A DNA stretch of 64,000 nucleotides from Spirulina major PCC 6313 (lineage in GTDB: Bacteria; Cyanobacteriota; Cyanobacteriia; Cyanobacteriales; Spirulinaceae): assembly GCF_001890765.1 (NCBI RefSeq), contig NZ_KV878783.1:4430771-4494770 (forward strand), given 5' to 3'. The position numbers and the translations under genes were made by a program. The notes under the pieces were generated by a model. It did no database searches. It was not told the DNA's origin and saw nothing but the letters and a program-made list of their open reading frames with translations. Each line of letters opens with the position of its first letter. Position 1 is the first letter of the stretch. Positions 1 through 64,000 of this stretch are shown here, piece after piece.

Positions 1-1025
1 TACGAAAACCAATCCACAATCAAAATATTATCTTCAAATTTAAACCCTGCCTCTACTCCATCCGGCATCGTTTTCGTCAGGAGGACAGCACAGGTCGCTT
101 TTTTTTCAACAATGTCTTTTTTGAGCTTGGGAATCCAATCTTTTTGATAGTTCTTCGTGTTTTTGATTTCGTGGACAATTAAACCGCAATTTTGACCGTT
201 GTACATCACAGATTGATATAAATCAACACCGTGAGCACCCTTGGTGGTTTTGTCGATTTTGTCCGTGGGAAAGGTGGATTTAATCGTCTTGAGAGCAAGG
301 TTTTCGAGGGCTTCACCTTCGAGTTCAGTGGAACCTTGGGTAGATTTTTGCTGAGCGTCTTCGAGGGATTTCTGTGTGCGAGTGAGTTGTTCAGTTAGTT
401 CTTCGATTTTGAGATCTTTGCTGAGAGATTTTTGTTTATAGTCTTCTTGTACTTCGAGGTACGCCTGTTCTTTCCAGTTTGCAAGCTGCTTCACCCGTTC
501 TTGTTCAAGAATTTCGCTCACTTGTTTTTGAATGGTGAGAGCCTGTTCTTCTTTTTCGGCTTGGAGTTGCCGTTTTTGTACTTCGAGGGCGGCTTGTGCT
601 TGGGTCAGTTCTTGAGATTTTTGGCGTTGTTCAGCTTGACTTTTATCGAGCTTTTCCTGATACTCTTGTTCTAGCTTTTTTTGTTTGGCAAGCTGCTTCA
701 CCCGTTCTTGTTCAAGAATTTCGCTCACTTGTTTTTGAATGGTGAAAGCCTGTTCGTCTTTTTCGGCTTGGAGTTGCCGTTTTTGCACTTCGAGGGCGGC
801 TTGTGCTTGGGTCAGTTCTTGGGATTTTTGGCGTTGTTCAGCTTGACTTTTATCGAGCTTTTCTTGATACTCTTGTTCTATCTTTTTCTGCTGCTTTTCG
901 TTTTCTTTGTCCAGTTTTTTCTGTAATTCGACTTTTTCTCGGCTTAAAAAGTCTTGGACGGTTTCGCTCAAATCAAAGGTGTGGGAGCAGCTTGGGCAGG
1001 TGACTTTTGGCGTTTTGGCTGGCAT
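1..1025 (-). CDS. DUF2130 domain protein, C-terminus cut by window edge
   Basis: Partial gene of about 341 visible residues, starting at the ATG at 1025 and running off the left edge. The N-terminus carries a CPSC knuckle (residues 10-13) that resembles half of a zinc ribbon. A long Lys/Gln/Glu-rich coiled coil follows, then the start of the globular DUF2130 domain with the pattern GAHGVDLYQ and a lysine-rich nuclease-like strand (VHEIKNTK). DUF2130 proteins are thought to be related to restriction-endonuclease folds; the function is unknown. The coiled coil contains a perfectly in-frame 69-residue duplication. No strong ribosome binding site is visible, but the CPSC region fits the family N-terminus, which supports this start. 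Confidence 0.8.
   Translation of the reverse strand, partial: MPAKTPKVTCPSCSHTFDLSETVQDFLSREKVELQKKLDKENEKQQKKIEQEYQEKLDKSQAEQRQKSQELTQAQAALEVQKRQLQAEKDEQAFTIQKQVSEILEQERVKQLAKQKKLEQEYQEKLDKSQAEQRQKSQELTQAQAALEVQKRQLQAEKEEQALTIQKQVSEILEQERVKQLANWKEQAYLEVQEDYKQKSLSKDLKIEELTEQLTRTQKSLEDAQQKSTQGSTELEGEALENLALKTIKSTFPTDKIDKTTKGAHGVDLYQSVMYNGQNCGLIVHEIKNTKNYQKDWIPKLKKDIVEKKATCAVLLTKTMPDGVEAGFKFEDNILIVDWFS
481..894 (-). repeat. In-frame tandem duplication, two 207-bp units
   Basis: Units 481-687 and 688-894 differ at only a handful of bases. Each encodes 69 residues of coiled coil in the DUF2130 protein. The encoded copies differ at about two or three residues (for example KDEQAF against KEEQAL). 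The unit is a multiple of three, so the reading frame is kept and the coiled coil is lengthened by about 10 nm. Confidence 0.9.
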
Positions 1026-1176
1026 GACGACTTTTCTGTACCATCTTGACTGGTTGAGATTATTATCTACCCCCTGAAGCGATTGGGTGAAATATTTTCA
1101 AGCTGTGTTTGAATGACTCGCATGTTCAGAGGGAGACGGAGCGCGATCGCATCCGTTCCTCTGGTGTGGGCCGCAA

Positions 1177-1776
1177 TTACCACCAACGCAGGGTAAGGTA
1201 ACCCCGTTCGGGTTCGTTGGTTTCTTGGTCTGTGGGCCATTCCACAACTTTGTAGGTGCCGAAGATGTGATCCCACCAGTCAACGCCGAGGCCAAAATTG
1301 TGGTGCCACATATTATGTTTGTGGTGAACGTAGTGGACGGGCATTTTCATCCAGAAGCATTTGGTGGGGTTTTCGTGTTGTAACTGGTGGGCGTAGGCGG
1401 AAAAGGCGGCGTAGGCGATCGCCCCCAGGAGCCAACCGAGACCCGCTTCGACGGAGACGAGAAAGACGGGAAGCATGGCCGCGAACGCGCCTTTAACATA
1501 GTCAAGAAATTCCCACAGCACTCCTTGGCCTTCGTTGCGGCGGTGGTGGTCGCGGTGGCGTTGACCGATGCGGGCGTTGGCGTGCATGAGGCGGTGAATC
1601 CAGTATTCAACAAAGCTTGAAAAGACGAATGCCGCGATGAATAGGAGAATAAAAACCATAGAATTTTTGTGTTCGGATGATACGAGGGGTTGCAAGTCTT
1701 GATTAAAGGAGTTGTAACCGAGGAGGATTGCGAGACTGAGGACAGTCTGAAGCCTGTCACGCCCTGAGTGAATCAT
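1177..1776 (-). CDS. Fatty acid hydroxylase / sterol desaturase superfamily membrane protein
   Basis: Encodes up to 199 residues. Three histidine clusters typical of membrane di-iron hydroxylases are visible: HRLMH (about residues 61-65), HRDHH (74-78) and HYVHHKHNMWHH near residue 150. Hydrophobic segments lie between them. The family inserts oxygen into, or desaturates, lipid or carotenoid substrates in the membrane; the substrate here cannot be read from sequence. A second possible start is the ATG at 1659, which would give 160 residues and begin directly at the first membrane span; neither start has a clear ribosome binding site. It is divergent from the Rieske oxygenase gene at 1841, so the two may share a control region. 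Confidence 0.75.
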   Translation of the reverse strand: MIHSGRDRLQTVLSLAILLGYNSFNQDLQPLVSSEHKNSMVFILLFIAAFVFSSFVEYWIHRLMHANARIGQRHRDHHRRNEGQGVLWEFLDYVKGAFAAMLPVFLVSVEAGLGWLLGAIAYAAFSAYAHQLQHENPTKCFWMKMPVHYVHHKHNMWHHNFGLGVDWWDHIFGTYKVVEWPTDQETNEPERGYLTLRWW

Positions 1777-1840
1777 TGCAACTAAAGTCTGCTATGATCC
1801 TAGCTCAAAGATTGTTACAAATTTTAACTAGGAGTATAGG

Positions 1841-2938
1841 ATGGAACTGGCTCCAACGTTAACCGGTCAGACCGTGCAAAATCAGGTCAGGGAAGCGGGG
1901 ATAAATCCAAATTATTGGTATCCGGTGGCCTGGTCAACGCGGCTCAAGGCAGGAGAAGTCATGCCAGTCAAGATTTGGGGGCAAGCGATCGCTGTCTTTC
2001 GTGATACCCAAGGTCAGCTACAGGCGTTAGAAGATGCTTGCCCCCACAAAGGGGTGGCCCTTCATAAGGGGGAGGTGAGCGGCGATCGCCTCCTCTGTCC
2101 CTACCATGGCTGGGAATTTAACGGTGCGGGCCAGTGCGTCAATATCCCCTATTTTCCATCCGATCAAAAGCTTCCCTGTGCCCAGGCCCGTAGTTATCCA
2201 GTGCAAGAGCAACTTAGCATCATTTGGGTGTTTCCCGGCGATCCGAGCGAGGCGGAACAGGTTCCCTTGCCCACCGTGCCGGAATATGATGACCCTAATT
2301 GGCTAATGGTCCCGATTCCGGGAAAATTCAACGCCCATTTTTCCATCTGTAATGAAAATACGATGGATGTCTTCCATGGGTTTCTCCATCGGAATTTGCA
2401 AGGTTGGTTCGATCCCAAACTTTTGCATTTGCATCAAACGGATACGGACGTAGAAGCCGATTACCAAGTATCTTATCAGGGGCGACTCAGCCAATTTTTA
2501 GGCATGAGCGATCGCGGCGATCGCGTGACGACTCGAATCATTTCGATTCGGTATCGTTATCCGCACTACTCGAACACACTAGAGGGGGTGTCTCGGATGT
2601 ATTTAATGCGTTTGCCCGTTTCGCCGACAGAAACTCGGTCATTCACATTATTATTTTTGAAAATTCGCTTACCTCAAACCCTTGTAACCGTGGTTCGACC
2701 TTTACTGTCTCGCGTCATTTGGCGATTTTTATTAAAGCCATTTCTCGATCAAGATGTCGAAATGATCGAGAGCGAGCAGCGAACCTATGAAGGCGATCGC
2801 CAACGTCGTTATGTCGAAGTGAATCCGGCGATCATTGCCCTTCAGCGGGTCATTCTCAAACAGGATGGTGTTCAGTCATCTCACCCAACGTCGCAGTCTC
2901 CGCACGTTGATGATTCTGAACTCGCCTCCATCCCATGA
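1841..2938 (+). CDS. Rieske non-heme iron oxygenase
   Basis: 365 residues. The Rieske [2Fe-2S] ligands are C67-P-H69 and C86-x2-H89. The catalytic mononuclear iron site is visible as E172, D176, H179 and H183 in NENTMDVFHGFLH. The arrangement resembles cyanobacterial relatives of pheophorbide a oxygenase and other ring-hydroxylating alpha subunits, but I cannot assign the substrate. It needs a ferredoxin or reductase partner that is not encoded beside it. The ATG at 1841 follows a plausible AGGAG at about 1829. The next gene starts 50 bp downstream on the same strand, so they are probably cotranscribed. Confidence 0.85.
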   Translation: MELAPTLTGQTVQNQVREAGINPNYWYPVAWSTRLKAGEVMPVKIWGQAIAVFRDTQGQLQALEDACPHKGVALHKGEVSGDRLLCPYHGWEFNGAGQCVNIPYFPSDQKLPCAQARSYPVQEQLSIIWVFPGDPSEAEQVPLPTVPEYDDPNWLMVPIPGKFNAHFSICNENTMDVFHGFLHRNLQGWFDPKLLHLHQTDTDVEADYQVSYQGRLSQFLGMSDRGDRVTTRIISIRYRYPHYSNTLEGVSRMYLMRLPVSPTETRSFTLLFLKIRLPQTLVTVVRPLLSRVIWRFLLKPFLDQDVEMIESEQRTYEGDRQRRYVEVNPAIIALQRVILKQDGVQSSHPTSQSPHVDDSELASIP

Positions 2939-2988
2939 TTTCCATCATCCAAGTCATCCCACCTAGATCTAAAGCTAAGGAGTGAACG

Positions 2989-4278
2989 GTGCAAGTCGTT
3001 AAAGAATATATGCAGGGGCTACAGAGCCATAGCCTCTATCCCGAAAAGTTTATCTGCCACCAAAAGCACGGCAACATCATCGAAGTGGAGGAAGGGTCTA
3101 CCGGAATCCGCCGCACGGTGCTCACGTTCTGCACCAACGATGTGCTGGGTCTGGTCCAGTCTGACGCTGTACGCCAAGCCTCCATTGATGCAATCTATCA
3201 GTATGGCACATCCAATAGTTCCTGCTCGGTGCTCAGTGGTCGTATTGATCTCCATCGCCAACTCGAAAACGAAATTTCCGCGTTTAAAGATCTGCCCCAT
3301 ACCCAACTGTTCCTCAATGCATGGATGGCGATGCAGGCGTTGATGGATGGGTTCTGTCATTTGGCAATGCCGGTGCCGGGGTTCCAAAATACCCGCGAAA
3401 CCTTGATTCTCACCGATGTGCTCAACCACGGCTGCATTGTGTCGGCGGTGGTCAATGCGGATAATCGGTCGGGGAAGGTATTTAGCTACAGTCCGGATGT
3501 GCGGGTCAAGCCCTATCGCCATTGCGATATGAATGACTTGGCGCGGAAGTTGCGCCGCTATGCGAAGCCGGGCGATCGCATCCTCGTGGTGTCCGATGCG
3601 GTATTCTCCATGGATGGCGATCTCGTCCCCCTGCCGGATATGATCGATGTGATGGAAAACTACCCCGGTAGTGTCATCGTCATGGATGAAGCCCATGCCA
3701 GCGGAGCCCTCGGTCCCACCGGTCGCGGCATTTACGAGCATTTCGGGATCACCCCTCAATCGGTGATTGATCGGGGCATGGTGCCGTTGATCATGACCAC
3801 GTTTTCCAAATTTGCTGCCTCTGCGGGGGCGGCGATCAGTAGCCACAGCCGCGAACTGATTGATCTTCTCGATGTGTCTCCCACGTCGATCGGCACAATC
3901 TCCCTGCCGCCACCGGTGACGGCTGCGGCCCTTGAAAGTATTCGTCAGGTGCGCAAATATCCGGAACTGGTGCAACGCCTCCAAGCCAATACTCGCTATC
4001 TGCGATCGCGCCTCGTCGAACATGAATTCGATGCGATCGGCGAAACCAACGTGGTTCCTGTCATCCTCCCCAGCGATTGTGACCCGAAAGCCTTTGCCCA
4101 ACACTTGATGGTGGAACATGGCATTTGGGTATCACCCATTTGGTTCATCGCCAAGCCTCGACTCCGGATTACCGCCAATGCTCTCCACACCACCGAGGAC
4201 ATTGACAGCCTTGTGGCGGCAATGGTAGAAACCCGTGAAGCTCTCTATCCCGTCAAGGCCGCGACGCTCACAGCCTAG
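2989..4278 (+). CDS. Alpha-oxoamine synthase family PLP enzyme
   Basis: 429 residues of fold-type I aminotransferase, closest in pattern to the alpha-oxoamine synthases (8-amino-7-oxononanoate synthase, serine palmitoyltransferase, CqsA). Visible features are TSNSSCSVLSGRIDLHRQLE near residue 75, the cofactor motif VMDEAHASG (D233, H236) and the likely Schiff-base lysine K274 in TTFSKFAASAG. Such enzymes condense an amino acid with an acyl-CoA or acyl-ACP, releasing CO2. Start is a GTG at 2989, chosen because AAGGAG lies about 7 bp upstream. Pairing with the Rieske oxygenase suggests a lipid or secondary-metabolite pathway rather than biotin synthesis; this is inference. A terminator follows at 4331. 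Confidence 0.8.
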   Translation: MQVVKEYMQGLQSHSLYPEKFICHQKHGNIIEVEEGSTGIRRTVLTFCTNDVLGLVQSDAVRQASIDAIYQYGTSNSSCSVLSGRIDLHRQLENEISAFKDLPHTQLFLNAWMAMQALMDGFCHLAMPVPGFQNTRETLILTDVLNHGCIVSAVVNADNRSGKVFSYSPDVRVKPYRHCDMNDLARKLRRYAKPGDRILVVSDAVFSMDGDLVPLPDMIDVMENYPGSVIVMDEAHASGALGPTGRGIYEHFGITPQSVIDRGMVPLIMTTFSKFAASAGAAISSHSRELIDLLDVSPTSIGTISLPPPVTAAALESIRQVRKYPELVQRLQANTRYLRSRLVEHEFDAIGETNVVPVILPSDCDPKAFAQHLMVEHGIWVSPIWFIAKPRLRITANALHTTEDIDSLVAAMVETREALYPVKAATLTA

Positions 4279-4330
4279 GTTCAAAATCACAGGTCAATCT
4301 CCCCACTGTGGAGATAGTCTACTTTACCGA

Positions 4331-4363
4331 CAGGGTTACACCACCGTAACCCTGTTTCTCTTT
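4331..4363 (+). terminator. Rho-independent terminator after the oxoamine synthase
   Basis: A 9-bp perfect stem (CAGGGTTAC / GTAACCCTG) with a 6-nt loop is followed by TTTCTCTTT, 52 bp after the stop codon. It closes the Rieske/oxoamine-synthase unit. Confidence 0.8.
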
Positions 4364-4681
4364 GCACCACCGGCAACAGTCGGCAACGGGCGAGCCTCAT
4401 CTCGTCGGAACGGGGAAGATCTTCCCCGTGGTGAACAATGAAGAATCCCCCCTAATTCTAAGGACGAGGAAAGGGTGCTGTTATAGTTGTAATAACAAAG
4501 AACACTTGGACTCAAACCTGTGTTGTGGAATCCATTGACGTGCAATGGGGGTAGCGCAAGCAACACAACCTTCATGATCACAGCCTGAGACTGGAAGCGA
4601 TCTAGTCCTTGATTCTGTGCATCCTCCAACAATCTCGGTTTCCGAAATCCTTGCCATTCTTGTGCTGAAGTGGAAAAGACT
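4364..4681. other. Intergenic stretch, no gene supported
   Basis: Together with the terminator this is a gap of about 400 bp. A short minus-strand open frame exists but shows no recognisable domain or ribosome site. It presumably holds the promoter of the gene at 4682; I see no clear -35/-10 pair. Confidence 0.5.
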
Positions 4682-5668
4682 ATGTTTTCGCAACTGCTCC
4701 CAATTCAACCCGTCCTTGCTCAAGAGGCAGCGCCACCACCCGCCGCCCCTGCCGCTCCTGTTCCCCCCGCAGCGGAAGGGGGTGGCTTACCGATCCTGTG
4801 GATCGCCATTACGCTGGTTCTCTGCGGAGCCTTAGCCGGTGGAGCCGCTTACACGAAGTTCAAAATTTACGACAAGTTGCAAAAAGACCTCAAGTTTGAG
4901 CGGTATAAATCACAGGATTTACAAAAGCGACTGAAATTAGCCCTCAAGACCATCCAGAAAATGGAGGCAAACCCCGACCTCATCCACTCGCGGGAATTCA
5001 ACCTGGATTATTTGCGGTTGCGGATGGATGAAGAGGTTTTCCACTATGCCATTGTGAACCAAATTAAGATTCGCGTGAAGCAGTTAATTAGTGTCGCCTT
5101 GCGTCCGAGCACCGCGAACCATCAAGTGGGGGTGGCGGCTACGGGGGGGCGGCAAGTGGATGAAATGTTTGATGTCACCTACGAAACTGAAACCCGAGGC
5201 AAGCGCACCAAGCGGGTTCTATTTCGTACCCAAATTAAACTCACTAAACTCCCCACCCAGTCCACATCGACAACGATCAACCAAATTATTGACTGTATTG
5301 AGAAGTTTCTCAGCCCCAACGAAGATCACGACACTTGGCAGCCGACGATTCAAGGGCGGGTGGTGTTGATGGATTGGGATCAAAAGGCTAAACCCACGCC
5401 GTTACTGGTGCTTGAACAGTCTGGTGAAGGGGTGAACGTGAGTTTCCGCACCAATCCTAATCGTCGAGCGGGAGGGGCTGGGGAAGAAGAGGACGGGATG
5501 GATATGGCGGTGGCTCCGAAGCCAAAATCTCCAGGGAGAACGCGCGATCGCAAACCTCCCGCTCCCCCCAACGGCGCGAAAGCTCGTCCCCGTGCAGCCG
5601 GTGGCAAAACGCCCCCCCGCCCCCCCTCTGCTGCTCGTCGCCGATCGTCATCAACAAAACCGCATTAA
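4682..5668 (+). CDS. Conserved cyanobacterial membrane-anchored protein of unknown function
   Basis: 328 residues from the ATG at 4682; an in-frame GTG lies 12 bp earlier. After a Pro/Ala-rich N-terminal stretch there is one clear membrane span (ILWIAITLVLCGALAGGAA). A short coiled coil and a compact alpha/beta domain (roughly residues 85-265) follow. The C-terminal 60-70 residues are low-complexity, rich in Pro, Arg, Lys and Ala (KPKSPGRTRDRKPPAPP), so strongly basic and probably disordered. That tail could bind nucleic acid, membrane phosphate or a partner. I do not recognise a family with known function. It is convergent with devA. Confidence 0.7.
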   Translation: MFSQLLPIQPVLAQEAAPPPAAPAAPVPPAAEGGGLPILWIAITLVLCGALAGGAAYTKFKIYDKLQKDLKFERYKSQDLQKRLKLALKTIQKMEANPDLIHSREFNLDYLRLRMDEEVFHYAIVNQIKIRVKQLISVALRPSTANHQVGVAATGGRQVDEMFDVTYETETRGKRTKRVLFRTQIKLTKLPTQSTSTTINQIIDCIEKFLSPNEDHDTWQPTIQGRVVLMDWDQKAKPTPLLVLEQSGEGVNVSFRTNPNRRAGGAGEEEDGMDMAVAPKPKSPGRTRDRKPPAPPNGAKARPRAAGGKTPPRPPSAARRRSSSTKPH

Positions 5669-5736
5669 TCCTGCATCTGGATTCCATCATTGCATAATGC
5701 AGAATCCTGGTGATGGGGGGCGATCGCTGCTAGCCA

Positions 5737-6438
5737 TTAGCTCGAAACGAGGGTCGCTGAGGGATGGATTTCTGTCAGACGGCCATCTTCGAGGTGAACG
5801 AGGCGATCGGCCACATCAAGGATGCGGTTGTCGTGGGTGACGATCAGACTGGCGCAGCCCTGTTCTTTGGAGAGTTGTTGAATCAGTTCGACGACGGCGC
5901 GACCGGATTTACTGTCGAGGGCGGCGGTGGGTTCGTCGGCGAGGATCATTTTGGGGTGGCTGACGAGGGCGCGGGCGATCGCAACCCGTTGTTTTTGGCC
6001 GCCGGACATTTGGGCGGGGTAATAGTCGATGTGGTCTGCCAAGCCCACAGCGGTAAGCATTTGTTCAGAGCGTTGTTTCGCCACGGCTGATCGCAACGGT
6101 TGAAGTTCGGCGGACATTTGCACATTTTGCCGGGCGGTGAGGGAATGCAGCAGGTTATGGCCTTGGAAAATATAGCCAATATTGCGCCGAATATTGACGA
6201 GCTTCGCCTTGGGGGCGTTGACTAATTCTTGACCCAAAACCTGGAGGCTGCCGGTTTGGCACGATCGCAACGCCCCCATTAGGGTGAGGAGCGTAGTTTT
6301 CCCTGACCCAGATGGGCCTTTGAGTAACACCACTTCCCCGGCGTTGAGGGTGAGGGTGATGTCAAAGAGGATTTGTTTGCGGAGTTCGCCGCTGCCGTAG
6401 TAGTGGTTGAGGTCGTGAATGGCAACAATTGCAGACAT
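5737..6438 (-). CDS. devA: DevA-type ABC exporter ATPase
   Basis: 233 residues from the ATG at 6438; an upstream frame extension exists but overlaps devC and looks non-coding. Walker [11 protein letters not shown]-loop, signature [15 protein letters not shown], Walker [13 protein letters not shown] and H-loop VTHD are all present. It powers a MacB-like exporter together with DevC and DevB just upstream (35-bp gap). In heterocyst-forming cyanobacteria DevBCA with TolC exports glycolipids; non-heterocystous species keep homologues for other cargo. Presence alone does not show which applies here. Confidence 0.88.
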
Positions 6439-6473
6439 CAGCGTTTTAGGGGGAATAACGTTGCGAAAGGGGG

Positions 6474-7622
6474 TTAAAAAATATCGGCAGGGTCGGCGGC
6501 GCTGAGTTTGCGGACGGCGATCGCGCCCGACCCCATACACATCACTACGGTCAAAAACAAGACGGTGAGGGCCTTACTAGCGGTCATCGCCATCGGTAAG
6601 CTGGTTCCCTGGGCTGTGAGGACGTAGAGCAGGCTGGAAATCCCCAGGCCCGGCGCATAGCCGATCAACGCGAGGATGATCGCCTGTTGAAACACCACCG
6701 TCAGCAGGTAGCGATCGCCATAGCCCATCGCCTTCAGCGTTGCATATTCCGGCAGATGATCCGCCACATCAGAATAGAGAATTTGATAGACAATCACCAC
6801 CCCGACAATAAACCCCATCCCTGCCCCCAGGGTGAAGATAAACCCGATCGCTGTCCCCGTCTCCCAATAGTCTTTCTCAAAGGCAATAAATTCTGCGCGG
6901 GACAACACCAACACATCTTCCGGAAGGTGTTGTTTTAAGCGACGGATCACCGCCTCCGGATTCGCCGTCTCGGCTAACTCAATCACCCCAATTTCAATCT
7001 GGCCCGCGTCCCGATTGGTAAAAATATTGAGGAAGGTCGTTTCACTCGCAATCACATTGCCATCCGCCCCAAAGGAGGCCCCAAGATCAAACAAGCCCAC
7101 CACCGTCAGACGTTTTTCATTGGCTTCGGTCGTGACGCTTTCTGCGGTGGCAAAGAGGTCGGGAATCGGGCCAAACTCCGGGCGAGAGAGGCGATCGAAC
7201 AGCACCGCATCTTCCCGCTGGATCTGGTGTTTCGCGTCGGCCAGTCCCGGTAAATCTAGAAAATCATCCATGGGGTTGATGCCCAACACCATAATGCCCC
7301 GCGTTGCCTTAGTTTCAGGGTTTTTCCAGAGGGCAAAATCAATGTACAGGGGGTAAATCGCCTCCACTCCGGCTACCCCGGCACTTTGGTACAAACGACG
7401 ATTGGAAAAGGAATCCATGGCGATCAGGGCGGTGCTTTCCGGGCTGAGGAGAAAAACATCGCCTTGGATGCGGCGATGGAGCACCACCGCACTTTCAAAG
7501 AGGGCATCTCGAAACCCAAACTGCATGAACATCAGGAGATTGGCAAAACCAATGCCCGCCATCGCAATCAGGAGCCGCATCCGCTCATGGGTGAGTTGGA
7601 GCCAAGCGAGGGGGATCTTCAT
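6474..7622 (-). CDS. devC: DevC-type ABC exporter permease
   Basis: 382 residues with the MacB/FtsX layout: an N-terminal membrane span (RLLIAMAGIGFANLLMFMQF), a large periplasmic domain (about residues 45-250), then three spans to the C-terminus. The start codon overlaps the stop of devB by 4 bp (ATGA), so translation is coupled. It forms the membrane channel of the DevBCA exporter. Confidence 0.88.
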   Translation of the reverse strand: MKIPLAWLQLTHERMRLLIAMAGIGFANLLMFMQFGFRDALFESAVVLHRRIQGDVFLLSPESTALIAMDSFSNRRLYQSAGVAGVEAIYPLYIDFALWKNPETKATRGIMVLGINPMDDFLDLPGLADAKHQIQREDAVLFDRLSRPEFGPIPDLFATAESVTTEANEKRLTVVGLFDLGASFGADGNVIASETTFLNIFTNRDAGQIEIGVIELAETANPEAVIRRLKQHLPEDVLVLSRAEFIAFEKDYWETGTAIGFIFTLGAGMGFIVGVVIVYQILYSDVADHLPEYATLKAMGYGDRYLLTVVFQQAIILALIGYAPGLGISSLLYVLTAQGTSLPMAMTASKALTVLFLTVVMCMGSGAIAVRKLSAADPADIF

Positions 7623-8830
7623 GGCGCGGATTGATCAATTTCAACAAGGACTTTGGCGTTGGTGAGTCCGGCGACGGTGCGGCTATCGGCGGGATCGAGG
7701 CGAATTTCGACTTCGACGACGCGCACATCGATGTCGGCTTGGGGGTCGGTGTCGAGGACATCTTTTTTGCCGACTTGGAGGCCGATTTGGGAGACACGAC
7801 CTTGTAATTCATCGGTGAAGGCGTTGTTTTCGCTGGTGATGCGGGCGGTTTGGTCGAGGGCGATGTTGGCGATGTCGCTTTCGTAGATTTCGGCGATGAC
7901 CACCATTTGATCGGTGCGGCCAATGTCGAGGATTCCTGATCCACTGTCGATCGCTTCTCCCGGATAGACATTAATTTGCAGCACTTGACCGATGATGGGC
8001 GATCGCACCACCCCCAATTCTAAATCCGTAATCGCCTGCCGGACGACCGCTTGCGCTTGATCCACACGGGCGCGGGCTTGGTTCAAATCCACCGGGCGAA
8101 TTTCGGCGATGCGATCGCGATCGGCTTGGGCCTCTTGAATTTGTCGCTCCAGGGTTGCATCGGTTTCCTGGGCTTGGGCTTCTGCCTCCCGCAAGGCTTT
8201 TTCCATCGTGGTCAGGGTCAACTGTCGCTGATCGCGCTCCGATGCTGACACCACCCCATCATCAAATAGCTGTTGATAGCGATTGTATTCCGTGCGGGCG
8301 TGATTCACTTCAGCTTGGCGGCGTTCGAGGATGGCTTGATTCGTCACTTCCTCCCCCTGACGCTGGGCCTGCAAACGCTCGATCCGCGCTGTGGCCGCCC
8401 GAATTTCCCCCACCTGCGCCCCGGCTGCCACCCGCGCTAGCTCGGATTCCGCCACTTTGACATCCTGCCGGGCTTTATCAAGGGCAGCTTGGAGGCGATC
8501 GTAGTTGTCAAGCTGGGCCACCACTTGATTCGCGATCACCGTCTGACCTTCTTCGACCAAGAGCCGCTCAACCTTGGCTCCCCCTAGGGCCGGTGGGGGC
8601 GATAGTTGAATCACTTCCCCCAGGGGTTCAATCCGACCGAGGGCGGTGATGGATTCGAGGGGGGCGATCGCTGCTTCTTCCCCCGCTCCCGCCTCGGTGT
8701 CCGGTTGACGCAGCAATTGGAGGCCATAAAACACAGTCAAGCCCAGGGTCAACAATCCCAGCAAAACCAAGCTGATTAGACCGTTGCGCCCCTTCAGACG
8801 CTTCACCCATTGTTCAACATTCACAAACAC
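7619..8830 (-). CDS. devB: DevB-type periplasmic adaptor (HlyD family)
   Basis: 403 residues starting at a GTG (8830). One N-terminal membrane anchor (ISLVLLGLLTLGLTVFYGLQ) is followed by a lipoyl-like half (EPLGEVIQLSPP), a long alpha-helical hairpin (about residues 125-265) and the second lipoyl/beta-barrel part. This architecture bridges the inner-membrane DevC/DevA pair to TolC. First gene of the devB-devC-devA operon. No NtcA-type box was found in its short upstream region. Confidence 0.87.
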   Translation of the reverse strand: MFVNVEQWVKRLKGRNGLISLVLLGLLTLGLTVFYGLQLLRQPDTEAGAGEEAAIAPLESITALGRIEPLGEVIQLSPPPALGGAKVERLLVEEGQTVIANQVVAQLDNYDRLQAALDKARQDVKVAESELARVAAGAQVGEIRAATARIERLQAQRQGEEVTNQAILERRQAEVNHARTEYNRYQQLFDDGVVSASERDQRQLTLTTMEKALREAEAQAQETDATLERQIQEAQADRDRIAEIRPVDLNQARARVDQAQAVVRQAITDLELGVVRSPIIGQVLQINVYPGEAIDSGSGILDIGRTDQMVVIAEIYESDIANIALDQTARITSENNAFTDELQGRVSQIGLQVGKKDVLDTDPQADIDVRVVEVEIRLDPADSRTVAGLTNAKVLVEIDQSAP

Positions 8831-8917
8831 AGCTTTTGATCATCCATGGCGTTTCCCTTGCCTATTGTATCCAGATGCGATCCCCAGCGGGGATCTGGGG
8901 TGGGGCCTCACAAACGA

Positions 8918-8948
8918 AGAGCGATCGCTTCAGTGAAGCGATCGCTCT
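8918..8948 (-). terminator. HIP1-containing hairpin between glnA and devB
   Basis: A 13-bp perfect stem with arms AGAGCGATCGCTT and AAGCGATCGCTCT and a 5-nt loop CAGTG. Each arm contains a complete HIP1 octamer. It lies 32 bp downstream of the glnA stop. The run after it is only moderately T-rich (TCGTTTGTG), so termination is likely but not certain. Confidence 0.55.
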
Positions 8949-8979
8949 GCTCATCCCACAACCCTAGGCTGCGCCCGTT

Positions 8980-10404
8980 CTACGCATCGTAATAGAGCGC
9001 AAACTCATAGGGATGGGGCCGCAAGCGCATCGGGTTGATCTCCGTATCGATCTTGTAGGCGATCCAGTTTTCGATGAACTCCGGCGTAAAGACCCCCGTG
9101 CCCGTCAAAAACTCATGATCATTCTTCAAGCATTCCAACGCCTCTTCCAACGACCCCGGCGTACTCGGAATCTTGCTCAACTCCTCAGGGCTGAGATCAT
9201 AAATATCCACATCCAAGGGAGAACCCGGATCAATTTGATTCTTGATCCCATCAATCCCCGCCAGCAGCATCGCCGCAAACGCCGTATAGGGGTTCGCCGT
9301 CGCATCGGGACAGCGGAACTCTAACCGTTTCGCCTTCGGACTCGGCCCAGACAGAGGAATTCGCACCGAAGCCGAACGATTCCCCTGGGAATAAGCCAAG
9401 TTCACCGGCGCTTCAAACCCAGGCACCAACCGCTTATAGGAGTTGATCGACGGGTTCGTAAATGCCAACAAAGCAGGCGCGTGCTTCAGAATCCCCCCGA
9501 TGTACCACAGCGCCGTTTGGCTGAGGTTGGCATAGCCATCGGCACTAAAGAAGGTCGGCTCACCATTTTTCCAGATCGACTGGTGGGTGTGCATCCCAGA
9601 ACCATTGTCATTAAACAGCGGCTTCGGCATAAACGTCGCCGTCTTGCCGTATTTCTTCGCCACATTTTTGACCACATACTTATAGGTCATCAGGTCATCC
9701 GCTGCTTGGATCAGCGTATTGAACCGAATGCCCAATTCGTTTTGTCCACCGGTCGCCACTTCATGGTGATGCTTCTCGATGGGAACCCCACAGGCTTTCA
9801 TCGTCAGCAACATTTCGGTGCGGATATCCTGCTGAGTATCCGTCGGGCCAACGGGGAAATAGCCTTGTTTGTAACCGGGCTTATGTCCTAAGTTCCCTCC
9901 CGCTTCGATGCGGCCGGAGTTCCAACGACCCTCGACGCTATCAACGTGGTAGTAACCTTCATGTTCATTTTGGTCGAAACGCACATCATCGAAGAGGAAA
10001 AATTCCGCTTCAGGGCCAAAAAATGCTGTGTCTCCGATCCCGGTTGAACTGAGGTAGTCAACGGCTTTCATGGCGATGCTGCGGGGATCACGGGAGTACC
10101 ATTCTCCCGTGCGCGGCTCCTTGATGCTGCAAATCATGCTCAAGGTTTTTTCTTTGTAGAACGGATCAATCCAGGCGGTTTTCGGGTCGGGAACCATGGA
10201 CATATCCGATTCGTTAATCGCTTTCCAGCCGCGAATACTGGAGCCATCGAACGCCACACCATCGACAAAGGAATCTTCGTCGATTTGGTTTTGATAGAAC
10301 GAGCAATGCTGCCACGTTCCGGGCAAGTCAATGAACTTGAGGTCAATGATCTGGATGTCTTCATCCTTGATCATCTGCAATACGTCTTGAGGGGTCTCTG
10401 GCAT
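8980..10404 (-). CDS. glnA: Type I glutamine synthetase
   Basis: 474 residues, the usual cyanobacterial GlnA length. It makes glutamine from glutamate, ammonia and ATP, the first step of the GS-GOGAT cycle. Visible signatures include the N-terminal [15 protein letters not shown], the catalytic region [13 protein letters not shown] and the ATP-site region GSGMHTHQS. The ATG at 10404 is preferred over an upstream in-frame start because it gives the family N-terminus ([13 protein letters not shown]) and has AAGGA just upstream. A canonical NtcA promoter sits 50-95 bp upstream. Confidence 0.97.
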
Positions 10405-10781
10405 AGGGATAATCCTTCCTTCAGGAGTTTCAGCCGGTATTAAATCATCGAGAGTTATCCTAGAAAGCACGTCGATTGACTTTTGTATCAAAAATTACGG
10501 AATTTCATGGGATTCCCCGAAGTCATCCTAAAGCTTTGGCTATGGGCTGTAACTGATTCACCAACGCAATATACGTTGACAGTCTGTAATATTTTGCAAA
10601 GGTTGGGGGCAATATGTTACGAAACGTATCAATTGTGAGTCAATTTGGCGATCTTCTTAAATTCAACGACTCAGAGCGGTCTTCCCTATGGGATGATGGG
10701 GCGTTAGATTAGTGCCAGATTCCGAGCCTGTGATCGGCTACCTTTACCAAAAAAAATTTAGTGATTGGGAGCGCAGTTTAA
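10405..10781. other. Divergent control region between glnA and apcF
   Basis: 377 bp separate the two divergent starts. Apart from the NtcA promoter for glnA, it holds TTGACA at about 10578 and TAATAT at about 10590, too close together to form one promoter, and an imperfect palindrome TTACGAAACGTA near 10618. The apcF promoter must lie here but I cannot place it confidently. Confidence 0.5.
10457..10498 (-). promoter_or_regulatory. NtcA-activated glnA promoter
   Basis: A perfect NtcA site GTA-N8-TAC lies at 10485-10498. Reading toward glnA it is followed, after 22 bp, by TAGGAT at 10457-10462, which matches the TAN3T -10 element. The 22-bp spacing is the classical layout of NtcA class II promoters. 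Transcription should start near 10450, giving a leader of about 45 nt. Confidence 0.85.
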
Positions 10782-11291
10782 ATGAGAGATGCAGTCACCA
10801 GCTTAATCAGAAACTATGATGTCAGCGGCCGGTACTTTGATCGGGATGCGATGGATCGGTTGCAGTCCTATTTCGCCTCTGGGACGGATCGGATTGCTGT
10901 GGCGACGATGATTACGGCCAATGCGGCGGCGATCGTGAAGGCGGCGGGGGCACAATTGTTTGAGACCGTGCCTGAATTATTACGTCCGGGCGGTAATGCC
11001 TATACCACTCGTCGGTATTCTGCTTGCCTGCGGGATATGGATTATTACTTGCGGTATGCCAGCTATGCGTTGGTGGCAGATGATACCAATGTTCTTGATG
11101 AACGGGTGTTGCAGGGCTTGCGAGAAACCTATAACTCGTTGGGTGTGCCCATTGGCCCGACGGTGATGGGGATTCAAATCATGAAGGATGTGGTGAAAGA
11201 GTTGGCCACGGAAGCCGGGATTGTGGATGTGAGCTTTATCGATGCGCCGTTTGATCATTTGGCGCGTGATTTTAGTGAGCAGGATCTCTAG
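10782..11291 (+). CDS. apcF: Allophycocyanin beta-18 subunit
   Basis: 169 residues. The chromophore cysteine is C82 in RRYSACLRDMDYYLRYA, and the conserved asparagine that is methylated in beta-type phycobiliproteins is N72. Sequence signatures such as LLRPGGNAYTTRRY and DERVLQGLRETYNSLGVPIG match ApcF more than ApcB. ApcF caps the phycobilisome core with the linker ApcE and helps pass energy to photosystem II. It stands alone, away from apcABC, as is common. A HIP1-pair hairpin with a T-run follows. Confidence 0.9.
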   Translation: MRDAVTSLIRNYDVSGRYFDRDAMDRLQSYFASGTDRIAVATMITANAAAIVKAAGAQLFETVPELLRPGGNAYTTRRYSACLRDMDYYLRYASYALVADDTNVLDERVLQGLRETYNSLGVPIGPTVMGIQIMKDVVKELATEAGIVDVSFIDAPFDHLARDFSEQDL

Positions 11292-11378
11292 TGCGATGAT
11301 TTAAGCGCCGTCACCGGATCGTCGCCCTAGGAACCGGAAGGGTTTTGGTCTTCGGGGGGCGATGGTGATGGGGCAGGG

Positions 11379-11413
11379 GCGATCGCTTTCTCCAGAGGGC
11401 GATCGCATTTTTT
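11379..11413 (+). terminator. Hairpin from two HIP1 octamers followed by T-run
   Basis: Two GCGATCGC octamers (11379-11386 and 11399-11406) can pair as an 8-bp stem with a 12-nt loop, followed directly by ATTTTTT. It lies 88 bp after the apcF stop and before the next start, which fits an intrinsic terminator. Confidence 0.5.
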
Positions 11414-11436
11414 ATGGCAATGACAGGAGCGGGGAA

Positions 11437-12297
11437 ATGAGCGGCTTGAACCTCTGGCAATCGTTAGTGAGTTGTAGCACCAATGCCCTAAAAAGTGGGG
11501 CGTTACAACCCATCAGTACCCATCATGAGTTTTTGACGGCGGCGGGGCTGACGTTTTTGGTCCATGTGTCGGATAATTTGCAGCGCAAGACGGCTCTTGA
11601 TACGTTGCTGCGATCGCGTGCTCCCGATTTCAATCCGTTTTTGCCCTACGAGGAGGCGCTCTTTGTGGCGGATCTCTCGCCGACCCACCTCTGCTTGTTG
11701 AATAAATTCAATGTGGTGGAGCACCATAGCTTGATTGTGACGCGGGCCTTTGAGGCGCAGGAAACCTGGTTGACGGTGGCGGATTTTGCGGCGATCGCTC
11801 ACGCCCTCTCGGAAATAGAGGGGTTGGCCTTTTATAACGGGGGTCGCGATGCCGGGGCCAGTCAACGCCATAAACACCTTCAGCTCGTGCCCTATCCGCT
11901 TTTGCCGCCGGGGTACGACCTGCCCCTAGAGGCGGCGATCGCCGCCATGCCCGACCCCCACGCCCCGAATCCAATTCCCGCCTTCCGCTTTCGCCACGCC
12001 TTCGCCTCCCTCACGCGCACCATGACCCCGGCCGATCTTCATCGCTGTTATGGCGAATTACTGAGCACCGCTGGTCTTCACTATCAGGGCCAACAACAGA
12101 CGGCCCCCTATAATTTTCTGATGACCCGCGCTTGGATGGTGATTGTGCCGCGATCGCGCGATCGTTATCAAGGCATTTCCGTTAATTCCCTTGGGTTTGC
12201 AGGCACGCTCTTTGTCGCCACCCCCGAACAACGCGCCACCTTAACCACCCTTGGCCCCCTCTCCCTCCTGGAACAGGTCGCGATTCCCCTGCCATAA
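11437..12297 (+). CDS. ATP adenylyltransferase / Ap4A phosphorylase-like protein
   Basis: 286 residues from the ATG at 11437, chosen for the AGGAG 8-10 bp upstream; an earlier in-frame ATG would translate through the HIP1 hairpin. The HIT-like active site is visible as QRHKHLQLVP (H-x-H-x-Q) near residue 150, with LLNKFNVVEHHSLIVT before it, as in Apa2-type phosphorylases that split diadenosine tetraphosphate. The C-terminal third matches the extra domain of that family. Confidence 0.8.
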   Translation: MSGLNLWQSLVSCSTNALKSGALQPISTHHEFLTAAGLTFLVHVSDNLQRKTALDTLLRSRAPDFNPFLPYEEALFVADLSPTHLCLLNKFNVVEHHSLIVTRAFEAQETWLTVADFAAIAHALSEIEGLAFYNGGRDAGASQRHKHLQLVPYPLLPPGYDLPLEAAIAAMPDPHAPNPIPAFRFRHAFASLTRTMTPADLHRCYGELLSTAGLHYQGQQQTAPYNFLMTRAWMVIVPRSRDRYQGISVNSLGFAGTLFVATPEQRATLTTLGPLSLLEQVAIPLP

Positions 12298-12325
12298 CCT
12301 CAGCATTCCCACTCAGTTTTTCCCC

Positions 12326-12368
12326 AACCTGTGGAAAACCCGATCGGGTTTTCCACAGGTTTTCCACA
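12326..12368. other. 36-bp perfect palindrome with three DnaA-box-like motifs
   Basis: 12326-12361 is a perfect palindrome whose left half is AACCTGTGGAAAACCCGA. It contains TGTGGAAAA at 12330-12338 and TTTTCCACA at 12349-12357; a third TTTTCCACA follows at 12360-12368. TTTTCCACA is the usual cyanobacterial form of the DnaA box. About 120 bp of AT-rich sequence follows. It also lies just after a stop codon, so it may simply terminate transcription. Confidence 0.6.
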
Positions 12369-12527
12369 TTGGGAACAATTGCTCTCTATTATCAATCCTG
12401 TCATGAAATCCAATCACATCAGTCTGTAATCAACATTAGATTTTGCTAAAGTGATAAGGAATGTAATAAAATTAAACCTTTTTGCAAAACTGCATCACAG
12501 GTGACTGAGTGGCATTTTTCGTAGCGG

Positions 12528-13220
12528 ATGGACTTCTGTATGACACAGGCCTTAACATTGACAACCACGGCACAGGACACCCAGACCCTGAAGCAAGTGT
12601 GGCAGACTCTCGACGCTGAAAGCTGTCCCCATCACTACAACTTCCACCTGCACAGCCAGAGTTCCGACGGGCAACTGATTCCCGAAAGCATTATTGACCA
12701 AGCCCTCCGCATTGGCCTGAACGGCATGGCGTTGACGGATCATCACACCGTTGAGGGATATTATCGTGCTCAACAGTGGCTAGATGCCCAGGTTCCAGAC
12801 TGTCGGCTTCATCTGTGGACGGGGGTTGAAATCACTGCCCGCATCCATGACACTGATGTTCATATTTTGGGCTACGGCTTCAATCCTGAACATCCGGCAC
12901 TTCAATCGTATTTACAGGGCGAGGCCCCACGGGGCACAGCCGCCGAAGCGGCCTTTGTGATCGCGGCGATCCATGCAGCGGGGGGGTTAGCGGTATTGGC
13001 TCACCCCGAACGGTATCGTCGTTCGGCTCAGGAATTGATCCCGATGGTGGCCCAGTGGGGCATTGATGGTGTGGAAGCCTATTACAACTACCGGCGCACC
13101 AACCCTTGGCAGGCCAGCCCCAAGGAAACAGAGCGGGTGAAAGCCTTGGGCGATCGCTTCAACCTTTTCCAAACCTGCGGCACGGATACTCACGGTTTAG
13201 ATTTGCTGCTGCGTTTGTAG
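12528..13220 (+). CDS. PHP domain phosphoesterase
   Basis: 230 residues (226 if the ATG at 12540 is used). The metal-binding motifs of the PHP fold are in order: HLHSQSSDG, TDHHT, GVEITA, LAHPER and GTDTHG. Standalone PHP proteins of this size hydrolyse phosphoesters such as nucleoside 3',5'-bisphosphates or RNA 5' ends (the YciV/RNase AM group); the substrate here is not shown. The last codons overlap the convergent DUF2227 gene by 31 bp. Confidence 0.82.
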   Translation: MDFCMTQALTLTTTAQDTQTLKQVWQTLDAESCPHHYNFHLHSQSSDGQLIPESIIDQALRIGLNGMALTDHHTVEGYYRAQQWLDAQVPDCRLHLWTGVEITARIHDTDVHILGYGFNPEHPALQSYLQGEAPRGTAAEAAFVIAAIHAAGGLAVLAHPERYRRSAQELIPMVAQWGIDGVEAYYNYRRTNPWQASPKETERVKALGDRFNLFQTCGTDTHGLDLLLRL

Positions 13221-13771
13221 GTGCTTTTGCGCGATCGCGGGGTGCTGGGGGTGCTTTTCGGACGTTGGCGGCGTTGCCATCGTTTATAGGCGGAACCCGT
13301 CCAATCTGCGAGGCTGTGGCTCATCGCCCCCAACTCTAAGCCGATAAACAGCGCCACACCGCCGAGGGCATGGGTTTGGGCGAAGGCTTGGCTCTGCTGC
13401 CAGGCTTGCCCCCAATCCCACGGCAGGTCAAAGAGGAGATGAGCGATCGCACCTCCCACCCCCACCCCAGCCCCCACAATCACCAAGAGATACACCACCC
13501 GAATCGCAGTGCCAATCAGAAACCCGTGGGAGTAACGGGAACGATGGCGCATTTTCTTTTGGTAGGGAAGCCAAATCCCCCGCAACAGCCCCCACCGCTT
13601 AAACTGCACCGAATGAATATCCAAATCGGGGCCGAACATCAGACCACTAAAGAGATACCCGCTAGCGAGTAGCAGCGTGATCTTCGCGTTGCGGGTCGCC
13701 AACATCGACAGGCCGACGATAACGGGCAAACTCCAGAGGGTGATGCGATCGTGGGTGCGGCCAGAGGGCAT
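13190..13771 (-). CDS. DUF2227 putative metal-binding membrane protein
   Basis: 193 residues. The pattern PSGRTHDRIT, GPDLDIHS, HRSRYSHG and GAMSHSLADW gives spaced His/Asp residues like those of YdjM/DUF2227 membrane metal-dependent hydrolases. Three or four hydrophobic segments are visible. The last 30 residues are basic and low-complexity (RKSTYKRSSKSKP). Function is unknown. It is convergent with the PHP gene and divergent from tRNA-Val. Confidence 0.78.
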   Translation of the reverse strand: MPSGRTHDRITLWSLPVIVGLSMLATRNAKITLLLASGYLFSGLMFGPDLDIHSVQFKRWGLLRGIWLPYQKKMRHRSRYSHGFLIGTAIRVVYLLVIVGAGVGVGGAIAHLLFDLPWDWGQAWQQSQAFAQTHALGGVALFIGLELGAMSHSLADWTGSAYKRWQRRQRPKSTPSTPRSRKSTYKRSSKSKP

Positions 13772-13814
13772 GTTGGATCTTGGTAAATTTTATGATAGTG
13801 TTATACATCGTATC

Positions 13815-13887
13815 GGACGGTTAGCTCAGTTGGTAGAGCTCCTGCCTTACAAGCAGGCTGTCACTGGTTCGAGTCCAGTACCGTCCA
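13815..13887 (+). tRNA. tRNA-Val (anticodon UAC)
   Basis: 73 nt fold as a standard cloverleaf: acceptor GGACGGT/ACCGTCC with discriminator A, D-loop GCTCAGTTGGTAGAGC, anticodon stem CCTGC/GCAGG with loop CTTACAA, and TTCGAGT in the T-loop. The anticodon TAC reads valine GUA/GUG codons. The CCA end is not encoded. Confidence 0.95.
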
Positions 13888-13915
13888 CTTTTGAGAACTC
13901 CGATCAAAACCCGAC

Positions 13916-15094
13916 CTAGGATGAGGTGGGGATGATGGTGCGATAGGCGGCGATCATTTGGGTGGCGATCGCATCCCAACTATAATCCTGCTGCACTAAT
14001 TGCAAGGCATTGCGACCCCGGCGGGCCTGTTCGGTGCGATCGCTCAAGGCGGTGCGCAGGGAATCCGTGAGCGCCTCCACCTCCGGGCGCGTCACCCAGC
14101 CCGCCTCGGCCCGCTCCACGGCGGGCCAGAGGTCTACCCCATTGGACACCACAACGGACGTACCCACCGCCATCGCCTCCGCCACCGCAATCCCAAAATT
14201 TTCATAGTAGGACGGCAACACAAACAGATCCGCATCCTGGAGTAAAGCTGTTTTTTCAATGCCTTGGACAAAGCCTGCGATCGTGGTCTGGGGCAGGATG
14301 CCCGCTGCTGCGATTCGCTGCCGTAGTTCCTGTTCATAGCCGGGATCTTGGCTATTGGAACCCGCGAGGACGAAGTGAAACGGCACACCTTCGGCCTGGA
14401 GTCGCGCCAGAGCGGTGACTAATAATTCAATCCCTTTTTTGCGATCAAGGCGGGACATATAGACCAGAAGGGGCAGATCCGGAGCGATGTGCCAGTGCGA
14501 TCGCGCCCGCCCCCGTTCCGGCAAGTCCGGCAGCGTCACCCCCAAGGGAATCACCCAATCTTGGGTCTTCACCCCGTAGCGATGGGAGGTTTTCGCCTCG
14601 GTGGTACTGGTGAAATGCACCGCCGCCGCCCCGGCTAAATTGGGCCGCTCAATCCCATAGCCATAGAGAGCTTTGAGCCAGCGTTTTTTTTGGAGATCTT
14701 GGGGGTCGAGGGTTCCCAAGGGTCGCAAAATATAGGGGCAGCCTTGCCAGCGGAGAATCGTCGCAGCGGCACTGCTGACCGGGGAAAAAAGAGCGTGAAC
14801 ATGGGCGAGATCATACTGATGGGCGTGGTGGTACAGCCATTGCAGCAGATCCCAGGAAAATTTGTAACGGCGAAAAGGGGCGCAGCGAAAATAGCGCACG
14901 GTGTAGCCATCTTCCGCTACGGGTTGATTGATGGGCACATCAAGGGGCGCTTGACCCACATCGCCATTGGCATCGGTGGTCAGAATCTCCACTTCAACCC
15001 CCTGCCGACTCAGGGCCGCCGATAGCCCCCGCACCATCTGACTCGGCCCCCCATACACCAGGGAAATGGAAGGGACAATGTGCAGAACTTTCAT
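13916..15094 (-). CDS. Family 4 glycosyltransferase
   Basis: 392 residues from the ATG at 15094; the frame is open further upstream, but the sequence there is proline-rich and non-coding in character. The N-terminus MKVLHIVPSISLVYGGPSQM holds the GGP loop of GT-B enzymes. The C-terminal half has LVYMSRLDRKKGIELLV and the nucleotide-sugar site PSYYENFGIAVAEAMAVG (E-x7-E type). It probably adds a sugar to exopolysaccharide, lipopolysaccharide or a lipid. It ends 29 bp from tRNA-Val and starts 25 bp after the cpcS stop. Confidence 0.85.
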   Translation of the reverse strand: MKVLHIVPSISLVYGGPSQMVRGLSAALSRQGVEVEILTTDANGDVGQAPLDVPINQPVAEDGYTVRYFRCAPFRRYKFSWDLLQWLYHHAHQYDLAHVHALFSPVSSAAATILRWQGCPYILRPLGTLDPQDLQKKRWLKALYGYGIERPNLAGAAAVHFTSTTEAKTSHRYGVKTQDWVIPLGVTLPDLPERGRARSHWHIAPDLPLLVYMSRLDRKKGIELLVTALARLQAEGVPFHFVLAGSNSQDPGYEQELRQRIAAAGILPQTTIAGFVQGIEKTALLQDADLFVLPSYYENFGIAVAEAMAVGTSVVVSNGVDLWPAVERAEAGWVTRPEVEALTDSLRTALSDRTEQARRGRNALQLVQQDYSWDAIATQMIAAYRTIIPTSS

Positions 15095-15119
15095 AGCAGG
15101 TGGGGGGTAGGCGTGGGGA

Positions 15120-15704
15120 TTACCAGCCGGAGAGGGCAGGTAGGGGAGCGATCGCGGTGTTGGATTCCGGCGGCGGCACAGGTTCAGCGGTGCGGGCTTC
15201 AGCGCAGAAGGTGGCGGTGTTGAAGCCACCAAAGCGTTTCACAGTGCTGGTGCGGAGGCGGAGGTCAGGGGTGGCGAACCAAAAGCGTTCGATGACGCTC
15301 ATGGTTTCGTATTCGGTGATCAGGTTGAGGGCATCATCGTCGTCCATTTCAAAGCGGCCGGCGACGGGGACGATTTCGGCGTAGCCCCGTTCGCGGAGGA
15401 GTTTGCCGTTGCGGGGGTTGTCGGGGTCGGGGATGAGGGCGAAAACGGTTTCGCCTTTGTGGTCTTCGCCTTCTTTATCCCAGGCCATGGCTCCGTTCCA
15501 GGTGACGAAGGAGCCGCCGACGCTTTGGGCGGGGTCTTCGTTGTGCATTTTACAGATTTCGATGATGCGGGGATCATCGGCGGGGAGGGTTTCGACGGTG
15601 ATCATTGACCCACCGTTTTCAGCGCGGCGAAAGGGCAGGTGATGGGTGGTGCGTTGCGATCGCCACTGTCCTGCACTCTGCCGAAAAAATTCCATTGCAT
15701 CCAT
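15120..15704 (-). CDS. cpcS: CpcS/CpeS-type phycobiliprotein lyase
   Basis: 194 residues. The N-terminus MEFFRQSAGQWRSQRTTHHL and the motif ERFWFATPDLRLRTSTVKRF are typical of CpcS-I lyases, lipocalin-like beta-barrels that attach phycocyanobilin to Cys82-equivalent cysteines of phycocyanin and allophycocyanin beta subunits. ApcF at 10782 is a plausible client. The last 20 residues are Pro/Ala-rich and look like a tail. It follows a second lyase-like gene by 69 bp on the same strand. Confidence 0.88.
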   Translation of the reverse strand: MDAMEFFRQSAGQWRSQRTTHHLPFRRAENGGSMITVETLPADDPRIIEICKMHNEDPAQSVGGSFVTWNGAMAWDKEGEDHKGETVFALIPDPDNPRNGKLLRERGYAEIVPVAGRFEMDDDDALNLITEYETMSVIERFWFATPDLRLRTSTVKRFGGFNTATFCAEARTAEPVPPPESNTAIAPLPALSGW

Positions 15705-15773
15705 AGTTTTTGCTGAATTGACTCCATCAATAAAGGGTGAACCAAGGCTAAATCCTGGCGATTCTGTTTCCCA

Positions 15774-16331
15774 TTATGCCGTTTTCTGTTCCACGCCAAA
15801 CCCAACGAGGCGCATTTCCGTCAGGGGTTCGCCTGCCGGGGGGCGGGTGTAGTTGAAAATGCGGCGGATGCGCAGGGTGGGGTTAATCAGGATAATGGAA
15901 TCAACGGAGACGACGTGGGTGTATTGGGTGGTCATCAACAGTTCGCGGCTGCTGGTGTCGAAGCGAAAGTGAGAAACGATCGGGCGGGATTCTTCGTAGG
16001 CGCGATCGCGCAAATAATCCCCACTCAGATAAATACCCTCGGTTTGGGTGGGCACAAAAAGAATATTCAGGGTTTGGGAGACGCGATCGCCCTGCTCCGA
16101 CACCGTTTGAAAAGACAGACTAAACCCTTCGAGTGTGGCTAGATCCGGCGGCGACTCGTAGGCATTATCGGTCAACACCTGTTGTTTCAGCTCTGGGGTG
16201 AGGCGGGCAATCTGAAAATCCGTGTGCGATCGCTCCACCTCCTGCCGCGTCAGGTAATGATAGGTACGCTCCGTACTCCAATCCCCCACGCAATGCTCAA
16301 AAAACTGATGAAAACTCCCGTAATCCACCAT
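15774..16331 (-). CDS. CpcS/CpeS-family lyase paralogue
   Basis: 185 residues with the same overall plan as its neighbour (HQFFEHCVGDWSTERTYHYL near the start, PTLRIRRIFNYTRP and VGFGVEQKTA near the end) but strongly diverged. In Synechococcus sp. PCC 7002, CpcS acts as a heterodimer with the paralogue CpcU; the tandem order here is compatible with such a pair, though I cannot separate CpcU from other subtypes by eye. Confidence 0.75.
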   Translation of the reverse strand: MVDYGSFHQFFEHCVGDWSTERTYHYLTRQEVERSHTDFQIARLTPELKQQVLTDNAYESPPDLATLEGFSLSFQTVSEQGDRVSQTLNILFVPTQTEGIYLSGDYLRDRAYEESRPIVSHFRFDTSSRELLMTTQYTHVVSVDSIILINPTLRIRRIFNYTRPPAGEPLTEMRLVGFGVEQKTA

Positions 16332-16529
16332 CCTGCTCCCTCAGCAACAACCCCCCCATTCTCTCCCATCGCACCCAATCCAAGCAATCCAAGCATTCTC
16401 ACCCGTCACAGTCAACAGTAGACAGTCGTGGATGGCACAGCTAAAATAGTGCTTTATTGTAGAGTGGCTTAGGCGGCTAAAACACAGGCTATCACTGCAT
16501 CTGACAATCCGCCGTAACCCACCAATGCC

Positions 16530-18731
16530 CTAAGTCGGGATTTCAATGCAAAACTCACTGCCCTCGCCCACCGTTGACGTGCAAGTCAGTTTACCCCCAT
16601 GGCGTTCCGTCACAATGTGCTGACAAATGGACAGCCCCAAACCCGTACCTTGACTCACGGTTTTAGTGGTGAAAAACGGCTCAAAAATGTGCGATCGCAC
16701 CGTATCCGTCATCCCACAGCCATTATCCTGAATCCGAATCCGAATTCGCGGCAATTGCCCCGCCAACTCATCCACAGGAACCACCTCAGTGGTAGTCGTC
16801 AATTGTCCCTGGATCGGAGTTTCGGTCATTAACCAGCGCATTTCGATCGCCTGAATCGCATTATTGATCAAGTTCATCATTGCCTGATTCAGTTGGCTAA
16901 CATAGCACTGCACCTGCGGCAATTCACCGTAGTGTTTAATCACATCAATGCCCGGTGTATCGGTTTTCGCCTTGGTACGATGATGCAAAATGAGCAAAAT
17001 ACTCTCAATGCCCTCATGAATATCCACCGTTTTCAATTCGGACTGGTCATGATTTGCGAAGGTGATTAAGGCACGGACGACCTTATGAATGCGATCGGCC
17101 CCGGTTTGCATAGAACTAATTAAACGGGGAAAATCCGTAGACAGAAATTTTAAATCCACGGCATTTTCTTGAGCTTTAATTTCAGGACGATCGCCTGCAA
17201 TTGTTTGATATACCGTGACCAAATTGATCAAGTCTTCAAAGTATTGCCGCGCATGTTTTAAATTACCGGAAATGAAATTCACAGGATTGGTAATTTCGTG
17301 ACAAACCCCCGTGACTAACTGCCCCAGACCTGACATTTTTTCGGCTTGACTGAGTTGTAAATGAGTGTCTCGCAGCTTCGCCACTGTTGCCTGTAAGCTG
17401 GCTGTGCGTTCTTGTACTTGTTGTTCAAGATCACTGTTAAAGCGTCGAACGTGTTGATAGAGTTCCTGTTGGTGAATGGCGGCGGCGAATTCTTGGCCGA
17501 GGCGTTGTGCAAGTTGAAGATCGCCCTCCATCCAGGGTTGAGATTGGCCCTGTTTGGACTCTTTCCAGATGTCAAAGGAGAGGCGGGGTTGCATTTGACG
17601 CTGATCCGGGTTGAATTCCCCTGCCCATAGGGTTTCGGTGGCAATTTCAGGCCGAAAAATGGTCAGATAGCCAAAGGAATAGCGATCGCGCTTGAGTGGG
17701 AGCACGACCATGCCCCGAATCGAGGTCGCCCGGAATGACGGCTGCAGGTTACGAAATTGAGACACGGTGTAGAGATTTTCCACCGCCCAACTGGGTTGAT
17801 CACAGGTTTGAAAGAGGCTATACCAGGCACTGGATTGCTCGATTTCGGTGAAGCGTTGGCCCGAAGGAATGGCGGGTTGTGTTCCTTCCGCAATCAGTTC
17901 AAACTGATCGAAGGGACAGGCCATAATTTCGGCATCGGATCGATGGGTAATGATGGCTTCAAGCATCGTGCGATTGATGAATAGACGACCGCCGCAACCG
18001 TCCAAGGCTTGCACAGTGGTGTTGAGGGCGGTTTTCAGATCAATCGTTGTGATGCTGTGGAGAGTGCGAGCCACCTGGTTGAGGATCGATTCCTGTTGAG
18101 CTTGAACGCTAGCCCGTTGCAAGAGGTGATCTTGAGCGATCGCCACCGCCAGTTGATCCACCACCATTTGAATCCCTTGCATTTGCGCGGGGGATGCCGC
18201 CCAGCGTTCAGAGTGATGCGCCACCAGCAGACCCCACAGATCATCACCCTGGGGAATGGGCACGACGAGAGAGGACTGAACCCCCATGGCCGTCAGGTAA
18301 TCCTGATGACAGGGGTCAAGGGAACGAAAGCGAATGTCTTCATTAATCTCGGCCCCGGTTTCAGGATCTTGGCGAAAGCCTTGGCCAATTTGCGCCTCTG
18401 CCACATTCACCACAGACCGCATCCGAGCCGTTTTGAACAGGACACGGGCCTCTTCTGGAATATCATCGGCGGGGAAGTTTAAGCCCAGCAGAGACGGGAG
18501 ACGATTTTGATCAATCGATTCAGCGATGACTTGACCGTCACCGTTGGGAGAAAAGCGATAGAGTTTGATCCGATCAACATCTAAAAATTGCCGAACTTCT
18601 GTCGCAGTCACCGCCAAAATATTGTCAAGCTCTAGGGAGCATAAAATTTGGCGACTAATCCGATTCAGTAATATTTCAATCTGGACAGAATCCTGATTTT
18701 TTAGGTCGGGATTGAAGAACTCAGTATACAT
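16530..18731 (-). CDS. GAF-GAF sensor histidine kinase, possible bilin-binding photoreceptor
   Basis: 733 residues. GAF domain 1 (about 20-205) has a phytochrome-like DRIKLYRF start, the motif LNFPADDIPEEAR and a Cys-His pair C141-H142 in DPCHQDYLTAMGVQSSLVVPI-type context, which is where cyanobacteriochromes bind bilin. A second, less conserved GAF region (about 215-425) has an insertion. A coiled coil (425-465), an H-box with H478 (VTGVCHEITNPVNF) and HATPase boxes (NLINNAIQAI, DNGCGM, GTGLGLSIC) follow. No receiver or output gene is adjacent. The H-box has Cys where most relatives have Ala (GVAHEI). Confidence 0.85.
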   Translation of the reverse strand: MYTEFFNPDLKNQDSVQIEILLNRISRQILCSLELDNILAVTATEVRQFLDVDRIKLYRFSPNGDGQVIAESIDQNRLPSLLGLNFPADDIPEEARVLFKTARMRSVVNVAEAQIGQGFRQDPETGAEINEDIRFRSLDPCHQDYLTAMGVQSSLVVPIPQGDDLWGLLVAHHSERWAASPAQMQGIQMVVDQLAVAIAQDHLLQRASVQAQQESILNQVARTLHSITTIDLKTALNTTVQALDGCGGRLFINRTMLEAIITHRSDAEIMACPFDQFELIAEGTQPAIPSGQRFTEIEQSSAWYSLFQTCDQPSWAVENLYTVSQFRNLQPSFRATSIRGMVVLPLKRDRYSFGYLTIFRPEIATETLWAGEFNPDQRQMQPRLSFDIWKESKQGQSQPWMEGDLQLAQRLGQEFAAAIHQQELYQHVRRFNSDLEQQVQERTASLQATVAKLRDTHLQLSQAEKMSGLGQLVTGVCHEITNPVNFISGNLKHARQYFEDLINLVTVYQTIAGDRPEIKAQENAVDLKFLSTDFPRLISSMQTGADRIHKVVRALITFANHDQSELKTVDIHEGIESILLILHHRTKAKTDTPGIDVIKHYGELPQVQCYVSQLNQAMMNLINNAIQAIEMRWLMTETPIQGQLTTTTEVVPVDELAGQLPRIRIRIQDNGCGMTDTVRSHIFEPFFTTKTVSQGTGLGLSICQHIVTERHGGKLTCTSTVGEGSEFCIEIPT

Positions 18732-19160
18732 AATCTGATCCGTATTTTCTTAAGGTTTGGATATATTGGGAAGACAGGACACCCCATCCACACATCGCAT
18801 TAACAATTGTTTTGAAGATTTAGACGTTGAAGATTTAGACAGGTTTGATCTGGACCCTTTTTTTGAAGAACTCAAAAATTGTAGTCGGCTTTGTGGGCAA
18901 TTAAGCGGCTAAATCTAGTCAAAAATCTAACTGTGGCTAGTGTTTTATCTCTCCAGTTTCCTTGATTATTCCTAGATTTGGTTCCACCATCATGGGTAGA
19001 TGATCCCAAAAACAAGATTGACGATGCAGTAATGGGTAGACCAGCTTTGCTTCAGAACAGACAAGGAATTGCGACAACCTCAAAACGTGGCCACTCTTTC
19101 CCAAGGAGGTGTGACCACGTAATGTGTCTATTATTCAGTATAAACGATTGCTTTTCAGGA
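18732..19160. other. Intergenic region upstream of the histidine kinase
   Basis: 429 bp between the gcvP stop and the kinase start, moderately AT-rich near 18780-18960. It should hold the kinase promoter. I see no gene, repeat or clear hairpin in it. Confidence 0.5.
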
Positions 19161-22106
19161 TTATTCGTCCGATGCGTCCCTGTAGGCATCCATGCCGACG
19201 CAGGAACAAACGAGGTTGCGATCGCCGTAGGCATTGTCCACCCGGCCCACCGTGGGCCAGAATTTATGGGACTTGAGCCAGGGCGCAGGATAGGCCGCCA
19301 CCTCGCGGCTATAGGCATGGTTCCAGTCACCGCAAATCACCACCGGGGCCGTGTGGGGCGCGTGCTTGAGGGGGTTGTCTTGCGGGTCGGCGTTGCCTTG
19401 GATCACGGCTTCAGCTTCGGCGCGAATCGACAACATTGCCGTACAGAACCGATCCAACTCACTTAACGACTCGCTTTCCGTGGGTTCGATCATCATCGTG
19501 CCAATCACGGGCCAGGACATGGTTGGCGCGTGGAAACCATAGTCCATCAGGCGTTTGGCGATGTCGTCCACTTCAATGCCGTGCTTTTTCAAGGGGCGGA
19601 GGTCGATGATACATTCATGGGCAACGAGGCCGGATTCTCCTTTGAACAGGATGGGATAGGCCGCGTCGAGTTGCTGGGCGATGTAGTTGGCACTGAGGAT
19701 GGAGATTTTGGTGGCATCGGTGAGGCCGTCGGCTCCCATCATCGCGATATACATCCAGGAGATCACCAAAATGCTGGCACTGCCCCAGGGGGCGGCGGCG
19801 ATCGCACCAATGGCCTTTGCATGGCCTAACTCTGCGATCGGATGACCCGGCAGGTAGGGCAATAAATGGGCCGCCACGCCAATCGGCCCCACCCCAGGGC
19901 CGCCGCCCCCGTGGGGAATACAGAAGGTTTTATGGAGGTTGAGATGGCACACATCCGCGCCAAAGTCGCCGGGCCGACAGAGGCCCACTTGGGCGTTCAT
20001 ATTTGCTCCGTCCATATAGACTTGCCCACCGGCAGCATGGATCGCCGCACAAATTTCGGTAATGCCCGCCTCAAACACGCCGTGGGTGGAGGGATAGGTG
20101 ACCATCAAGGCGGCGAGGTTGTCGCGGTGTTTTTCAAGTTTTTTCGTCAAATCCGCCCGGTCAATATCGCCATTTTTGTCGCATTGCACCGAGATGACTT
20201 TCATGCCACACATGACGGCACTGGCGGGGTTCGTGCCGTGGGCGGATTCGGGAATCAGGCAGATATTGCGGTGGAAATCGCCGCGATCGCGATGGTAGGC
20301 CCGGATCACCTGTAACCCGGCATATTCCCCCTGAGATCCGGCGTTGGGCTGCAACGACACCCCGGCAAATCCGGTAATTTCCGCGAGCCAGGTTTCCAGT
20401 TGTTCAAAGAGGATTTGATAGCCTTGGGTTTGCGATCGCGGCGCAAAGGGGTGAATTTGCCCAAATTCGGGCCAAGTCACCGGGAACATCTCCGCCGCTG
20501 CATTCAGTTTCATCGTGCAGGAACCGAGGGGAATCATCGAGGTGGTGAGGGAGAGATCCTTCTGTTCGAGGTGGTGAAGATAGCGCAGCAGTTCGGTTTC
20601 GGAATGGTGACTGTTGAAGATCGGGTCTTGTAAAAAGGCACTCGTCCGCGTCAAGTCAGCGGCATAATGCCCCAAGGCTGTCACCTCAAAATCCGCAACG
20701 CTAAAGGGCAGATCGTCACGATTGGCAAAAATCCGCCACAGGGTTTCAATCTCGGCCTCGGTGGTCAATTCATCGCAGGCAATGACGATGTGGCCCGATT
20801 CCATCAAGCGCAGGTTAAAGCCTTGTTCAGCCGCTGTCTTGAGCAGAACAGGGGCACTCGCTTCCCCCACCCCTACACAGACCGCATCGAAAATGGGCAA
20901 ATCGGGGATGGAATAATTGAGACGGCGAAGACCAGCAGCCAGGAGGACGGCGCGATCGTGAATGGTTTGGGCGATCGCCTTCACGCCATCGGGCCCGTGA
21001 TACACCGCATACATCGACGCAATCACCGCCAACAACACCTGCGCCGTACAAATATTACTCGTCGCCTTGTCCCGGCGAATATGCTGCTCACGGGTCTGCA
21101 ACGCCAAGCGCAAGGCCGGTTGACCCTGGGCATCCCGCGACACCCCAACGATCCGCCCCGGCACTTGCCGTTTATAGGCCTCTTTCGTCGCAAAATAGGC
21201 CGCGTGGGGGCCACCAAAACCGAGGGGAACCCCTAACCGCTGGGTACTCCCGACGGCAATATCAGCACCCAATTCACCGGGCGGCGTTAACAGGGCTAAG
21301 GCCAAGGGATCAGCGGCGAGGGTGACGAGTCCGCCCACCCCATGCACCTGTTCAATGCAGGGGCGATAGTCCAAGACAATGCCGTCGGTGGTGGGATATT
21401 GCAGCAACGCCCCAAATACAGGAGTTGCGGTAAAGTCCATCTCGCCATGATCGCCAATGATCACCTCAATACCCAAGGGTTCCGCTCGTGTGATCACCAC
21501 GTCAATGGTTTGGGGGTGGCAGGCTTCGGAGATAAAGAAGCGGTTCGATTTGTTTTTGCTGATGCCGTAGCTCAGGGTCATGGCTTCGGCGGCGGCGGTG
21601 CCTTCGTCGAGGAGGGAGGCATTGGCAATGTCGAGACCCGTGAGGTCAATGATCATCGTTTGGAAATTGAGCAGGGCTTCGAGGCGACCTTGGGCAATTT
21701 CCGCTTGATAGGGGGTGTAGGCGGTGTACCAGCCGGGGTTTTCTAAGATGTTGCGCTGAATCACCGGGGGGGTGATGCAGGCGTGGTAGCCCATGCCGAT
21801 CAAGGAGCGATAGACCTGGTTTTTCGCGGCGATCGCTTTCAAGCTCGCCAGCGCCTCATGTTCCGATTTTGCGGGGGGGAGATGGAGCGATCGCTGCAAC
21901 CGAATCCCCTGGGGCACGGCATGATAAATCAACTCATCCACACTCTGATAGCCCAACGCCTTCACCATCTGGGCTTCCGTCTCTGGCGTAATCCCAATGT
22001 GACGTTTCGCAAAGCCCTGGCGGGGTGCGATCGGGCTGCTCATCCCTAGCGGATCGCCGAGCAATGGTGTTTCGAGGGTCTCAGGGGCAAGGTTGAGGTC
22101 AGGCAT
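19161..22106 (-). CDS. gcvP: Glycine dehydrogenase (decarboxylating), P-protein
   Basis: 981 residues, the expected full length of the homodimeric P-protein. The PLP lysine is in [18 protein letters not shown], and the N-terminal domain motif [13 protein letters not shown] is intact. It decarboxylates glycine as part of the glycine cleavage system, important for cyanobacterial photorespiration. gcvT and gcvH are not in the window. I saw no glycine riboswitch in the 240 bp upstream. Confidence 0.97.
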
Positions 22107-22346
22107 AGGGGCTGTTCGCTGCGGGATTGAAGATTCATAATTTGTTGTAACAAATTATCACAATCCCCTGGGTCTCGCTGCACCCATTCTCGCGATCGCC
22201 GCCCCATCTTCAGAACCACTTGGCGCGAAACAGCGATCGGTGGCCGCCCCCTGTTTTTCAGAATCCTCTGTCGTCACCAGCGAAGCAGGCTATAATCGCC
22301 ACATATTCCAAATTCCCCTGTCCTCCAGATCGATGATTGCACAACC

Positions 22347-22859
22347 GTGATTGCCATCTACCCCGGCAGCTTTGATCCCATCACATTAGGACACCTTGAC
22401 ATTATTGAGCGAGGGAGTCGCCTCTTTGAGGGCATTATTGTTGCTGTCTTGTGTAATCCTCAAAAGTCGCCGCTGTTTCCTGTACCCCATCGACTTGTCC
22501 AGATCGAAGCCTGCACCCAGCATCTACCCAATGTCACGGTTGAGAGTTTCTCAGGGTTAACAGTAGACTATGCAAGGTTACGCAAGGCGGGCGCAATTTT
22601 ACGGGGGCTACGGGTTCTCTCTGACTTTGAAAAAGAGTTACAAATGGCCCACACGAACACAACGCTGTGTAAAGAGTTGGAAACCATTTTTTTAGCTACG
22701 TCAACCGAGTATAGTTTTTTAAGTAGTAGCGTGGTTAAAGAGATTGCCCAGTTTGGTGGTGTTGTCGATCACCTTGTTCCTGTCAACGTTGCCCAAGATA
22801 TCTACCGATGCTTCAACAAGACTCCCCCCGCAGTGACGCTGAATACAACAATCAAGTGA
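22347..22859 (+). CDS. coaD: Phosphopantetheine adenylyltransferase
   Basis: 170 residues starting at GTG 22347. The nucleotidyltransferase motif [16 protein letters not shown] (T-x-G-H) and the C-terminal [14 protein letters not shown] are present, along with [16 protein letters not shown]. It makes dephospho-CoA from 4'-phosphopantetheine and ATP. The next gene's first ATG lies inside its 3' end. Confidence 0.95.
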
Positions 22860-23470
22860 ATCCTCAAATGCCCCTAGGTGAGTCGCATCCGCTGGGCTAC
22901 GATGTGCAGACGGAGTTGAACCGCCTCGAAGAACTCATTTTAGATAATCCTCGCGTGCCGTTTACCCGCAAAACGGTGGTGGACGAGGAACAATTGCTGG
23001 ATCATTTAGATGTGATCCGGGTTAATTTGCCGGCGGCGTTTGAGCAGGCGATCGCGATCATTCGCCAAAAAGAAGAAATTCTTCTCCAAGCTGAAGAATA
23101 CGCCCAGGAAATTATCGCCACGGCCCAAAACCAAGCCGCCCAACTCCTCAATGACAGCGGCCTGGTGCGCCAAGCCGAAGCCGAAGCCGCCCAAATTCGC
23201 CAACAGATCCAACAGGAATACGAAGAACTGAAGCAGCAAACAGCGGCGGAAATTGAGCAAATGCGGATGCAGGCGATGCAAGAACTCGAACAAATGCGCC
23301 AAGACGTTCTCTATGAGTGCGATGACATCCAAGATGGTGCGGATGACTACGCTGACGCTGTGCTCACCCGGTTAGAGACGCAGTTAAGCGATATGCTGCG
23401 GGTAGTGCAAAACGGTCGGCAACAGTTGCGAGAAGAAATCGCCGCAGCGGATAACCCAAACATTAACTAA
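22808..23470 (+). CDS. DivIVA-like coiled-coil protein
   Basis: 220 residues if the ATG at 22808 is used, overlapping coaD by 52 bp; the ATG at 22868 would avoid the overlap and give 200 residues. Residues 30-75 form a short folded start ([17 protein letters not shown]) and residues 75-205 are almost pure Gln/Glu/Ala-rich coiled coil. Cyanobacterial DivIVA-type proteins (for example Cdv3) act in cell division, but this match is by architecture only. The next gene follows 26 bp downstream. Confidence 0.65.
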
Positions 23471-23496
23471 GCGTCTTCAGTCGGGGCAGGTGGGGT

Positions 23497-24303
23497 ATGG
23501 CACAAGCACGGAAGCCAGGGCAGCGGCAAAGTACCGCCAAAGGTTCTGCTGATGAACAGTATATTTCGCTGTCGGATTTGATGGCGGTGTTGTCGGGGGT
23601 GGTGGGAGATGGGGCCCGCCGGGATGAGACGATCGCACCTCCGATTCAACCCACCCAACGCACCCCGCGCCGCAAGAGCAGCTTGACGGATGTCCCTACC
23701 CCCCAAGCCTCAACACCTCGAAAAAAGGCGCATCTCGTCCCCCTGCCCCATCCCAATGATCGTACCCCAGAGGAAACCCCCGCTACGCAGCATCCGGGGG
23801 CCTCTGCGTTGATGCGCCTTGCCGATGGTGAGGCGAAAACCGTCGAAGACCTCTCCCAGGATCTGTGGGAAATGAAGTTGGTGGCGTTGTCGGATTCGGA
23901 CTATTACAATCGGGAAATTTTGCAATTGAAGCGGCGGTTTCTCTGGTTGGCGGGGTTGGCGGCGGGGGCGATCGCAGTCTTAGGCGGGGCGCTCGGTTGG
24001 GCGATCGTCAATCTGAAAGATGCCCAAATTGCGGCGGCTCGCTACGATGATGCGATCGCCACCAATCGCCGCCAACTCGAACAACTCGAAACCGAAACCC
24101 TCAGCACCCTCGAAGCCCGTATCGAGCAACTCCAAACCAACGTCCCGGAAGACCTCGCCCAAGACATCGACAGCGCCCGCAAAGACGTTGACGTGATCAA
24201 ACTGCAACTCGACGACATGGAAAACACGATCAACGCCCACGACAAAGCACTTTCTGTCCTGGTCAATGCGATGCAGGGGTTAGTCGGTAAAGACGAAGAC
24301 TAG
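23497..24303 (+). CDS. Single-span membrane protein with C-terminal coiled coil, unknown function
   Basis: 268 residues: a disordered Thr/Pro/Arg-rich N-terminus (about 1-110), a short helical patch, one membrane span at about 149-172 (LWLAGLAAGAIAVLGGALGWAIV) and a periplasmic coiled coil to the C-terminus. It follows the DivIVA-like gene with a 26-bp gap on the same strand, so the two may work together at the envelope or division site; that is inference. Confidence 0.65.
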   Translation: MAQARKPGQRQSTAKGSADEQYISLSDLMAVLSGVVGDGARRDETIAPPIQPTQRTPRRKSSLTDVPTPQASTPRKKAHLVPLPHPNDRTPEETPATQHPGASALMRLADGEAKTVEDLSQDLWEMKLVALSDSDYYNREILQLKRRFLWLAGLAAGAIAVLGGALGWAIVNLKDAQIAAARYDDAIATNRRQLEQLETETLSTLEARIEQLQTNVPEDLAQDIDSARKDVDVIKLQLDDMENTINAHDKALSVLVNAMQGLVGKDED

Positions 24304-24329
24304 CCCCAGCGCATCGAACCCATAGCACC

Positions 24330-24348
24330 CTGGTTGACTGACAAAAGT
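24330..24348. repeat. Solo copy of an IS4-terminal-repeat-like sequence
   Basis: CTGGTTGACTGACAAAAGT differs at about two positions from the left terminal repeat of the IS4-type element at 53155 (CTGATTGACTGACAAAAGA). A second copy in the same orientation is at 25855. Possibly a decayed end of an older insertion. Confidence 0.5.
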
Positions 24349-24450
24349 GATAGCTCTCACCCCCAATCCCTTCAATTTTTAACCCCCATCAGCGTCTTGT
24401 TTCAGCGGTTCTGAAGATCCTCACTGCTCTGCTGCACGCGAGATCATGAC

Positions 24451-24657
24451 TTACAAGGGAGTCATCGAAGGCGAACAAGGGTCTGATTGTTTCGGTTGAA
24501 CCCTAGAAATCAATGGACTGAATTGCAATTCGTTTTCAGAATTGGGCTGTTGGTGGGAGAAGAAAGACTGTGAAGAATTGCCGGAAGTAGGTTGAGATTG
24601 CATCGAAACATGAAGTAATACTGTCATTGTCATCGCAAGAATTAAGCGTTCCCACAT
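24451..24657 (-). CDS. Possible small secreted peptide
   Basis: 68 residues from the ATG at 24657, preceded by GAGGAG at good spacing. The start MWERLILAMTMTVLLHVSMQ looks like a signal peptide or membrane anchor; the rest is Ser/Gln/Pro-rich with no recognisable domain. Supported only by the ribosome site and the hydrophobic N-terminus, so tentative. It is followed by the sulfotransferase on the same strand but upstream of it in position. Confidence 0.35.
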   Translation of the reverse strand: MWERLILAMTMTVLLHVSMQSQPTSGNSSQSFFSHQQPNSENELQFSPLISRVQPKQSDPCSPSMTPL

Positions 24658-24750
24658 TTTGATAATCTCCTCTCCCCACACTGTACGTTCAGTATAATTG
24701 ACATTCTCTGAGCAAGGAATATTTATTATGATTCTGCAACATACTGCTGC

Positions 24751-25692
24751 TCATGCGCCGACGTTATAACCAAAGGCGGCTAGATCAAGGCCGGTCAATG
24801 CCATCGTGTGGCGGTTACTTTCTTGGTAGCGATCGCCCAAAACAGCATCAATATACTGTTTCATTTGCCGTTCTTTCGGTTGATGCCACGCATGGGGAAT
24901 GATGCGGTCAACTCCTTTCGTGACGGTTGAGGCAAACTGCCAGCTTTTAGGTGGGCCACCGGGCCCAAAAAATCCCGTTTCACAAAAGAAGTTTAAATAG
25001 CGCCGAAACACCAATGTCCAGCCCAAATATCCCACATTCCTGGCGTTACCCCTCTGGATTTTGTTCACCTCACGCTCCCCCTTGGCATGGGCAAAGGTTT
25101 GAAAGGTTTGAAGGGAGGTGGCTAAGTCCTGTTTGAACTGTTCAAAGGGCCAAACAAGAATGCGATCGCGTCCAAAAAGATCTTGATAATAAGCAATCAA
25201 ATGATGGTAGTTCAGCATTTCAAGCTGACAACCGGGCCGAAAGCCTGGCCATGCCGCTGGCAACGAGAGAAAACGCTTTAACGTCATACGTTCGCCCTTT
25301 TTAATATGCTGACGATACAGCGATAACACCATAGCCCGTTGTTCTCGGATGAGAATTAAAATCCGAGACTGGGGAAACACTTGATAAATACGGTTAGCAG
25401 CCTGACAACTCCAATCCCATTTTTGTAATGGATCACCGACTAGGATTTCATGGGAAATGACGGGCACGGTATCGGATGCAATGGCTTGCTCAATACCCGC
25501 CTGAAAATCTCGATATACTTGCTCAGGATCAAACACATATGGATTACTTAAAACAAAGTGTTCAATGGATTTTGCATTGGGCATTTCCCAAGGAGAGGAG
25601 AAGCCAAATTTTGGATCATTAAAAATATTTTTTTGCAGCCAAGTTGATGCGGTTTTTGGATAGCCTAAATGAAAAAGAGGCGTGCTTTTCAT
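24751..25692 (-). CDS. Sulfotransferase family protein
   Basis: 313 residues from the ATG at 25692 (a TTG in frame lies upstream). The PAPS 5'-phosphate loop is LGYPKTASTWLQKNI at residues 8-22, and ILILIREQRAMVLSLYRQH near residue 110 matches the 3'-phosphate-binding segment. Such enzymes transfer sulfate from PAPS to sugars or other acceptors, often in surface polysaccharides. It is a single gene with no glycan cluster around it. Confidence 0.8.
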   Translation of the reverse strand: MKSTPLFHLGYPKTASTWLQKNIFNDPKFGFSSPWEMPNAKSIEHFVLSNPYVFDPEQVYRDFQAGIEQAIASDTVPVISHEILVGDPLQKWDWSCQAANRIYQVFPQSRILILIREQRAMVLSLYRQHIKKGERMTLKRFLSLPAAWPGFRPGCQLEMLNYHHLIAYYQDLFGRDRILVWPFEQFKQDLATSLQTFQTFAHAKGEREVNKIQRGNARNVGYLGWTLVFRRYLNFFCETGFFGPGGPPKSWQFASTVTKGVDRIIPHAWHQPKERQMKQYIDAVLGDRYQESNRHTMALTGLDLAAFGYNVGA

Positions 25693-25854
25693 GATTTGTC
25701 TGAAGAGAGGAAATGTCAAACCACTTTAAATAGCAGCGTGAGCTTATCCCAAAACAGACCAGGCTAAACCCTCATTTTATGAATGTATTCGTTTATTTTA
25801 GCAATTGTTAGGGTTCTGGACGAAGGAAAATATTAGCGATCGCACCCTGAATCC

Positions 25855-25872
25855 CTGGTTGACTGACAAAAT
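25855..25872. repeat. Second solo copy of the IS4-end-like sequence
   Basis: CTGGTTGACTGACAAAAT, same orientation as 24330. The two copies bracket the small peptide gene and the sulfotransferase over about 1.5 kb. The surrounding 346-bp gap (25693-26038) also holds the CCCTCACCCTAG-type repeats and hairpin described at 25945. Confidence 0.5.
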
Positions 25873-25944
25873 TAGCCAGATCCTGGCAAGCCCTCACCCT
25901 AGCCCTCACCCTAGGGGAGAGGGAACTGGAAAAATGGATCAGCT

Positions 25945-25967
25945 CCCCTCACCCAGAGGGTGAGGGG
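25945..25967 (-). terminator. Strong hairpin downstream of potD
   Basis: A 10-bp stem CCCCTCACCC / GGGTGAGGGG with loop AGA, part of a CCCTCACCC-rich repeat of a kind common in cyanobacterial intergenic DNA. It lies about 70 bp past the potD stop. No clear T-run, so its role as terminator is uncertain. Confidence 0.45.
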
Positions 25968-26038
25968 TTACAGGGCGGTGCGATCGCGGGACCTCAGGTC
26001 ACAGGGTGTGAAACTGAGAACCCAGACAGGGAGAGACA

Positions 26039-27355
26039 TCAAGCCGCGATAAACTCATTCCATTTTTGGATCAGGTAAGTTTGCTCATCCATCACGGAGT
26101 TCCAGCAAACCACGTTACCCATCCGTTCATCAAAGGAACCACCATCGCGTACACTTCCTTGGTCAGCGATTTTCTTACCGAAGGGATCAACGATATCTTC
26201 GGCGGCTTCTTTCCCTTCATACCAGTAATCCCATTCAAAGGGTTCCATGAAGGCCTTGGATTTTTCGGGGGCGGCGCTGTAGTAGCCTTGGCGACTGAGG
26301 AACGCACCCAGCCAACCATCGAGCATCCATTCGAGGTAAGCATAGGCGGCATCGAGTTCCATCCCGGAGAGACTGCGGGAAAAGCCAACGCCACCGCCCC
26401 AACCGCGATAGCCTTCCTTGAGGGGGCCATAGGTGCATTCAATCCCCTGCGATCGCACTGCCGTCACCGCTGGCGACCACATCGACTGCAACACCACTTC
26501 CCCCGATGTCATCAAGTTCACCGACTCATCAAAGGTCTTCCAGAATGCCCGGAACTGACCCGCATTTTTGCGATCGATCAGGATTTCGGTCACCTGGTCG
26601 AGTTCTGCTTTAGTCATGTTGCCCTTGTCGCCGAAGGTCATCAGCCCCGACGCTTCCAGCACCATTGCCGCGTCCATAATCCCAATCGAGGGAATATCAA
26701 GAATCGAGGTTTTACCGGCAAAGTCATCATCGAACAACTGGGCCCAGGAGTTAATCTCTTTGCCCACCAAGTCCGGCCGCCAACCGAGGGTATCCGCGTT
26801 GTATTGGAACGGAATCAGCGTCGCCCAATCCGTCGGCTCATCGGCGAATTCGCTGGATTCGGCATCTTTGAGATACATCACCTTCCGGGGGGCCGTGCCT
26901 TGGGAGGTGTTAACGGGAGCGCCATCGTAGAGATTGCCCGTGGTGAAGATCGAGACAATCTGATCAAAGGATTTGAGGCGTTTAATATCAATGGGTTGTA
27001 AATTTCCCGAAGGCACGACCAGAGGCAAGCTGAAATATTCCCCGTCGAAAATATCGTATTGTCCCGGTTGAGTGATGGCAATTTGGTTATTTTCTTCGGT
27101 ACTCAGGGCCCGCATTTCCAGTTTAAAACCGAGGTCTTTTTCGGCTTGTTCGCGAATTTCGTTGATTTGCGAAACACCTGTGCCAATGAAGCGGAGGGTC
27201 ACGTCTTTGCTGTTATTGGCGTTGAATTCTGGGCTTTTGGGGCCGTTGTCAGTGGTGGTGGTTTCTTCGGGGGCTGCGCCGCAGCCTTTGGCGGTGAGGA
27301 AGGCCCCGGCAGCGAGGCCGGTTTGAATGAGTTTACGCCGTGAAATGTTGGACAT
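26039..27355 (-). CDS. Spermidine/putrescine-type ABC transporter substrate-binding protein
   Basis: 438 residues from the ATG at 27355. The N-terminus SRRKLIQTGLAAGAFLTAKG is a twin-arginine signal, with a possible lipobox cysteine (AKGC). The mature part has the PotD-like two-lobe pattern (QYDIFDGEYFSLPLV, WAQLFDDDFAGKTSILD, SGEVVLQSMWSPAV). It would capture a polyamine or related cation in the periplasm. It follows the ATPase gene by 83 bp; no permease genes are present on either side. Confidence 0.8.
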   Translation of the reverse strand: MSNISRRKLIQTGLAAGAFLTAKGCGAAPEETTTTDNGPKSPEFNANNSKDVTLRFIGTGVSQINEIREQAEKDLGFKLEMRALSTEENNQIAITQPGQYDIFDGEYFSLPLVVPSGNLQPIDIKRLKSFDQIVSIFTTGNLYDGAPVNTSQGTAPRKVMYLKDAESSEFADEPTDWATLIPFQYNADTLGWRPDLVGKEINSWAQLFDDDFAGKTSILDIPSIGIMDAAMVLEASGLMTFGDKGNMTKAELDQVTEILIDRKNAGQFRAFWKTFDESVNLMTSGEVVLQSMWSPAVTAVRSQGIECTYGPLKEGYRGWGGGVGFSRSLSGMELDAAYAYLEWMLDGWLGAFLSRQGYYSAAPEKSKAFMEPFEWDYWYEGKEAAEDIVDPFGKKIADQGSVRDGGSFDERMGNVVCWNSVMDEQTYLIQKWNEFIAA

Positions 27356-27438
27356 GATGGTTTGATGAAATAAAGGGTATTGGTGTGCGTGATGCTCAAC
27401 GGAGGAGGTGAGGAGAAAGCGGGGGGCGCGATCGCTGC

Positions 27439-28596
27439 CTAATGGGGCAGAAAAATACAATCCGATGGGGCCCAACTGAGGGTCACGACTTGACCTTCTT
27501 GATAGTCCGTGGCAAGCCAGGCCTCGGTTTGGGCTTTGTACAGCAGTTCTTGACCGTTGTTTTCTTGCAGGAGGGAAATCCGGGTAATGTAGCCGGTGAA
27601 TTCCACGGCAACGATGCGGGCGGTGAGGTGGTTCGGATGGGGAGCGGGGCTATTGGGGTCGCTGATCTGGAGTTGATCGGCGCGGATGCAACAGGCAGCG
27701 GCTTGACCCGTGGGGGAGGCATGGCCGATACAGTGGATGGGCCCCACGTCGGGGACATCGAGACCAATGCGATCGCGCCCCGTTTCCCCTGGTTCCGACT
27801 CCCGCACCGTGCCGCGAAAGATGTTGTTATCCCCGACAAACTGCGCCACGAAGGTAGAGGCGGGCTGGGTATAAATTTCCATACCGCTCCCCACTTGATC
27901 CACCCGCCCATGATCCATCACCACGATCACATCCGAGAGGGAAAAGGCCTCATCCTGGGCATGGGTGACTTGAATAAACGTCATACCAAACTTTTTTTGG
28001 AGGCGGCGCAGTTCGCTGCGGGTTTTGATCCGGAGGGATTCGTCAAGGGCGCTCAAGGGTTCGTCCAAGAGCAGCACTTGGGGACGGTTGGCGAGGGCAC
28101 GGGCGAGGGCAATCCGTTGCTGTTGACCACCGCTGAGTTGGGTGGGTTTGCGGTGGGCGAAGGATTCCATGCCCACGAGGGCGAGCATTTCTTCAATGAC
28201 GGGAGTGCGATCGCGCTCCGGTACGCCCCGCATTTTCAGGCCAAATCCCACATTATCCCAAACCGTTTTATGGGGAAAAAGCGCGTAGTTTTGAAACACC
28301 ATGGCGGTATTTCGTTGGGCGGGCGGTTGTTCCGTTACTCGCTCAGTGCCAATGAAAATATCACCGGATGTAACCGTTTCATGACCCGCCAACATTCGGA
28401 GGGTGGTGGTTTTTCCGCAACCACTGGGGCCGAGGAGACAACAATATGATCCGGCCGGAATGTCGAGGGTGATATTTTCAACAGCAGTGAACAAGCCATA
28501 CTTTTTGGTTACCGATCGCAGTTGCACTCCCTTAGCATCAGCATGCAAAGCAGTTGAGGGCGGTGATGGTTTCGTTAGGGGGGGAGTTCCCGTCAT
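27439..28596 (-). CDS. PotA-type ABC transporter ATPase
   Basis: 385 residues from the ATG at 28596; an in-frame TTG 36 bp upstream is less likely. Walker A GPSGCGKTT, signature LSGGQQQRIALARAL, Walker B VLLLDEPLSALD, H-loop VTHAQDEA and a C-terminal TOBE-like domain (about 270-385) fit the spermidine/putrescine and iron importer group. It forms a pair with the binding protein downstream. Confidence 0.82.
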   Translation of the reverse strand: MTGTPPLTKPSPPSTALHADAKGVQLRSVTKKYGLFTAVENITLDIPAGSYCCLLGPSGCGKTTTLRMLAGHETVTSGDIFIGTERVTEQPPAQRNTAMVFQNYALFPHKTVWDNVGFGLKMRGVPERDRTPVIEEMLALVGMESFAHRKPTQLSGGQQQRIALARALANRPQVLLLDEPLSALDESLRIKTRSELRRLQKKFGMTFIQVTHAQDEAFSLSDVIVVMDHGRVDQVGSGMEIYTQPASTFVAQFVGDNNIFRGTVRESEPGETGRDRIGLDVPDVGPIHCIGHASPTGQAAACCIRADQLQISDPNSPAPHPNHLTARIVAVEFTGYITRISLLQENNGQELLYKAQTEAWLATDYQEGQVVTLSWAPSDCIFLPH

Positions 28597-28717
28597 AGCA
28601 GCATCGTTTTTCAGTGGGCTGGAATTGTTCAATCGTACCTAACCCTTGTATAACGTTAGGAGTGACGGGCTTAATGTATCGGAATCTACCGTTTTTTGAC
28701 GAGGTGAGAGTATTTTT

Positions 28718-29110
28718 ATGAGCGACACAGAAATCACGCGGGTTTTTATTTGCGGTTCTGCTTTACGGGGGCAACCCGATCACGGCACGATCGCAGAAAC
28801 AGAATTTCTCGGTGCGGTGAAAACCCAACCCAACTATCGACTGCATTCAGTTTATGATCAGCATCCGGGTGTGTATGAAGTCGAGACTGATGGGATTGCG
28901 ATCGCGGGGGAACTCTACGCCATGACCCCGGCACAATATCAGCACCTCCTCGATAACGAACCGCCAAATCTCTATCCAGGGCCCGTCACCCTCGAAGATG
29001 GCAGCGACGCGACGGCGATGCTCTACCCCCAAGACCTGATCGAAGCCAACAACCTGCCGGATGTGTCGCAGTTTGGCGGCTGGACGGCCTATAAAGCCTC
29101 ATTAGGGTAA
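28718..29110 (+). CDS. Gamma-glutamylcyclotransferase-like protein
   Basis: 130 residues with the start VFICGSALRGQPDHG replacing the usual Y-G-T/S-L-R-x-G loop, and a conserved GIAIAGELYAMTPAQYQHLLDNEP. This is the small beta-barrel fold shared by gamma-glutamylcyclotransferases and the C-terminal domain of allophanate hydrolase. The catalytic Glu candidate is E in LDNEP. Its last base overlaps the first base of the next gene, so they are translationally coupled. Confidence 0.7.
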   Translation: MSDTEITRVFICGSALRGQPDHGTIAETEFLGAVKTQPNYRLHSVYDQHPGVYEVETDGIAIAGELYAMTPAQYQHLLDNEPPNLYPGPVTLEDGSDATAMLYPQDLIEANNLPDVSQFGGWTAYKASLG

Positions 29111-29988
29111 TGAAACGATGGATGCAACAAATGGTGCGATCGCTCATTGTGGGCGGTGCGCTCTTTTTCCTAGCATCCACCCTCCGCCACCATTGGCAAC
29201 AGATTACCCCCCTAACCACGGCAGCAATCCAATGGCCCTGGATCGCTGCCGGATTTGTTGTGACCCTGCTCGCCCATAGTTGGTCCGGTTGGGTCTGGGG
29301 CTGGATTCTCGCCGAGCTTGCACCCCAGATTTCCCCCCGCTGGGCGATCGCCACCTATCTCCAAACCACGATCGCCAAATATATCCCCGGCAACGTCTGG
29401 CATCTCTACGGCCGCATCCACGCCGCCCAAACCCAAGGCCTTTCCCTCACTGCCGCCACCTTCTCCACCCTGATCGAACCCCTCCTGATGGCCGCCGCCG
29501 CCCTCCTCGTCGCCCTCCTCACCTGGCCCGTAGGGATCACCCTCTGGCAACCCATCGCCCTCCTGGGCATTTTGATCGCGATTCATCCCCAGGTGCTCAA
29601 CCTCGGCCTGTGCTGGCTGGCCCGCTGGAAACGCAGCGACCAAGCCCCGATGCAGATCCACCGCTACCCCTGGCGGCCCTTTGGCGGTGAGGTGGTTTTT
29701 GTGGCGTTGCGATCGCTGGGCTTCTATTGCACCGTGGCGGGGTTGATGCCCGTGGCGTTGGGAGAATTACCCCGCGTGGTGAGTGCCTTTGCGATCGCTT
29801 GGGTGTTGGGGTTGGTGTTGCCCGGTGCGCCAGGGGGGTTGGGGGTGTTTGAATCGGTGGCGGTGGCTTTGTTGTCGAGTCAGTATTTTTTTGCGATCGC
29901 CCTCTATCGCCTCAGTAACACCCTCGCCGAAGCCGTCGGAGCCGGGTTAGCCTGGCTCCTGCCATCCGAACATCAATCCGGGCGATGA
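29110..29988 (+). CDS. UPF0104 / lysylphosphatidylglycerol synthase-type membrane protein
   Basis: 292 residues with about seven or eight hydrophobic segments. The motif ATYLQTTIAKYIPGNVWHLYGR and the GLVLPGAPGGLGVFESVAVALL segment are hallmarks of the UPF0104/MprF flippase-like domain. Members move or synthesise aminoacylated or glycosylated lipids; no synthase domain is fused here. Coupled to the preceding gene by a 1-bp overlap. Confidence 0.78.
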   Translation: MKRWMQQMVRSLIVGGALFFLASTLRHHWQQITPLTTAAIQWPWIAAGFVVTLLAHSWSGWVWGWILAELAPQISPRWAIATYLQTTIAKYIPGNVWHLYGRIHAAQTQGLSLTAATFSTLIEPLLMAAAALLVALLTWPVGITLWQPIALLGILIAIHPQVLNLGLCWLARWKRSDQAPMQIHRYPWRPFGGEVVFVALRSLGFYCTVAGLMPVALGELPRVVSAFAIAWVLGLVLPGAPGGLGVFESVAVALLSSQYFFAIALYRLSNTLAEAVGAGLAWLLPSEHQSGR

Positions 29989-30018
29989 TTGTCGTGCCAT
30001 AACTTCATTACCTAGTAA

Positions 30019-30840
30019 ATGAAGGAATACTTCACTGACTATAATAAGAAAGTCGAGCTTAAGAGAAGAGCATTAGCTATGGTTTGGCATATGCAAACAG
30101 GCGATCGAGTTCTGGAAGGATTTGAAGCGCAATTCTATTTAGAAATTTTGCAAGATTCCTTCTTGTCAACTTTAGAATTCACTAACTGGCAATATGATGA
30201 CCCTAAAGATTTTCAGCTTTTTGCTGATACAGGCAATGGTTTTTTTTGTCGGGCTAGTTTCAATCAACAAATTTATTTGATCAACCTCTGCTTAAAAGCC
30301 TTACTTAAGCCAGATATTCCGATACCTCCACTAGATCACCTGCTAGAAGCGGCTGCCTTCTATCCATTTGCCTATCTTCATCAAATGATTTTGGAAGAAA
30401 TTCCAGAGCAACTCAATTCAGATCAAGATAATGACACGGAGGATCATGAATATCATTACCATTATCGAAAAATTGCTTGGCAAGCCTTTGAAAAATTGAT
30501 CTTGCCGGACTTGATGGAAAATGAGAAAAAGAACAAAGAATATGATGAAGACGAGGAAGAAAACGAACCAGATTTCATGGAAATATTCGTTCAGAAAAAG
30601 CACAAATCAACTAATGTAAAAGATTGGGAGTTTGCCGTTGATTGTTTGGCAGATATAATTTTTGAGGATCGAGATTGGTTTTTTACCACAGATTGGCCCC
30701 AGTATCTTGATGGTGGTATGGAGCCAGTCAGGGCTGCATCTTTGGGAATAACTGAAAATTACTTTACCAACAGATTACCAAAGGTGACTGATAAAGAAGC
30801 CATGCAGCTTCTGCACGAGATTATGGAGTGGGAGTTATAA
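30019..30840 (+). CDS. Hypothetical acidic protein
   Basis: 273 residues, not recognised. It is rich in aromatic and acidic residues with an Asp/Glu-rich stretch at about 170-195 (EYDEDEEENEPDFME), no signal peptide and no membrane span. Base composition is clearly more AT-rich than its neighbours, suggesting recent acquisition. An IS66 element is inserted 28 bp past its stop codon. Function cannot be inferred. Confidence 0.6.
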   Translation: MKEYFTDYNKKVELKRRALAMVWHMQTGDRVLEGFEAQFYLEILQDSFLSTLEFTNWQYDDPKDFQLFADTGNGFFCRASFNQQIYLINLCLKALLKPDIPIPPLDHLLEAAAFYPFAYLHQMILEEIPEQLNSDQDNDTEDHEYHYHYRKIAWQAFEKLILPDLMENEKKNKEYDEDEEENEPDFMEIFVQKKHKSTNVKDWEFAVDCLADIIFEDRDWFFTTDWPQYLDGGMEPVRAASLGITENYFTNRLPKVTDKEAMQLLHEIMEWEL

Positions 30841-30868
30841 CAAAAGGAAGAAGGAAAGATGAAAAGGT

Positions 30869-32386
30869 GTAAGGATTCAGGTGGGGGGGGGTTGACAAAT
30901 CAGAAAAAACAGCTAAGTTAGCACAATGAAGCCCATCGAGATTCCCCCAGCCGTCGAACGAGAGCAACTGAGACAAGCATCATCAGAGGTGCTGGTGGAA
31001 CTGGTGTTGCGGCAACAAGAGATTATTCAGCAACTAGTCTGGGAAATAGAGCGGCTCAAGAACAACGCCAACAGCGATAGCGAGAGTTCATCGAAACCCC
31101 CATCAAGCGACATCCACAAACGCTCAGAACACCAACCCCCAGAAAAAGAGCCACCAAGCCAAGGAAAACGTAAACCCGGTGGGCAACCCGGTCATCAGGG
31201 AAAAACTCGCAAAGGGTTTGGCAGAATAGACCGCTACGAAATGGTGCGAGCACAAGTGTGTGGGTACTGTGGGAGCCAAGAGTTGAGCCTAGTCCCCCGA
31301 AAAACGCGCCGCCATGAAGTAGCCGAGTTAATCCAACCCGCCATAGAAGTAGTGGAGTATGAGCAGCAGTGCTGCTGTTGTAGCCGATGCGGACAGGAAA
31401 CATGGGGAGAGTTACCGCCGCAAGTGCTGGGAGGTCAAAGCTTAGGAGTCGGGCTGCAATCCCTGTTGGTGTGGTTGGGGAACTACGCTCACATGAGCTA
31501 TGAAAAGCAGCAGGAATTCCTAGAGGAACTGGGGAATATCACCGTGGGAGTAGGGACATTACAAGCGACCAACGAAAGGGCATCCCAAAGCGTTAAGCCG
31601 ACAGTAGAGGAACTGGGAAACTGGGTGAAACACCAAGACTACGCCCAAGTGGATGAAACACCATGGCTAGTCAAGGGAGTGAAAGAGTGGATGTGGGTAG
31701 TGTGTGGGGTGGGTTTTTTGCCTCTTCCACGCCGCTGATACTCGTTCAAGGGCGGAATTAGAGACCCTATTAGGTCGAAGCTTTGATGGTGTACTCGTCT
31801 CTGATGACTTCAGTGTGTACAACGGTTATGAGGTGAAAGCCCAGCAGAAGTGCTTGGCTCATCTAAGGCGGCACTTCAAGAAAGTCTGCAAGCTCAGGCA
31901 TGGAAAAAATCCAGAGTTGGCGAAGGCATTCCTGGATTTGATTGACACAGCCTTTGAGCAGCATCGTCAGTGGCGTGAAACCGAGGATGGGGCTGCCTAT
32001 CATCAATGGGCGGCGGGCTTTATCTATGAGGTGAAGGCGGCTGTGGAGCATTGGCTCCCCCTGGCTGGGCATGAGGCGGGCTTGTTATTGCGCTCTCTAC
32101 GCGATAAGGCAAATCAGTGGTGGTATTTCCTGTCCCATCCAGAAATTCCCCCGGATAATAATCGTGCGGAACGCTCGTTGCGGTTGGCTGTAACCAAGCG
32201 TAAGGTTTGTGGTGGCTCGCGTTCGATGGCAGGTTTTGCCCAGACGGCAAGGTTACTGAGTGTGATTCAGACTTGTCGGACTCAAGGGCGTTCGGTGTTG
32301 AGTTTCTTGAAACAAGCTTTGATGGCGACGGCTTCTCCTGAGCAAGTCTCCATGCCTTCCCTCATCCCTGCTACCTGAATCCTTAC
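30869..32386 (+). mobile_element. IS66-family element, copy 1
   Basis: 1518 bp with terminal inverted repeats beginning GTAAGGATTCAGGT at both ends. The 8-bp target duplication GAAAAGGT flanks it (30861-30868 and 32387-32394), matching the IS66 family. It carries only the large transposase, without the two accessory genes of classical IS66. By eye it is identical to copy 2 at 44409 except for two homopolymer changes. Confidence 0.93.
30926..32378 (+). pseudogene. IS66 transposase, frameshifted at a T6 run
   Basis: Would encode about 485 residues: an N-terminal leucine-zipper-like region, the linker GKRKPGGQPGHQGKTRKG, a CxxC zinc finger (CGYCGS and CSRCGQ) and the DDE domain (YAQVDETPWLV, VLVSDDFSVYNGY, PPDNNRAERSLRLAV). 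The frame breaks at 31714-31719, where copy 1 has six T and copy 2 five. The two halves are 30926-31738 and 31704-32378. Confidence 0.85.
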
Positions 32387-32491
32387 GAAAAGGTTTTCTG
32401 TAATGAGACTTCGGCTTAGAGTAGTGTTCTCTAACCCCTTTGCTTACTCATCAATCATTGAGGATTGCTGTTTTTCATAAATCATCAATAC

Positions 32492-33100
32492 CTATGGACT
32501 CATAGGTGGAGTCTCGGTGAGATTCAGACCGCGATAAAGTGACTCAATGGGAAAGCTGAGGTTAATACTTTTCAGTTCAATTACATCCCCCGGTTGGTAA
32601 TTCAGAATCAACCAATCACCGGCATCATTTTTGTGATATAAGTCAACTACAATGCTCGTAGAACTGACTAAGAGATAATCGATGAGGGCCGGATTTTGAC
32701 GATAGCGGCGGAATTTTTCGCCTCGGTCGTAGGCTTCGGTACTGGGTGAAAGCACTTCAACAATTAAGCAAGGATAGCGAATATATTGGGTTGTGGTTTG
32801 ATCGCGATCGTCACAGGTGACACTGACATCAGGATAGGTGTAATCATTGCTTTCTAAGAGGTTAATGGGTAGATCTGATGTGGCAGTATCGCACCGACTG
32901 CCTTCTAAATGAACAGAACATAACGTAATCAATCGAGCCGCGAGTAAACTATGGTTTTTACTGCCGCCGGTCATCGCATCCACTTGACCCCTTAGATGCA
33001 CTCGACCGTCAATCAGTTCATGCTTTTCGAGTTGTTGTTCTTCCCAGGCGAAATATTCCTCCGGGGTGAACGTGGGAAAATTCTCTTTAGCGGCAATCAT
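32492..33100 (-). CDS. Uma2 family (DUF820) putative endonuclease
   Basis: 202 residues. It shows the family pattern: FTPEEYFAWEEQQLEKHELI, a YPDVSVTCDDRD strand and LIVEVLSPSTEAYDRGEKF, giving the PD-(D/E)XK-like core (D in PDVSV, E-V in VEVLS). Uma2 proteins are heavily expanded in cyanobacteria; their biological role is unknown. It stands alone just downstream of IS66 copy 1. Confidence 0.85.
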   Translation of the reverse strand: MIAAKENFPTFTPEEYFAWEEQQLEKHELIDGRVHLRGQVDAMTGGSKNHSLLAARLITLCSVHLEGSRCDTATSDLPINLLESNDYTYPDVSVTCDDRDQTTTQYIRYPCLIVEVLSPSTEAYDRGEKFRRYRQNPALIDYLLVSSTSIVVDLYHKNDAGDWLILNYQPGDVIELKSINLSFPIESLYRGLNLTETPPMSP

Positions 33101-33274
33101 GATTGTTCCTCATCTCTAAAGCGTTGCATCGGAAAATTCTGGATAGTGGGGTGAAACATATTCGCCCTCATGCTTTCGTAGGGATTTAATCCACTCAGAT
33201 TAAGCGTCCCCCCTATAGTATCCCTGAGCTAACGATGCGGTGTACAGTAGAGAGCGGCCGTTGTAACCCTTGCC

Positions 33275-34231
33275 ATGGACATTTCCCCCCTCGCCCCTGA
33301 TGTTTCCGTTGTTGTGCCGATCTATAACGAAGTGGAAAGTGTGGAGCGGTTGGTGAATGCGATCGCCGCCAGCCTCCAGCCCACCAGCCTCCGCTATGAA
33401 ATCCTCTGCATTGACGACGGCTCCACCGATGGCTCTGGTGAACTCCTCCGCAAACTCGCCCAAGAACGCCGCTACCTTCGCGCCATTATCCTCCGCCGCA
33501 ACTACGGCCAAACCCCCGCCATGGCCGCCGGTTTCAAACACGCCCAAGGCTTAACCATCGTCACCCTTGACGGCGACCTCCAAAATGATCCCGCCGATAT
33601 CCCCATCCTCCTCGCCAAACTCGAAGAAGGCTACGACCTCGTCAGCGGGTGGCGCAAAAACCGCCAAGATGCCGCCCTCACCCGTTTATTACCGTCCAAA
33701 ATTGCTAACTGGCTGATTGCCCGCATTACCGGCGTGCGCGTCCATGATTACGGCTGCTCCCTCAAGGCCTATCGCGCCGAACTCGTGGCGGATATGAACC
33801 TCTACGGTGAACTGCACCGCTTCCTCCCGGCCTTGGCCTTTATTGAAGGGGCCCGGATCGCAGAATTGCCCGTGCGCCACCAGGCCCGGCAGTTTGGTCA
33901 GAGCAAGTACGGCTTGGGGCGAACGTTTCGGGTCGTGCTGGACTTGATGACGATCTTTTTTATGAAGCGCTTTTTGACCCGGCCGATGCATGTGTTTGGC
34001 GTGGCTGGACTGGTTTCGACATTGTTGGGGGTTGCCTTGGGGCTTTATCTGACGGTGTTAAAGTTTGCCCTCGGACAACAGATTGGCGATCGCCCCCTGC
34101 TCATTCTCGTCGTGATTTTAATTTCCATTGGCGTTCAGTTCTTTAGCATCGGTCTCCTGGGGGAACTTCTGATGCGTACCTATCACGAATCCCAAGGCCG
34201 CCCCATTTACCGCATTCGAGAAATCATCTAG
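33275..34231 (+). CDS. Family 2 glycosyltransferase, polyprenyl-phosphate sugar type
   Basis: 318 residues. GT-A motifs are VVPIYNEVESVERLV, the nucleotide-binding DDGSTDGS and LDGDLQNDP. Two C-terminal membrane spans (about 235-260 and 270-295) give the GtrB/dolichol-phosphate-mannose-synthase-like plan. It probably loads a sugar onto undecaprenyl phosphate for use outside the membrane. Confidence 0.85.
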   Translation: MDISPLAPDVSVVVPIYNEVESVERLVNAIAASLQPTSLRYEILCIDDGSTDGSGELLRKLAQERRYLRAIILRRNYGQTPAMAAGFKHAQGLTIVTLDGDLQNDPADIPILLAKLEEGYDLVSGWRKNRQDAALTRLLPSKIANWLIARITGVRVHDYGCSLKAYRAELVADMNLYGELHRFLPALAFIEGARIAELPVRHQARQFGQSKYGLGRTFRVVLDLMTIFFMKRFLTRPMHVFGVAGLVSTLLGVALGLYLTVLKFALGQQIGDRPLLILVVILISIGVQFFSIGLLGELLMRTYHESQGRPIYRIREII

Positions 34232-34467
34232 CGATCGCCCCTCGTTCGCTTGCTCAATTGATAGGAAATACTTATTGTTTTGATTAAAGATCGCAGTGCC
34301 TGGTTGCACGCTTGGGGGTAGATCGATGTATCCCTTTCCATTACTATTGACTTTAATCAATCCAACTCTCTAAAACATTGACATTAATCGATAGATAAGG
34401 GCGATCGCCCCCATCTCTTTCACACTCGATTTATACCCTGACTGTTTGAACGTTCCATGAAACTCCT

Positions 34468-35850
34468 ATGATGCTACTTCCCCATCTTCCCTGGCCCAGT
34501 GCCCTCCTCCTCGAAGCCGCACCGGCTGAAGCAGACTCCTCCCTAATCTTGGCGGGTGTCCTGCTCAGTTTAGTGGTCATCTACTTCGCCAGTAAACTTG
34601 GCGGCGAACTCTCCAAACTCGTCAACCTCCCCCCCGTTTTAGGTGAACTCGTCGGCGGGGTCGTGGTCGGTGTCTCTTTTCTCCATCTCCTGATCTTCCC
34701 CGAAGGTGGAGCCACCGCCAGTGATTCCCTCTTGATCACCGTCCTTGAAACCGTTGCCGGTCTGACTCCGGAGGCCGCCGCAGGTGTGTTTCAGAGTCAA
34801 GGTGAAGTAGTTTCTGTCTTAGCAGAATTGGGAGTCATTGTCCTACTCTTTGAAATTGGCCTAGAATCTGATCTCCGCGAATTACAAAAAGTCGGGTATC
34901 AAGCCGCCCTCGTTGCGATCGTCGGCGTGGTTGCGCCCTTCGCCGGGGGAACCTTGGGCTTGATGTTCTTCTTCCATGTCACCGCCATTCCCGCCATTTT
35001 TGCCGGGGCCGCCCTCACCGCCACCAGCATCGGCATCACCTCTAAAGTCCTCTCCGAAATCGGCCGCCTCAAGTCCACCGAAGGTCAAATGATCGTCGGT
35101 GCAGCGGTGATTGACGATGTGCTGGGTATTATCGTCTTGGCCGTTGTCGCCAGTCTCGCGAAAACCGGTGAAGTAGACCTCGTTAATGTGGCTTGGTTGA
35201 TCGTCAGCGCCACCGTGTTCCTCTTAGGCGCGATTTTCTTGGGTAAATTCTTTAACCGCTCCTTTGAGGCTGTGGCGCAAAGCCTGCAAACCCGTGGAAA
35301 TCTCGTCATTCCGGCGTTAACCTTCGCGCTCATTATGGCGTTTTTGGCCAATGTGATTCACCTCGAAGCGATTCTAGGGGCGTTTGCCGCTGGTTTGGTG
35401 TTGGATGAAACGGATCTGCGCAAGGAGTTAGATCGTCAAATCATGCCGATCGCAGATATTCTCGTCCCGATCTTCTTCGTCTCTGTGGGGGCAAAAGCTG
35501 ACCTGGGCGTGCTGAATCCCTTTGTGGCGGAAAACCGCGCCGGATTGGTGATTGCGGTGTTCTTGCTGGCGATCGCGATCGTCGGCAAACTAGTCACCGG
35601 CTGGGTCGTCTTCGGCACACCGGGGATTAATCGGTTTGCGATCGGCGTGGGCATGATCCCACGGGGTGAAGTGGGTCTCGTCTTCGCGGGCATCGGTTCA
35701 GCCAGTGGCGTGTTAGATAAACCCCTCGAAGCCGCGATCATCATCATGGTGATCCTCACCACCTTCCTCGCCCCGCCCTTCCTCCGCATCGCCTTCCAAC
35801 AATCTCCACCCCTCGACCCCACCCCCGACCCCAACCCCGCAGCCTCCTAA
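34468..35850 (+). CDS. CPA2-type cation/proton antiporter
   Basis: 460 residues with about 12 hydrophobic segments. The ion-path motif is visible as AAVIDDVLGIIVLA (paired Asp near residue 214), with TATSIGITSKVL and MIPRGEVGLVFAGIG elsewhere in the core, as in NapA/KefB-type exchangers. It likely exports Na+ or K+ in exchange for H+. No regulatory C-terminal TrkA domain is present. A strong terminator follows at 35909. Confidence 0.88.
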   Translation: MMLLPHLPWPSALLLEAAPAEADSSLILAGVLLSLVVIYFASKLGGELSKLVNLPPVLGELVGGVVVGVSFLHLLIFPEGGATASDSLLITVLETVAGLTPEAAAGVFQSQGEVVSVLAELGVIVLLFEIGLESDLRELQKVGYQAALVAIVGVVAPFAGGTLGLMFFFHVTAIPAIFAGAALTATSIGITSKVLSEIGRLKSTEGQMIVGAAVIDDVLGIIVLAVVASLAKTGEVDLVNVAWLIVSATVFLLGAIFLGKFFNRSFEAVAQSLQTRGNLVIPALTFALIMAFLANVIHLEAILGAFAAGLVLDETDLRKELDRQIMPIADILVPIFFVSVGAKADLGVLNPFVAENRAGLVIAVFLLAIAIVGKLVTGWVVFGTPGINRFAIGVGMIPRGEVGLVFAGIGSASGVLDKPLEAAIIIMVILTTFLAPPFLRIAFQQSPPLDPTPDPNPAAS

Positions 35851-35908
35851 GCACAATCACCCCCACTGCCAGGGTCTTACTCTCTCCGTCATACGATGCG
35901 ATCGCCGT

Positions 35909-35945
35909 CCCCCTAGCTGCTCCGGCACGCTAGGGGGCATTTTTA
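35909..35945 (+). terminator. Terminator after the antiporter
   Basis: Stem CCCCCTAGC / GCTAGGGGG, extended inward by TGC/GCA, followed by CATTTTTA. It lies 58 bp past the antiporter stop. Strong intrinsic terminator. Confidence 0.88.
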
Positions 35946-36101
35946 TCATCGGCTGTCCTGTGTGGAATCTGAACAGAAAGCCCTCAGACAAGATGAGGCT
36001 TTGGATGGTCGTCCCGTTCGTCCAGACGATTCTCGGTGTCTTCACTCTTAGTACAAGACAAACGTTGAAATGTGTGACAAAATCTGAAGTTTGAAGGGAG
36101 T

Positions 36102-36251
36102 GGGAGCATCCTGCTCCCTGTTTTATCTAAAATTCCAGCGGGCAATTTTATCTAAATTCCAGCGGGCAATTTTATCTAAATCCCAGCGGGCAATTTTATC
36201 TAAAATCCCAGCGGGCAATTTTATCTAAATCCCAGCGGGCAAGATGCCCGC
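36102..36251. repeat. Five tandem 24/25-bp repeats between two hairpins
   Basis: 36121-36242 holds five direct units of TTTTATCTAAAT(T/C)CCAGCGGGCAA, 24 or 25 bp each, without spacers. On the left is a hairpin GGGAGCA-TCC-TGCTCCC (36102-36118); the last unit merges into GCGGGCA-AGA-TGCCCGC (36235-36251). The rest of the 666-bp gap (35851-36516) holds the antiporter terminator and no gene I can support. Not a CRISPR: there is no unique spacer between units. Confidence 0.9.
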
Positions 36252-36516
36252 ACTACAGAAAATAGATTGTGATCGAATGTGTTGGGGTTCGCGATGACTC
36301 AACCCAACCGACGACATGAGCCGGGTTTCAACCTAAATCTGGTTTTTTGTCCTGTACTCAGCGCGATCGCGCATACCGCACAATTCACAAGGTCATACCG
36401 CGAAACATCGATAGGCTAGAGATATTTCCCTGGGTGACCCTCGCGTTCAGCGATCGCAAACCAGCATCCGGTTTGATCAGACCCAACCAACAAATGAGCA
36501 GAAATTGGAGAATTTT

Positions 36517-37143
36517 ATGATCGATCAAGCAACATTATTCACATATTTAGTGATCCTGCTGGGTTTTGTTTTTATTCCGGGGCCAGCGGTATTATTGACC
36601 TTAGCCCGTTCCACCAGTTCCGGAGTCCGAGTGGGCCTCGCCACTGGATTGGGCATTGCAGTGGGGGATGTTCTGCATACTGTCTTGGCTGTGGTCGGAG
36701 TCTCGGCGGTGATCCTCACCTCTGCCTTGATTTTCAGCGTCGTCAAATATTTAGGGGCAGCCTATTTGATCTATTTGGGAATCAAGGCCATCGGCACAAA
36801 AATTGACCCGAAATTACCCATCACAACCAATACGCTCGATGCCAAAACAGCATTTCGGCAAGCGGTTTTCTTGGAAGTTTTGAACCCAAAATCGGCGATG
36901 TTTTTCTTGGCGTTTTTACCGCAATTCGTGAACCCGGAGAATGGTTTTATTGCCGTTCAACTCCTCACGCTCGGCTTGCTCTTTGTGTTGATGGGCCTGT
37001 TTAGCACCGCCACGGTCGCCTTCAGTGCGGGTCATGTGGGGACGTTTCTGCGCCGGAATCCAGTCGTCATGCGTTGGCAAAATAAAACGGTGGGGGGTAT
37101 CTATTGTGGTCTGGGCATTCGGCTGGCGTTACAGGAACAATAA
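36517..37143 (+). CDS. LysE/RhtB-family amino acid exporter
   Basis: 208 residues from the ATG at 36517 with GGAG 8 bp upstream. The family motif FIPGPAVLLTLARSTSSGVRVGLATGLG-type segment is at residues 18-45, and six hydrophobic segments are visible. LEVLNPKSAMFFLAFLPQF near residue 125 is also typical. It exports amino acids or homoserine lactone-like compounds. Confidence 0.87.
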   Translation: MIDQATLFTYLVILLGFVFIPGPAVLLTLARSTSSGVRVGLATGLGIAVGDVLHTVLAVVGVSAVILTSALIFSVVKYLGAAYLIYLGIKAIGTKIDPKLPITTNTLDAKTAFRQAVFLEVLNPKSAMFFLAFLPQFVNPENGFIAVQLLTLGLLFVLMGLFSTATVAFSAGHVGTFLRRNPVVMRWQNKTVGGIYCGLGIRLALQEQ

Positions 37144-37176
37144 CGGTCGTTTTTGCTCTGACGTTGCCGTCTAATC

Positions 37177-37196
37177 GGGTGGGCAACGGCCCACCC
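37177..37196. terminator. Hairpin resembling the icd terminator
   Basis: GGGTGGGC-AACG-GCCCACCC, 8-bp stem. It occupies the same position relative to the duplicated icd end (37207) as the palindrome at 38508 does relative to the true icd end, so it is probably its diverged copy. It may also end the LysE transcript. Confidence 0.55.
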
Positions 37197-37206
37197 TGTG
37201 TTAATG

Positions 37207-37321
37207 AGGCAGTTAGAAACCGTCGATGATCGCTTGGGCGAATTCGGAGCATTTCAAGGGTTCGACGGGGGGGGTCAGCATCCGGGCGAGGTCGTAGGTG
37301 ACTTTTTGGGAGGCGATCGCA
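37207..37321. repeat. 115-bp direct repeat, copy of icd 3' end (left)
   Basis: Identical over 115 bp to 38541-38655, which is the last part of icd including its stop codon. Here it is an orphan fragment with no gene body attached. It ends in a HIP1 site plus A. Together with the right copy it brackets the two nuclease genes. Confidence 0.95.
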
Positions 37322-37379
37322 GCATTCGTCTGAGTTAAAAAGCCGATAAAATAACTCATATCTACCCATTACCAGTACG

Positions 37380-37784
37380 TTGACGAGATTTGAGTTCATA
37401 GTGGATGGGCCACCTGTATCGCAACAGACTCGTAGGCGTGAGCGCCTTAGAGAGTGGCAAGGAGTGGTACGACAGGAGGCAGAAAAATATTGGCCACCAG
37501 GACAAAAAGTGGCTACACGTTCAATGATGCTACAAATAACCTACTTCTATGATACTGGTGCAATCGATGTGGACAATATCATCAAGCCGATCCAGGATGC
37601 CATAATTGGATTAGCCTACATTGACGATGATCAAGTCACTGATGTTCTCGCCAGGAAGCGGAACTTATCGGGTAACTTTAAAGTAAAAAATATGACCGTA
37701 ACCTTAGCAGAAGGCTTTTCTCGTGGCAACGAATTTCTGCACATTATTGTCGCTGATGCTCCTGACCAAGAGGTATTGATCTGA
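37380..37784 (+). CDS. RusA-family Holliday junction endonuclease
   Basis: 134 residues, starting at a TTG (37380), which gives the family N-terminus FEFIVDGPPVSQQTRR. The catalytic acidic cluster is clear: DTGAIDVDNIIKPIQDAI and GLAYIDDDQVTDV, matching the D-x-D-N-x2-K-x3-D plus DD pattern of RusA. RusA resolves Holliday junctions and is usually phage- or island-borne. The last base overlaps the ATG of the next gene, so the pair is coupled. It lies inside the icd-repeat-bounded segment. Confidence 0.82.
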   Translation: MTRFEFIVDGPPVSQQTRRRERLREWQGVVRQEAEKYWPPGQKVATRSMMLQITYFYDTGAIDVDNIIKPIQDAIIGLAYIDDDQVTDVLARKRNLSGNFKVKNMTVTLAEGFSRGNEFLHIIVADAPDQEVLI

Positions 37785-38464
37785 TGGTAACTTCAAGTGA
37801 GATCTTAGAAAGAAAGCAATTACTGAAACTAGCAGAAGAATATCGTAATCAGGGTTATGAGGTTTCTTTTCATCCAAATCCTGAAGACTTACCTGATTTT
37901 CTTGGGAATTATCGCCCTGATATGATAGCGCGCAGGGGAGATGAATCCGTAGTCATTGAGGTGAAGTCACGACGTTCACTGGACTTTTCCTCTCGACAAC
38001 AACTGCGAACTTTAGCCCAATCTGTAGAGCAGCATTCCGGTTGGCGATTTGAATTCGTGATGACTAATCCAGAGGATGCTGTCTATTTTCCCGCAGCTGA
38101 ACACTCTCTTCAGCAAGATGAAATAACAACAAGACTCTCAAGAGCAAGGCAACTGACAACACAACATCCAGAGTCAGCGATCCTTTATGCTTGGTCTCTT
38201 GTTGAGGCAACCTTAAGGCTTGTGACGGAATATGAGGGGCTGAGTTTGCAAAGACTGGATTCGCTTTATTTGGTGAAACAGTTAGTCACTGAAGGTGTGA
38301 TTTCTCGACCTGAGTATCAGTTATTGATGAATGCCCGTTCATTACGGAATATAGTTGCTCATGGCTTTAAAACAGCTCAATTGACGCAAGAGTCTGTATC
38401 TGAGCTGATCGATATGACAGAGCAACTATTGAATGCTTTGCACTCAAACACAGCGGCAAACTAA
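37784..38464 (+). CDS. PD-(D/E)XK nuclease-like protein with HEPN-like C-terminus
   Basis: 226 residues in two parts. Residues 15-105 carry a restriction-endonuclease-type core: D46 in YRPDMIARR and E59-V-K61 in VVIEVKSRR, the order expected for PD-(D/E)XK and close to the archaeal Holliday-resolvase-like (AHJR) group. Residues 115-222 are all-helical and contain R188-N-I-V-A-H193, an R-x4-H motif as in HEPN ribonucleases. The function of this fusion is not known to me. It follows the RusA gene with a 1-bp overlap. Confidence 0.7.
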   Translation: MVTSSEILERKQLLKLAEEYRNQGYEVSFHPNPEDLPDFLGNYRPDMIARRGDESVVIEVKSRRSLDFSSRQQLRTLAQSVEQHSGWRFEFVMTNPEDAVYFPAAEHSLQQDEITTRLSRARQLTTQHPESAILYAWSLVEATLRLVTEYEGLSLQRLDSLYLVKQLVTEGVISRPEYQLLMNARSLRNIVAHGFKTAQLTQESVSELIDMTEQLLNALHSNTAAN

Positions 38465-38507
38465 TAACTCAAATGCAGCAGACAGTTGCAAGTTATGAAG
38501 AGAATTT

Positions 38508-38533
38508 GGAGGGTGGGCGATCGCCCACCCTCC
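38508..38533. terminator. 26-bp perfect palindrome, bidirectional terminator
   Basis: Perfect palindrome with half-site GGAGGGTGGGCGA, lying between convergent genes (the nuclease pair on the left, icd on the right), 14 bp past the icd stop. Its centre is a HIP1-like GGCGATCGCC. AT-rich flanks (AATTT, ATTTGTT) on both sides fit termination in both directions. Confidence 0.75.
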
Positions 38534-38540
38534 ATTTGTT

Positions 38541-38655
38541 AGGCAGTTAGAAACCGTCGATGATCGCTTGGGCGAATTCGGAGCATTTCAAGGGTTCGAC
38601 GGGGGGGGTCAGCATCCGGGCGAGGTCGTAGGTGACTTTTTGGGAGGCGATCGCA
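38541..38655. repeat. 115-bp direct repeat, right copy inside icd
   Basis: Last 109 bp of icd plus 6 bp beyond the stop; identical to 37207-37321. See the left copy. Confidence 0.95.
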
Positions 38656-39965
38656 TCCCCTAAGCCCTGCTTAATTAAGTCTGCGGCCTCTTGCCAGCCC
38701 ATGAACTCCAGCATCATCACCCCAGAGAGAATCACCGAACCGGGGTTAATCCGATCCAAGCCGGCGTGTTTCGGTGCGGTGCCGTGGGTGGCTTCAAAGA
38801 TGGCGCAGGTGTCGCCAATATTCGCCCCTGGGCCCATCCCAAGACCGCCCACGATCGCAGCGGCGGCATCGGATAGATAATCCCCGTTGAGGTTCATCGT
38901 GGCGAGGATGGAATATTCATCGGGGCGGGTTTGGATCTGTTGGAAGATGCTGTCAGCGATGCGATCGTTCACCATCACCTTCTCTTTCCACTGGCCATCG
39001 CCGTGGCTGTCCCAAATTGCTGCAAGGACAGATTTCACCTCTTCACAGATGACCTGTTGTTTTTCCGGGGTAAGAGAATCATAACCGGGGTCGATCTGGT
39101 GGGCGTTGGCTTCGATGGAAATATCGGGATTCGCTTCTTTGTTGCTCAAAATCCAGGATTCCCGTTCCGTGACGCATTGGTCGCGAAACTCCGTCGTGGC
39201 CAATTCATAACCCCAATCCCGAAACGCCCCTTCGGTGTATTTCATGATGTTGCCCTTGTGGACGAGGGTCACCTGTTGTTTGGCGGGGGGCAGACGCAGG
39301 GCGTGGAGGATGGCGCGGCGCACGAGGCGCTGGGTGCCGGTTTTACTGATCGGTTTAATCCCAATCCCGGCATCGAGGGGAATTTGTTTTTTGCCATGTT
39401 CGGGGGTGGCGGGGATCAGGTCGTCGTTGAGGTAGGCGATCAGTTTTTGGGCGATCGCACTGCCTTCGCGCCATTCAATGCCGAGATAAATATCTTCGGT
39501 GTTTTCCCGATAGACGATGATGTCGAGTTTTTCGGGGGTTTTGTGGGGGGACGGTGTGCCGGGGTAGTAGCGACAGGGACGGACGCAGGCGTAGAGGTCG
39601 TTGATCTGCCGCAGGGCGACGTTGAGGGAGCGAATCCCGCCGCCGACGGGGGTGGTGAGGGGGCCTTTGATCGCGATCCCGTAGTCTTTGATGGCGGTGA
39701 GGGTATCTTCGGGCAGGTATTGATAGGTGCCGTAGAGGTCACAGGCTTCATCGCCGGCGTAGACTTTGAACCAGTGGATTTTGCGATCGCCCCCATAGGC
39801 ATGGGCCACCGCTGCATCAATGACTTTTTCCGTGGCGGGCCAAATATCGACCCCCGTGCCATCGCCACGAATAAAGGGGATAATCGGATCATTCGGCACA
39901 ATCGGGTTGCCGTTTTCAAATGTGATGGGCGTGCCAACAGTCGGGGGAGTGATTTTTTCGTACAT
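38547..39965 (-). CDS. icd: NADP-dependent isocitrate dehydrogenase
   Basis: 472 residues. The substrate motif [12 protein letters not shown], phosphate-site region [18 protein letters not shown] and cofactor-side [15 protein letters not shown] are intact. It makes 2-oxoglutarate, the carbon skeleton for ammonium assimilation and the signal sensed by NtcA/PII, linking it to glnA in this window. The 3' end is the site of the duplicated 115-bp repeat. I found no GTA-N8-TAC box upstream. Confidence 0.95.
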
Positions 39966-40272
39966 AACCCTAAAAACTTTGGATTCAGGTTGCGGCTCGG
40001 TGAGCCTGGGCTGATTGTCCCGAAGCTCTCATTAAAACGCTGAATCCAGGATTACGCAACTGAAAACCTTAGGCTGAATTTAAGAATTCCACCGGACTCA
40101 ATCCTAGATAAGACTCGTTCACATCTTGCATAATCTGCCCGAATCATGAAACTCTGGCCAGATAAAATACGTCTGTTGGCCGTTAGGTGCGCCTGTGGTG
40201 CTCTGAACGTCTCTAGTTCCATCCATCTAAGCCCGAATCCTTCCCCCTGAAAGAGTTGAGTACTTGCCCCCT
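39966..40272. other. Divergent intergenic region icd / response regulator
   Basis: 307 bp between divergent starts. It contains a spaced inverted pair GGATTCAG (about 39980) and CTGAATCC (about 40042) and otherwise no recognisable signal. Promoters for both genes must lie here. Confidence 0.45.
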
Positions 40273-40959
40273 ATGAAACGAATTCTCTTGGTTGATGATG
40301 ACCACACGCTCCGCAACAACCTCAAAGACTATCTTGAGGAGGTGGGCTATCAAGTGGAGGGGGTGAGCGAACCTCAAGCGGCGATCGCGCTGCTGGAGAA
40401 AACCCCGCCGGACTTGATTATTTCCGATGTGATGATGCCGGCCATGAATGGCTTAGAGTTTTGTCGGCAGGTGCGGGCGATTCCGTCGGGGCAGTTGATT
40501 CCGTTTATTTTCCTGTCGGGTAAAAACGAACTCGAAGATCGGATTCGCGGCCATGAGATGGGGGCGGATGACTACATGACGAAGCCCTTTGTGCTGCGAG
40601 AATTGCTGGTGAAAATTGAGGCGCAACTGGAGCGATCGCGCCGCATCCACAGTGAAATTGTCCGGATGATGCAACAAATGAGCGGCACAGCGGGCATTCA
40701 TTCCACCTCCCTCGGCATTGAAACCACTACGCCCCCGGAACCTCTCCCCCTCACCCCCGCTGAAGAGCGGGTTTTTTGGGAAGTGATCCAGGGCTTCACC
40801 AATAAACAAATCAGCGATCGCCTTTTCATCTCCCCCCGCACCGTCCAAAGCCACCTGAGCAACATCCTCAGCAAGCTCAACCTGGAAAACCGCGCCCAAC
40901 TGGTAAGATTTGCTTACGAACAGGGGCATCGCGCCCCCCAGACAAACTCAGAATCCTAA
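40273..40959 (+). CDS. NarL/LuxR-type response regulator (Ycf29-like)
   Basis: 228 residues from the ATG at 40273. Receiver domain: acidic pocket VDDD (residues 7-10), phosphoacceptor D52 in IISDVMMP and the lysine in DDYMTKPF. C-terminal LuxR helix-turn-helix: TPAEERVFWEVIQGFTNKQI and PRTVQSHLSNILSKL. Layout matches the Ycf29/TctD-like regulators of cyanobacteria and red-algal plastids. No histidine kinase is adjacent. The following gene starts 16 bp downstream. Confidence 0.87.
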   Translation: MKRILLVDDDHTLRNNLKDYLEEVGYQVEGVSEPQAAIALLEKTPPDLIISDVMMPAMNGLEFCRQVRAIPSGQLIPFIFLSGKNELEDRIRGHEMGADDYMTKPFVLRELLVKIEAQLERSRRIHSEIVRMMQQMSGTAGIHSTSLGIETTTPPEPLPLTPAEERVFWEVIQGFTNKQISDRLFISPRTVQSHLSNILSKLNLENRAQLVRFAYEQGHRAPQTNSES

Positions 40960-40975
40960 GCCCGTCCTGCCCGGA

Positions 40976-41476
40976 ATGTCATCACTTTATACGCTAGATC
41001 GGCTCCAAGCTGCGATCGCCACCCACCCCGATCACTGGCGGCCGTTGGTCTTCACCAACGGCTGTTTTGATCTCCTCCATGTGGGCCATCTCCGCTACCT
41101 CACCGCCGCCAAAACCCACGGCAAACGCCTTGTGGTCGGCCTGAATAGCGATCGCTCCGTTGCCCAACTCAAGCCCCCCCAACCCGGCCAACCTCCCCGC
41201 CCGATCATTCCCGAACAGCAACGCGCCGAACTCCTCGCCGGACTCAAACCCGTCGATGCTGTCATCCTCTTTTCCGAACTCCGCGCCACCCCCTTGATCA
41301 ACGCCCTCCAACCCGATATCTACGTCAAAGGCGGCGACTACACCCCCGCCACCCTCCCCGAATATCCCGACGTGATCGCCTACGGGGGGCGCGTTGCACT
41401 GATCCAAGTCGAAATTCCCACCTCCACCACCGGGATTATTCAGCGCATCCGAGGGACAGGGCAAGATACAATCTAG
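40976..41476 (+). CDS. RfaE2/HldE-type heptose-1-phosphate adenylyltransferase-like protein
   Basis: 166 residues from the ATG at 40976, chosen because it avoids overlap with the preceding gene and has CCCGGA upstream. The nucleotidyltransferase site VFTNGCFDLLHVGHLRYL and GLNSDRSVAQLK, plus the C-terminal STTGIIQRIRG, match the cytidylyltransferase-like domain of RfaE. It would activate a sugar phosphate with ATP for surface glycan synthesis. The real substrate may differ in cyanobacteria. Confidence 0.82.
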   Translation: MSSLYTLDRLQAAIATHPDHWRPLVFTNGCFDLLHVGHLRYLTAAKTHGKRLVVGLNSDRSVAQLKPPQPGQPPRPIIPEQQRAELLAGLKPVDAVILFSELRATPLINALQPDIYVKGGDYTPATLPEYPDVIAYGGRVALIQVEIPTSTTGIIQRIRGTGQDTI

Positions 41477-41500
41477 AACGGGACAGCAAAAAAACGTTAC

Positions 41501-42235
41501 ATGAGCGACCAGAACAGCACCGCCTTACCCCCCAATCCTGACGAACTCGCCGCCGAACTAGAGCAAGCCTTCACCACTGGCACGCTCAAAACTCAACTTG
41601 CCACGGTGGATCGCCTCACGGCTACGGGTGAAGAGGGTTTAAACGCGCTACAGACCTACCTCCTCGATAGTGAAGACAGCCCCCCCACCCCGGCACGGGG
41701 CAAGATCTACCAACGCTTGATCCAGGCGGAGAATGGTGCGATCGCAACCCTCCTCGAAGCCACCTATCCCGACGGCATCGTCACCCCCCAATCCGAGCGC
41801 GATGTAGACTATCAAACCCTCCAAGATGCCCTGATCGTCCAAGACTACCTCACCGCCGATCGCCTCTCGATCCAACTCCTCTGCGAACTCGTTGGCCCCG
41901 CCGCCGTCCAGCGCAAATGGCTCTACTTCTCAGAAGTGGATAAAATCCCCATCCCCGACTTCCAAACCCTGGATCTCCTCTGGCAAACCTATTCCGAGGG
42001 CAAATTCGGCTTTTCCGTCCAGCGCAAACTGTGGCTCAGCCTCGGCAAAAACTTCACCAAACTCTGGGAGCGCATCGGCTGGCGACAGGACAACAACTGG
42101 ACGCGCTACCCCAACAGCTTCACCTGGAATCTCACCGCCCCCCAAGGCCATCTCCCCCTTTCCAACCAACTCCGGGGTGTCCGCACCTTCGAGGCGATCT
42201 TGAATCACCCCGCCTGGCAAACCTCCGCCCCCTAA
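41501..42235 (+). CDS. gun4: GUN4 tetrapyrrole-binding regulator
   Basis: 244 residues, near the length of Synechocystis Gun4. An N-terminal helical bundle (about 1-85) precedes the GUN4 core (about 90-235) with YQTLQDALIVQDYLTADRL, FPSSANC-free core strands, GKFGFSVQRKLWLSLGKN and WNLTAPQGHLPLSNQLRG. Gun4 binds protoporphyrin IX and Mg-protoporphyrin and stimulates magnesium chelatase in chlorophyll synthesis. It starts 24 bp after the previous gene. Confidence 0.9.
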   Translation: MSDQNSTALPPNPDELAAELEQAFTTGTLKTQLATVDRLTATGEEGLNALQTYLLDSEDSPPTPARGKIYQRLIQAENGAIATLLEATYPDGIVTPQSERDVDYQTLQDALIVQDYLTADRLSIQLLCELVGPAAVQRKWLYFSEVDKIPIPDFQTLDLLWQTYSEGKFGFSVQRKLWLSLGKNFTKLWERIGWRQDNNWTRYPNSFTWNLTAPQGHLPLSNQLRGVRTFEAILNHPAWQTSAP

Positions 42236-42344
42236 ACTCCTCCCGTTCACACCATCGAGTGATCATGAATGCAAAAACAAAAACCCCTCCCCGCGATCGC
42301 TCCCGATAAAAGCATTGTCCTGTTGTTGTCATTTTTGTAGTTTC

Positions 42345-43058
42345 ATGATTCGTTGCATTATTACCGACATTGAAGGCACAACCACATCGATTAGTTTTGT
42401 CTTTGATGTGTTGTTTCCCTACTTCCGATCGCACCTGCCCACCCTCGTCAATCGCACCCAAGAGCCGGAAATTGCTGCGGTTTTAGCAGAGGTGAAGGCG
42501 ATCGTTAAAACCGAAGAAGGGCGAGAGATTGACGATCGCGCCGCCCTTGAACAGTTGGATGGGTGGGCGAAGTGCGATCGCAAAATTGCCCCCCTCAAAA
42601 CCCTCCAAGGCATCCTCTGGGCCGAAGGCTTCCACAGCGGCGCATTCCAAGGCCATATCTATGACGACGTGCCCGCCAACCTCAAGGAATGGCACAGCCA
42701 AGATATTCAACTGGGCATCTATTCATCCGGCTCTGTCGGGGCGCAAAAATTATTGTTTGGCTATTCCCAATGGGGGGATTTAACGCCCTATTTTAGTCAT
42801 TATTTTGACCTGGCCGTGGGGGGTAAACGGGAAACGGGGTCCTATCAAGCGATCGCCGCTGCGGTGCAATGTTTACCCGACGCGATCCTCTTCCTCTCCG
42901 ATGTGGAAGCCGAACTCGATGCAGCGGCAGCAGCAGGCTTGCACACCCTACAATTAGTGCGCCCTGGAACCGCTGCAAGTTCCCGCCACGCCACCGTTAA
43001 CAATTTTGACGAAATCACCGCCCAACTCCCCACCCTCGGCCTTGAACAAGGGGCTTAA
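42345..43058 (+). CDS. mtnC: Acireductone synthase (enolase-phosphatase E1)
   Basis: 237 residues from the ATG at 42345. The HAD motif I is IITDIEGTTTSISFVF, motif II is YSSGSVGAQKLLFGY and motif III/IV are KRETGSYQ and FLSDVEAELDAA. It carries out enolisation and dephosphorylation in the methionine salvage pathway. No other mtn gene is adjacent. Confidence 0.92.
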   Translation: MIRCIITDIEGTTTSISFVFDVLFPYFRSHLPTLVNRTQEPEIAAVLAEVKAIVKTEEGREIDDRAALEQLDGWAKCDRKIAPLKTLQGILWAEGFHSGAFQGHIYDDVPANLKEWHSQDIQLGIYSSGSVGAQKLLFGYSQWGDLTPYFSHYFDLAVGGKRETGSYQAIAAAVQCLPDAILFLSDVEAELDAAAAAGLHTLQLVRPGTAASSRHATVNNFDEITAQLPTLGLEQGA

Positions 43059-43083
43059 GCCCCTTGCCTCATCGGTGTAAAAC

Positions 43084-43881
43084 TTAGTCAATATTGATCG
43101 AGTGGGGCGTATCCGTGGCGAAATCAGCACCGCTACCGCTCAGGGGTTGGCGGAAATCGGCATAGAGGCGATCGCGCCACGCAAAAAACGGTTCATAGGC
43201 CGGATTGTCCGCCAGACCCGGAATCCCATTTCCCTTTAACTGTGCCGGAATATCCAGATAATTCCCCTCTGGATATTTCAAAATCACACTCAACCCCGCC
43301 ACCGCAAAATCCGCCAACGTCGGCAAATCCCCCAGCAAATAGGGCGAATCACTCAACATCAAGCACAGGGCTTCGAGGTCTTGTTTCAAACTCGCTTCGG
43401 CAGACTTCATCGCATCGCCTCCCATCCCCACACCAGCCCCCAGCACATCCAAAACATTCCCCGGCATTGCCCCCACCATGGTTTTGACAATATCCGGCAC
43501 ATCCGGCGGCAAAAACGAGGTGCGAAACGCTTGATTCTTATTCAACGCCCCGATCAAGGCCTTGCGCCCTTTCGTACCCATGGACTCATCCGCCCATTCT
43601 TCGAGAGCCAAGCAAAATCCTTTTTTCTTCGGAGTTGTGGGAATGATCGGCTTGTCAGGATACTTGCGTTCAAGGTAAAGGGCGATTTCCGTGGAATCGG
43701 GAATGTAGGTATCGCCATCTTTCAAGACGGGAACTTGGCGCTGGCCGGACTTTTGGAAGAGTTCGAGTTGACCCATGCCCGGCGTGACCTCGATTTTGCG
43801 ATAGTCGAGGCCTTTGTAATCTAAGATCAGCCGAACTTTTTCAGAATAGTGAGAGAGTTCAAATTGGTATAACTCCAGCAT
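43084..43881 (-). CDS. Glutathione S-transferase family protein
   Basis: 265 residues from the ATG at 43881. A thioredoxin-like N-domain (LELYQFELSHYSEKVRLILDY, then QRQVPVLKDGDTYIPDSTEIA with the cis-Pro and Ser-glutathione contacts) is followed by a helical C-domain with PYLLGDLPTLADFAVAGL. The SHYSEKV start replaces the usual catalytic region; relatives act in detoxification or as reductases. It is convergent with mtnC. Confidence 0.85.
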   Translation of the reverse strand: MLELYQFELSHYSEKVRLILDYKGLDYRKIEVTPGMGQLELFQKSGQRQVPVLKDGDTYIPDSTEIALYLERKYPDKPIIPTTPKKKGFCLALEEWADESMGTKGRKALIGALNKNQAFRTSFLPPDVPDIVKTMVGAMPGNVLDVLGAGVGMGGDAMKSAEASLKQDLEALCLMLSDSPYLLGDLPTLADFAVAGLSVILKYPEGNYLDIPAQLKGNGIPGLADNPAYEPFFAWRDRLYADFRQPLSGSGADFATDTPHSINID

Positions 43882-44408
43882 GGACAAGCCTCCTAGTATT
43901 TCGGCCTATTCAGTATAGAGTATGTGTCGAGGTACAGGGGATGGGGAAAAGGATTAATTTAGCCCATCGGCATAACATAGACATAGCCGTCTCTATAGAT
44001 TTTCTTCGCACTCTTGACATACTGTGTCAAATAATTACGCAGTGCAATGATCTCCTGCAACCCAGAAAACTGAGGTGAAATATCATTATCTAGTAGTTTT
44101 TCTGATGACAGACTCAAATTGAATTTTTTAAGGTAGCGCACCAGATCTTCACATAGTTTTTCAAGGGCAGTCTGATCTAAATCTTTCGCTTGACAAATAT
44201 ACACTTCCCCCGATAAGCCCCGCAAATAATTCGTCGCATTATCTGGGTTCTGTTCAACTAAGCCCATCATCTTAAACGATTGGATAAATTCTTCAAAGCT
44301 CGTAATCAGATCCGGCACAGAAATTGAAATGGGATTTTCTAGTAAGCTCTCTGGATCATAAATCACGTTTTCTTGATCATCTTTCTGGAGATTGATTGAA
44401 AAACTGAG

Positions 44409-45926
44409 GTAAGGATTCAGGTGGGGGGGGGTTGACAAATCAGAAAAAACAGCTAAGTTAGCACAATGAAGCCCATCGAGATTCCCCCAGCCGTCGAACG
44501 AGAGCAACTGAGACAAGCATCATCAGAGGTGCTGGTGGAACTGGTGTTGCGGCAACAAGAGATTATTCAGCAACTAGTCTGGGAAATAGAGCGGCTCAAG
44601 AACAACGCCAACAGCGATAGCGAGAGTTCATCGAAACCCCCATCAAGCGACATCCACAAACGCTCAGAACACCAACCCCCAGAAAAAGAGCCACCAAGCC
44701 AAGGAAAACGTAAACCCGGTGGGCAACCCGGTCATCAGGGAAAAACTCGCAAAGGGTTTGGCAGAATAGACCGCTACGAAATGGTGCGAGCACAAGTGTG
44801 TGGGTACTGTGGGAGCCAAGAGTTGAGCCTAGTCCCCCGAAAAACGCGCCGCCATGAAGTAGCCGAGTTAATCCAACCCGCCATAGAAGTAGTGGAGTAT
44901 GAGCAGCAGTGCTGCTGTTGTAGCCGATGCGGACAGGAAACATGGGGAGAGTTACCGCCGCAAGTGCTGGGAGGTCAAAGCTTAGGAGTCGGGCTGCAAT
45001 CCCTGTTGGTGTGGTTGGGGAACTACGCTCACATGAGCTATGAAAAGCAGCAGGAATTCCTAGAGGAACTGGGGAATATCACCGTGGGAGTAGGGACATT
45101 ACAAGCGACCAACGAAAGGGCATCCCAAAGCGTTAAGCCGACAGTAGAGGAACTGGGAAACTGGGTGAAAACACCAAGACTACGCCCAAGTGGATGAAAC
45201 ACCATGGCTAGTCAAGGGAGTGAAAGAGTGGATGTGGGTAGTGTGTGGGGTGGGTTTTTGCCTCTTCCACGCCGCTGATACTCGTTCAAGGGCGGAATTA
45301 GAGACCCTATTAGGTCGAAGCTTTGATGGTGTACTCGTCTCTGATGACTTCAGTGTGTACAACGGTTATGAGGTGAAAGCCCAGCAGAAGTGCTTGGCTC
45401 ATCTAAGGCGGCACTTCAAGAAAGTCTGCAAGCTCAGGCATGGAAAAAATCCAGAGTTGGCGAAGGCATTCCTGGATTTGATTGACACAGCCTTTGAGCA
45501 GCATCGTCAGTGGCGTGAAACCGAGGATGGGGCTGCCTATCATCAATGGGCGGCGGGCTTTATCTATGAGGTGAAGGCGGCTGTGGAGCATTGGCTCCCC
45601 CTGGCTGGGCATGAGGCGGGCTTGTTATTGCGCTCTCTACGCGATAAGGCAAATCAGTGGTGGTATTTCCTGTCCCATCCAGAAATTCCCCCGGATAATA
45701 ATCGTGCGGAACGCTCGTTGCGGTTGGCTGTAACCAAGCGTAAGGTTTGTGGTGGCTCGCGTTCGATGGCAGGTTTTGCCCAGACGGCAAGGTTACTGAG
45801 TGTGATTCAGACTTGTCGGACTCAAGGGCGTTCGGTGTTGAGTTTCTTGAAACAAGCTTTGATGGCGACGGCTTCTCCTGAGCAAGTCTCCATGCCTTCC
45901 CTCATCCCTGCTACCTGAATCCTTAC
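44409..45926 (+). mobile_element. IS66-family element, copy 2
   Basis: 1518 bp, same ends (GTAAGGATTCAGGT) as copy 1. Target duplication AAACTGAG at 44401-44408 and 45927-45934. It interrupts the 153-codon gene after codon 4-6, in opposite orientation to it. Confidence 0.95.
44466..45918 (+). pseudogene. IS66 transposase, frameshifted at an A4 run
   Basis: Same protein as in copy 1 but broken at a different place: 45168-45171 has four A where copy 1 has three. The halves are 44466-45197 and 45190-45918. The T-run that breaks copy 1 is normal here. Confidence 0.85.
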
Positions 45927-45964
45927 AAACTGAGATTATATTTCATGATTTGAATTCCAATAGT

Positions 45965-46162
45965 TTATCGTTCAATAATGGTGATTTTAATCGGATAGGA
46001 TTCAATGTCTGCATATACTGTTTTTGCTGCGGATCGATAACGCACAATGAGTTCAGTGGCATCTGGATTGCTCCGCATCTGGGCCTCAACAATCTGATCT
46101 AACATTGGACGAGTTAAATGGCGATCCTTAAACTCCAAGGCAATCTTACGCCGACCGACCAC
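45965..46162 (-). CDS. Truncated C-terminal fragment, possible toxin tail
   Basis: 65 codons ending 18 bp before the start of the 153-codon gene. The 5' side stops at the IS5 end (46165), and the joined upstream sequence has a TAG three codons earlier, so this is probably the tail of a longer gene that has lost its front. The sequence (KIALEFKDRHLTRPMLDQI, ATELIVRYRS) is soluble and basic. I do not recognise it. Confidence 0.45.
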   Translation of the reverse strand: MVGRRKIALEFKDRHLTRPMLDQIVEAQMRSNPDATELIVRYRSAAKTVYADIESYPIKITIIER

Positions 46163-46164
46163 TA

Positions 46165-47005
46165 GGGCCTGTCATCAGTTAAGCCAAACAACAAAGGCTG
46201 CCAGGTAGATAGCCCCCAAAAAGTTGCGTGCTGTTTTGTCATAACGAGTGGCAATGGCACGATACTGCTTGAGTCGAGCGAAGAAATTTTCAATCAGATG
46301 TCGTGATTGATAGAGATGCTTATCGTAAGGATAAGGTTGTTTGCGATTCGACTTGGACGGAATCACGGCTTCACATTTCTGATGCACCAGTCGTTGGCGC
46401 ACCCGCTCATCAGCATCATAGGCCTTATCCGCCAGTAGAGCTTTGCCTTGAAAATCATCAAGTAGGACATCAGCACCGTCGAGGTCGTGGGCTTGTCCAC
46501 CGCTCAGAAAGAATCCGGTGGGATTTCCCAACGCATCACAGGTTGCATGAATCTTGGTACTCAATCCTCCTCGTGAGCGACCAATCGCTTGGTCTTCAGG
46601 TTCTACTGCATCGGCTAAGGTGTTTTTTTTGCTTCTGCACTGTGTTGATGAGCTCTGACAATCGTCGAATCAATTGAGCCATATTCGTTGTCTGCCTCCT
46701 CGGACAGTACCGTGAAAATTCGCTCCCACACTCCACTCTTCGACCAGCGGCTATGTCTTGTATGGACGACTCGAAAATCTCCGAATCTCTCAGGTAAGTC
46801 TCGCCACGGTATTCCTGCTCTGTAACGATATAGAACAGCTTCGACAAACAAGCGATTATCCTTTGCTGTTCCACCCACATGACCTTCCCGACCGGGCAGC
46901 AGGTCTTTGATTTTCTCCCATTGGTCATCTCTGAGGGCGTATCTTTTCATCTCTTAGGCTTTTTTCAGTTCACCTATTCTATTCTCTCTAACTGATGACA
47001 GGCCC
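46165..47005 (-). mobile_element. IS5-family (IS427-group-like) element
   Basis: 841 bp bounded by GGGCCTGTCATCAGTTA inverted repeats, flanked by TA on both sides (46163-46164 and 47006-47007), the short target duplication of this group. It carries two overlapping reading frames joined across a run of eight A. Confidence 0.92.
46175..46950 (-). CDS. IS5-type transposase made by frameshifting
   Basis: Frame A (46950-46615) starts MKRYALRDDQWEKIKDLLPG and holds the first catalytic Asp in DSTIVRAHQ. Frame B (to 46175) holds the second Asp in LLADKAYDAD and the Glu in RHLIENFFARLKQYR. They meet at A8 (plus-strand T8, 46623-46630), a slippery run of the kind IS427-group elements use for programmed frameshifting. 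The full DDE triad is intact, so this element may be active. Confidence 0.85.
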
Positions 47006-47084
47006 TAATTTCTATGAATACGGTCTTGCTGGATCTCATGCGTGTTACGGGAGCGATCGCACCCCGATCCCGATCCTCATTCCC

Positions 47085-48866
47085 CTAAAACCTATAGGCC
47101 AAGCTGAAGTAGATGCCGTCATCTTGGAGATCGGTTTGGCGGTCGTCCAGGTTGACCAACGGCAGCGCAAAATCGAGCCGCAGGGTTAAATTATCTTGGG
47201 GTTGGATGATGATCCCGGTTCCGACACCGGCTAGCACATGCTGCCCCGAAATTTGGCTAGGATGGTCGGCATTATTCCACACCACGCCATAGTCGAAGAA
47301 GGGCGCGATTTGGAGCAATGCGCCATCGCTGGCATGGCGCAGCACCGTGATCCGATCTTCGATGGAGATGCGCCATCCCGCGTCGGAACTTCGCGCCCCT
47401 TGGCGATAGCCCCGCAGGGTTTGTTGACCCCCCAGACTGAAGCTCTCGGAGGCGAGGAGGTTATCGCCTGAGAGTTGTAAATCGCCTTGGATGATTAGGG
47501 TGTGGGTATCATTCAACCGTTGCACCCGTGCCATTTGTCCGAGCCAGGCGAAAAACTGACCGTCGGGGGTTGCTCCGCTGTTTTGGGTCGCATCGAAGAG
47601 TTCAGTGCCGAGGCTGAATTGCGATCGCAAACTCCACGCCCCATTCAAATCACGTCTTGTATAATCCTGACCAAACCGCAACACTGAAGTTTTTGTCGTG
47701 CCATCCGCTTCCGCCCCGACGCTAAAGGGCTGACCAAGATTGTTAAACAAAAACGTTTGACCATTCTTATAGGTGAAACCGAGGGAAAGGGCGAATTCTT
47801 CTCTGACCGTCCGCACCAGTGGCTGACGGAAACTGATGCGATAGGATTCCGATTCTCCCCGAATCCCTAATTCATCAAACGGTGAGGAAATAATTTCATT
47901 CCGATTCAGCGAGCCGCCGATTTCTAACGTGCCATTCATTGGATTGAGCGGCAGGCTATAGCCCAAATCAAAAATGTCCAAACCATTGGCAAAGGTTTGG
48001 GTATAAGCGAAGCTCAACACATCCCCCATCCCCGCCAAATTCCGATAGCCCAGATTCAAACCGCCACGAGTTGATCCCACACTCCGCGCTGAATAGTTAT
48101 CCACAAACACCGTCCCAAAAAACGGTTTTGTTTCATCCATCTCCAACAGCAAACGACTGGTTCCCAATTCATCCCCACTTTGCAACGACACATCAAAATC
48201 ATCAAAGTTGGGGTCAAGTTGCAACAAGCGCAATTGTTCTTCGAGATCATTCACATTCAAGGGCGTATCAATCCCCAAACCCAGCCGGGACGTAACGTAG
48301 GACTCGTTTAAGCGGCTCAGTCCATCAACGCTGATGTTGTTTAATGTGCCTTCGAGGACTTCAATTTGGACAATGCCTTGGTCAAGGCGTTGGGCGGGCA
48401 AGATGGCGTTGGAGGTGAGGTAGCCTTGCTTGATGTAGAGTTGCGTGATTTGCTCTACGGCAGCATTGAGCGCCCCTAGGGTCGTATTGCCTAAAACCGG
48501 GTCAAGGATGGGGGCAAGGTCGGCATCGGTGAAGACTGTACTGCCCGTGACATTAATGCTGTCAATGGTCAGAGGGGTGGTATCGCTCAATCCACCCGGA
48601 TCATTGTTGCTGTCTGGGGTGATGATCAGTTCATCTCCCGGTAATGTTTGGGGTAATGGATCATCGGGAGATTGTAAGAAGCGATCGCGGTTCGGGTTGG
48701 CTTCACTTTGGGCCACAGTATTGAACCGCAGCAACGGGGCTTCGATTGTAACCGCATCCATGCGAGCCAGATCGGTACGGGTGAAAAGAGTTTGAGCCGA
48801 TGTGGCTGTGGGTGTGAACGTACTACAAAGAATGAGCGTGGTTAACAGGGTCTTGGCTTGGGTCAT
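47085..48866 (-). CDS. TpsB/ShlB/FhaC-type two-partner secretion transporter
   Basis: 593 residues. A signal peptide (TLLTTLILCSTFTPTATSAQ) is followed by POTRA-type repeats (about 95-245; SINVTGSTVFTDADL, QIEVLEGTLNNISV) and a 16-strand Omp85 barrel. The conserved barrel motif is TLRGYRQGA near residue 500 and the C-terminus ends in aromatic YRF, the outer-membrane assembly signal. The ORF is intact. It would export the TpsA-like proteins encoded upstream. An IS630 element ends 15 bp before its start, so its native promoter has probably been displaced. Confidence 0.9.
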   Translation of the reverse strand: MTQAKTLLTTLILCSTFTPTATSAQTLFTRTDLARMDAVTIEAPLLRFNTVAQSEANPNRDRFLQSPDDPLPQTLPGDELIITPDSNNDPGGLSDTTPLTIDSINVTGSTVFTDADLAPILDPVLGNTTLGALNAAVEQITQLYIKQGYLTSNAILPAQRLDQGIVQIEVLEGTLNNISVDGLSRLNESYVTSRLGLGIDTPLNVNDLEEQLRLLQLDPNFDDFDVSLQSGDELGTSRLLLEMDETKPFFGTVFVDNYSARSVGSTRGGLNLGYRNLAGMGDVLSFAYTQTFANGLDIFDLGYSLPLNPMNGTLEIGGSLNRNEIISSPFDELGIRGESESYRISFRQPLVRTVREEFALSLGFTYKNGQTFLFNNLGQPFSVGAEADGTTKTSVLRFGQDYTRRDLNGAWSLRSQFSLGTELFDATQNSGATPDGQFFAWLGQMARVQRLNDTHTLIIQGDLQLSGDNLLASESFSLGGQQTLRGYRQGARSSDAGWRISIEDRITVLRHASDGALLQIAPFFDYGVVWNNADHPSQISGQHVLAGVGTGIIIQPQDNLTLRLDFALPLVNLDDRQTDLQDDGIYFSLAYRF

Positions 48867-48881
48867 GATCGTAACGTGGTA

Positions 48882-50059
48882 AGCTGATCAGCATCTAAAT
48901 TGCATTGACTGAGTTTCCTTTATTTTTGATATTCCGATGCCACTTAATCACTAGTTCTCCTTCATTTAGTAATTTATGTAACAAAATCTCTAACTCTTGA
49001 ATCGAATCAAAAAATCGGTTCGCGATAAATTCTTTCGCTGAATGCCACACCAGTTCTATCAAGTTGTAGTCTGGACTGTACTCTGGTAAGAACTCGATAA
49101 TTAAATTCGGCATCTCTTTTTTTATTTTTTCTAAAAACTCTTTTGTTTTATGAATACTTGCATTGTCTAAAATAAGAACAATTTTACAGCCATCTTTTTC
49201 AAAGTCTTCTGCATTTTATCTTCCCCAGCCCATTCATATTTTAGATGTTCATAAAACTGTTTTAGTACATGATAAAAGTTTTCTCCTGTCCCTTTTTTTA
49301 GAAAGTCTACATACCGTTTCTTATCAGACAAGCGTAAACCCCCCATCACATTGATTCTCCCTTTTCTCCGTTTTCCTGATACCTTTTTTCGCTTTCCTTT
49401 CTTTGTCCAGTTTTTTCCCCTAATTGGTTTCAATCCAAAGCCAGCTTCATCCCAAAACCATATCTGGAGACGTTCTGGCGATTCTTTTGCTATTTTTACA
49501 TATTCATTCAACTTTGTTCTAAATAATGCTCTTTTCTCTGGATTTTGCTGATCTTCTAAGCTGTATTTTGACCAAATGTACACAAATTTGTTTTTTTTAG
49601 AATCCTTCTGACCTGACTAGAACTCAATTCAATTCCAGTCTCTTGCTCTAAATGCTTTGCTAATCTCTCTGCTGTCCACCTTCCATATTCATACCCAAAT
49701 TCTTTCGGTTCTTTGTCGATGATTTCTATCAATAATTCTATATACTCAGGTGTAGCTTTATGGAAATTCCCTTTCATTCTTTCGTCAACCAGGCTTTTCA
49801 AATTATTCGGATCTCCATGAGTACACCAGTAGGCAACTTTTCTTAATGAGCAACCCAAAAAATCGGCAATCTCTTGATATTTTTTGCCATCATTTCTTAA
49901 TAAGAGCATCAAGATTCTTTCTCGAATATCTGGATTCTCCTGATACTTGAGTTCATGCTGCAATATTTTTTTCTCTTCCGTGGTTATATAGTTTTTAATC
50001 GGCATATCAATATGGTATTGTTTTTGTACTATTATATGTGATTTGGATGCCGATTAGCT
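48882..50059 (-). mobile_element. IS630-family element
   Basis: 1178 bp bounded by related inverted ends (AGCTGATCAGCATCTAAAT on the left; AGCTAATCGGCATCCAAAT on the right) and flanked by TA at 48880-48881 and 50060-50061, as expected for IS630/Tc1 insertions. It is far more AT-rich than its surroundings. Confidence 0.88.
48895..50005 (-). pseudogene. IS630 transposase in three frames
   Basis: Part 1 (50005-49556) has the helix-turn-helix region (YQEIADFLGCSLRKVAYW). Part 2 (to about 49210) has the first Asp in WFWDEAGFGLKPIRG. Part 3 has the second Asp (LILDNASIHKTKEF) and the Glu in YSPDYNLIELVWHSAK. The first junction is an A8 run near 49590 that could allow programmed slippage. The second, near 49205-49220, has no such excuse and probably inactivates the gene. 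Confidence 0.8.
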
Positions 50060-50915
50060 TACTCCTCACAGGTAAAAATCAAAAGAATTGAACATTGAAA
50101 GAATCTAGGGTGACTCTATCCACAGCAAACGCTAAATCATTCAGCAACGGCTAGGGTTGAAATGCCTTGGGTCAGAGGCCATTTCAGCGTAAAAGCCAGG
50201 CGAATTAGAGACACCCAATGTCTGCCCATAAACCCTAGGATGACTGGACAATTCTCATCGCCCAGTCGCCTAACTTTGAAAATCATCAATGACGTTGAGC
50301 GACAAGATTTAAAAACTGCTGAAGGGCAGAAACTGCGCACCGTCCCCATCGTTATCATTCATCGGCAGACAGTCTTCATCAAGGTCGATTCCATCAGTCG
50401 CATTGAGGTCTTCTTCGATTTGTTCCCCGTCTTCTTCGTCGTCTTTTTCGAGTTCGATTTCTGGGATAGTTTGACAACTATTACTTCGCAGGAATTCATC
50501 AGTTAGATTCTCGGTTTCTTCTTGAGAATCGAAGAGATCGGCATTAAAAGCAGTAGCAGCAGCAGCAGCAACAGGAGGATTGGGATCAACCGCCCCAAAT
50601 TCATAGGCTCCGATATCCACCTTGCCGTTAAAAATCCCCGGAATAAAGCCCCGTTGATCCCCACTATTGCGAATGCTGGGGACTAAGCCATTATTCCCCG
50701 CGTCAATGGCCGGGCTACCGGCCAAGAGGGCGTGGGTTTGGGTGGGGCCGCCGTTATTGGCCAGAGGGCCGAGTTTAGGGTCAACGCCGATGATGTTGTT
50801 GCTGCCGGTAATGGTTGCTCCGGTAGAGTCTTCAATCAGGCTGTTAGTGGCAGTTATCGTTCCTCCCGCTCTTAAATCTGGTGCGGTGCCGTTGTCGGTG
50901 TTGTTGGCAACAATA

Positions 50916-51345
50916 CTGTTTGTTAAGGTGATGTTGCCGTTTTCCGCAAACAAACCACCACCAACGTTACCAGCACTATTACCACTCACTGTACTGTTCG
51001 TTAAGGTGATGTTGTTGTGTCTCGCAAACAAACCACCACCAACGTTACCAGCACTATTACCACTCACTGTACTGTTCGTTAAGGTGATCTTGCCGTATGC
51101 CGCAAGCAAGCCACCACCAACGTCGTTACGAGCACTATTACCACTCACTGTACTGTTCGTTAATGTGATGTTGCCGTATAGCGCAACCAAACCACCACCA
51201 CTACCAGCACTATTACCACTCACTGTACTGTTCGTTAAGGTGATGTTGCCGTTTCTCACAAACAAACCACCACTATAACCAGCACTATTACCACTCACTG
51301 TACTGTTCGTTAATGTGATGTTATTTCTCACAAACAAACCACCAC
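50916..51345 (-). repeat. Beta-helix coding repeats in adhesin 1
   Basis: Six tandem units of roughly 66-78 bp, each encoding a beta-helix turn with the core [15 protein letters not shown] (last unit reads NSIVANN). Linkers vary in length by whole codons. Units are nearly identical at DNA level, so slippage and gene conversion with adhesin 2 are likely. Confidence 0.85.
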
Positions 51346-53154
51346 CAGTGTTAACAGCATTAACACTCCCATTCTGAATGGTTATATTCTCAATCGTCGC
51401 ATTGGTTGCCGAGATATTGAAGACCCGCGAATTTCCTCCCCCATCGACAACAATTTTGCTCCCTCCATCCAGTGTTAAATTATTCGTTGCCCAAAGAATC
51501 TCTCCATTGGTTCCTGATCCTGTCCCTGCAAGGGTAATTGTCCCACTCACCCCAAACGTAATCATGTCTCCTGCTGCTGCATCGACTTGAATCCGTTGTC
51601 GCAACGACCCTGCCCCTGTATTATTTAAATTGGATACTGTTAATGTAGCTAATTTCCCATCCCATCCTGAAAGCGTCTCTGCCTCAAAAGGATTGCCTGC
51701 TTCTATACTTCCCGTGCTGGCTTCTAACGTCCAATCACCGCCATAGTTCGCACTCCCCGTCGCATTCGTCGAAGCCGCCACATCCATCCCGGTGAGATTC
51801 GCCAAAGAACTGACCAACGCCTCGCCTGTGGCTCCCAACGCCGTGAAGCAACTGTACAGCAGTAAATCTGCACCTTCGCTAAGACTGGCTGACCACATCG
51901 CCAACTGTTGCGCCTGATCATTAACCGTCTCATCCGTAATCCAGGTATTCCCTAACCAGAAATTCCCCTCATTCCCCTCCGCTGTGATGCTCACCGCGTC
52001 CACTTGACCACCCTCGGCGGCGATGTCTGCGAGTTCTGCGGTGATCACCTCAATGCCGTTTTCGTCGCGGTCGATGATTTTAGCGATCGTTCCTGCTGCA
52101 CCACCATAGAGCAAGTCATAGGGATTATCGGCGCGGGAGTCAATCACGCTTAACGTGTTGGTTCCACCTGCTTCCGGGAGACGTACAACCGTTGTGTCGC
52201 CTTCGACTAAGGCCGGGTCGGTGACTTTAACCTGATTGGCGGCGATCAGATTGACATTTTCCGCCGTGACCCGGTTTGCGATCGCTACCTCCCCATCCAC
52301 AACCTGCATCTGAGACCCCACCAGCCACAGTTCACCGTTTTCAGTGCGGACGACTTCGTTCGCCATGCCGAGGCTGTGGCTGCCGTTGAGATAGCTGGGC
52401 AGGTCTGCGGCGCGGATGCCTAGGGGGGTATTGGGTTGAACCTCATCGACGGCCAGAGCATCAAACAAGAAACTCAACACCATGCCCTCGTGTTTGAGGG
52501 CGACTTGGCTTTGGCCGGGGACGGCAGCGAGAGTAATGGTTCCATTGGGGGCGGCGATCGCTCCGGTGTTGATCACAGAGCCGCCCACCATCCAAAGGCT
52601 ACCGCTATTGACGCTGAGGTCAGCGGTGTTGATGATTGCGCCGGGTTGAGCAGAGTCAAAGATGAGGCTGCTGGGGTTGCCGATTAATGTGGCGTAGTCG
52701 TTGCCCCCCACAGCGTTAAAGAATGCATCACCAAACCCGATCCGGTTGGCGGTGGTGACTCCGAAACTGCCGGGAACGTCGAGGCTGGCTCCGTTGGTGA
52801 AGACCCATCCGGCAGGATTCATCAGGAATAAATTAGAGTTGCCGCCAGAGAGTCGGATTAAGCCCTCGATGATGCTCGGATCACCGCCGACAACTCGACC
52901 CACGACATTTTGAATGGCGGGGTTACTGAGGAAATCAGCGATTTCGCTCGGTTGTAAGCCGAATTGTTGAAAGGAATGAAATAAGTTCGCTCCGGCTTGG
53001 GTTCCGCCGCCGATGGTATAGGTGTTGCCGTTGTATTGGATGATGCTGCCAGTTCCATCGGGCGCGGGGGTAATGCTTTGGGCGATCGCATTTTGGGGAA
53101 TGCCCAGAGAACCTAGGGTTAAGAGGGGAAGAAGGGTACGCTTCAGGTTTTGGG

Positions 53155-54477
53155 CTGATTGACTGACAAAAGAAGTGGTAGGGATAGCTAAAGAGGTTGC
53201 CCTGACTGAAATACAGAGAATTAAGAAATGGGAGTCAGTCCTCTAGAATTGAGTTACCACAACAAAACTCTGGAGAACTGTGAAAAAAACTCCCAAATTT
53301 ACAATGCCCTGAAAACCTGGTTGGGTCAAGACATCCCCTGGGCGCATCTGAGCCACCTGACTACCTGCATCTGGATGGTCATCGCCGTCATCCAAACCGG
53401 AGCAGTCAACCTCACGAAATGGCTGCCGTATCTGCCCTGTCGAGGATTGTTTGCCCAAAGTAAACAGCGGCGAGTCCGACGCTGGCTGGGCAATAGCCGC
53501 ATCAATATTCATCGACTCTACAAACCCATCATCAAAGCCGCCTTAGCCGATTGGCAGGATGAGGTGATGTACCTGAGCTTAGACACCTCACTATTTTGGG
53601 ATGAGTATTGTCTGATTCGGGTGGCTGTGGTGCATCGCGGTCGTGCTTTACCCCTAGGCTGGCGTGTGTTGGCTCATCCCAGTGCCTCGGTTGCCGCCAA
53701 CACCTACCGAGAACTGCTCCAAGATGTCGCTCGACTCCTACCGCAAGGGGTGAAGGTGGTGCTGCTGGCTGACCGTGGCTTTGTGCAGACGGAGACTATG
53801 ACGCTGGTGCGCACCTTCGGCTGGCATTATCGCATCCGCATCAAAAGCAATACCTGGCTTTGGCACTCTGCCAAGGGCTGGAGACCAACCAAAAGCGTTT
53901 CATCTCAAACCCGGTGAAGCCCTCTGCTGGCACAACGTCAAACTTCACAAAGGTGGAATGGTATGGTCCGGTTCATGTCATTTTCGGTCGCAACAATGTC
54001 AATGGCGAGTTTTGGGCGGTTGTCAGTGATGAACCGACCCACCTCCAGACTTTTGCTGAGTATGGTCTCCGGTTTGATATCGAGGAGGCGTTTCTCGATG
54101 AACAGTCTGGGGGGTTGGCACCTCCAATCTTCCCAACTTCGCTCAGTTTGTGTTCTTTCCCGTCTCTGCTTCATTCTGGCTCTGGCGACTCTCTATGTCT
54201 CAGCTCAGGGTCTTGAGGTTGTCCAATCGGGCAAGCGTCGCTGGGTTGACCCCCATTGGTTTCGCGGCAATAGCTATTTTCGTATCGGTCTTGAGTGGAT
54301 TCGTACTGCTCTCCTTGAGGGCTGGCGCTTGATTCGGCTTGTTGCTTTCTTTTCTAATTCTGACCCTGAACCGGCTATGGCTTCTCGTCCTCAGCATCGG
54401 CAACGCTCTTATCGCCTTGAATTCCAGTTTTGCTCTTTTTCTTACTCCCCTGACTGAATCTTTTGTCCGTCAATCAG
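53155..54477 (+). mobile_element. IS4-family element inside adhesin 1
   Basis: 1323 bp with inverted ends CTGATTGACTGACAAAAGA (left) and CTGATTGACGGACAAAAGA (right, reverse complement). The 9-bp target duplication GGTTTTGGG is at 53146-53154 and 54478-54486. The intact parallel sequence of adhesin 2 (57672-57690) shows the uninterrupted site. Confidence 0.93.
53228..54457 (+). pseudogene. IS4-type transposase with several frameshifts
   Basis: The DDE residues are still readable: [23 protein letters not shown] and [16 protein letters not shown]. At least three frame changes are needed to read it through: near 53890, near 53950 and at the G6 run near 54110. The frame then continues with RRWVDPHWFRGNSYFRIG to 54457. 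The element is therefore probably immobile unless helped in trans. Confidence 0.85.
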
Positions 54478-54819
54478 GGTTTTGGGAGAATATCATCACG
54501 CTTTAGGAATTGTTAATAAGTAACAGAGTCAGCGCGACATAATGACTCAAGACACTGGGAGTATGCCAAACTTTGCCGCAAAATACAATGTCAGGATATA
54601 CCATTTTAAAATTCGCTTTGACCAAGAGCTGCGTTTGTTATGAGCGATCGCCTTTCCCTTGCACCGATCGCCGATCGTTCCATTGGATCAGAGGAAATTT
54701 CAACCCAAAAGTAAGGAGGGTTGAGGACACCGAATGTCTGCCCCAAAACCCTGACTGGACAATTCTCATCGCCCAGTCGCCTAACTTTGAAAATCATCAA
54801 TGACGTTGAGCGACAAGAT

Positions 54820-57692
54820 TTAAAAACTGCTGAAGGGCAGAAACTGCGCACCGTCCCCATCGTTATCATTCATCGGCAGACAGTCTTCATCAAGGTCGAT
54901 CCCATCAGTCGCATTGAGGTCTTCTTCGATTTGTTCCCCGTCTTCTTCGTCGTCTTTTTCGAGTTCGATTTCTGGGATAGTTTGACAACTATTAGACTTC
55001 AAAAACTCATCGGTGAGATTCTCGGTTTCTTCTTGAGAATCAAAGAGATCGGCATCAATAGTGGTACTGTTCGCAGCAGCAGCAGTAGTAGCAGCAGCAA
55101 CAGCAGCAACAGCAGCAACAGGAGGATTTGGATCAACCGCCCCAAATTCATAGGCTCCGATATCCACTGTGCCATTAAAAATCCCCGGAATGAAGCCCCG
55201 CTGATCCCCGCTGTTGCGAATGCCGGGGACTAGGCCATTATTCCCGGCATCAATGGCCGGGCTACCGGCCAAGAGGGCATGGGTTTGGGTGGGGCCGCCA
55301 TTATTGGCGAGGGGGCCAAGTTGGGGGTCAACACCGATGATGTTGTTGCTGCCGGTAATTGTTGCTCCGGTGGAGTCTTCAATCAGGCTGTTAGTGGCAG
55401 TTATCGTTCCGAACGCTTTTAAATCCGGTGCGGTGCCGTTGTCGGTGTTGTTGGCAACGATACTGTTCGTTAAGGTGATGTTGCCCGCATACAAACCACC
55501 ACCCCGATTATTAGAACTATTGCCACTCACTGTACTGTTCGTTAATGTGGTAGTGCCGCCGTCCGCATACAAACCACCACCGTCACCACCAGCACTATTG
55601 CCACTCACTGTACTGTTCGTTAATGTGATATTGCCGTTCGCCCACAAACCACCGCCAGGACCATTATTACCAGCACTATTGCCACTCACTGTACTGTTCG
55701 TTAATGTGATATTGCCGTTCGCATACAAACCACCACCACTATTACCAGCACTATTGCTACTCACTGTGCTGTTCGTTAATGTGATGTTGTTCGCACGCAA
55801 ACCACCACCAGGACCACCAGCACTATTGCCACTCACTGTACTGTTCGTTAATGTGATGTCGTTTCTCGCAAGCAAACCACCACCAGAACCACCAGCACTC
55901 CCCCCTGAAATCGTCAGATTTTGAATCGTCGTGGTTCCTGTGTTTGCCGTACTCTCAAAAATTTGGAACGTATTGTTACCCTGAACCGTTGACCCATTGC
56001 CATCAATCGTCAGGTCGGCTTGTGCCCATGTAATGTTTGAAATCCTGCTCCTGCTGCCAAGGTGACAGTCCGCGCCGAATCAAACAGAATCAAGTCCCCA
56101 GCCGTTGCCGCTCCAATCTCAACCCGCAGGGTTCCCGCCGTATTATCATCTGCGGAACTCGTCACTGTTCGGGTTGCCAACTTCCCATCCCAAACACTGA
56201 GGGTAAGATCACTAAACGGTGTGAGGACTTCAATGTTTCCCGTGCTGCTTTCTAAGACCCAATCACCGCCATAGTTTGCGCTCCCCGTCGCATTCGTCGA
56301 AGCCGCTACATCCGCCCCCGTCAAACTCGCCAAGGAAGTCATCAGCGCGTCACCCGTCGCCCCCAATGCCGTGAAGCAACTGTAGAGCAGTAAATCCGCG
56401 CTATCGGTCAACGCCTCACGCCACGCCACAAGTTGAGCGCTGTAGTCCTCAACCGACTCATCCGTAATCCAGGCATTCCCTAACCAGAAATTCCCCTCGT
56501 TCCCCTCGGCTGTGATGCTCACCGCGTCGAGTTTGCCACCGTCTGCGGCGATGTCTGCGAGTTCTGCGGTGATCACTTCAATGCCGTTTTCGTCGCGGTC
56601 GATGATTTTAGCGATCGTGCCTGCTGCGCCACCATAGAGCAACGCTTCCGGGTTATCGGCGAGGGAGTCAATCACACTTAACGTGTTGGTTCCTCCCGCT
56701 TCGGGTAGACGCACAACCGTTGTGTCGCCTTCGACTAAAGCCGGGTTAGCAACTTGCACCCGACCCGCTGCAATCAGATTGACATTTTCCGCCGTGACCC
56801 AGTTTGAGATCGCTACCTCCCCATCCACAACCTGCATCTGAGACCCCACCAGCCACAGTTCACCGTTTTCAGTGCGGACGACTTCGTTCGCCGTGCCGAG
56901 GCTGTGGCTGCCGTTGAGATAGCTGGGCAGGTCTGCGGCGCGGATGCCTAGGGGGGTATTGGGTTGAACCTCATCGACGGCCAAAGCATCAAACAAGAAA
57001 CTCAACACCATGCCCTCGTGCTTGAGGGTGACTTGGCTTTGGCCGGGGACGGCAGCGAGGGTAATGGTTCCATTGGGGGCGGCGATCGCTCCGGTGTTGA
57101 TCACAGAACCGCCCACCATCCAAAGGCTACCGTTATTGACGCTGAGGTCGGCGGTGTTGATGATTGCGCCGGGTTGAGCGCTGTCAAAGATGAGGCTGCT
57201 GGGGTTGCCGATTAATGTGGCGTAGTCGTTGCCCCCCACAGCGTTAAAGAAGGCATCACCAAACCCGATCCGGTTGGCGGTGGTGACTCCGAAACTGCTG
57301 GGAACATCAAGACTCGCCCCGTTGGTGAAGACCCAGCCGGCGGGATTCATCAGGAATAAATTAGAGTTGCCGCCGGATAGCCGAATGAGTCCCTCGATGA
57401 CGCTGGGGTCACCGCCGACAACGCGACCCACGACATTTTGAATGGCGGGATTACTGAGGAAATCAGCGATTTCGCTGGGTTGTAAGCCAAATTGTTGGAA
57501 CGAGTGAAATAAGTTCGCTCCGGCTTGAGTGCCGCCGCCGATGGTGTAGGTGTTGCCGTTGTAGTGGATGATGCTGCCAGTGCCATCGGGCGCGGGGGTG
57601 ATGCTTTGAGCGATCGCAACTTGAGGAATACCTAAAGAACCTAGGGTTAAGAGGGGAAAAATGGCATGCTTTAGGTTTTGGGGAAATATCAT
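54820..57692 (-). pseudogene. TpsA-like adhesin 2, frameshifted
   Basis: Same architecture as adhesin 1: signal peptide (HAIFPLLTLGSLGIPQVAIAQ), TPS domain, DUF4347, beta-helix, anchor-type region and acidic tail. One missing base near 56040 (GGATTT where GGAATTT restores frame) splits it into 57692-56010 and the frame ending at 54820. Correcting it gives 957 residues. The N-terminal piece alone (560 codons) still has the signal peptide and TPS domain and could be exported as a truncated protein. Confidence 0.85.
55455..55885 (-). repeat. Beta-helix coding repeats in adhesin 2
   Basis: Six units with the same [15 protein letters not shown] core as adhesin 1, again five STVSGNS-type and one SIVANN-type. 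Linker sequences differ from adhesin 1 ([21 protein letters not shown]). Confidence 0.85.
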
Positions 57693-57928
57693 TACGCTTG
57701 AGAAATTATGAATCGTAAAAAGTCAGCGCAACATAACGACTCAAGACACCGGAAGTATGCCAAACTTTTCAGCGAAATACAATTTTTTTTTCTACATGGG
57801 TAGTTTTTTAGCGTTCGTTGTGCTCAATTGCGGCGCTGGTGATGTGCGATCGCGCTTCAGAATGCACAGGGATTGAGAGGGCGATCGCTCCATAGGATAA
57901 GATTTACTTTTGCCTTGACCCTACCGCC

Positions 57929-59371
57929 ATGACCTTAACACTCTACAATACCCAAACTCGCAGCGAAACCCTGTTTACTCCCCTGGAGCCGGGCGTTGTC
58001 ACCTTCTATTGTTGTGGGGTGACGGTGTACGATGCCTGTCATTTGGGCCATGGGCGATCGTACATTGTTTGGGATGTGTTGCGGCGATATCTGCAATGGC
58101 GAGGCTATCAGGTGCGATATGTGCAAAACTTCACGGATATTGATGACAAGATTTTGCAGCGGGCCGAGCAGGATGGGGTGACGATGGAGGCGGTGAGCGA
58201 TCGCTACATTGCCGAATATTTCCAAGACATGGATCGCCTCAATATTCTCCGCGCCGATGCCTATCCCCGCGTCACCGAACATATCCCCCAAATCTGCGAC
58301 CTGATCGCCACCCTCATCGATCGCGGTCTCGCCTACGCTGCCGGGGGCGATGTCTACTACAGCGTTGAGCATTTCCCCAGCTACGGCAAACTCTCCGGCC
58401 GTAAGTTAGCCGATCTGCAAGCCGGGGCCGGGGGCCGCGTCAGCACCGATGAACCCGGAAAAAAGCGCCACCCCTTTGACTTTGCCCTCTGGAAAGCCGC
58501 GAAACCGGGCGAACCCTCCTGGGAGTCTCCCTGGGGAGCAGGGCGGCCTGGTTGGCATATTGAATGCTCGGCGATGGTGAAGTCAATTTTGAGCGATACC
58601 ATCGACATTCACACCGGGGGCAGTGATTTGATTTTCCCCCACCACGAAAACGAAATCGCTCAATCCGAAGGAGCTACCTCGCAACCGCTGGCCCACTATT
58701 GGCTGCATAACGGCATGGTGAAAATTGGCGGCGATAAGATGTCGAAATCCCTGCAAAATTTCGTCACGATTCAAAATTTTCTCGAACGTTACCCTGACCC
58801 GATGGTGTTGCGGTTGTTCGTTCTTCAAGCGCAGTATCGCAAGCCGTTGGATTTCACGGAGGAGGCGATCGCATCGGCGGAAAATGCCTGGCACACCCTC
58901 AAGGATGGGCTACGGTTTGGCCTGGAGTATGGCGATCGCTTGGGCTGGCATCAACCCGATCGCCGCGAGACCGACTACACCCGCCGCTTCCGCTCCGTGA
59001 TGGATCAAGACATCAACACGCCCAACGGATTAGCGGTTTTATTTGAATTGGCGAAGGAGTTACGGCGGGTGAAAAATATCCTCGTTCACGAGGGCGAAAT
59101 GCCCAGCAACACGGGGGATCTTGAAGCCCAGTGGCGAACCTTGGTAGAGTTGGCGGGGGTGTTGGGGTTGGATGCGACCTTGAACGATGGCGAACCGGCC
59201 GAGGTGTCTGGGTTGAGTGATGGGGAGATTGACGGCTGGATCGCCCAACGGACGGCGGCCCGAAACGCGAAGAATTTTGCCGAGAGCGATCGCATTCGTG
59301 ACCACCTCAAAGCCCAAGGCATCGTTTTAGTCGATACACCCACCGGCACAACCTGGCATCGCGAGGCCTAA
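57929..59371 (+). CDS. cysS: Cysteinyl-tRNA synthetase
   Basis: 480 residues. HIGH-type motif HLGHGRSYI, zinc ligands including C28 and the segment GWHIECSAM, and KMSKSLQNF are present. Full-length class I enzyme. It begins 236 bp after the start of adhesin 2 (divergent), a gap with two HIP1 sites and no other feature. Confidence 0.96.
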   Translation: MTLTLYNTQTRSETLFTPLEPGVVTFYCCGVTVYDACHLGHGRSYIVWDVLRRYLQWRGYQVRYVQNFTDIDDKILQRAEQDGVTMEAVSDRYIAEYFQDMDRLNILRADAYPRVTEHIPQICDLIATLIDRGLAYAAGGDVYYSVEHFPSYGKLSGRKLADLQAGAGGRVSTDEPGKKRHPFDFALWKAAKPGEPSWESPWGAGRPGWHIECSAMVKSILSDTIDIHTGGSDLIFPHHENEIAQSEGATSQPLAHYWLHNGMVKIGGDKMSKSLQNFVTIQNFLERYPDPMVLRLFVLQAQYRKPLDFTEEAIASAENAWHTLKDGLRFGLEYGDRLGWHQPDRRETDYTRRFRSVMDQDINTPNGLAVLFELAKELRRVKNILVHEGEMPSNTGDLEAQWRTLVELAGVLGLDATLNDGEPAEVSGLSDGEIDGWIAQRTAARNAKNFAESDRIRDHLKAQGIVLVDTPTGTTWHREA

Positions 59372-59577
59372 CCTCCCAGAACTGACGCACATTCTTGCCC
59401 CAATTCTTCACCCCTAACCCCACTCCCACCGGGCTACTGTTCATCCAGAAATGGATTGACTTTTTCCGACCTTTTCAGACTTGACAGTCGCAACCTTGCG
59501 GCTCAAGCTGGTGGATAGGGCTTTTGGGAAGAGGATTTAGGGTCGGGTTAATATCCAGTGTTTTGGAGGTTAGCGGT

Positions 59578-59907
59578 ATGGATGAGGTGGTGCGGAAGGT
59601 GGCGGCGTTGGGGTTGCCGGGGATCATCCTAGTGGTGACGATGGCAACGACGGGTTTAGCCGGGGCGGCGGCGATTACGGCGGCGTTGGCTTTTCTGGGG
59701 CCGGGGGGGATATTGGGAGGAATTGCCCTCTTGGGGGTGACGGGTTTAATCACCGATGCCCTGACAAAGGTGGGCATTGAGCAGTTTTTGCTAAATATCT
59801 ATCAACATCGCTCTAAAACCGAGGCGCGATCGGCTTTGCTTCGAGAAATTGATCGGTTGCCCATCTCCAAAGATTTGGCGCGATCGCTCAAGGACAATTT
59901 ATCTTGA
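59578..59907 (+). CDS. Small Gly/Ala-rich membrane protein
   Basis: 109 residues from the ATG at 59578 with GGAGG 9 bp upstream. Two adjoining hydrophobic segments (LPGIILVVTMATTGLAGAA, then ILGGIALLGVTGLITDAL) are followed by a basic helical tail (HRSKTEARSALLREIDRLP). No family with known function recognised. First of a run of small genes in the same direction. Confidence 0.65.
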   Translation: MDEVVRKVAALGLPGIILVVTMATTGLAGAAAITAALAFLGPGGILGGIALLGVTGLITDALTKVGIEQFLLNIYQHRSKTEARSALLREIDRLPISKDLARSLKDNLS

Positions 59908-59923
59908 TTAGGTTATAAATAAC

Positions 59924-60244
59924 ATGAAATATCACAAAATCATTTCTTGCTTAACATCTGTTTTGCTGTCCATGAATATTTTGTTGATCAGTATTCCTGG
60001 GCTAACTCAGGATAGTTCAACAGCAGCACAACATCGCCCGATACAGAAAAATTTAACTCACGCAATTGAGAAAAGAGTCATTAAAGAAACTGTGACTCAT
60101 GCTCCACAAATTGGGAAAGCGATCATTCAACATCCCAAAACAACGGTGAAGGTTGTTAAAACAGGGTATGAAGTTTACCGTGATTACAAAAAAGTCAGTC
60201 AGGGTGTAAAACAGGTAACATCACGGCTATCTCAGAGTGATTAA
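59924..60244 (+). CDS. Small secreted basic protein
   Basis: 106 residues, starting 17 bp after the previous gene. The signal peptide is IISCLTSVLLSMNILLISIP with a likely cut after GLTQ. The mature part is helical and lysine-rich (HPKTTVKVVKTGYEVYRDYK). Not recognised. More AT-rich than cysS. Confidence 0.65.
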   Translation: MKYHKIISCLTSVLLSMNILLISIPGLTQDSSTAAQHRPIQKNLTHAIEKRVIKETVTHAPQIGKAIIQHPKTTVKVVKTGYEVYRDYKKVSQGVKQVTSRLSQSD

Positions 60245-60291
60245 AATATAATTACCGAAAAGCTGATTTTTTGTTAAATAAGGACTCAATC

Positions 60292-60510
60292 ATGCAAACT
60301 ATTAAACGAATCATTCTCTCTGTCATCGCTTGTTGCCTCATCTGGACAATTGCCCAGCCTGCACTGGCAACCAAAGCAGTAGGATCACCAAGTCATGGCT
60401 ATTATTGGTTACTAACTGATAATGGTCGCTGGCAATGTCGTTCAACATCTAACCCACGCATCCAGCCTCATAAGAAATGTATCGAAGCTGGAGCAATCAA
60501 GCCTCAGTAA
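60292..60510 (+). CDS. Small secreted cysteine-containing protein
   Basis: 72 residues from the ATG at 60292 (AAGGA 8 bp upstream). The signal peptide RIILSVIACCLIWTIAQPALA is followed by a short mature part with two cysteines (WQCRSTSNPR, HKKCIEAGA) that could form a disulfide. Not recognised. Confidence 0.6.
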   Translation: MQTIKRIILSVIACCLIWTIAQPALATKAVGSPSHGYYWLLTDNGRWQCRSTSNPRIQPHKKCIEAGAIKPQ

Positions 60511-60535
60511 AGTTAACCCTTTACTTCTAAAACTC

Positions 60536-60886
60536 ATGAATCTATTTTTCTGGATTAATTCAATCTTCTTGCTGAGTCAATCAACTGCTGAATCAGCATT
60601 AGCTTGCAAACCCATTGGCACTGCTGAGTTGATCTTGATTGTTAGTTTGCTTGCTGGTCTTTTTACCTTAATTGCTACTGCTGCACCAGGTGCAATTACT
60701 CTGGGTACTGGAGGGCTTTTTGCAAAAATGGCTTTACCTGGTGTTCTTGCTAAAATTATTGCCAGCTTAGGAGTCGGAGCTTCAATGACACAAATTATAA
60801 TTCCTTTAAAAGGGTTCCTTGAAATAGCAGCCGTCGTCAAGGTTGTAGATGCAATCAAAGCTATCCTAGAGTGTTATTCACCTTGA
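60536..60886 (+). CDS. Very hydrophobic small protein, bacteriocin-like composition
   Basis: 116 residues from the ATG at 60536. A signal-like N-terminus (FFWINSIFLLSQSTAESALA) is followed by about 90 residues almost without charge: LILIVSLLAGLFTLIATAA, Gly/Ala-rich turns, then GVLAKIIASLGVGAS and a helical end. Two cysteines (ACKPIG and LECYS) bracket the mature region. Composition recalls pore-forming peptides or small holins, but no family is recognised. Confidence 0.55.
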   Translation: MNLFFWINSIFLLSQSTAESALACKPIGTAELILIVSLLAGLFTLIATAAPGAITLGTGGLFAKMALPGVLAKIIASLGVGASMTQIIIPLKGFLEIAAVVKVVDAIKAILECYSP

Positions 60887-60936
60887 GGTCATATTTTGTT
60901 CAAATATGCTTTCACCTATTTCAGAAACTCTTTACC

Positions 60937-61293
60937 ATGAAAAGACAAATCAAAAATATTCTAGGCTTTACGACAAGCGCGATCGCTGTGCTAAGTTTAA
61001 CCACTAGCGGAACCGTCAGCCAAGCTCAAACACAAACAGAACCCATTCAAACCATTGCCCAAGCTAATCCAGTGGTTCATTGTTTGGTTGTCAACATTGA
61101 ACGAGGACAGTTAGCCGTTCGCCGCCGTCCCAATGGAGAAGCAATTGCGGGGCTAGATAATGATAATTTAGTTCGGTTTATTGATCATCAAGATATGTGG
61201 TATTACATTCGCGTAGTTCGTGGCCCTAATCCACGAGTGAATGGAATTGAAGGATGGGTAAATAGTCACTATGTTGAGTGTGCCTGGGATTAG
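60937..61293 (+). CDS. Secreted SH3b-like protein
   Basis: 118 residues from the ATG at 60937. The signal peptide ends near ASQAQT-like QAQ; the mature part reads as an SH3b fold (VNIERGQLAVRRRPNG, LVRFIDHQDMWYYIRV, EGWVNSHYVEC). Cysteines at each end (VVHCLV and VECAWD) could pair. SH3b domains bind peptidoglycan or other cell-wall ligands. Homologous in plan to the broken gene at 61893. Confidence 0.7.
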   Translation: MKRQIKNILGFTTSAIAVLSLTTSGTVSQAQTQTEPIQTIAQANPVVHCLVVNIERGQLAVRRRPNGEAIAGLDNDNLVRFIDHQDMWYYIRVVRGPNPRVNGIEGWVNSHYVECAWD

Positions 61294-61331
61294 TATTTAA
61301 GTCAGTTTTAATCTAAAAATCACGAGGAATC

Positions 61332-61850
61332 ATGAAAAAACGGTTATTTTTGAAATCCGCCTTGGCTTTATTTTCGACGGTTGTAGGCTTGAATATTTTT
61401 GCGATCGCAATTGCAAGACCTGCTGTTCCTTTTGGCTGGATTCTCGTTAATGTTGCCGCAGTAGATGGTCTGATGGGAGGACGACTTGAGGTTCCTGATA
61501 GAAATACAACGGTTGACGCGGGAGGTGGTTTACGGCGCTATGATGTTCACATTGCTAAAATGTTTGAAATCACCTACTACTCTTGCCAAGAAGCTCGGCG
61601 CGATGGATATGAATTTAATGGGTATTCTTGGGATTATTCGGCGGGTAATGGCTCAATCGATATGGGACGATTTCCGATCACTTGTCGTTTAGCTCAAGAT
61701 ATTGTCACCGCCTATGGTTTAGGCAATCCAGAACGAACCGAAATCACCTATTATCGTGCTGATAACGTTGTAAATATTCCAACTCTGAATATTGTAGGTG
61801 GCAAAGTTGATCGGTGGCGGCAATTTACACACAATTTTTTACCCCGTTAG
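61332..61850 (+). CDS. Secreted protein of unknown function
   Basis: 172 residues with a signal peptide (LFLKSALALFSTVVGLNIFA). The mature part has two cysteines (YYSCQEARRDG, PITCRLAQDI) and mixed beta-type sequence (ITYYRADNVVNIPTLNIV). It starts 38 bp after the SH3b gene with GAGGAATC upstream. Not recognised. Confidence 0.65.
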   Translation: MKKRLFLKSALALFSTVVGLNIFAIAIARPAVPFGWILVNVAAVDGLMGGRLEVPDRNTTVDAGGGLRRYDVHIAKMFEITYYSCQEARRDGYEFNGYSWDYSAGNGSIDMGRFPITCRLAQDIVTAYGLGNPERTEITYYRADNVVNIPTLNIVGGKVDRWRQFTHNFLPR

Positions 61851-61892
61851 ATTTGGATATTTACATACTCAAGAAATTCTTAGGAGATTAAA

Positions 61893-62253
61893 ATGAAAAA
61901 ACTTCTCATTAGTTTGGCACTCGGACTCATTACAACAGGTTTAGCTCTAACAACAGCACAAGCACAATATCGTACACATTGTTTTGCTCACTTAACCGCA
62001 AGCGATCGCAATGCTCGTAGATCGCAATGCTCGTATTACCTTACGCTCAGGCCCAGGAACACAGACACGAAACCTCGGTTATGGTTTAGTTAATGACTTT
62101 GTTTACTTAATTACAGACAGTCCTCCAGAATTAGAGTATGTTGTTGATCGTGCTGGTTATACATGGTATCGCGTTGAATTTTCTGAAAGCAGGGCCAAGG
62201 GGTGGATTAGGAGTGATTTTTTAAACATTCGATGTCACCACACCGAAGATTAA
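61893..62253 (+). pseudogene. Second secreted SH3b protein, broken by a 16-bp duplication
   Basis: The start MKKLLISLALGLITTGLALT is a signal peptide; 30 codons later a 16-bp tandem duplication (62004-62035) shifts the frame. With one unit removed, the frame reads on as ITLRSGPGTQTRNLGYGLVN, WYRVEFSESRAKGWIRSDFL and ends at 62253, giving about 115 residues with SH3b features and terminal cysteines. AGGAG precedes the start. Confidence 0.82.
62004..62035 (+). repeat. 16-bp tandem duplication
   Basis: GATCGCAATGCTCGTA occurs twice in direct succession (62004-62019, 62020-62035); the first copy overlaps a HIP1 site. Sixteen is not a multiple of three, so it causes the frameshift in the SH3b gene. 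Confidence 0.92.
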
Positions 62254-62308
62254 TCAATAAGCACGAATTGATGGGGTGAGTGAAAACAGTGGGGGGCGGG
62301 GTTGGCGT

Positions 62309-62330
62309 GGGGCGAAAAATTTTTCGCCCC
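62309..62330. repeat. REP-like palindrome 1
   Basis: 22-bp perfect palindrome, half-site GGGGCGAAAAA. First of four copies near the RAYT gene. The 335-bp gap 62254-62588 also holds a 20-bp tandem duplication and palindrome 2, and no gene I can support. Confidence 0.9.
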
Positions 62331-62482
62331 TACAATTTTTAATTGAAAAAATAGGTTGGAATTGGTAATGATCCCAATTAGCACTGAATTTAAGATAATG
62401 CTTTCTTGGTGCTGCTGGTTAACAGGGAAGGAGGCAAAACCTCCAAGCGGGTATGACTTAGCAGAGCCAAGCAACAAGGGAA

Positions 62483-62522
62483 ATGGAAAATTTGATTAAA
62501 TAATGGAAAATTTGATTAAATA
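62483..62522. repeat. 20-bp tandem duplication upstream of RAYT
   Basis: ATGGAAAATTTGATTAAATA occurs twice in a row (62483-62502 and 62503-62522), ending 6 bp before palindrome 2. Confidence 0.9.
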
Positions 62523-62528
62523 ACCGTA

Positions 62529-62550
62529 GGGGCGAAAAATTTTTCGCCCC
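62529..62550. repeat. REP-like palindrome 2
   Basis: Perfect 22-bp copy of the same palindrome (half-site GGGGCGAAAAA), preceded by CCGTA, 38 bp upstream of the RAYT start. Confidence 0.9.
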
Positions 62551-62588
62551 CATAACCTCAGCGATCCACGACTAAATCCCCGCTGCTG

Positions 62589-63122
62589 ATGCCCTATAAC
62601 CCACAGATCCATCATCGCCAATCTATCCGGCTGCGGGGCTATGACTATAGCCAGATGGGGGCATACTTTCTTACCCTTTGCACCCACAACCGAGAATGCT
62701 TTTTTGGAAGAATCACCAACAACATCATGCACCTCAACTCCGCTGGGCAAATCACCCAACAATGTTGGCAACAAATCCCTACCCATTTTCCCCATGTTCA
62801 ACTTGACCAGTTCATCATTATGCCTAACCACATTCACGGCATTATTTGGATTGTTAACCCCCCCACCGTAGGGGCGAAAAATTTTTCGCCCCAATCTTCG
62901 CCCCAACCCCAAGGCACATCAAAAACCATTGGTTCCATTGTTCGAGGTTTTAAAATTGGTGTCACTAAATGGATGCGACAAAACACCTCTATTTACCAAA
63001 TTTGGCAACGCAATTATTGGGAACGCATTATCCGTAGTGAGCCTGAATTACACCAGATTCGAGAATATATCCAAAACAACCCCCAACAATGGGAAACCGA
63101 CCAGTTATACCCACCCTTCTAA
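62589..63122 (+). CDS. REP-associated tyrosine transposase (RAYT, Y1/HUH family)
   Basis: 177 residues. The HUH motif is FIIMPNHIHGIIW (H81, H83). The C-terminal helix WQRNYWERIIRSEPELHQI is where the catalytic tyrosine lies; Y143 is followed by Trp, where many relatives have a second Tyr. Other typical stretches are YFLTLCTHNRECFFG and GSIVRGFKIGVTKWM. A palindrome copy lies within the gene at residues 92-101, in the loop after the HUH motif, and is read in frame. RAYT proteins cut and join single strands at REP palindromes. Confidence 0.9.
   Translation: MPYNPQIHHRQSIRLRGYDYSQMGAYFLTLCTHNRECFFGRITNNIMHLNSAGQITQQCWQQIPTHFPHVQLDQFIIMPNHIHGIIWIVNPPTVGAKNFSPQSSPQPQGTSKTIGSIVRGFKIGVTKWMRQNTSIYQIWQRNYWERIIRSEPELHQIREYIQNNPQQWETDQLYPPF
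62871..62892. repeat. REP-like palindrome 3, inside the RAYT gene
   Basis: Perfect 22-bp copy within the coding sequence, preceded by CCGTA as in copy 2. It encodes part of TVGAKNFSPQ without breaking the frame. Confidence 0.92.
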
Positions 63123-63167
63123 ACAAAATTGAAGAGAGGCTTTGAATGGGAGGCAAGCCCCGCGTGG

Positions 63168-63189
63168 GGGCGAAAAATCTTTCGCCCCT
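63168..63189. repeat. REP-like palindrome 4
   Basis: Copy with one mismatch in the right half (ATCTTTCGCCCC), 45 bp after the RAYT stop. The rest of the 330-bp gap 63123-63452 shows no gene or other clear signal. Confidence 0.85.
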
Positions 63190-63452
63190 ACAATTTAGGG
63201 GGAAGATCTAGGGTTAACGTCATGTCGCGCTCCACAACACTGGCCCCAAAACCCCGCCCTCGTTGAGGCGATCGCCCCCTTAAACTCATGACTCCTACCC
63301 AATCCGAGCAGCAAAATTAGCCCCCCCAGCATTCGCTATCCGTCAAGACAGTATTAATCTTTGTAAAAACTGGCACACCCATTCATAAAATCCCCCCTTA
63401 GCTCTGGAAAGACTAGATAGAACGTCCACTGTATTTCTGGGGTGGGTTAATC

Positions 63453-63755
63453 ATGTCGAGTGCAACCTGTAGCGGTCACGCCTCCTGTCCGAAGTGCGAA
63501 AAATACACCATGATTCGGGAGAGTGAGAAAGTTTTTAAATGTCTCAATTGCGACTTTAAAAAGGATTTTTCACCCCCCAAACCTCAAAAACCGCTGCCGA
63601 TCTTCGCTATTTTGATCATTGGTGGCGGTCTCGTTGTGTTTTTAAACTTTCTCCACGAAACCCGCGATCATCACACTCCCTACGATCGCCAAACGCCCCA
63701 AGCGATCGCGCCCCTTTCTAGCCCAGCCGCCAAGATCGCCCCACAAACCGCATAA
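63453..63755 (+). CDS. Zinc-ribbon membrane protein
   Basis: 100 residues. Two CxxC knuckles (CPKCEKYTMI and CLNCDFKKDF, with an extra Cys at residue 6) form a likely zinc ribbon at residues 12-38. One membrane span follows (LPIFAILIIGGGLVVFLNFL, about 48-68) and then a disordered tail. It is 51 bp upstream of leuS, in the same direction. Function unknown. Confidence 0.7.
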   Translation: MSSATCSGHASCPKCEKYTMIRESEKVFKCLNCDFKKDFSPPKPQKPLPIFAILIIGGGLVVFLNFLHETRDHHTPYDRQTPQAIAPLSSPAAKIAPQTA

Positions 63756-63805
63756 AATAAGAGTCCAGTACAGTGTTAGGACACCATCCCGTAGGAGCAG
63801 TAACC

Positions 63806-64000
63806 GTGGAATCCCGCTATCAAGCCGATGCGATCGAATCAAAATGGCAACAGTATTGGGCTGAACAGGGGTTAGACCAGACATCAACCGACCCCAGCAA
63901 GCCGAAATTTTACGCCCTGTCTATGTTTCCCTACCCCTCCGGGAATCTGCACATGGGCCATGTGCGCAACTATGTCATTACCGATGTGATCGCCCGCTTG
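63806..64000 (+). CDS. leuS: Leucyl-tRNA synthetase, N-terminal part
   Basis: The first 65 codons of leuS, cut by the window edge. GTG start at 63806 with AGGAG upstream. The sequence [16 protein letters not shown] and the class I signature [16 protein letters not shown] are diagnostic. Confidence 0.95.

Follow-up and report, generated by a model that had tools for sequence, protein, structure and literature searches.

Fusions of HEPN-M/DUF86 domains to a REase resembling archaeal Holliday junction resolvases appear in Table 1 of Anantharaman et al. (2013; PMC3710099), and in conflict systems HEPN domains frequently serve as RNase effectors (PMC3710099). With respect to mobile cassettes, IntI and attC were known earlier in Cyanobacteria (PMC8352920, PMC2426708), TA cassettes are known to have promoters of their own (PMC11023631), and the storage of phage-defence cassettes in integrons has been reported in work cited in PMC13092281. 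The locus analyzed here lies in a stretch of 64,000 nucleotides of Spirulina major PCC 6313 (hereafter the window), where a preliminary description had proposed two ORFs with a one-base overlap, combining RusA, AHJR-like REase and HEPN domains. Both ORFs are present and overlap in this way; the features of the locus are listed in Table 1.

Table 1. Features of the RusA/REase-HEPN locus (positions are those of the window).
Feature	Position	Strand	Basis or remarks
Left copy of 145-nt direct repeat	37177..37321		terminator and truncated icd 3' end
Inserted cassette body, 1189 nt	37322..38510	+	43.1% G+C, against 51.7% for the window
-10-like element TAAAAT, 5' of rusA	37347..37352	+	conserved among cassette copies
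rusA-type junction endonuclease gene	37380..37784	+	TTG start, 134 aa; PF05866 match
AHJR-like REase fused to HEPN, gene of 226 aa	37784..38464	+	PF18743; AlphaFold2 model; fold matches
REase domain, residues 1-125	37784..38158	+	PF18743 extent, motifs
REase motif codons D46, E59, K61	37919-37921; 37958-37960; 37964-37966	+	
HEPN domain, about residues 128-226	38165..38461	+	R-x4-H conserved among relatives
HEPN motif codons R188, H193	38345-38347; 38360-38362	+	
attC left arm; right arm absent	38460..38483	+	just after second stop codon
Right copy of 145-nt repeat	38511..38655		continuous with intact icd
icd (isocitrate dehydrogenase)	38547..39965	-	3' end duplicated

The first protein is a predicted RusA-type junction resolvase, according to its match to PF05866 (34.7 bits, with a cut-off of 22.8) and the presence of the catalytic-type residues D63, D65, K69 and D82, arranged as D-x-D-N-x2-K with a later D. 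The second matches the AHJR-like REase family PF18743 over its first 125 residues (E=8.7e-49), with the D..ExK motif present. Its C-terminal half gives solely sub-cut-off Pfam matches of HEPN type (HepT-like, DUF4145 and RiboL-PSP-HEPN), and a homologue encoded on a Ti plasmid scores above the HepT-like cut-off. Structure prediction, which had been suggested as a check, yielded an AlphaFold2 model with pLDDT 84.1 and pTM 0.51 (alignment of 24 sequences). In Foldseek searches with this model, one half was best matched by HEPN/HepT chains and the second half by archaeal Hjc or R2 endonuclease, albeit with weak E-values (about 0.006-0.05) for both. The domains proposed at the outset were therefore recovered by Pfam in the case of RusA and the REase and by motif, model and fold search in the case of HEPN, and residues D46, E59, K61 and R188-x4-H193 were all found in the second protein which, given its R-x4-H motif and predicted HEPN fold, is a putative HEPN ribonuclease.

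The two genes almost certainly constitute a conserved pair. When the positions of AHJR loci were compared with those of RusA genes in 386 cyanobacterial genomes, 34 of 42 AHJR loci had RusA directly upstream, and 34 of the 36 RusA genes of this family adjoined an AHJR gene; one of the two exceptions (G170:C7:168691-169071) is a lone RusA gene with no detected AHJR neighbour. REase-HEPN proteins were present in 39 of these genomes and this RusA family in 33 (co-occurrence by genome, p=8e-39 in a Fisher test that ignores shared ancestry). RusA was also found in 49 of 54 named GTDB loci, including Poribacteria, Latescibacterota and Caldilineaceae, and Agrobacterium, Azospirillum and Rhizobium have the same overlapping pair on plasmids. 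Of 72 loci, 43 show the one-base overlap, and the pair is kept down to about 27% identity. This degree of conservation, the co-occurrence and the dN/dS values, which were mostly below 0.4 and higher in a few noisy close pairs, indicate that the association is not due to chance. In some groups the pair is fixed in place: 21 loci of the Nostoc group share one common site and 10 of the Microcoleus group share another. RusA has been lost or broken in some relatives (L047, L036). A phage origin of the pair was considered and rejected, since no phage or IMG/VR relatives were found.

Additional genes or domains accompany the pair in certain relatives. On Agrobacterium/Rhizobium plasmids, a gene for a GHKL-type ATPase, perhaps a third component, is located just 3' of the pair (L106, 5646-7580; L108, 7241-9220). 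Four distant relatives (L027, L028, L030, L031) have a C-terminal extension that by eye resembles RelE/ParE-type toxins, and in L025 the RelE/ParE-like stretch is a separate downstream gene (2332-2730); the extension had no Pfam support in the two relatives scanned.

The degree of residue conservation differs among the three domains. RusA residues D65 and D82 are found in all 66 relatives, K69 in 65 and D63 in 63, and in HEPN R188 is kept in 70 and H193 in 71 of the 71 relatives with letters at those positions. In the REase domain, 14 of 76 relatives have A, V or K in place of E59, and 10 have R, T or N in place of K61. The combination of DNA cleavage and RNase activity put forward in the preliminary description is not strictly required, as several lineages have lost the active site of the REase and retain HEPN and, mostly, RusA. 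Judging from these substitution patterns, the chemistry of RusA and HEPN would appear to be required and that of the REase optional. Because the catalytic residues of the REase decay and those of HEPN and RusA do not, this domain probably acts mainly as a DNA-structure binder. A diverged pair with E59K and K61T in the REase and an intact HEPN motif is found in three genomes of one genus (L048-L050).

Complete cassettes containing the pair were identified in other cyanobacteria. In Lyngbya sp. HA4199-MV5 (L053/L186) it is flanked by attC sites within an array adjacent to intI (IntI, 475.6 bits); in Aliterella atlantica (L054) it has a full attC, after which comes an acetyltransferase-like cassette that likewise possesses an attC, and in a Leptolyngbyaceae MAG (L084) it forms a single cassette with attC. 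All three cassettes start with GTTAGTC. In an alignment of 15 attC sites, 90.8% of the cells were paired, 12 pairs had changed on both sides and two unpaired bases were conserved; shuffled and slid controls lay far below this. The corresponding covariance model gave 70-88 bits directly 3' of the gene in these three copies, bearing in mind that sites included in the model score high by construction, and 35.8 bits for a decayed attC in L032, which had been left out of model building. Ten genomes contain both IntI and AHJR, with 3.1 expected (p=3e-4, Fisher test, shared ancestry ignored), and in the protein tree the window copy belongs to a well-supported clade of 11 with integron-borne copies from several families (99/92). 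The Nostoc copies were rejected as intact cassettes, as they show solely decayed attC-like similarity. Fragments of integron integrases, several of them with stop codons, were observed in other cyanobacteria that have the pair or its AHJR-HEPN half (G199, G062, G167, G231 and G076), suggesting lost integrons.

The host genome has an integron of its own, with a full integrase gene at G000:C2:2699159-2700103 (TIGR02249, 469.5 bits, cut-off 265) and an attC 3.4 kb from it (2695637-2695723, L163); the gene just 5' of this attC encodes an 857-aa ParA/AAA-type ATPase. The total of attC sites in the genome is seven, the other six (L205-L210) being scattered along the chromosome (G000:C2) far from intI, at 2468954, 4732027, 1665364, 1662275, 4649476 and 991997. 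Beside these stray sites are genes for HipA, a HaeII-type restriction enzyme with a C5 methylase, a PemK toxin and a zeta-like kinase. The overall picture is one of cyanobacterial integrons that carry the RusA/REase-HEPN module and shed it into the chromosome.

The window copy is located about 1.77 Mb from intI and not in an array next to it. A TANNNT element is present at -55..-15 of rusA in 56 of 72 loci, and the TTG start in 59 of 72. The attC left arm is 22/24 identical to the attC of Aliterella, a match that beats all 505 control windows of the surroundings, and is ranked first in 3 kb by the covariance model, albeit at a low score (9.3 bits, E 0.29). At the other end, the first bases of the cassette are replaced by the icd repeat and there is no G^TT left boundary; 115 nt of the left repeat (37207-37321) are 100% identical to the right copy. 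As the left attC arm alone is kept and sits between icd duplicates, the last move of this copy was not a clean IntI event, and we infer an integron cassette whose later move or rearrangement at icd came about other than through IntI. GTTAGGC at 38538 was discarded as an IntI junction and regarded as coincidental, the terminator palindrome being part of the duplication; the genome contains only four copies of this palindrome, of which two are at this locus. No clean empty icd site was found in relatives, in which the neighbours of icd differ and lysE is absent nearby. L041 and L061 also have long flanking repeats, of 137 and 73 nt respectively; the local repeats of L055 were dismissed as larger and unrelated to the cassette. 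In L041, what by eye is a csaB-like N-terminal fragment separates the left repeat from rusA (9175-9453, cassette-oriented), a hint of an earlier location of that copy. The compact mobile cassette that had been proposed is thus borne out as an integron-type gene cassette, to which the attC remnant and the icd duplication are new additions, and an integron-cassette origin of the module is very probable.

The explanation that best accounts for these data, and which we consider reasonably probable, is that of an integron cassette of toxin-like or defence type that has a promoter of its own, RusA and the REase acting on branched DNA and HEPN cutting RNA. In this two-gene toxin-like/anti-phage module, RusA and the AHJR fold would bind branched DNA, for instance recombination intermediates of phages or plasmids, and may also cut it; this engagement would gate the HEPN domain, whose cleavage of RNA would stop growth. 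The chances that the HEPN RNase is the effector seem slightly better than even; those of a toxin-like/defence module with a HEPN effector and both junction-nuclease folds as DNA-structure sensors are roughly even. A more specific proposal, somewhat less likely than not, is an undescribed immune or addiction system carried by integrons, whose RusA and resolvase-like REase would sense branched DNA and switch on the HEPN RNase, coupling recombination intermediates to the cleavage of RNA. If HEPN were gated in this manner, recombination of phages or plasmids would be sensed by a new route. A role in defence or as a toxin is plausible in view of the conserved promoter of the pair, the constrained HEPN motif and the sister cassettes with HipA, HaeII-type restriction and PemK. 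Conversely, the long retention of the pair by vertical descent at single sites, in 21 Nostoc and 10 Microcoleus loci, does not resemble fast-turnover defence genes and counts against defence, and the incomplete attC of the window and its last insertion, not cleanly attributable to IntI, count against the cassette reading. The absence of phage or IMG/VR relatives and the loss or breakage of RusA in L047 and L036 also weigh against the explanation. PADLOC gave no significant model for either protein (solely Cas4, at E 0.015-0.05), no cognate methyltransferase is present in the pair or adjacent to it, and the expectation of a defence-island context failed, as the genome-neighbourhood survey found no such islands around the cyanobacterial copies. 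This two-nuclease module is conserved in several phyla and missed by standard defence catalogues.

The main rival of the toxin-like/defence reading is a role in repair, by which the pair would be a domesticated module for the repair or recombination of branched DNA, with RusA and the Hjc-like domain resolving junctions and HEPN as a structural dimeriser. The presence of two junction-nuclease-type domains, the invariance of RusA catalytic residues, the long vertical retention in Nostoc and Microcoleus and the position of a Ti-plasmid copy beside ligD, imuA, DNA polymerase Y and error-prone polymerase genes are consistent with it. We nevertheless regard such a role as rather unlikely, given the patchy distribution of the pair (39 of 386 cyanobacterial genomes), its carriage by integrons and plasmids, the repeated loss of REase catalysis and the maintenance in nearly all copies of R-x4-H, dispensable for a dimeriser. 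Whether defence or addiction, rather than repair, is the role of the pair is for us an evenly balanced question.

Less likely still is a selfish nuclease element spreading by means of its own nucleases, like R-M genes with long target duplications. The flanking duplications of 145 nt in the window, 137 nt in L041 and 73 nt in L061 correspond to the type of insertion described for R-M systems (PMC3031569), but they are limited to 3 of about 30 site clusters, other copies are explained by attC/IntI, and no empty site was found for comparison. The module could also be an inert passenger, a stranded cassette lacking a selected function, in accordance with the truncated attC of the window and with rusA or ahjr being broken in L036, L067, L069, L100, L101 and L104; dN/dS below 0.4 in most pairs and the conservation of catalytic residues and operon overlap across phyla make this very improbable.

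With regard to known systems, the HEPN-M/DUF86-REase fusion (PMC3710099) listed in 2013 is of the same type as the second protein of the window. The main text of PMC3710099 mentions neither RusA nor integron carriage of the fusion, and in the open-access literature searched neither the RusA pairing nor its carriage by integrons was found described. The RusA/REase-HEPN content was likewise not found in the papers searched on cyanobacterial integrons (PMC8352920, PMC2426708). The conserved pair is apparently undescribed, the REase-HEPN fusion and cyanobacterial integrons themselves being already known. The TA and phage-defence cassettes of chromosomal integrons (cited in PMC11023631 and PMC13092281) are likewise small, with their own promoter and attC; the present module differs in its new gene content and, in the window, in lying outside the integron and having a damaged attC. 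A long direct duplication also flanks R-M insertions (Nobusato et al., 2000, as cited in PMC3031569), whereas the window module has no methylase and has integron ancestry. Finally, the pair shares with Type VII HepT-MntA the R-x4-H of HEPN RNases, along with the Foldseek matches to HepT chains, but it has RusA as the partner instead of an MNT antitoxin, an extra REase domain, and F195 in place of the tyrosine of the HepT R-x4-H-x-Y motif.
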